Virus record (IMG/VR): IMGVR_UViG_3300025853_000694
Coordinates: 1-23,209 of that record
Strand: one strand, 5' to 3'
Origin: a virus
DNA length: 23,209 nucleotides
The translations under genes and the position numbers were made by a program. The notes beneath the pieces are model-generated. The model ran no database searches and was not told the origin of the DNA. It saw only the letters and a list, made by a program, of their open reading frames with translations. Below, piece by piece: positions 1 through 23,209 of this stretch; the first letter of the stretch is position 1, and the number at the start of each line of letters is the position of its first letter.

Positions 1-81
1 TACGTAGACCCTGCCGAGCGTAAGCGAGAGATGGCGGAACGTGCGGCGGATGAAGCTATGTCTACGTGGTTTGAAGAATAA
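1..81 (+). CDS. C-terminal fragment of an unknown gene
   Basis: An open frame enters from the left edge of the window and ends at a TAA at 79-81. Only 26 residues are visible; they are charged, probably helical (EREMAERAADEAMSTWFEE is near the end) and contain no recognisable motif. It runs in the same direction as the following early genes and stops 27 nt before the next start. The frame, the stop position and the downstream ribosome-binding site favour a real gene end, but no function can be given. Confidence 0.6.
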   Translation, partial: YVDPAERKREMAERAADEAMSTWFEE

Positions 82-82
82 C

Positions 83-96
83 AGATACCAGTATCT
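83..96. promoter_or_regulatory. Perfect dyad AGATAC-CA-GTATCT, possible operator
   Basis: A perfect 6+6 bp inverted repeat with a 2-bp centre lies in the 27-nt gap before the gene starting at 109. The centre is too short for a stable RNA hairpin, so a protein-binding operator is more plausible. It overlaps a weak promoter-like pair (TTGAAG at 71-76 and TATCTT at 92-97, spacing only 15). The downstream genes include an XRE-type DNA-binding protein, so autoregulation is conceivable. A dyad of this size can occur by chance. Confidence 0.3.
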
Positions 97-108
97 TAGG
101 AAAAACAC

Positions 109-426
109 ATGACAACTAAACAAGATTTACTCAAACTTGTAGAAACTTTAGACGCCGCGATAGAAGAGAATACCAAAGCGTTAAAACCACCTACGCTTAA
201 AGCCAGAATAGCGGAGTTTATATCCCATAGGACAAAAACGTTTAAGCTAACGAAAGCACAAAAGAAAGCGCAACATGCTTTATGGAAAAAAGAACTAGAA
301 GAATTACCTAAACTGCGTGCCGCACGCAAAGCCAAAGCCGAGAAACTACGGGCTAGAAAAGAAAGAGTGCTAAAAGCTCTTAGCGTTTGGATAGACGCAG
401 GGGATGTAATAGGGAGCTACGAATGA
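109..426 (+). CDS. Small basic coiled-coil-like protein, unknown function
   Basis: This is a 105-residue, Lys/Arg/Glu-rich protein. It is almost entirely predicted helical from composition (KAQKKAQHALWKKELEEL in the middle, then KAKAEKLRARKERVLKAL). It has no signal peptide, membrane segment, cysteine cluster or enzyme motif that I recognise. AGGAA precedes the ATG at a usable distance. Its TGA overlaps the ATG of the XRE-sigma gene (ATGA at 423-426), so the two are probably translationally coupled. A role as an accessory or DNA/RNA-binding partner is only a guess from its charge and neighbour. Confidence 0.75.
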   Translation: MTTKQDLLKLVETLDAAIEENTKALKPPTLKARIAEFISHRTKTFKLTKAQKKAQHALWKKELEELPKLRAARKAKAEKLRARKERVLKALSVWIDAGDVIGSYE

Positions 427-1199
427 AAGACTACAGAGTAGAAGTAAAAGTAAAAAACAACTACTTGTTTTCGATGATGAAGTCTTACGGTTTAAGCAAT
501 GGGGCTGAATTGAGTAGAGCTAGCGGCTTAGACCAAACGTCTATAGGCAGGGTACTTAATTTAAAAGCACCGGCCCTTACTAAAACAGGAAAACCAACTG
601 CAACTGCACAAACCCTTTGTGATTTTTTTAGTTGCAGCGTGTACGACCTTTTCCCACCACAACATATAAACGACCCCCTACAAACTAACTCCGGTTCAAT
701 AGAAGCCAACATGGCTGAATTAACCTCTAGCAACTTATTAGCAGGTGGAACTGACCCGCTACAAATACTAAGCGACGGTGATGCGACAGACCTTGTGGCG
801 GCAGCGGTAGGAAAATTAACTAGCAGAGAGAAAACAATAGTCGATGCCCGCTTTGGATTAAACGGTGAGGGAGAAAAAAATTTAGTCCAAATAGGAAAAG
901 AACTTAATCTATCGTCCACTAGGGTTAGGCAAATAGAACAGAAAGCCTTACGAAAACTTAGAACGTATTCAACAGCTTCTTTAGCTTACGCACACAGTGA
1001 CGAGGCAGGTGAGCATAGAGAAGAAATAATAATCCAAAACGCAATGGCTATTGCTAAGGGAGCGGCAAGGGCAGACGCAAAACGAAAGCAAGAGATAAAA
1101 GAACGGATAGCTTTCAGGGAAAAAGTAAAAAAAGAAGCAGAAGAAAGTCGGAACAGAAAATTAAAAGCTCTCAAAGAAGAGCTGGGCGAGAATTTTTGA
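423..1199 (+). CDS. XRE-type HTH fused to sigma-70 region 4; putative transcription regulator
   Basis: The protein has 258 residues from the ATG at 423, which overlaps the previous stop; an in-frame TTG at 387 lacks this support. Residues ~15-80 look like an XRE/Cro helix-turn-helix: GAELSRASGLDQTSIGRVLN, then a helical stretch ending CSVYDLFPP. Residues ~131-180 are a convincing sigma-70 region 4: LTSREKTIVDARFGL, then IGKELNLSSTRVRQIEQKAL and RKLR, the block that in sigma factors contacts the -35 element. The tail (200-258) is a charged helix. Sigma regions 2 and 3 are absent, so it cannot melt a promoter as a normal sigma factor does. By analogy it may bind the phage operator through the XRE domain and core RNA polymerase through region 4. 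It sits among the earliest + strand genes, fitting a switch regulator. Activator, anti-sigma-like or alternative sigma roles all remain possible. Confidence 0.85.
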   Translation: MKDYRVEVKVKNNYLFSMMKSYGLSNGAELSRASGLDQTSIGRVLNLKAPALTKTGKPTATAQTLCDFFSCSVYDLFPPQHINDPLQTNSGSIEANMAELTSSNLLAGGTDPLQILSDGDATDLVAAAVGKLTSREKTIVDARFGLNGEGEKNLVQIGKELNLSSTRVRQIEQKALRKLRTYSTASLAYAHSDEAGEHREEIIIQNAMAIAKGAARADAKRKQEIKERIAFREKVKKEAEESRNRKLKALKEELGENF

Positions 1200-1230
1200 A
1201 AAATAGAAACAAGCAGAGAAGGAAAAAAGA

Positions 1231-1515
1231 ATGCTGACACCAAGCGGGCTGAGAGACATAGCCAAGAACAAGACCCTTACAACGGAAGAGACGGGCGAAA
1301 CGACTAGCGCCTTAGACAGACAGACTGGCGGCAACCACTACAAGAACATGGTAATCCAACCTGCTGAGTACGCAGAGAAGAACGGGTTGTCATTGCTCGA
1401 AGGTAATGTGGTTAAGTACATATCCAGATGGAAGTTGAAGGGAAAACCGTTAGAAGACTTAACCAAGGCGAAGCACTGCATCGACTTACTAATTGAGATA
1501 CACGGGGTAGAGTGA
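1231..1515 (+). CDS. DUF3310 family phage protein
   Basis: This 94-residue protein matches the DUF3310 family, small phage proteins sometimes labelled nucleotide kinase without firm proof. The recognisable core spans residues 33-89: GGNHYKNMVIQPAEYAEKNG, LLEGNVVKYISRWKLKG and LEDLTKAKHCIDLLIE. The HYK, IQP, GNVxKYxxR and DLxKAxxxxDxLIE blocks are the family hallmarks. The first ~30 residues are Thr/Glu-rich and variable in this family. AGAAGGAAAA lies just upstream of the ATG. The biochemical function is unknown; its presence among early genes is typical of phages. Confidence 0.85.
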   Translation: MLTPSGLRDIAKNKTLTTEETGETTSALDRQTGGNHYKNMVIQPAEYAEKNGLSLLEGNVVKYISRWKLKGKPLEDLTKAKHCIDLLIEIHGVE

Positions 1516-1516
1516 T

Positions 1517-1684
1517 ATGGAAATTGAAGGTACTCAGTACACATGGATCAGACTCGATTTGCCCGAAGGTTTAGAAGCCGTGGAAAGCGGTGCGAAGGGT
1601 TTTAAGTTTAAGCCTCTGCAACCAAACGCAGTGGTGTTAGGCGGTATGTTGCTTGTAAAAACTAAAAAGAAGAAGGGCAAATGA
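1517..1684 (+). CDS. Small hypothetical protein (55 aa)
   Basis: A short frame starts at the ATG one base after the DUF3310 stop and ends in the TGA at 1682-1684, which overlaps the next ATG (ATGA at 1681-1684). The product starts MEIEGTQYTWIRLDLPEGLE and ends in a run of lysines (VKTKKKKGK), suggesting a small basic protein that may touch nucleic acid. I do not recognise the family. It is accepted because it fills a gap exactly, with tight coupling on both sides. Confidence 0.6.
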   Translation: MEIEGTQYTWIRLDLPEGLEAVESGAKGFKFKPLQPNAVVLGGMLLVKTKKKKGK

Positions 1685-1800
1685 AAATAACTATAGAAGT
1701 TGATGGCGAAGATGCCGAAGAACTTATCGCGTTAATACAACGTGTTACTGATGCGGTGGAGAAGCTAGAAGATATTCTTAAGGAGTTTGAAGATGAGTAA
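1681..1800 (+). CDS. Tiny acidic hypothetical protein (39 aa)
   Basis: The frame starts at the ATG overlapping the previous stop and ends at the TAA at 1798-1800, overlapping the start of the next gene. The 39-residue product begins MKITIEVDGEDAEELIALIQ and continues as an amphipathic, strongly acidic helix ending KLEDILKEFEDE. Compact acidic products like this can be DNA mimics or inhibitors in phages, but nothing here proves that. Its last codons carry the AAGGAG that serves the next gene. Confidence 0.55.
   Translation: MKITIEVDGEDAEELIALIQRVTDAVEKLEDILKEFEDE
1780..1785 (+). promoter_or_regulatory. Strong Shine-Dalgarno AAGGAG deciding the start at 1793
   Basis: AAGGAG lies 7 nt before the ATG at 1793. 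This favours that ATG over the in-frame TTG at 1787, which would overlap the ribosome-binding region. Confidence 0.75.
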
Positions 1801-1990
1801 CTTTACCGACCCAATGGCTGCGCTAGAAGAAGCGGAGTACTTAGCTAAAGAAGAAAAACGCACAATGTGTGTTGTCGAAGTCGAACCCAACATGATTGTC
1901 GTGGTCTCAAAAAGAGAAGCCCTTAACATGGGTAAAATAATATTGGAAACCTGTGTACCTTTTGAAGAAAACTTTAATATTTACGACTAA
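1793..1990 (+). CDS. Small hypothetical protein (65 aa)
   Basis: The product has 65 residues from the ATG at 1793, chosen for the AAGGAG seven bases upstream. It has an acidic helical N-terminus (ALEEAEYLAKEEKR), then a probable beta-rich core (MCVVEVEPNMIVVVSK) and a short C-terminal segment. There are two cysteines but no metal-binding pattern. No family is recognised. It lies in the middle of the small early-gene cluster. Confidence 0.7.
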   Translation: MSNFTDPMAALEEAEYLAKEEKRTMCVVEVEPNMIVVVSKREALNMGKIILETCVPFEENFNIYD

Positions 1991-2004
1991 TACGTGGAGA
2001 TAGG

Positions 2005-2289
2005 ATGAAAAATGAGAAGCTAGTTATGTCAGTTGTCGCAATGATTTTATTTGCGATTAGTATGTTTTTTATTTGGACGCATTTCGTGCCAGAGCCTGTC
2101 ACTATTCCAGAAGTAGTAGAGGAACCCATACCAGATGTAGTTATTAAAGTGGACAACGTGGGATGCCACATTGCAGAAGTACCTGTAATAACTTATTACG
2201 TTGCAACAGACACCGCCCGCGTTACTATTGAATGTGATAGCGACATCCTGTTCCACTACCTACCTGCCATAATAGATGAGGTTAAGTAA
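2005..2289 (+). CDS. Single-pass membrane protein, unknown function
   Basis: This is a 94-residue protein with a short positive N-terminus (MKNEK), one strong hydrophobic segment at residues ~6-27 (LVMSVVAMILFAISMFFIW), a Pro/Val/Glu-rich linker (residues 28-45) and a ~45-residue domain with two cysteines (C54, C77). By the positive-inside rule the N-terminus is cytoplasmic and the small domain is outside the inner membrane, where the cysteines could form a disulphide. GGAG at 1996-1999 precedes the ATG. It abuts the nuclease gene (stop at 2289, next ATG at 2290). Superinfection exclusion or host-membrane takeover is possible; I do not recognise the family. Confidence 0.75.
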   Translation: MKNEKLVMSVVAMILFAISMFFIWTHFVPEPVTIPEVVEEPIPDVVIKVDNVGCHIAEVPVITYYVATDTARVTIECDSDILFHYLPAIIDEVK

Positions 2290-2694
2290 ATGTACGAATA
2301 CAAAGCAACAATAGTTCGAGTCGTGGATGGAGATACAGTAGATGTGGATATTGATCTTGGGTTTGACGTTTGGCTTCGCAGTCAGCGTATTCGTTTATTT
2401 GGAATTGATACACCCGAATGTAGAACTAGAAATAAGGCTGAAAAGGCCCACGGAATGCTTGCCAAAAAATACGTTCAAGCGGCTCTCAAGTTGGGAGGAG
2501 TTTATGCGCTCCGAACAAGAGAGAAGGGAAAGTTTGGAAGATTTTTGGGCGAGTTCAAGACGGGAAAAGGAGCTATTACGAAACTCCTTATCAAAGAAAA
2601 ATTGGCTGTCGCGTACACCGGCCAGAATAAAAAAGACATAGCGGCTGCACAAGAAGCTAACCGAATAGCCCTAATAAAAGAAGGGAAACTATAA
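2290..2694 (+). CDS. Staphylococcal-nuclease-like (SNase) endonuclease
   Basis: The 134-residue protein is a complete SNase (thermonuclease) fold. Catalytic landmarks are visible: VVDGDTVDVDIDLGF with D13 and D15, RLFGIDTPE with R35, D40 and E43, and KFGRFLGEF with R84. These correspond to the Ca2+ ligands and the two catalytic arginines plus general base of staphylococcal nuclease. There is no signal peptide, unlike the secreted bacterial enzymes, so it acts in the cytoplasm, most likely degrading host DNA or trimming replication and packaging intermediates. The start follows the preceding stop directly and has GAGG about 9 nt upstream. Its TAA overlaps the next ATG. Confidence 0.92.
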   Translation: MYEYKATIVRVVDGDTVDVDIDLGFDVWLRSQRIRLFGIDTPECRTRNKAEKAHGMLAKKYVQAALKLGGVYALRTREKGKFGRFLGEFKTGKGAITKLLIKEKLAVAYTGQNKKDIAAAQEANRIALIKEGKL

Positions 2695-2876
2695 TGAGTA
2701 GAATACAAATGGCAACGTTGGTTTGGGAAGAAGAGTATGGCGAAGGTAGTGTGGAGCTAGTAGGACGATTTACTGAGGAGACTACAATTAGCCAACTAGA
2801 TGCCTTGCAAGATTGGATTGATGTGCTAACTCATCTTTATAGCGAAACCCTAGAAAATTTTGAAACAAAACATTAG
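2694..2876 (+). CDS. Small acidic hypothetical protein (60 aa)
   Basis: The ATG overlaps the TAA of the nuclease gene by one base (TAATG), so translation is probably coupled. The 60-residue product is acidic, with a predicted beta N-half (MATLVWEEEYGEGSVELVG) and a C-terminal amphipathic helix (QLDALQDWIDVLTHLYSETL). No motif or family is recognised. The 13 nt after it carry the ribosome-binding region of the polymerase gene. Confidence 0.65.
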   Translation: MSRIQMATLVWEEEYGEGSVELVGRFTEETTISQLDALQDWIDVLTHLYSETLENFETKH

Positions 2877-2889
2877 GAAAAGAAACTAA

Positions 2890-4761
2890 GTGAATATTAT
2901 AACAATAGATTTTGAAACCTATTACGACAAACAGTTTTCGCTAAGTAAACTAACAACCGAGCAGTACGTACGAAGCCCAGAGTTTGAAGTGATAGGACTG
3001 AGCGTTAAAGTTAACGCAGGGGAAACAGATTGGATAAGCGGCCCGTTCAATGCAGTTAAAGAGTATTTACATGATAACTATGACTGGGAAAACTCTGCTG
3101 TTCTTGCTCATAACACTATGTTTGATGGTGCTATTCTTAGTTGGCTGTTTGATATTCACCCTAAGCTATACCTTGATACGCTGTGTATGGGCCGCGCATT
3201 ACATGGTACGGAAGTCGGTGGCTCTCTTAAGTACTTGGCTGACATGTACGAGATCGGGGAAAAAGGTAACGAAGTAGGCAACGCTATAGGTAAACGCCGT
3301 CGTGACTTTACTGAAGACGAACTCGAACGTTACGGCGACTACTGCATACAAGACGTTGAGCTTACGTATCAGTTGTTTGAGATATTCCTGAAAGTATTCC
3401 CGAAGAAAGAACTAAAAGTAATCGACATGACGCTGCGTATGTTTATCGACCCCGTACTGGAGTTGGACGTAGGTAAACTTGAAGACCATTTGGATACGCT
3501 ACAAGAGCAGAAAGAACACCTACTTGCAGAGTGTGGTATCGCAAAAGAAGAACTCATGTCTAATCCTAAGTTCGCTAAGGCACTTGAGGCGCTGGGCGTT
3601 GTGCCACCAATGAAAACAAGTTTGCGTACGGGTAAGGAAGCCTTTGCGTTTGCCAAGAGTGACGAGGGGTTCAAAGCCCTACAGGAGCATGACGATGCGC
3701 GAGTACAAGCCCTAGTAGCTGCAAGAATAGGTTTGAAGAGCACACTAGAAGAGACACGCACCGAGAGGTTTATCGACATTGGTATTCGGGGCACGCTGCC
3801 CGTGCCTATCCGATACTATGCCGCACACACAGGAAGGTTTGGCGGGTCTGATAAGATAAACCTACAAAACCTACCCTCACGTGGGCCAAATGCAAAGGTA
3901 TTGAAAGCATGTATTTGCGCCCCTAAAGGCTACACCTTGATCGAAGCTGACTCTGCGCAGATAGAGGCTCGCGTATTAGCTTGGTTAGCAGGACAAGTTG
4001 ACCTAGTTCGAGCATTCGAGAACGGCGAAGACGTGTACAAGAAGATGGCGGCTACTATCTATAATAAGAAAGAAGAAGACATAACACCCGCCGAACGCTT
4101 CATCGGCAAGACTACTATTCTAGGTGCGGGCTACGGTATGGGTGCCGCTAAGTTCCGCGACCAGTTAAAGGGTATGGGTGTCGAGGTGACTAAGATAGAC
4201 GAGGAAGAATGTAAGCGCATTATACGGGTGTACCGCAGTGCGAATGGAGGCATATCTCAGTTATGGCGAGACGCACAAAACGCTCTGATGGGGATGTACC
4301 AAGGTGAACGGTACGGTGTAGGTAAAGCTGGGGTGCTAAAGGTGTTACCAGAAGTTAATGGTATACGTCTGCCTTCCGGTTTGATTATGCGCTACGACGA
4401 CCTGAAAGCCGAGGATGGTGAGATGGGCGTACAATTTTCGTACAAAACACGTAGGGGTAGAGTAAATATCTACGGCGGTAAGGTGATAGAAAACGTCTGC
4501 CAAGGCATTGCAAGATGTGTAATGACAGACCAGATGTTATTGATTTCAAAGCGGTATCCTATACTTCTTACTGTACATGACTCTGTGGTATGCTGTGTTC
4601 CAGATAGCGAAGTTGACGAGGCTGCGGCCTATGTTGGCGAATGTATGCGACACACACCCGATTGGGCACAGGGCCTTCCGGTGCGTGGTGACGTGGAAAC
4701 TGGAAAAACTTACGGAGAATGTACTGAATGGGTAAACCCACATGGTCATTTAGCAGCATAA
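2890..4761 (+). CDS. polA-like: Family A DNA polymerase with 3'-5' exonuclease domain
   Basis: The product is a 623-residue replicative polymerase of phage size, beginning at a GTG preceded by AGGAAAAG. The DnaQ-type exonuclease domain fills residues ~1-170: Exo I DFETYY (D7, E9), Exo II LAHNTMFDG (N75, D79) and Exo III YCIQDVELTY (D155). The polymerase domain (~300-610) shows TGRFGG, LQNLPSR, motif A EADSAQIEARVLAWLAG (D354), motif B RFIGKTTILGAGYG (R403, K407, Y415) and motif C LLTVHDSVVCC (H563, D564). Motif B carries Leu411 at the position of E. coli Pol I Phe762. Motif C has Ser565 where Glu is usual. All catalytic aspartates are present, so it should be active. It overlaps the downstream nuclease gene by 34 nt. 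Confidence 0.96.
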   Translation: MNIITIDFETYYDKQFSLSKLTTEQYVRSPEFEVIGLSVKVNAGETDWISGPFNAVKEYLHDNYDWENSAVLAHNTMFDGAILSWLFDIHPKLYLDTLCMGRALHGTEVGGSLKYLADMYEIGEKGNEVGNAIGKRRRDFTEDELERYGDYCIQDVELTYQLFEIFLKVFPKKELKVIDMTLRMFIDPVLELDVGKLEDHLDTLQEQKEHLLAECGIAKEELMSNPKFAKALEALGVVPPMKTSLRTGKEAFAFAKSDEGFKALQEHDDARVQALVAARIGLKSTLEETRTERFIDIGIRGTLPVPIRYYAAHTGRFGGSDKINLQNLPSRGPNAKVLKACICAPKGYTLIEADSAQIEARVLAWLAGQVDLVRAFENGEDVYKKMAATIYNKKEEDITPAERFIGKTTILGAGYGMGAAKFRDQLKGMGVEVTKIDEEECKRIIRVYRSANGGISQLWRDAQNALMGMYQGERYGVGKAGVLKVLPEVNGIRLPSGLIMRYDDLKAEDGEMGVQFSYKTRRGRVNIYGGKVIENVCQGIARCVMTDQMLLISKRYPILLTVHDSVVCCVPDSEVDEAAAYVGECMRHTPDWAQGLPVRGDVETGKTYGECTEWVNPHGHLAA

Positions 4762-5405
4762 AGACGTTCGATCAATGCCCCAAAAAGTATTACCACACCA
4801 AGGTACTGAAGGACTACAAAGAAGACTTTAATACCGAAGCCATACTGTACGGTAACGAGTTCCACGAAGCTGCCGAGGTGTATGTCAGAGGAGATGTAGA
4901 AGAGTTAGACCCAAGGTTTGACTACGCGCTAACCGCGCTAGATAGACTTAAAAACATGAAAGGCGAGAAGCTCTGCGAGTATAAGATGGGGCTGACTGAG
5001 AACCTTGAACCCTGCGGATTCTTTGCTGATAACGTATGGTTCAGGGGTGTTTCCGACCTTACGATACTAGATAGAGAAGCCGGTGTAGCTAAGGTGTTTG
5101 ACTATAAGACCGGTAAGTCTGCGAAGTATGCAGACAAGGGGCAGCTCGAACTGATGGCGTTAGCTACGTTCAAGCACTTCCCTGAGATAAAAGTAGTGAA
5201 GGGCGGCCTGCTCTTCGTGGTATGTAACGCGTTTATCAAAGAGACGTACACTATCGAGAACGAACCAGACTTATGGAAGAAGTGGCTTGGCGAGTACGGC
5301 AAGCTAGAGAAAGCATTTGAGGTAGATACTTGGAATGCTAAACCCACAGGGCTTTGCCGCGCATGGTGCGTGGTACTAGAGTGCCCACATAACGGTAAGA
5401 GGTAA
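4728..5405 (+). CDS. PD-(D/E)XK nuclease, Cas4/RecB-like, probable Fe-S cluster
   Basis: This 225-residue protein is of the PD-(D/E)XK exonuclease superfamily (Cas4/RecB/AddB-like). Visible features are an N-terminal FSSIKTFDQCPKKYYH block with C17, H46 in NEFHEAAEVY, D110 in RGVSDLTI, D125 and K127 in FDYKTGK, and Q139 in the QLELMAL motif. A C-terminal cluster C210-x3-C214-x4-C219, together with C17, resembles the four-cysteine 4Fe-4S site of Cas4 and AddB proteins. The start is inside the polymerase gene (34-nt overlap), with GGAG about 10 nt upstream, and the N-terminal motif supports this start. It probably processes DNA ends for phage recombination or replication. There are no CRISPR genes nearby, so a Cas4 role in adaptation is not implied. 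Confidence 0.88.
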   Translation: MGKPTWSFSSIKTFDQCPKKYYHTKVLKDYKEDFNTEAILYGNEFHEAAEVYVRGDVEELDPRFDYALTALDRLKNMKGEKLCEYKMGLTENLEPCGFFADNVWFRGVSDLTILDREAGVAKVFDYKTGKSAKYADKGQLELMALATFKHFPEIKVVKGGLLFVVCNAFIKETYTIENEPDLWKKWLGEYGKLEKAFEVDTWNAKPTGLCRAWCVVLECPHNGKR

Positions 5406-5409
5406 CGAC

Positions 5410-5694
5410 ATGCCGTACAAGAATCCGAAAGATAGACCGAAGCAGAAGAACAAGCCTGTAGGTAGTCCTGAGTTTGAAGCTCGGATGGAACGCCAACGCG
5501 CTCGACGTAAGATGGATAAAGAAGGTAAGGACGCTAACAAGAACGGCAAAGCCGACAAACGCGAAGGCAAAGACATTAGCCACAAGAAAGCTTTAAGCAA
5601 AGGTGGTAGTAACAAGGACGGCGTGACTGTAGAGAGCCGCAGTAAGAACCGCGCTCGAAACTATAAAAAGAAAAAGAAAACAACTAAAAAGTAG
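5410..5694 (+). CDS. Small, highly basic HNH-like/DNA-binding protein
   Basis: This 94-residue, very Lys/Arg-rich protein has AGAGG upstream of its ATG, four bases after the previous stop. The first half is a basic helix (FEARMERQRARRKMDKEGKD). The second half contains DISHKKALSKGGSNKDG and then SRSKNRARNYK. That arrangement (D-x-x-H, GGSN, later N) is like the core of minimal HNH nuclease motifs in phage proteins, but the usual upstream Cys/His zinc ligands and a second clear histidine are missing. It could be a reduced HNH nuclease or a DNA-binding protein. It lies between two DNA-processing enzymes. Confidence 0.7.
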   Translation: MPYKNPKDRPKQKNKPVGSPEFEARMERQRARRKMDKEGKDANKNGKADKREGKDISHKKALSKGGSNKDGVTVESRSKNRARNYKKKKKTTKK

Positions 5695-5708
5695 GTGAGA
5701 TATAGTAA

Positions 5709-7250
5709 ATGCAAATAATTGATAACAGGGGCTTGCTCTTGCGGCTTCGCAATCCTGCGAAGATTACAACAGCAATACCAACAAGCAAGGCAGTGGGGGA
5801 CCACGGCGTTCTGGTTAAATGGGGTGTGGACGAGGCTCGTGTACTTAAGAACTTAAATGTAAAGGACGTACCCTCACCTATTATGGGTATGTACGATTGG
5901 CCCGGGCGGTATAAACCTTTCGAGCACCAAAAAACAACCGCTTCGTTTATGACTATGAACCGCCGGTCCTTCTGCTTTAACGAGCAGGGCACAGGTAAAA
6001 CTGCTTCTGCTATCTGGGCGGCTGACTTTTTAATGACACAGAAGTTGGTGAAACGCGTACTGATTATCTGTCCTCTATCTATTATGGACTCCGCGTGGCG
6101 TACTGACTTGTTTAGTTTTGCCATGCACCGCACCGTAGATATAGCGCATGGGGTCAAGAAGAAACGCCAAGAGATAATTAACGGCGACGCCGAGTTTGTC
6201 ATTATCAACTACGACGGTGTAGAGATAGTGAAGGAAGAAGTGGCGAATGGCGGGTTTGATCTTATCATTGTGGATGAGGCAACCCACTATAAGAATGCAC
6301 AATCTAAGCGTTGGAAAGTACTGGCTAGTGTAATAAAACCAGAAACGTGGCTGTGGCTAATGACCGGTACGCCTGCCGCACAGTCACCAGTTGACGCATA
6401 CGGGCTAGCCAAACTTGTTAATCCTAAAGGCGTGCCTAGATTCTTTGGGGCTTTCCGCGAGATGGTAATGCACAAGGTGACGCAGTTTAAGTGGGCACCT
6501 AAGCCGACCGCTACTGATACGGTGTTCAATGCGTTACAACCTGCAATACGTTTTACTAAAGAGCAATGCTTAGACCTGCCAGAGATGACTTACGTTAAGC
6601 GCGAAGTGGACCTAACGGCGCAACAGAAGAAGTACTACGAAATTCTACGTAAGCAAATGATGGCTACTGCGGACGGAGAACAAATTACTTCGGCTAATGC
6701 TGCGGTTAACATGAATAAGTTACTACAGATTTCGTGTGGCGCGGTCTATACGGATACTGGCGAGACTATAGAATTTGACGTTAAGAATCGCTACAAAGTT
6801 CTACGGGAAGTAATAGACGAATCTAGCCAGAAGATACTTATCTTTGTGCCGTTCAAGCATGTCATCAGTATTCTTAAAGAAAAGCTGACTAAAGACGGTA
6901 TAACAAGTGCGGTTATAAACGGCGAAGTGTCAGCACAAAAACGTACTGCTATCTTCAAACAGTTCCAAGAAACCAACGACCCCCGAGTACTTATCATACA
7001 ACCGCAAGCTGCTGCGCATGGCGTAACGCTTACTGCGGCAAACACAATCGTATGGTGGGGACCGACATCTTCCCTAGAAACTTACGCTCAAGCTAATGCG
7101 CGTGTACACAGATCAGGTCAAAAGCACCCGTGTACTGTCGTGCAACTGCAAGGATCGAAGGTAGAGAAACACATATACAAGATGCTAGACCAACGTATTA
7201 ACGTGCACACAAAAATGATTGATTTATACCAAGATATACTTGAAATATAA
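5709..7250 (+). CDS. SNF2-type superfamily 2 DNA helicase/translocase
   Basis: The 513-residue protein has the two RecA-like lobes of SF2/SNF2 ATPases. Residues ~72-100 hold the Q-like FEHQKTTASF and Walker A NEQGTGKTAS (K97, T98). Walker B is LIIVDEATHYKN (D189, E190), motif III is LMTGTPAAQSP (~217-227), and motif VI is NARVHRSGQKH (~463-473, arginine fingers R465 and R468). Motif IV/V elements lie around IFVPFKH and QAAAHGVTLT. The size is the compact phage version without accessory domains. It probably remodels DNA or supports replication and recombination beside the polymerase and nuclease. A weak GGTGAG precedes the ATG. A sigma-70-type promoter overlaps its last codons. Confidence 0.93.
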   Translation: MQIIDNRGLLLRLRNPAKITTAIPTSKAVGDHGVLVKWGVDEARVLKNLNVKDVPSPIMGMYDWPGRYKPFEHQKTTASFMTMNRRSFCFNEQGTGKTASAIWAADFLMTQKLVKRVLIICPLSIMDSAWRTDLFSFAMHRTVDIAHGVKKKRQEIINGDAEFVIINYDGVEIVKEEVANGGFDLIIVDEATHYKNAQSKRWKVLASVIKPETWLWLMTGTPAAQSPVDAYGLAKLVNPKGVPRFFGAFREMVMHKVTQFKWAPKPTATDTVFNALQPAIRFTKEQCLDLPEMTYVKREVDLTAQQKKYYEILRKQMMATADGEQITSANAAVNMNKLLQISCGAVYTDTGETIEFDVKNRYKVLREVIDESSQKILIFVPFKHVISILKEKLTKDGITSAVINGEVSAQKRTAIFKQFQETNDPRVLIIQPQAAAHGVTLTAANTIVWWGPTSSLETYAQANARVHRSGQKHPCTVVQLQGSKVEKHIYKMLDQRINVHTKMIDLYQDILEI

Positions 7251-7268
7251 GCTAAACTGCACTATATT
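7240..7268 (+). promoter_or_regulatory. Predicted sigma-70-type promoter TTGAAA-N17-TATATT
   Basis: TTGAAA at 7240-7245 and TATATT at 7263-7268 are separated by exactly 17 bp. Each hexamer differs from the host consensus at one base. The box pair begins inside the end of the helicase gene and would start RNA near 7275, in the 52-nt gap before the start at 7303. It would give the Gp157-like, HTH and SSB-like genes transcription independent of the upstream operon. Confidence 0.6.
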
Positions 7269-7289
7269 AAATAAAACATAACTATAAAT

Positions 7290-7293
7290 GGAG
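7290..7293 (+). promoter_or_regulatory. GGAG ribosome-binding site deciding the start at 7303
   Basis: GGAG sits 9 nt before the ATG at 7303. The in-frame ATG at 7288 overlaps this GGAG and has no Shine-Dalgarno sequence of its own, so 7303 is preferred. Confidence 0.65.
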
Positions 7294-7302
7294 TATGATG
7301 CC

Positions 7303-7707
7303 ATGACAGACGCTGTTGTGCCGGACCTTGACCGTCTCGTTTCTGTGTACGTAAAGATTCGAGATAAGAAGTTAGAGTTAGCGGCGGAATTTAAAGAGAA
7401 AGAAAAAGAGCTTGACGCCAAGTTAGACAAGCTAAAAGAAGTATTACTAGAACATTGTAAAGAAACTGGAATCGAATCTGTGAAGACCGCTTCCGGTACG
7501 TTCTGGCGCACCCAAAAGAAGCGTTTTTGGACAAGCGACTGGGAGGCAATGAGTAAGTTTATTGTAGAGAACGAAGCAGTAGACTTACTAGAGAAACGCA
7601 TTAGCCAAGGTAACATGCGGCAGTTTCTTGAAGAAAACCCCGAACAACATCCGCCGGGGCTAAATGCGGATAACGAGTACACCATAACCGTACGGAGAAA
7701 AAAATGA
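7303..7707 (+). CDS. Gp157-like phage protein, coiled coil N-terminus
   Basis: The product has 134 residues from the ATG at 7303. The N-terminal ~55 residues are a charged coiled coil (KIRDKKLELAAEFKEKEKEL, then LDKLKEVLLEHCKETG). Next come a short conserved block (SVKTASGTFWRTQKKRF), a helical part (DLLEKRISQGNMRQFLEEN), PPGLN and a basic C-terminus (YTITVRRKK). This order (helical pair, then a beta segment about giving or deriving a substrate) resembles siphovirus Gp157-type proteins, often found near SSB and recombination genes. The molecular role is not established. It starts after a predicted promoter, and its TGA overlaps the next ATG (ATGA at 7704-7707). Confidence 0.7.
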   Translation: MTDAVVPDLDRLVSVYVKIRDKKLELAAEFKEKEKELDAKLDKLKEVLLEHCKETGIESVKTASGTFWRTQKKRFWTSDWEAMSKFIVENEAVDLLEKRISQGNMRQFLEENPEQHPPGLNADNEYTITVRRKK

Positions 7708-7952
7708 CCGAGTTAGAAAGCTACGTGCCTGTAGAGGAAGTGGCGGACTATCTTTCTGTAAAAGTGAGCACTATCCGACAGTGGGTAAACAAGGGGTTCA
7801 TACCAAAAAGTACCTATATAAAAGTAGGGTACACGTACCGCTTTAACCTTCCTGCCGTGATAGAGGCGCTTAGACAAGAAGAACCTGCCCCCGATCCGAC
7901 ACAGATAACCGAACAACTAGAGTTAGACTTTGATGAGGATGATGATTTATGA
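7704..7952 (+). CDS. Excisionase/MerR-like HTH DNA-binding protein
   Basis: The first ~58 of 82 residues form a winged helix-turn-helix of the excisionase/HTH_17 type: YVPVEEVADYLSVKVSTIRQ, WVNKGFIPKS, a YTYRF wing and LPAVIEALR. A short acidic tail follows (ELDFDEDDDL). It binds DNA as a small regulator or architectural factor. There is no integrase in the window, so a true excisionase role cannot be shown. ATGA overlaps join it to both neighbours (start at 7704, stop at 7950-7952), placing it in one coupled unit with the Gp157-like and SSB-like genes. Confidence 0.8.
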   Translation: MTELESYVPVEEVADYLSVKVSTIRQWVNKGFIPKSTYIKVGYTYRFNLPAVIEALRQEEPAPDPTQITEQLELDFDEDDDL

Positions 7953-8875
7953 GCGAATTAGCTTTGTTTGACAATATGCCTGCCGAATACAAAGAGCTGC
8001 TGGCCCAACTAGAGCCTGATAAAAACGCGTCAGGTGGTGGAAATAAAACTGGCACTAACCGTCTTAGTATTCGCGGTGGGGTGTTCCGTAAGGTAGTTAA
8101 CGGACAGGAAGTAGGAGAGCTTGAAGCCCGAGCAATAAATATAGTTATTGTTAAAACTTCCCCTATTTCCCGTATGTACTACGCTAGCCAATACACCGCA
8201 GGTGCTAATAATCCTCCGGCTTGTTGGTCTGCCGATTCTGGTGGGGGTAAGCCTTCTGGGGATGTACCAAGCGATACGCTTCAATCTGCGGCATGTTTTG
8301 ATTGCCCTCAGAACATAAAAGGTTCTGGTCAAGGCCAGTCTCGTGCGTGTAGGTATCAACAACGTGTAGCTGTAATGTTGACTGATAGCGATGGCAAATT
8401 GAAGTCTAACTCGGTGTACCAGTTGTCTCTACCTGCTACTAGTATATTTGGCGATGACAAAAAGAAGATGGGGCTACAAACTTACGCCCGTCTAATCGAA
8501 GCGCAGAGAGCACCACTTGCTTCGATAGTTACAGAGCTACGTTTTGATACTGATAGTTCTACTCCTAAGCTGTGTTTCAAACCGGTACGTGTACTTGCCG
8601 AAGACGAAATAGGTATGGCAGTAGCCGCCCAAAAGGATGAGGCTACGCTAAAACTAGTTACGCTATCTATAAAAGCAAAGCAAGAGACTAGCGTTCCACA
8701 ACTAACTGATGATAAAGTTCCAAGCCCTGCTTCAGAAACCCCGGCGTTGTTTTCTGACGAGGAAGAGGAAGAGGAGCAGGTAGAAGAGCCAAAGGTTAAG
8801 GTGTCTAAGAAAAAGAAAGATGCCCCTAAACCAGATGTTGATTTGGCCTCACTGTTGGATGAGTTTGATGACTAA
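7949..8875 (+). CDS. Probable ssDNA-binding protein with zinc-type cysteines and acidic tail
   Basis: The 308-residue protein has a mixed core (residues ~35-245), a long acidic/basic linker (DEEEEEEQVEE, then KVSKKKKD) and a terminal DLASLLDEFDD. A disordered acidic C-terminal tail is the hallmark of phage and bacterial SSBs (T7 gp2.5, T4 gp32, bacterial SSB), where it recruits replication proteins. Four cysteines (C92, C116, C119, C134) are spaced to bind a zinc ion, as gp32 does with a different ligand set. Its position between an HTH protein and the primase-helicase fits. The fold is not recognisable by eye, so the assignment rests on the tail, cysteines and context. It is followed by a GC hairpin. 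Confidence 0.65.
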   Translation: MSELALFDNMPAEYKELLAQLEPDKNASGGGNKTGTNRLSIRGGVFRKVVNGQEVGELEARAINIVIVKTSPISRMYYASQYTAGANNPPACWSADSGGGKPSGDVPSDTLQSAACFDCPQNIKGSGQGQSRACRYQQRVAVMLTDSDGKLKSNSVYQLSLPATSIFGDDKKKMGLQTYARLIEAQRAPLASIVTELRFDTDSSTPKLCFKPVRVLAEDEIGMAVAAQKDEATLKLVTLSIKAKQETSVPQLTDDKVPSPASETPALFSDEEEEEEQVEEPKVKVSKKKKDAPKPDVDLASLLDEFDD

Positions 8876-8881
8876 ACCACG

Positions 8882-8901
8882 CGGGTGCCTCCGGGCACCC
8901 G
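8882..8901 (+). terminator. GC-rich hairpin after the SSB-like gene, terminator-like
   Basis: CGGGTGCC (8882-8889) and GGCACCCG (8894-8901) form a perfect 8-bp stem with a 4-nt loop, 6 nt after the stop. There is no T-run after it, so it may be a partial terminator or an mRNA-stabilising hairpin. It is followed directly by the 14-nt repeated element at 8902-8915. Confidence 0.6.
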
Positions 8902-8915
8902 TAACTCTCTATGAC
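8902..8915 (+). repeat. 14-nt element TAACTCTCTATGAC, copy 1
   Basis: The element begins at the base after the GC hairpin and ends 9 nt before the ATGATG start of the primase gene. An exact copy lies on the - strand at 12157-12170, also directly after a GC hairpin and also followed 8 nt later by ATGATG. The shared placement suggests a phage-specific signal (promoter, processing or antitermination site). Function unknown. Confidence 0.6.
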
Positions 8916-8924
8916 ATGGATTAA

Positions 8925-11885
8925 ATGATGACAGACACCAAACAGTTTTTAAGTACGGTGTTGAGTGATGAGGGGTATTACCACGTAGCAGGAATTGCGA
9001 AGAACAAACCTATAAAAGAAAAGTTTTACGATTCGCTAGATGCTGCTATTGAGACTGCAAACAACTTTAACGAAGAAGGGCGAGACTCTTATTTTGCGCT
9101 AGGTGTGTTCCTAGATGCTACTAAGGGCCGTACTGCGCAAAACGTGCGTGGGATAAAATCGCTGTTCCTCGATTTAGATTGTGGCGAAGGCAAACCCTAC
9201 AGCACCCAACAAGATGCACTTATTGCGCTAAAGGCTTGGTATAAGAAGTACGAGCTACCTCGCCCTACAGTAGTTAACTCAGGGCGGGGGCTGCACGTAT
9301 ATTGGGCGCTTGACCGAGCTTACACACGCGAAGAATGGCTACCTACTGCTAAAGGGCTAAAGGCTACGTGTTTACAGGACGGGTTGCATATTGACGCCGT
9401 TGTAACTGCGGACGCGGCTAGGCTACTGCGTGTACCTAATACACGTAACTTCAAAGACGTACCACCAAAAAACACCAAGGTAATTGTTTTAGGTAAACCG
9501 GTAGTCTTAGAGGAGTTTGCGGCTAAGTTACCTACAAGCTTGATACCAGTACTTGCCCCTAGAGAGTACACAAGCGCAGATAATGCGGACATGGCTAACG
9601 CAAAAGGCGGGGAGAGTAAGTACACATACAAGTTTGCTAACATACTAATGAAGACCGCCCAAGGTAGTGGTTGTGCACATATAGATAAAGCTATACGTAA
9701 ACCAGACGAGATTACTTATCCAGAGTGGACCCATGCACTTTCTATAGCAAAGCGGTGCGACACGGACGGTATAGTAGGGCAACCTGCAATACATTTAATA
9801 TCAAAGGGTTACAGTAAATACAGTGTTGATGAAACAGATAAGATAGCGTCGTCTATTGATTACCCGCACCTATGCACTACTTTCGACAGTGATTGTCCCG
9901 GCCTGTGTGAGGGATGCCCAAACAACGGCAAAATAAAAAGCCCTATCACGCTATGCCGAGAGCTTAAGTTAGCTGAAAGTGACGAAGTAGAAGTACGCGG
10001 ATACGACGAACCCGAAGAGTTTTATGACGAGCGTGCAGAAGAAGTTGCTATTGCACCTAGCGTTAGCGCACCTAGCAATGCCGACGGTGGTGACATACCG
10101 CCAAGCAAACCTAAGAAAGAATCTGTGCTAGAAAAGATTAAGATACCGGGCTATCCTCCCGGTTACGCACGGCCAGAAGGTGGTGGGGTAGCAAAAATAT
10201 CGCACGATAAAGACGGCAACCGTGAAGAAAAAGTTCTGTGTCCTGACAATCTGTATGTGAAAAAGCGGATGGTGGATGTAGACGGGCCGTGCTATGAGAT
10301 AGGACACACCAGTGATTTTGAAGGTGAGCGTACCTTTGTAGCGTCTCAGAAAGAATTGATGTCTACCGAAACCTTTCGGGGTGTGATGAACTCTAACGAC
10401 GTACTAGTAATGCCTAGTACACAGAAGGACCTTATGGAATATATAGCTGCTTGGATTACTAAACTTAAGCCCGAAGGACCGCCCATTCAAGTTAAGTCTC
10501 AGTTTGGTTGGACAGAGGGGTTAAAGTCTTTTGTGATAGGGGACAAAGAGATATTTGCTAATCGGGTAGAGAACAGTCCGGCAGGGTCTCGCACTGCACA
10601 GTACATGCACATGTTCAAGAAGAAGGGCACGCTAGAGAAATGGAAAGAGTTAGCACAGTTCTACGGACAGGAAGGGTTTGAGCAGCATCAGTATATGTTC
10701 GGGCTTTCTTTTGGTTCGCCATTAATGGAGTTTATGTCGGGTATATCAGGTTGTATCTATAACTTGAACAGTCCTGAAACAGGTGTAGGTAAAACCACAG
10801 GTATGTGGGGCGGGGCTTCAGTATGGGGCAGCCACAAAAAGTTAGTGCTTATAGGCAAAGATACGCCTAACTCAGCTTGGAACCGTGCCGAAGTTATAAA
10901 AAACTTACCGCTGTACATTGATGAGGTATCTAACTACAAGCCCCAACCCGCTAGTGATTTTTGTTACGCCATTAGTGACGGGGTACAAAAGAACCGTATG
11001 AGTGGTAAGGGGGAAAACGCTGAGCGATACAGAGGAGAACCTTGGGCGTTAAACTGCGGTACTAGCGGCAATAGCAGTTTAACGGAAGTGGCGGGTGAAT
11101 ATAGGTCATCTCCAAAAGGTGAAACAGGGCGAGTAGTTAGCCACAGTGCTACAAAACTACTGCGTGGCGCATCTGACACACTGCGTGCAAATGACTTAAA
11201 CGATCAATTAGATGAAAACTACGGACATGCTGGACCGTTGTTTATACAGCACATACTAAAAAACAAAGCTGCCGCAAAGAAACTTACTTTAGATACACGC
11301 TCAGATATTGTTAAAGAGATAGACGGTGAACCACAAGAACGCTTTTGGATAGCACAAGGCGCTACTGTTTACGCAGGGTGTACGATAGCAAAACAAATTG
11401 GGCTTATAGATTGGGACTTAGACAACCTATGGGACTGGATAATTGCAAAAATAAAGGAGCAAAGAGCAGGTTTAACGCAAATGGATATGGACATACACGA
11501 CATAATATCTCAGTTCTATATGGACAACGTACGGTCGATACTACGAATTACTAGTACAGCCGACGCTAGAGACCCAGAATTACAGAATATAATCCGCCCC
11601 GACATGCAGGACATGCCTAACTTTAAGTTTGTAGCGCGGCATGAAACCGACATAGGCAAACTCTTTATACGCGGACCGGCACTTAAATCGTGGATTAACG
11701 AACACAAGTACACAGAAAGTGCGGTTAAGGCTTTGATATTTTCGCAAATGGATGGGCGTTATGGCAAAAAGAGGATGGGTAAAGGTACTAAAATGGACAT
11801 AGGCACGACGCATGTAATCGAGTGTACTTTTAACAATGATCTTATTGAAATGCCGGAACTTGCTGATGAGGTTAAAGCTAAATGA
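8925..11885 (+). CDS. Primase-polymerase/DUF927 helicase fusion protein
   Basis: This 986-residue replication protein has two parts. Residues ~1-185 look like an archaeo-eukaryotic-type primase (PrimPol): LFLDLDCGEGK with D83 and D85, VVNSGRGLHVYWALD with H124, and DAARLLRVPNTRNFK. A possible zinc-binding region (CDTDG, then CTTFDSDCPGLCEGC) follows at about 275-335. The C-terminal half matches the DUF927 ATPase type, with Walker A SPETGVGKTT (K623, T624) and Walker B LPLYIDEVSN (D666, E667). It should prime and unwind DNA at the phage fork. Tandem ATGs open the gene, with no good Shine-Dalgarno sequence, after a hairpin and the 14-nt element. Confidence 0.88.
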   Translation: MMTDTKQFLSTVLSDEGYYHVAGIAKNKPIKEKFYDSLDAAIETANNFNEEGRDSYFALGVFLDATKGRTAQNVRGIKSLFLDLDCGEGKPYSTQQDALIALKAWYKKYELPRPTVVNSGRGLHVYWALDRAYTREEWLPTAKGLKATCLQDGLHIDAVVTADAARLLRVPNTRNFKDVPPKNTKVIVLGKPVVLEEFAAKLPTSLIPVLAPREYTSADNADMANAKGGESKYTYKFANILMKTAQGSGCAHIDKAIRKPDEITYPEWTHALSIAKRCDTDGIVGQPAIHLISKGYSKYSVDETDKIASSIDYPHLCTTFDSDCPGLCEGCPNNGKIKSPITLCRELKLAESDEVEVRGYDEPEEFYDERAEEVAIAPSVSAPSNADGGDIPPSKPKKESVLEKIKIPGYPPGYARPEGGGVAKISHDKDGNREEKVLCPDNLYVKKRMVDVDGPCYEIGHTSDFEGERTFVASQKELMSTETFRGVMNSNDVLVMPSTQKDLMEYIAAWITKLKPEGPPIQVKSQFGWTEGLKSFVIGDKEIFANRVENSPAGSRTAQYMHMFKKKGTLEKWKELAQFYGQEGFEQHQYMFGLSFGSPLMEFMSGISGCIYNLNSPETGVGKTTGMWGGASVWGSHKKLVLIGKDTPNSAWNRAEVIKNLPLYIDEVSNYKPQPASDFCYAISDGVQKNRMSGKGENAERYRGEPWALNCGTSGNSSLTEVAGEYRSSPKGETGRVVSHSATKLLRGASDTLRANDLNDQLDENYGHAGPLFIQHILKNKAAAKKLTLDTRSDIVKEIDGEPQERFWIAQGATVYAGCTIAKQIGLIDWDLDNLWDWIIAKIKEQRAGLTQMDMDIHDIISQFYMDNVRSILRITSTADARDPELQNIIRPDMQDMPNFKFVARHETDIGKLFIRGPALKSWINEHKYTESAVKALIFSQMDGRYGKKRMGKGTKMDIGTTHVIECTFNNDLIEMPELADEVKAK

Positions 11886-12084
11886 CATATCCCCTGATGG
11901 GGTGCGCATAGTCATAGATTGGGATGCGTTTGTGGTTGGCACGTCTGTATTCATACCTTGCATAAACACAAAACAAGCTATGAACGATATAGTGGACGCT
12001 AGTGGTATAGCGAAGAAAGACTTAATAAAACGAGTTTGTGTTGATAACGGTAGGTATGGAATTAGGGTGTGGCGTAACCGGTAA
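11866..12084 (+). CDS. Small conserved-looking phage protein (72 aa)
   Basis: The start at 11866 lies inside the end of the primase gene in another frame (20-nt overlap), with GGA about 8 nt upstream. An in-frame ATG at 11836 is possible but less likely. The product contains VRIVIDWDAFVVGTSVFIPC, a helical middle and a GRYGIRVWR end. That pattern (an early WDAFxxGTSVFIP block and a late RVWR) is seen in small phage proteins of unknown role. No catalytic motif is evident. It is the last + strand gene before the converging terminator. Confidence 0.75.
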   Translation: MRLKLNDISPDGVRIVIDWDAFVVGTSVFIPCINTKQAMNDIVDASGIAKKDLIKRVCVDNGRYGIRVWRNR

Positions 12085-12097
12085 TAACTATATGTAG

Positions 12098-12148
12098 TTA
12101 GTTGTATGGACTTTGACTACTACTGTTAGTATTATTACCTAGCATCAT
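12098..12148 (-). other. Tiny ORF (16 codons) after the second 14-nt element
   Basis: Reading the - strand from the element copy at 12157-12170, an ATGATG at 12148 opens a frame of 16 codons ending at TAA (MMLGNNTNSSSQSPYN). A purine-rich GGGAGA lies directly before it, but the spacing to the ATG is too short for normal initiation. It may be a leader peptide, a remnant or chance. It is recorded because the same order (hairpin, element, ATGATG) precedes the primase gene. Confidence 0.2.
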
Positions 12149-12156
12149 TCTCCCTA

Positions 12157-12170
12157 GTCATAGAGAGTTA
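12157..12170 (-). repeat. 14-nt element TAACTCTCTATGAC, copy 2 (inverted)
   Basis: This is an exact reverse-strand copy of 8902-8915. In the - direction it follows the GC stem at 12171-12189 without a gap, reproducing the hairpin-plus-element arrangement seen after the SSB-like gene. Confidence 0.6.
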
Positions 12171-12196
12171 GCCCCCACTAGTTGGGGGCTTTTTTA
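12171..12196 (+). terminator. Intrinsic terminator between converging operons
   Basis: GCCCCCA (12171-12177) and TGGGGGC (12183-12189) form a 7-bp stem with a 5-nt loop, followed by six Ts and ATTT. This is a classic Rho-independent terminator for + transcription, 86 nt past the last + gene. For the - strand late operon the same stem lacks a T-run, but could still pause polymerase. Confidence 0.88.
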
Positions 12197-12202
12197 TTTG
12201 CG

Positions 12203-15200
12203 CTATTCGTCTTCATACAATCTATCCGTATATTGCCGTCTCGATTCTCTTAGTTCCCTAATAAACCTGCGGTCTGCCACGTTACCACCAAGTTGTTCTG
12301 CTATCGCTGAGCCTCTAGCGCGAGTGGTTATGGACTGCCTTAAGGTGTCCCCACTTATTGCCACGTTGCCGTGCTTCTGGTTAAACTCTCGTATGTCCTC
12401 TATCACCTGCTCTTTGCCTGCCTCGTCACCGTTGTTGTGCGCAAAAGCAAACCGATCTAGCAGCCCTTTACGCATACGGCCAACACCGGTAATTACGCGG
12501 CGGTCTCTAGCTAGCTTGTCCTGCTCAGCACGGAACTTAGAGGGGGCAAAGCCCATCGTCTGTAGGATCGCATCTCCTACGGTAACCTCTCCGACAATAG
12601 CATCCCCGCGCGTAGTCTCGTAGCCCTCTGTAGCGTACCGATAAGCTTTTTTACCGTTGGATATAGCAGTGGGTAACATACCTTCTACGGCCCGCGTGTC
12701 GTTCCTAGGGTCGTCATCGACGAAAAGACGGTAGCCGCTAGTACCCAGTCGTATGGCAATACCTATCGTAGGTCCACCGAAAGATTCTAGCCCGTATTGG
12801 ATATTGTTTTCTGGGCGGTAGTTACCTTTGTCTCGAATCAGTAGGTTAGTTAGGGCAACACGATCAGTTACGTCAGCGCCAAAATATTTAGCAACCGCAC
12901 CATAGTAATAACCTTCGCCTATCGTTTTAGCTACTATAGTGTTTACGTCGTCTTCGTCCTCACCCAAAAACATGTTAGCGATAGCCGCGACGAAGCCGTA
13001 GAAGGGCACGCCTTTAGCGCCAACTAGCGCCGCGCCGGTAGCATTCATGTATATAAACGCGTTACGCAAAGCACGGTCTTCTTCTATCTGCTCTGGCGTA
13101 CGGGTTGCCCCTCTGGCCTGACGCTGTATGGCGTTTAGCATACTCATTTGGATATACAGTATCTGGGCAGGGAAACGCTTAAACTGGTAGATGATGCTAC
13201 CCACCCCACTCTGCGCCCAACGAGGAGCGGTGGCGAGTAATGCTGAGCTGTTTGCGTACTCCATAAACTCAATAGCTATCTGCGCGGCTTTTTCTCCGTG
13301 GGCTTCGATCTGCTCGGGAGTTAGTTTGGCTATAGGCTTACCGTACTTCTTTTCCATCTCTAAGATGTAGGCGCTGCCCGCTGTAATCTGACGGATAGCC
13401 CGTTCCGAATGGTTGAAAATGAAGCTAGACACGTAGGCTATCTTGTTTATTACAGGCGCAGCAGGGTTTTCGTAGTCTGCGTTTTCAGACGATATAGTAC
13501 GGGTGTCTAAGCCCAGTTCTTTAAGTTTCGCTACTAGTGGCCCAAGCAGCCCACCTTCTTTATTTGCGTAACTAAACCCACCTAGCTCAGATATATCGCC
13601 TACCTCACCTTCTTCTGTAATGCCCTCGCGCGTAACGTCGCCAAAGGATTGCAGGTACATAGTTGAAGCGCGAGACATAGCCGAGGTAGCGTTAACTAAA
13701 CCGAACTTACCGGCCAGTAGTGGCCCCACGACCATAGGTAGGGTAGACATGTTTACCGCAGCAGAGGATACGTTAAAACCTAGCGTGTAGATAAACGATG
13801 AAGAGCGCAGTATACGCGCCCAGTTAGGCAGGTTCGGGTTTTTAACGAACTCTAAATAGCTAGATAGTTTGCCCGGCAAGGCGTTTGTTTCGGCAGAAGT
13901 ACCTACGAGCGCCTTCATTGCATCTTGTACTAAACGGTCGTCTGCGTTAGCGCCCGCCGCAGCCTCTTCACGTATTTGCTTGGCGACAAGCGCAAAGTCT
14001 GCATCAAAGGACAGATTCGCAAGGCTGTTAATCAGTCTAGGGTACGTGTCCTCGAAAGCTTTAATAGCCTGTGTTTCGTAGCCTGCAAACCCTTCCCGGC
14101 CCATGTGCCCCTGTATTAGATTTTGTTCGGGTAACGACTTTATTAGCACGTCGTCAACAAAATCAATCGCCCCTTGAGGTAGGGTAACTTGCTTCTCTAC
14201 GTCGTTTCCGTTTGCGTCTTTCTCAACGAGCGTAACCGGCTTTTTAAGTTCGGCAAGTAGGTCAACTAAGAATCCTGTAGGGACATCAAACCCTTGAGAC
14301 GACATATCCGGACGGGGTTTTGGTTTAACAGACTCCGGCACTACATCCGTACGAGCTTTAAGGGCGTTTATAGCTACCTCGCGGAGACCTTTGCTCGGGT
14401 GCGAGCTAACCCCATACTTGACCTGCCCGTCTCTATCTTTGTACTCATACTCAACCCAGAATTCGCCCGAGCGATTAAGCGGGAAATAGGGGTCAATAAC
14501 GCCAGAGGTAAGCAACTTTCTAAACACTCTGTCTTTAACTGTAGCTTTAACACCGGCTTCTATGTCTAGTTTGTCTAACTTATCGTCAATAGCGGCGAGA
14601 ATATCCGCGTTAATTTGTTTATACATATCCCGCATTTCGCGGTAGGCGGTCTTTTGTGTGGGCGACAGTTTGTTGTACAGCCTTTGCGCTTCCTCGTACG
14701 CAGTAATGCGCTCTTGGGTAGTGTTTAGTTTCCTAACCCCGGCGAGGATGTTTGTCTTATCGAGAGCTTCTACTGCCTCATCGCGTTGCGCTTCCGTAGG
14801 GAACGTTACCCTTTCTATTACATTACCGTTGGTGTCCGTGTAGCTGTAACCAAAGTTTTTATAGCGGGCAGCCGGTTTAGTAGGGTCTACTTCCTCGATA
14901 GTGCTAAGCCCTACTAAGGTGTTGTAGGTTTCTATTGCTACACTATCGTCTTTAAACGCTTCTTTGAAATCCCTTAGCTTATTGCCAAAGTTCTTCATTA
15001 ACTCGTTGCGCTTGCCGTCTTGCTTACGGATAAGATTTTGAAAGTCTGCTGCTGACGGCAACTTTTCTTTAATGAGACCGACTATGTTGTCCAAAGTCAT
15101 AGCGTTAATCATGGTCACACGAGACTTAGCACTTAGCTCTTGTGCGTTACCCAGTATCCAATCTTTGGAATCTTTCAGCGTTTTAAGTTTAGCAAGCGCC

Positions 15201-18200
15201 GTACCGCCGCCCATCATTTCGTAGGCCGCGCGAAGTGCGTCACCATCGGACAGTTTTTGTTCTACTACTGTAGCGTCACGGGTTGATATGGACGCTGCAA
15301 CGATTAAGTTTATAAAGTCTAACGCTGCGTCTGCTACGGTTTCAGTTTCAGTGGTGGGCATACCGAATAGGCGTTTAATAGCATTAGTAAACCGTTGCCA
15401 CGCAGTTAACTTAGACCCAGTGGGCTTATGCGCAGCTAGTGTGGCTCTGAAATCGGGGTTAGTGTATACCTCGGCAACAAAGTCTTTTAGTGATTCTGAG
15501 CCATAGGTACCCGGTATTTCGCCTTTAACGTCGTTAAACAACTTAGTGAGCTGTATGGTAAACGGATGGCCCGGATTATCGAGAGTCTTTGCAGTAACCG
15601 CGTGCGCAACTTCGTGCAAGATAGTATGGCTGCTTAACGGAGCGTTGATGTCTATTTGGATTAAGTCCTGAGAAGCGGTGTAACTACCCGCAAACTGGTC
15701 ACCGCGTGGAGTCTCAAGCGTTTCTACAAACTCAACCTTAGTTGTGCCTATAGCTTTTTCTAAATTGCTAGCAAGCTCGCGGACCATTTTGTTAGGGTTG
15801 TCTAGCGCCAACTGTTTCAGTGCGCCTTTTAAATCTCCATCAAGTAACTTATTGTTAGTCTCCGCCGAAACCAAAGGCATACTAGCAGCCACCGCATCAG
15901 AGCGCAGGTAGTCTATGACCCCCGCAATGTCATCTACGTTAGCTCCATAGACATCCATCTCTTGTAGTACTTTTTGTGTTAGCGCGTCATCTTGTTTCTC
16001 AGCCTGCTCTATATACTCAGCTTCAAGCCGGTCTCTCGCATCCTGCTCTTCGGTGAACTTTTCTACAAACTCTTCGCCTCTGTTTTCCGCACGCTCGTAG
16101 AACGCCTTGTACTCGTCCAGTTTGGTGTTTGCCTCGGGGCTTAGGTTGTTACGTACCCATGTAGTAGCTGCTTCCGCACGGCGCATTTCTTTCTTTGGCA
16201 CTTCCTTGGGGGCTGTTTTTTTAAGGGCTACTGGCTCAGTACTTTCAAGAGCGATAGCACGTAGTGCTTGGTCTGCATCCGCAGTATTCTGCGTGTAATG
16301 GGATATAGCGGCTTTCGGGGCATACTTACCACGGGTTGTCGGTACGGGTTTAGCTTTTTGTGCAGACAGTTTCTCTGCGTCCGTAGTAGGTAGCGCAACG
16401 GTAGGTGCGGGGGGTTGCGCAGTAGGTGCGGCAGTAGGTGTAGTAGTTTCGGCTACAGGCGCAGTAGGCTCAACGGCAGCGGGTGCAGGTGCGGCAGTAG
16501 GTTTAGGCGTAGTTGTTTTTTGCGCAGGTGTAGCTGAAGTTTCTGCGTTTAAGTACGTTTCTATACTTCTTTTGGCAGCGTTACTTAGCTTGTTGTTTGC
16601 GGCTAATTTGGTTAGCGCCGCTAGTACTTCTGGACTACGTACGTCCTTACCCTTTAGCCCTTTTTGCCTACGGATAGGAGCTAACTTCGCAATGTTAAGG
16701 CCGTCGAAGAAATCTTTAGTAACGGGCACTATAGGTTTGGGTTTGGCTTCTTTTATGAATGCTTCTAGCGGCGCTACCCCTGCGGCACGTTCCCTACGCA
16801 GTTTAGTTACAGCAAAAATTTCTTGTAATTCTGTAGGGGAGGCGTTGGTATTTGTAAAGTCTTGGCCGTCTAGTATATTTTTAAACGCCCGCGCACCTTC
16901 TTCTAGCGTTTGGATTTCCGGATTTTGGAGGACGGTGGTTAACGTAGTAGTGCGTTGCTCAGGAGTAGGTTCCGCAGCTATTAACGCTTCTATTTCTTCC
17001 GTTTCAGCTTTGTCTTTTTCTTTAAGCGCAGCGTCTTCTTCCGCCTGCATTCTTTTAAGTTCGGCTTCTTCTGCTTTTGCTGTGGCTATTTTTTGCGTTA
17101 GTAGGGCAGCTTCTTCTCTTTCTATTGCGGCGTACGCGTCTTCGTCTAATAACGCTTCGATCTGCGCCGTTTCTTCTGCGTCTTCAATAAGGTCTGTTTC
17201 TGGAGTAGGCTCAGATGGAGTTTCACGACTACGTAGTATGTCTACTTCGTTAGCTACCGCTGCGGCAAACGCATCAGGACTGAGGGGCGCTTCACTATAA
17301 CGGGCTTGTACAGCAGCTTCTGCCTCTACTTGGATGGGGTCTTCTTCAGTTACACCCGCAAGTTCCTCTACATCAAGCAAACGCTCTGGCTCTGGACCTT
17401 CACGTTCAGGGGCGTCCGGGAACATATCCCGAGTTTCGCCTTCAGGTGTAGCTGCCATTACCGCTTCTTCAGCGGCTTTTTCTTCCTCGGCTTTCCTAGC
17501 AGCTCGGCGTTGTTGACCGGGAAGTATGGCTTCGGCTAGACCTTGTAACAGACCACCTACACCTGCGCCTAAACCAAAGGACTCGCCAGTATCGGTAAAC
17601 ACACCACGCTCTGGGTCGTACACCCCACGTTGAATAAGGTTCTGTCCTACTTCACTAAGGGCTTCTTGGATACCCTCGTCGATAGCCGCCTTGCCTACAC
17701 GTCCTAGGGGCGCTCTTTCTGCGGCTTGAGAAATCTTTCGGATTAGGCTGCCACTAAGTTCTTTCCCTACTTCGTCTGCTTTTGGGCCAAGTACTTTTCT
17801 AAAACGCTCAGCAATCCTACCCGGACCGAACATCTCGAATGCGCCCGGTATGGTACCTAGCCCAGCGGCCTTACTTATCTCTTCTTCAGTAGCTCCGGCA
17901 GCTACGGCGCGTTGGGCAGCTTCACCTGCACCGGCTCCTACACCTAAACCAGTACCAAGCGCGTACGCTCCACGACCCAAAAGAGCAGGAGCACTTAGTG
18001 CGCCAGCGGCAAGGAAAGGTACGGTAGAACCCACACCCCGAACGAGGTCTAGGTAGGTGTTATCTTCATAGGCAGCTTCAGGAGCAAGGAAGTCTTGTAC
18101 CCCACCACCAATTTCGGCGATGCGAGCGCGGGCAGCTTGTTCAGCTTCTTCAGGTAGGATAAACGCAGCACCAGTCGCAGCCGATTCCAGTAGGCCCGCA

Positions 18201-18382
18201 GCACCGCCAAGCAGTGCCTTACCCGTCTCAAGCCCGTACCCCAGTAGTGAGGTTTCTTCAGGCTCGGCGGCAGTGGGGTAGGCGTCAGGGAACTTTGCCG
18301 AGATTATGCCTTTTATTTCTTCCCTAGGCATGTCATCTGGAAACCTAACTAACCTGCCATCTGGGGCTTTTACTACGGGCAT
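12203..18382 (-). CDS. Giant polyvalent internal virion protein with zinc-metallopeptidase motif
   Basis: The protein has 2,059 residues, a size typical of packaged and ejected phage proteins. The N-terminal block DGRLVRFPDDMPREEIKGII (8-27) is a motif I associate with such proteins. Gly/Ala-rich hydrophobic segments at ~46-76, 112-155 and 269-288 suggest membrane insertion. A charged coiled coil lies at ~400-470 and a Pro/Ala/Thr linker at ~608-668. Next is a zincin motif, HEVAH at 923-927 in ILHEVAHAVT, with a probable third ligand E971 in DFVAEVY. More hydrophobic stretches are at ~1525-1556 and 1771-1804. The conserved-looking tail (TTRGDAIVGEV, then LQTMGFAPSKF) is like PLxRFG-type giants. 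GGAG lies 7 nt before the ATG. It probably enters the cell with the DNA; the peptidase may cut host wall or inhibitor proteins. Confidence 0.85.
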   Translation of the reverse strand: MPVVKAPDGRLVRFPDDMPREEIKGIISAKFPDAYPTAAEPEETSLLGYGLETGKALLGGAAGLLESAATGAAFILPEEAEQAARARIAEIGGGVQDFLAPEAAYEDNTYLDLVRGVGSTVPFLAAGALSAPALLGRGAYALGTGLGVGAGAGEAAQRAVAAGATEEEISKAAGLGTIPGAFEMFGPGRIAERFRKVLGPKADEVGKELSGSLIRKISQAAERAPLGRVGKAAIDEGIQEALSEVGQNLIQRGVYDPERGVFTDTGESFGLGAGVGGLLQGLAEAILPGQQRRAARKAEEEKAAEEAVMAATPEGETRDMFPDAPEREGPEPERLLDVEELAGVTEEDPIQVEAEAAVQARYSEAPLSPDAFAAAVANEVDILRSRETPSEPTPETDLIEDAEETAQIEALLDEDAYAAIEREEAALLTQKIATAKAEEAELKRMQAEEDAALKEKDKAETEEIEALIAAEPTPEQRTTTLTTVLQNPEIQTLEEGARAFKNILDGQDFTNTNASPTELQEIFAVTKLRRERAAGVAPLEAFIKEAKPKPIVPVTKDFFDGLNIAKLAPIRRQKGLKGKDVRSPEVLAALTKLAANNKLSNAAKRSIETYLNAETSATPAQKTTTPKPTAAPAPAAVEPTAPVAETTTPTAAPTAQPPAPTVALPTTDAEKLSAQKAKPVPTTRGKYAPKAAISHYTQNTADADQALRAIALESTEPVALKKTAPKEVPKKEMRRAEAATTWVRNNLSPEANTKLDEYKAFYERAENRGEEFVEKFTEEQDARDRLEAEYIEQAEKQDDALTQKVLQEMDVYGANVDDIAGVIDYLRSDAVAASMPLVSAETNNKLLDGDLKGALKQLALDNPNKMVRELASNLEKAIGTTKVEFVETLETPRGDQFAGSYTASQDLIQIDINAPLSSHTILHEVAHAVTAKTLDNPGHPFTIQLTKLFNDVKGEIPGTYGSESLKDFVAEVYTNPDFRATLAAHKPTGSKLTAWQRFTNAIKRLFGMPTTETETVADAALDFINLIVAASISTRDATVVEQKLSDGDALRAAYEMMGGGTALAKLKTLKDSKDWILGNAQELSAKSRVTMINAMTLDNIVGLIKEKLPSAADFQNLIRKQDGKRNELMKNFGNKLRDFKEAFKDDSVAIETYNTLVGLSTIEEVDPTKPAARYKNFGYSYTDTNGNVIERVTFPTEAQRDEAVEALDKTNILAGVRKLNTTQERITAYEEAQRLYNKLSPTQKTAYREMRDMYKQINADILAAIDDKLDKLDIEAGVKATVKDRVFRKLLTSGVIDPYFPLNRSGEFWVEYEYKDRDGQVKYGVSSHPSKGLREVAINALKARTDVVPESVKPKPRPDMSSQGFDVPTGFLVDLLAELKKPVTLVEKDANGNDVEKQVTLPQGAIDFVDDVLIKSLPEQNLIQGHMGREGFAGYETQAIKAFEDTYPRLINSLANLSFDADFALVAKQIREEAAAGANADDRLVQDAMKALVGTSAETNALPGKLSSYLEFVKNPNLPNWARILRSSSFIYTLGFNVSSAAVNMSTLPMVVGPLLAGKFGLVNATSAMSRASTMYLQSFGDVTREGITEEGEVGDISELGGFSYANKEGGLLGPLVAKLKELGLDTRTISSENADYENPAAPVINKIAYVSSFIFNHSERAIRQITAGSAYILEMEKKYGKPIAKLTPEQIEAHGEKAAQIAIEFMEYANSSALLATAPRWAQSGVGSIIYQFKRFPAQILYIQMSMLNAIQRQARGATRTPEQIEEDRALRNAFIYMNATGAALVGAKGVPFYGFVAAIANMFLGEDEDDVNTIVAKTIGEGYYYGAVAKYFGADVTDRVALTNLLIRDKGNYRPENNIQYGLESFGGPTIGIAIRLGTSGYRLFVDDDPRNDTRAVEGMLPTAISNGKKAYRYATEGYETTRGDAIVGEVTVGDAILQTMGFAPSKFRAEQDKLARDRRVITGVGRMRKGLLDRFAFAHNNGDEAGKEQVIEDIREFNQKHGNVAISGDTLRQSITTRARGSAIAEQLGGNVADRRFIRELRESRRQYTDRLYEDE
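16380..16560 (-). repeat. Low-complexity Pro/Ala/Thr linker region in the giant gene
   Basis: The DNA is built of imperfect short GTAGGTGCGG-like units, encoding about 60 residues of Pro, Ala and Thr (TAAPTAQPPAPTVALP and similar). It separates the helical N-terminal third from the metallopeptidase part and is likely a flexible linker. Such tracts are prone to length variation between relatives. Confidence 0.75.
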
Positions 18383-18394
18383 ACGTATCTCCGA

Positions 18395-20500
18395 CTAGAG
18401 GTCAGTAAAGTCTATAACGTCCCCACCACCCGTAGGAGGAGCTTGGTTTGGCGTGGGTAACCCTATTTCCACTGCTATAGCGGTGCTTGCGGTTTCTAGT
18501 TCACGTATTGCGTCGCGTAAGGTTTGTTGCTCTCTGCTTATAGCTTCGTCTCCCATAACGGGATCACCAGCCACATCGCCTAACGACTGTCTAAGTTTAA
18601 CTATGTCGTCTTGTATGACGCCAAGGTATCTAGCAAACATGTTTTTGCTTTCTTGGTCTATGCGTTTGCCTGCTAATACTAGGTCCATTTCTGCCTTTAA
18701 TATTTGCATACTTTGGCTTGAAGACTCTAATGCAGCTCGGGCTTCACGGTTTGCTATGCTGTTTATATAGTTACCCGTAGTTTGTATCGTTTGGTTAAGG
18801 GTACTTCTTGCGTCTTTCTCCGCGTCCCGCCCTGCTTCATAAGCTTGTGCTCGTATGCCTCGCGCCGTTTGTTCTTGCTCTCTAGTAGCGGTTGGCCGTA
18901 CTTTGGCAGCTTCACGTTCTTGTGTGTAACCTTGTCTTCGGAGCTGGCTTTGTGCTGCACCACTTCTTCGGGCTTGGTCTACAAGACTATTGCCAGATAA
19001 GTACGCCTGCATGATGACTTCGTTTTCACGTCTGCGACGTTCGGCTGGGTCTAGTACTTTACCGTAGTAGGCTTCATCAGCTTTTACTAATTCTTCAGCG
19101 GCTTGTTTTTCGGCCTCTGACACCCCTAATGCCGCTTCTGCTAGCGCAGTTTCTTTATCTCTAGCCCCGTCTAACGCCCCGAGTTGTCCGCCCAACACCG
19201 TCTCTAGCTGCTCTGCTAATGCCAAAGGCGTACCGGTAGTGGAAGTAACAGCAGCTTGGTTAGTCTGCATTCTTTCAAGGATTCCTTGCTCCGGCTTAGT
19301 GGTTGTTTCGGTTTGAGGTTCGCCCATACCGCCTTCGGCAATACCAACTGGAGTATCGTCTATAAGTGAAGGTCCGGCGTTACTAGTACCTTGCATACGA
19401 AACTCTGGACGAGGTTGACCAAGTGAGCCTATACCGCCCAAATTTATAGGCTTATTAACTCCAACAGCACTCCTGCCAGCTCTTTGTTGGTCCCGACGTT
19501 CTAATATTTTGTTTATGTCCATGCCGCTAAGCTCCGGGTTTGCGGCTTTTAAATCACGTCTTTCCCTTTGTTGGTCGAGTCTATCTTGTTGACGTCGCTC
19601 CTGTTTAGCAACGTATTCCGCTCTTCTTTCTTCTGAAGAAGGCCCGGTATACCCAGTAGGGGGAACTTTTTCGGCCAGCAACTCTTCTGTTAAAGCTAAA
19701 AGCTCTGGGTCAAGTTCTACATCACTACCATCAGGACCGGCATAGCCTTTAATCTGACCACCCATAGCCATACCACTAGTGCGTGGGGCTACAAACCCCT
19801 TAGTGCTGTCAATATACTGCATAACTGTAGCGTGTTGGTTACCCATGTCCCGTATCAAGTCTTGTATTAGCCGTTGAGATTGGGCCTTGTCTTCTGGGGT
19901 TGTAGCGGCTGCTAGGCCCGCCTGTAAAGCTGTGTATTGTGCAGCAAACTGCTTTATCTGCTCGTCACCCACCGCAGATGGGGGCACTGCCCCTAGAGTA
20001 GGAGTTGTTGTACCGCCTTGCGCATACCCAACAATCCCGCCATTAGCCATACGAGCCATATTAGGAGCGCCCATAGCAGGCATACCGCCCATAGGAGGAC
20101 GAGCCGGTGCAGGACGAGCAGGCATACCGCCCATAGGAGGACGCTGGCGTTGCATTTGCTGTCCGCGCTGTTGCATACCGGGCATAAGCTGTTGCAAAAG
20201 ACCTACTACGCCTTCACTAGCTTGTTGTTTGCGCTGGTCAATTATTTTTTCAGGCACGGGTTTAGGTTGTCCCATAGCCATATCCGCATCCGCAGACGCT
20301 AACAAATCTACCGCTTCTTGGGCCTTCATAGCAGCACGAGTACGGGGGTCAATGCCCGCGCGTTCAAGATCGTCGTCTACTAAACCCATCGCTGCACCCA
20401 TGCGGGGGTTTGCCATATTGGGCATAGCAGGACGGGGCTGACTAATAGGTCGAGGACGTTGGGGCGCTGCGCCTTGCATTAGAGATTGTATTCCGTTCAT
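18395..20500 (-). CDS. Large Gln/Met/Pro-rich virion-associated protein
   Basis: The 701-residue protein has a Met/Pro/Gln-rich N-terminal third containing two copies of RPPMGGMPA (residues ~120-142). MANGGIVGYAQGG follows at ~151-163 and the related MAMGGQIKGYAGPDG at ~248-262; such Gly motifs are common in marine-phage structural proteins. The rest is mainly charged helix, with likely coiled coils at ~280-330 and 440-690. It ends in an acidic GGGDVIDFTDL. AAGG precedes the ATG. It lies between the giant protein and another structural-type gene with gaps of about 10-12 nt, so it is in the late operon. A packaged internal protein or scaffold-like role is inferred from context; the fold is not recognised. 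Confidence 0.7.
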   Translation of the reverse strand: MNGIQSLMQGAAPQRPRPISQPRPAMPNMANPRMGAAMGLVDDDLERAGIDPRTRAAMKAQEAVDLLASADADMAMGQPKPVPEKIIDQRKQQASEGVVGLLQQLMPGMQQRGQQMQRQRPPMGGMPARPAPARPPMGGMPAMGAPNMARMANGGIVGYAQGGTTTPTLGAVPPSAVGDEQIKQFAAQYTALQAGLAAATTPEDKAQSQRLIQDLIRDMGNQHATVMQYIDSTKGFVAPRTSGMAMGGQIKGYAGPDGSDVELDPELLALTEELLAEKVPPTGYTGPSSEERRAEYVAKQERRQQDRLDQQRERRDLKAANPELSGMDINKILERRDQQRAGRSAVGVNKPINLGGIGSLGQPRPEFRMQGTSNAGPSLIDDTPVGIAEGGMGEPQTETTTKPEQGILERMQTNQAAVTSTTGTPLALAEQLETVLGGQLGALDGARDKETALAEAALGVSEAEKQAAEELVKADEAYYGKVLDPAERRRRENEVIMQAYLSGNSLVDQARRSGAAQSQLRRQGYTQEREAAKVRPTATREQEQTARGIRAQAYEAGRDAEKDARSTLNQTIQTTGNYINSIANREARAALESSSQSMQILKAEMDLVLAGKRIDQESKNMFARYLGVIQDDIVKLRQSLGDVAGDPVMGDEAISREQQTLRDAIRELETASTAIAVEIGLPTPNQAPPTGGGDVIDFTDL
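20076..20143 (-). repeat. Two 26-nt direct repeats, 42-nt period
   Basis: Identical 26-nt copies at 20076-20101 and 20118-20143 encode the repeated PPMGGMPA peptide (period 14 codons). DNA-level identity suggests a recent in-frame duplication. Confidence 0.85.
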
Positions 20501-20510
20501 GTTAGTACCC

Positions 20511-21551
20511 TTAAATTACGAACCCAAACTGTCTCATAGCAGCTTCCATAGCTTCTTTTGGGGCCATAGTGGTTAAATTTACTTGATATTGATTTTGCAT
20601 GGCTTGGGCTTGGGCTTGCGTTAAATTTGGCCCTGTATACCCGCCAGCAGAGCCGGTGCCCGTATTCCCACCATCAGGGCCGGTGCCCGTATTCTCACCG
20701 CTAAGTATGTTGTTAAGTAATGTGTAAATATCTGTGCCGCCTTGTGCGCCTGCGAGTAAACTACTTAAACCAGAAGGCTCGCTATACTCGTACGATTGAA
20801 CCCCTACAGGTAATCCCTCTAGCAAGGATTGTTGATATTGTATTTGTTTGTAGGGGTAATCGCGTTCTTCTTTAAACTGCGCATAGTCAGCCGCAATACC
20901 TTCAGACTCAATACCTCTTTGCTCTGCACCAGCTCTGCGTTGCGCAGCAAATACGTCAAACCCGTACTTGTTAAGCATTTCTTGGGCTTGTTTGCGGGCA
21001 GTCTCTTCTTTATTAAATTGCCCCATACCCTGAGTATAGGCTCTCTCTACCCCAGTCCCGTAAATATCAGCTACGTTTCTAAGTAAATTGCGGTCTAACT
21101 CAGACTCCATAATAGCTTGGCGTCCGCCACCGTACGCGCCTGCTTTACCAAGCCGACTGGCTTGCTGTACGCGCTTTATTTCTGCTTGACGCTGTGCTTC
21201 TGCTATCTGTGGCTCTACAGCCATTTGCATATAGGGGGACATATAATTTTGAGCTACACCCGCTTCAGTAAACGAAGTAGGGGCGTAAGCGCCCATCTGG
21301 GTAGTAGGCGCATACAAAGAGCCTAAACCCCCGTAGGCTTGGCTTTGGAGCGTAGACTCGCCAGCAGTTAAAGGGCCGCCGTACTGTGTGTAAGGAGTTT
21401 GTGCAAGCGCCTGTCCGCGACCAAGCATATCGGTAACGTAGGGACCGGCCCAAGAAGATAACGCTGATTCTTCAGCTCTATTGGTACTAGTAAATGCGTC
21501 CGCTAACGTATTACTTGCGGTGGCATTAGGGTCAAGCTCATCATCACCCAT
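20511..21551 (-). CDS. Phage structural-type protein with YMSPYMQ...GGRQAI block
   Basis: In this 346-residue protein the central block (~90-180) is a type I recognise from marine-phage genomes: QNYMSPYMQMAVEPQIAEAQ, then GAYGGGRQAIMESEL and DIYGTGVERAYTQGMGQF, followed by long helices. A later DYPYKQIQYQQSLLEGLPVG is also typical. The C-terminal third has a Gly/Thr linker with repeated NTGTG. AAGGAA lies about 9 nt before the ATG. It is in the late operon next to two other virion-type genes; a head, neck or internal protein role is an inference and no enzymatic motif is seen. Confidence 0.7.
   Translation of the reverse strand: MGDDELDPNATASNTLADAFTSTNRAEESALSSWAGPYVTDMLGRGQALAQTPYTQYGGPLTAGESTLQSQAYGGLGSLYAPTTQMGAYAPTSFTEAGVAQNYMSPYMQMAVEPQIAEAQRQAEIKRVQQASRLGKAGAYGGGRQAIMESELDRNLLRNVADIYGTGVERAYTQGMGQFNKEETARKQAQEMLNKYGFDVFAAQRRAGAEQRGIESEGIAADYAQFKEERDYPYKQIQYQQSLLEGLPVGVQSYEYSEPSGLSSLLAGAQGGTDIYTLLNNILSGENTGTGPDGGNTGTGSAGGYTGPNLTQAQAQAMQNQYQVNLTTMAPKEAMEAAMRQFGFVI
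20652..20694 (-). repeat. Two 16-nt direct repeats in the Gly/Thr linker
   Basis: Identical GCCGGTGCCCGTATTC copies at 20652-20667 and 20679-20694 (27-nt period) encode the repeated NTGTG peptide. They lie in the flexible linker of the preceding structural-type protein. Confidence 0.8.
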
Positions 21552-21562
21552 CGTTTTATTCC

Positions 21563-22669
21563 TTACGCTAAATATTTATTGGGGTCAATTTGACGCCCTT
21601 GGTTTGGGTTACCGGTACGATCTTTACGTACTCTTTCCATCATACTGTATAAGTTCTGTGCGCCAGAATCTGAATTGCCATTACCTAAATGGCTAACAAC
21701 GTCAGCAGGAATTACAAACTCCCCATCACTTAACGCTGCGGGCTGCATACCGTCGATTGTAGCAGGCACTCTATCCGCCATACCATCTGTAGTACCGCCT
21801 AGGTAGTATCCTTGTCCCTGTGGAGCAACACTAGCTATACCACCTGCTGCATAACCTGTTTGTTGTGGACCCATGTTGTTTGCTACGTTTGCGTCGATAC
21901 CGGGTCCGAGCGTAACATTGTCTATACTTGCACCGCCTTGACCTATACCAATAGCTCCGGGGGTAGACCCAGCAATAAGTCTGTTTAGCGTATTCTGTAT
22001 ATTTTGTGGGTTATACGCTGTTGTATTTGTAGCACGAGGAGCAGCAATTCCGCCTAAACGCTGCATTTCTTGACGAGCTTGCCCGTACGGCACCCCACCA
22101 GCGGAAGCTAACTGAGCCAAAGAAAGACCGTACCGATTACCATAGTCCATCATTTCACGGTTTTGATAATCAGAAGAAGCGCCTTCGGCCCGTACTTGAG
22201 CTAATTTATCCTGTATTTGTTCAGTAGTCCGCCCATAAGTGGGGCGTCCCGTATTTGTAAGGGCCGCGTTTTGTGTTTGTAGTGTATCTAGTTCTGCGGT
22301 AGTAGCCGCTTTAGCTGCATCGTATTCAGCTTGGTTTTCCTCTCCTAAAGGAGCGTAGCGCGTTTGCGTAAAATACCTTTGGCCTCTGGAGCCGGGTCGT
22401 CTATTAGGATCGTAAGTGCCCGCTACAGGCTCGCGCATTACTTCGTATTCGGGTATGCCCTCCATATAACCCATAGGCCCTTGGTCACTATCCAAACCAA
22501 TAAAATCAGCAATAGTATCGGACCCGCCCGCCCTAGAAGCTAAAAACGTGCCAAGTAAAGGAGCTATTTTTGCCCAATCAACGCCGCCGTCGTCGGTTTT
22601 AAAGAAATCCGCTACGGTTTCAACAGCCGCCCCTGCGGTGTTCGCTACCCAATCCCAAAAATCACCCAT
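21563..22669 (-). CDS. Phage structural-type protein with GEFVIPADVV motif
   Basis: The 368-residue protein has an amphipathic N-terminus (MGDFWDWVANTAGAAVETVA) and helical middle parts. Its distinctive C-terminal module (~271-367) reads TGYAAGGIASVAP, GGTTDGMADRVPATIDG, ALSDGEFVIPADVVSHLGNG and SMMERVRKDRTG. The DGEFVIPADVV block with a following LGNG is widespread in phage virion proteins, and a related GEFVxPA motif occurs in tape-measure proteins. The role is not known with certainty. GAGGGG lies about 7 nt before the ATG. It sits 3 nt after the Cys-rich gene in the late operon. The GGIA/GYYLGG pattern echoes the NGGIVGYAxGG motif of the 18395-20500 gene. Confidence 0.75.
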   Translation of the reverse strand: MGDFWDWVANTAGAAVETVADFFKTDDGGVDWAKIAPLLGTFLASRAGGSDTIADFIGLDSDQGPMGYMEGIPEYEVMREPVAGTYDPNRRPGSRGQRYFTQTRYAPLGEENQAEYDAAKAATTAELDTLQTQNAALTNTGRPTYGRTTEQIQDKLAQVRAEGASSDYQNREMMDYGNRYGLSLAQLASAGGVPYGQARQEMQRLGGIAAPRATNTTAYNPQNIQNTLNRLIAGSTPGAIGIGQGGASIDNVTLGPGIDANVANNMGPQQTGYAAGGIASVAPQGQGYYLGGTTDGMADRVPATIDGMQPAALSDGEFVIPADVVSHLGNGNSDSGAQNLYSMMERVRKDRTGNPNQGRQIDPNKYLA

Positions 22670-22672
22670 TTT

Positions 22673-23209
22673 CTAGCCCCTCAAATATCTTTCAAGTTCA
22701 TCGAACTCGTCGTAAGTCTCTATCATACCACCGCTTTTTGCGGTTAGGTATGGGCTTTGTTGTCCACCCGAACGAGGATTAAAAATACTTTCTCCGCCAA
22801 TGTCGTATGGGCTGCTTAAGTTCACTAACTCTGCGGGGCCTACACTAACTGTTCTACCACTGCTGCTAGGCATCCCCATGCTATCAAACCCGCCTCCATT
22901 ACAAATTTCAGGGTTCAAAAGCGCATACGCTATGTTGTTGCAAAGATCAGGGTCTACTCCACATTCTTCTGGGTGCTCGGCAGCGTATGCTGGACAATTA
23001 CAGTCAATACAGTCAATTGTATTATAGCAGTAACTCTCTACTGTCTGCCCGTAAGGCACTAACTGCCCCGGCAGGTCACTATCAAGGGGACATTCGGGCT
23101 GTGTACCGATATAACAGAAAGTAGCTTCAGTCTCGCCTTCAGGTATTAATACTCCCGGCTTGTCACTATCAAGGGGACATTCGGGCTGTGGAGTACTGAT
23201 ATAACAGAA
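22673..23209 (-). CDS. Cys-rich repeat protein, 5' end beyond the window
   Basis: The frame stays open to the right edge, so the GTG at 23059 is not a credible start; at least 178 residues are visible. The visible N-part carries ~29-30-residue repeats: CYISTPQPECPLDSDKPG, then CYIGTQPECPLDSDLPG, then a diverged CYNTIDCIDCNC. Further cysteines follow (EECGVDPDLCNNIAYALLNP, EICNGG). The C-terminal part is Gly/Ser-rich and ends in EFDELERYLRG. The regularly spaced cysteines suggest small disulphide- or metal-linked modules exposed on a virion surface, perhaps an adhesin or decoration; this is an inference. It is the first visible gene of the late operon. Confidence 0.75.
   Translation of the reverse strand, partial: FCYISTPQPECPLDSDKPGVLIPEGETEATFCYIGTQPECPLDSDLPGQLVPYGQTVESYCYNTIDCIDCNCPAYAAEHPEECGVDPDLCNNIAYALLNPEICNGGGFDSMGMPSSSGRTVSVGPAELVNLSSPYDIGGESIFNPRSGGQQSPYLTAKSGGMIETYDEFDELERYLRG
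23075..23209 (-). repeat. Tandem repeats in the Cys-rich gene
   Basis: A 29-nt block at 23075-23103 recurs identically at 23162-23190 (87-nt offset), and GATATAACAGAA at 23108-23119 recurs at 23198-23209 (90-nt offset; one codon is added between blocks). Further copies may lie beyond the edge. Confidence 0.9.

Follow-up and report, generated by a model that had tools for sequence, protein, structure and literature searches.

The window analysed here is the whole 23,209-nucleotide stretch of the IMG/VR virus record IMGVR_UViG_3300025853_000694 (positions 1 to 23,209). One of its first genes codes for a protein of 258 residues that combines a Cro/C1-type HTH domain with a sigma-70 region 4 (hereafter called the XRE-sigma4 fusion). 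The features of this locus are the following:

109-426, plus strand: g1, a basic, helical protein of 105 residues, whose stop codon overlaps the ATG of the fusion gene as ATGA
423-1199, plus strand: XRE-sigma4 fusion gene, an open reading frame with profile and structure matches and under purifying selection
456-671, plus strand: Cro/C1-type HTH domain, residues 12-83 (HTH_26 in relatives, AlphaFold helices, Foldseek matches to XRE/CI proteins)
501-524 and 534-557, plus strand: HTH helices, residues 27-34 and 38-45 (AlphaFold)
747-806, plus strand: end of the linker, residues 109-128, resembling the 3.2/4.1 junction of primary sigma factors (start of the RpoS alignment)
807-968, plus strand: sigma-70 region 4, residues 129-182 (PF04545; Foldseek matches to sigma domain 4 structures)
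912-920, plus strand: residues 164-166 (S-S-T), equivalent by residue comparison to T583-R584-E585 of RpoD, the positions that read -35 bases
1020-1193, plus strand: predicted long C-terminal helix, residues 200-257 (AlphaFold), not conserved in wider family alignments
1231-1515, plus strand: DUF3310 protein (PF11753, 1.3e-8; synteny), in the shared early/replication gene run
2890-11885, plus strand: replication module, downstream of the fusion gene (profile matches), with the next four genes
2890-4761, plus strand: PolA
4728-5405, plus strand: PD-(D/E)XK exonuclease
5709-7250, plus strand: SNF2 helicase
8925-11885, plus strand: DUF927 primase/helicase-like protein

The fusion gene is co-directional with the early and replication genes, and the virion genes are oriented in the opposite direction. 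Among the latter, a minus-strand gene (12203-18382) codes for a virion-type protein of 2059 residues with the large polyvalent protein domain LPD39 (1.9e-10); such proteins typically occur in phages whose injected internal proteins are very long. The replication module is common to Rhizobium phage RHph_TM3_14A and, partly, to KPP25, and we did not find the fusion gene in the stretches of these two phages that were searched. A small HTH_17/MerR-like, excisionase-like protein of 82 residues (7704-7952, E=2e-8) is also encoded within the replication run; no integrase was seen in the window. The upstream gene g1 is coupled to the fusion gene in 14 of 14 close relatives and is also found without it, for example on contigs L149 and L113. 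As a candidate region-2 partner it was discarded, given its lack of sigma-2 similarity, the absence of a structural match for its predicted fold of helices or coiled coil, and its occurrence independently of the fusion gene.

A first-pass annotation of this DNA had described an XRE-like N-terminal domain joined to a clear sigma-70 region 4, without regions 2 and 3, and our analyses bear out this description. The Pfam profile PF04545 (Sigma70_r4) matches residues 129-180 with E=3.9e-14 (52.3 bits for a cut-off of 24.1), and the motif IGKELNLSSTRVRQIEQKAL singled out by the annotation corresponds to residues 157-176, with RKLR at 177-180. The best PDB match of the fusion protein is RpoS (6.6e-10), from residue 109 on, which includes the junction that precedes region 4; residues 109-181 align with both RpoS and RpoD. 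In this end of the linker, the segment LLAGGTDPLQI is invariant in the alignment of close relatives. Pfam searches yielded no match to sigma regions 2 and 3 in the fusion protein even at E<=10. The N-terminal domain is weak by Pfam, PF13443 (HTH_26) matching residues 18-77 under its cut-off (E=0.0025, 18.4 bits for a cut-off of 22), and the same weak match is present in 8 of 8 relatives, one of which also matches HTH_3 at 1.6e-4.

The domain is clear in structure predictions. The AlphaFold model was built on 15 relatives and has a mean pLDDT of only 66; its well-predicted parts are the two domains, and it leaves their mutual arrangement undefined. The N-terminal part, which the annotation's reading required to model as an XRE fold, shows five helices in XRE order (residues 13-21, 27-34, 38-45, 60-69 and 73-76) in a block with pLDDT values of 79-89, and the region-4 helices are predicted at residues 120-190. 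Foldseek matched the two halves separately, one to sigma domain 4 (4g6d_A, TM 0.79 by target length, rmsd 1.9) and the other to Cro/C1 and CI proteins (A0A8S5M295, TM 0.70 by target length, rmsd 2.1).

The architecture had been thought uncommon, and the annotation had suggested looking for the same domain order in other phage genomes. Pattern and profile scans of IMG/VR showed that it recurs in 34 distinct proteins (19 clusters at a 70% identity threshold), whose phage backgrounds include at least three unrelated ones. Since it is conserved in so many distinct proteins, the two-domain layout is not due to chance: XRE plus region 4 without regions 2 and 3 is the fixed layout of a recurrent family in uncultured phages. 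A scan with the single protein gave 13 loci, and an alignment-based scan retrieved more distant ones, down to 24% identity. The conserved start of the family, M[KR][DE][YF]xV..[IV].[IV][KR]NN, searched as a degenerate DNA pattern, matched 51 contigs, nearly all with the same two-domain protein. The background of the window group comprises PolA, the PD-(D/E)XK exonuclease, the SNF2 helicase and the DUF927 protein; that of L021, read from its open reading frames, comprises a terminase and a recombination/replication run; and in L024 the fusion gene is the last of its run, followed by late genes that point the other way.

Divergence of the HTH goes along with that of region 4 (Mantel r=0.49, p=0.0005, on cluster representatives), and in the window group the two domains share one open reading frame with the sole exception of a split copy (L016, the same contig as L064). 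In that copy, an insert of ~526 bp (L016 2717-3242) lies between the two domains; it carries a small XRE-type open reading frame, has ~12 bp of target on both flanks and may be either a real insertion or an assembly chimaera. No full-length relatives were found among cultured phages, none were found on plasmids, and two scans of bacterial genome contigs, with patterns limited to the MKDYRVE[IV] branch, gave no relative. The best structural match among viral models is BFVD A0A0F7L6V6 from an uncultured marine virus, which Foldseek aligns over the whole protein (E=1.3e-7, 22% identity). UniProt labels it only as 'Sigma-70 region 3 domain protein', with HTH and function unannotated; it is probably a member of the family.

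We compared region 4 with that of RpoD, either in the 34 proteins or as averages over the 19 clusters, using the core-binding positions of Sharp et al. as quoted in PMC4943231. These positions are largely kept: E555 in 29 of 34 proteins, R562 in 31, F or Y at 563 in 32, a hydrophobic residue at 565 in 31, G577 in 29, and L or M at 598 in all 34, the equivalents of F563 and L598 in the window protein being F144 and L179. In RpoD, R584 reads base -31 of the -35 element and E585 reads base -33 (PMC2613000). R584 is present in only 9 of the 34 family members and E585 in 18, and the window protein has S165 and T166 at these positions. Averaged over clusters, identity to RpoD is 0.68 at the core-binding positions quoted, 0.45 at R584/E585 and 0.50 for the whole of region 4. 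The contrast between 0.68 and 0.50 is moderate, and conservation of the core-binding positions partly reflects the fold, because several of them are also structural. The other DNA or backbone contacts (R586, R588, Q589 and K593) reach an identity of 0.79; as they are as well kept as the core positions, region 4 probably still touches DNA.

The fusion gene is under purifying selection overall, with pairwise dN/dS values of 0.27-0.61. Among nine close relatives, and with few codons in each class, pN/pS is 0.32 for the HTH domain, 0.45 for the linker and 0.67 for all of region 4; it is raised to 0.78 in the HTH recognition helix, and within region 4 it is 1.38 for codons 164-169 and 0.31 for codons 170-182. 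Nonsynonymous change is highest at codons 164-166. A permutation test on the ratio (p=0.013) shows only a faster evolution of region 4 relative to the HTH; relaxed selection would fit, and so would diversifying selection.

The transcription setting was examined in the window and in L002, a contig that belongs to the window's phage population (identity of 99.99% along 9.2 kb) and reaches 7.6 kb further left. The early genes of L002 have near-perfect TTGACA/TATAAT sigma-70 promoters (e.g., L002 3123-3150), one of them with 12/12 matches, and it is therefore the host sigma-70 polymerase that must be steered. In the window, promoter-like sites are fewer than in shuffles, a count that carries little information. 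No Sigma70_r2 (PF04542) was found in 20 related records, all of them fragments, and no T7-type single-subunit RNA polymerase in ten records, possibly fragments, with T7 as a positive control; the latter polymerase was thus set aside as an alternative transcription route. From these two results the phages seem dependent on host RNA polymerase, keeping in mind that fragmentary records may lack the part of a genome that codes for a region-2 partner or for a phage polymerase. The fusion gene is present in ~11 of 54 comparable loci of the window's phage group, which are marked by a conserved RNA element after polA (see below). It is thus accessory in this group and not a general late-gene switch there.

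The annotation had proposed a division of labour, with region 4 holding or redirecting host RNA polymerase and the XRE domain choosing the operator. This idea is partly supported, as it fits the kept core-binding positions and the drifting -35-reading positions. We tentatively favour, as a quite possible reading of the sequences, that the protein, tethered to DNA, stands in for sigma-4 on the host beta-flap and either redirects sigma-70 transcription or blocks it. It would unite a DNA-binding domain of the Cro/C1 type with a sigma-4 domain derived from a primary sigma factor. The latter would dock on the beta-flap tip of host RNA polymerase and displace region 4 of the host sigma, and the HTH would meanwhile bind phage DNA. 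Devoid of region 2, the protein should be unable to open promoters alone, and the -10 element would still be melted by host sigma regions 2 and 3. We infer that the polymerase would become poorer at -35-dependent promoters of the host and of the early phage genes, and would be recruited to phage sites. It is conceivable, if doubtful, that such proteins make up a widespread phage 'sigma-4 swap' class, in which only region 4 of the host holoenzyme is replaced, host regions 2 and 3 serving the -10 element and the phage Cro/C1 HTH standing in for -35 recognition.

The same residues could be read as those of a double-HTH repressor, in which region 4 only adds a second DNA-binding domain; placed on a -35-like sequence, it would obstruct the promoter without contacting polymerase. 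The strong conservation of R586, R588, Q589 and K593 agrees with it, as do the codon changes, which concentrate at residues 164-166, where DNA is read, and are also raised in the recognition helix of the HTH; such a pattern would follow if every phage had sites of its own to recognise. However, the surface core-binding residues E555 and R562, from the list quoted above, are kept, and isolated sigma-4 binds DNA poorly without core; we thus regard a double-HTH repressor as unlikely.

Region 4 could also compete with host sigma-4 for the flap and shut off host genes, the HTH merely holding the protein on phage DNA or regulating its own gene, in the manner of the repressing mode of T4 gp33 or of Xp10 P7. 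Phage inhibitors that bind the flap are established (gp33, PMC2988020; P7, PMC3985653), and an accessory, variable gene suits a takeover factor. Such an inhibitor would nevertheless have no need for a conserved sequence-specific HTH, whereas the HTH and the linker are the most constrained parts of the protein, which makes a host transcription inhibitor quite unlikely. It is very improbable that the protein pairs with a separate region-2 subunit to form a two-subunit sigma factor, as in the SigO-RsoA pair of Bacillus subtilis: split sigma factors do exist (PMC10028694; T4 gp55/gp33), but the related records hold no Sigma70_r2, even if a diverged, gp55-like region 2 could escape the search, and the neighbour g1 has no similarity to sigma-2 and is present elsewhere without the fusion gene.

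The beta-flap and sigma-4 are known points at which phages take hold of host RNA polymerase, as with AsiA, gp33, P7 and lambda Q. The closest parallel to the tethered sigma-4 substitute that we favour is T4 gp33, a late-transcription coactivator and sigma-4 mimic that, like the role predicted here, sits at the sigma-4 site of the flap without region 2. It shows that a phage protein can occupy the place of sigma-4 and alter promoter use (PMC2988020, PMC7892883); it also represses basal transcription and has neither sequence similarity to sigma nor DNA sequence recognition (PMC2988020). Unlike gp33, the fusion protein is truly homologous to sigma-4 and has an HTH of its own; its flap binding is a prediction. 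Xp10 P7, for its part, displaces sigma-70 via the flap (PMC3985653). Split sigma factors of the SigO-RsoA kind likewise have a polypeptide that contains region 4 and lacks region 2, but the fusion is phage-encoded and joined to a Cro/C1-type HTH, and no region-2 partner was found in the fragment records. Relative to RpoD and RpoS, the protein matches the sigma domain 4 structure, but regions 1 to 3 are missing and the -35-reading residues are changed. With Cro/C1-type phage repressors it shares the N-terminal fold, whereas its C-terminal half is sigma-4 rather than a dimerisation or peptidase domain.

What is new is a genuine sigma-4 homologue joined to a separate HTH. In the literature searched, which covered few subscription papers, we found no description of a phage protein with a real sigma-4 beside its own operator-reading domain. 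If flap docking is true, these proteins represent a natural domain swap on the holoenzyme and offer a simple test of whether region 4 is exchangeable without region 2. With its many members, the family would allow changes of the -35-reading residues to be related to promoter sequences.

A search for operators focused on palindromes. L002 has three copies of an 18-bp palindrome, TGCGGACACGTGTCCGCA (223-240, 764-781 and 3194-3211). L013 encodes a fusion protein with 97% identity, but its palindrome at ~1550-1575, at the corresponding position between the promoter and the start codon, is a different one, TTGTTATGCGCCGCATAACAA. We therefore rejected TGCGGACACGTGTCCGCA as the operator of the fusion protein, since the palindrome tracks something else, and the search identified no operator for this protein. 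These palindromes are perfect and located in 5' untranslated regions or near gene starts; they are identical within one phage and differ between very close phages, those of L006-L008 sharing the core CTAACAATTGTTAG. They are perhaps mRNA hairpins or operators of another, variable repressor.

Directly after polA, we identified a conserved non-coding element at ~50 distinct loci; the pattern GGGCGGTGGGN{15,32}AACACCCNCAGT matches 79 IMG/VR contigs. Its instances include the following:

L006 6228-6374, L008 3257-3414, L017 1320-1466 and ~50 more: conserved RNA element
L002 7170-7383: RNA element of the window's own phage, ~270 nt left of window position 1

This DNA was considered as a leader or control region of the fusion gene and rejected, as it follows polA and is mostly present without the fusion gene. 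In 22 diverse sequences, the element shows a long, strongly covarying helix, in which 8 of 42 pairs are changed on both sides; 97% of its cells are paired, compared with ~45% when the helix is slid. Rfam gave no match for it even at E<=5, and from its sequences it looks like an undescribed structured RNA. In several relatives (L007, L008, L011 and L016 were compared), polA lies upstream of the pair formed by g1 and the fusion gene, and in the window's phage it lies downstream; within the module, polA has been relocated and the RNA element has not.
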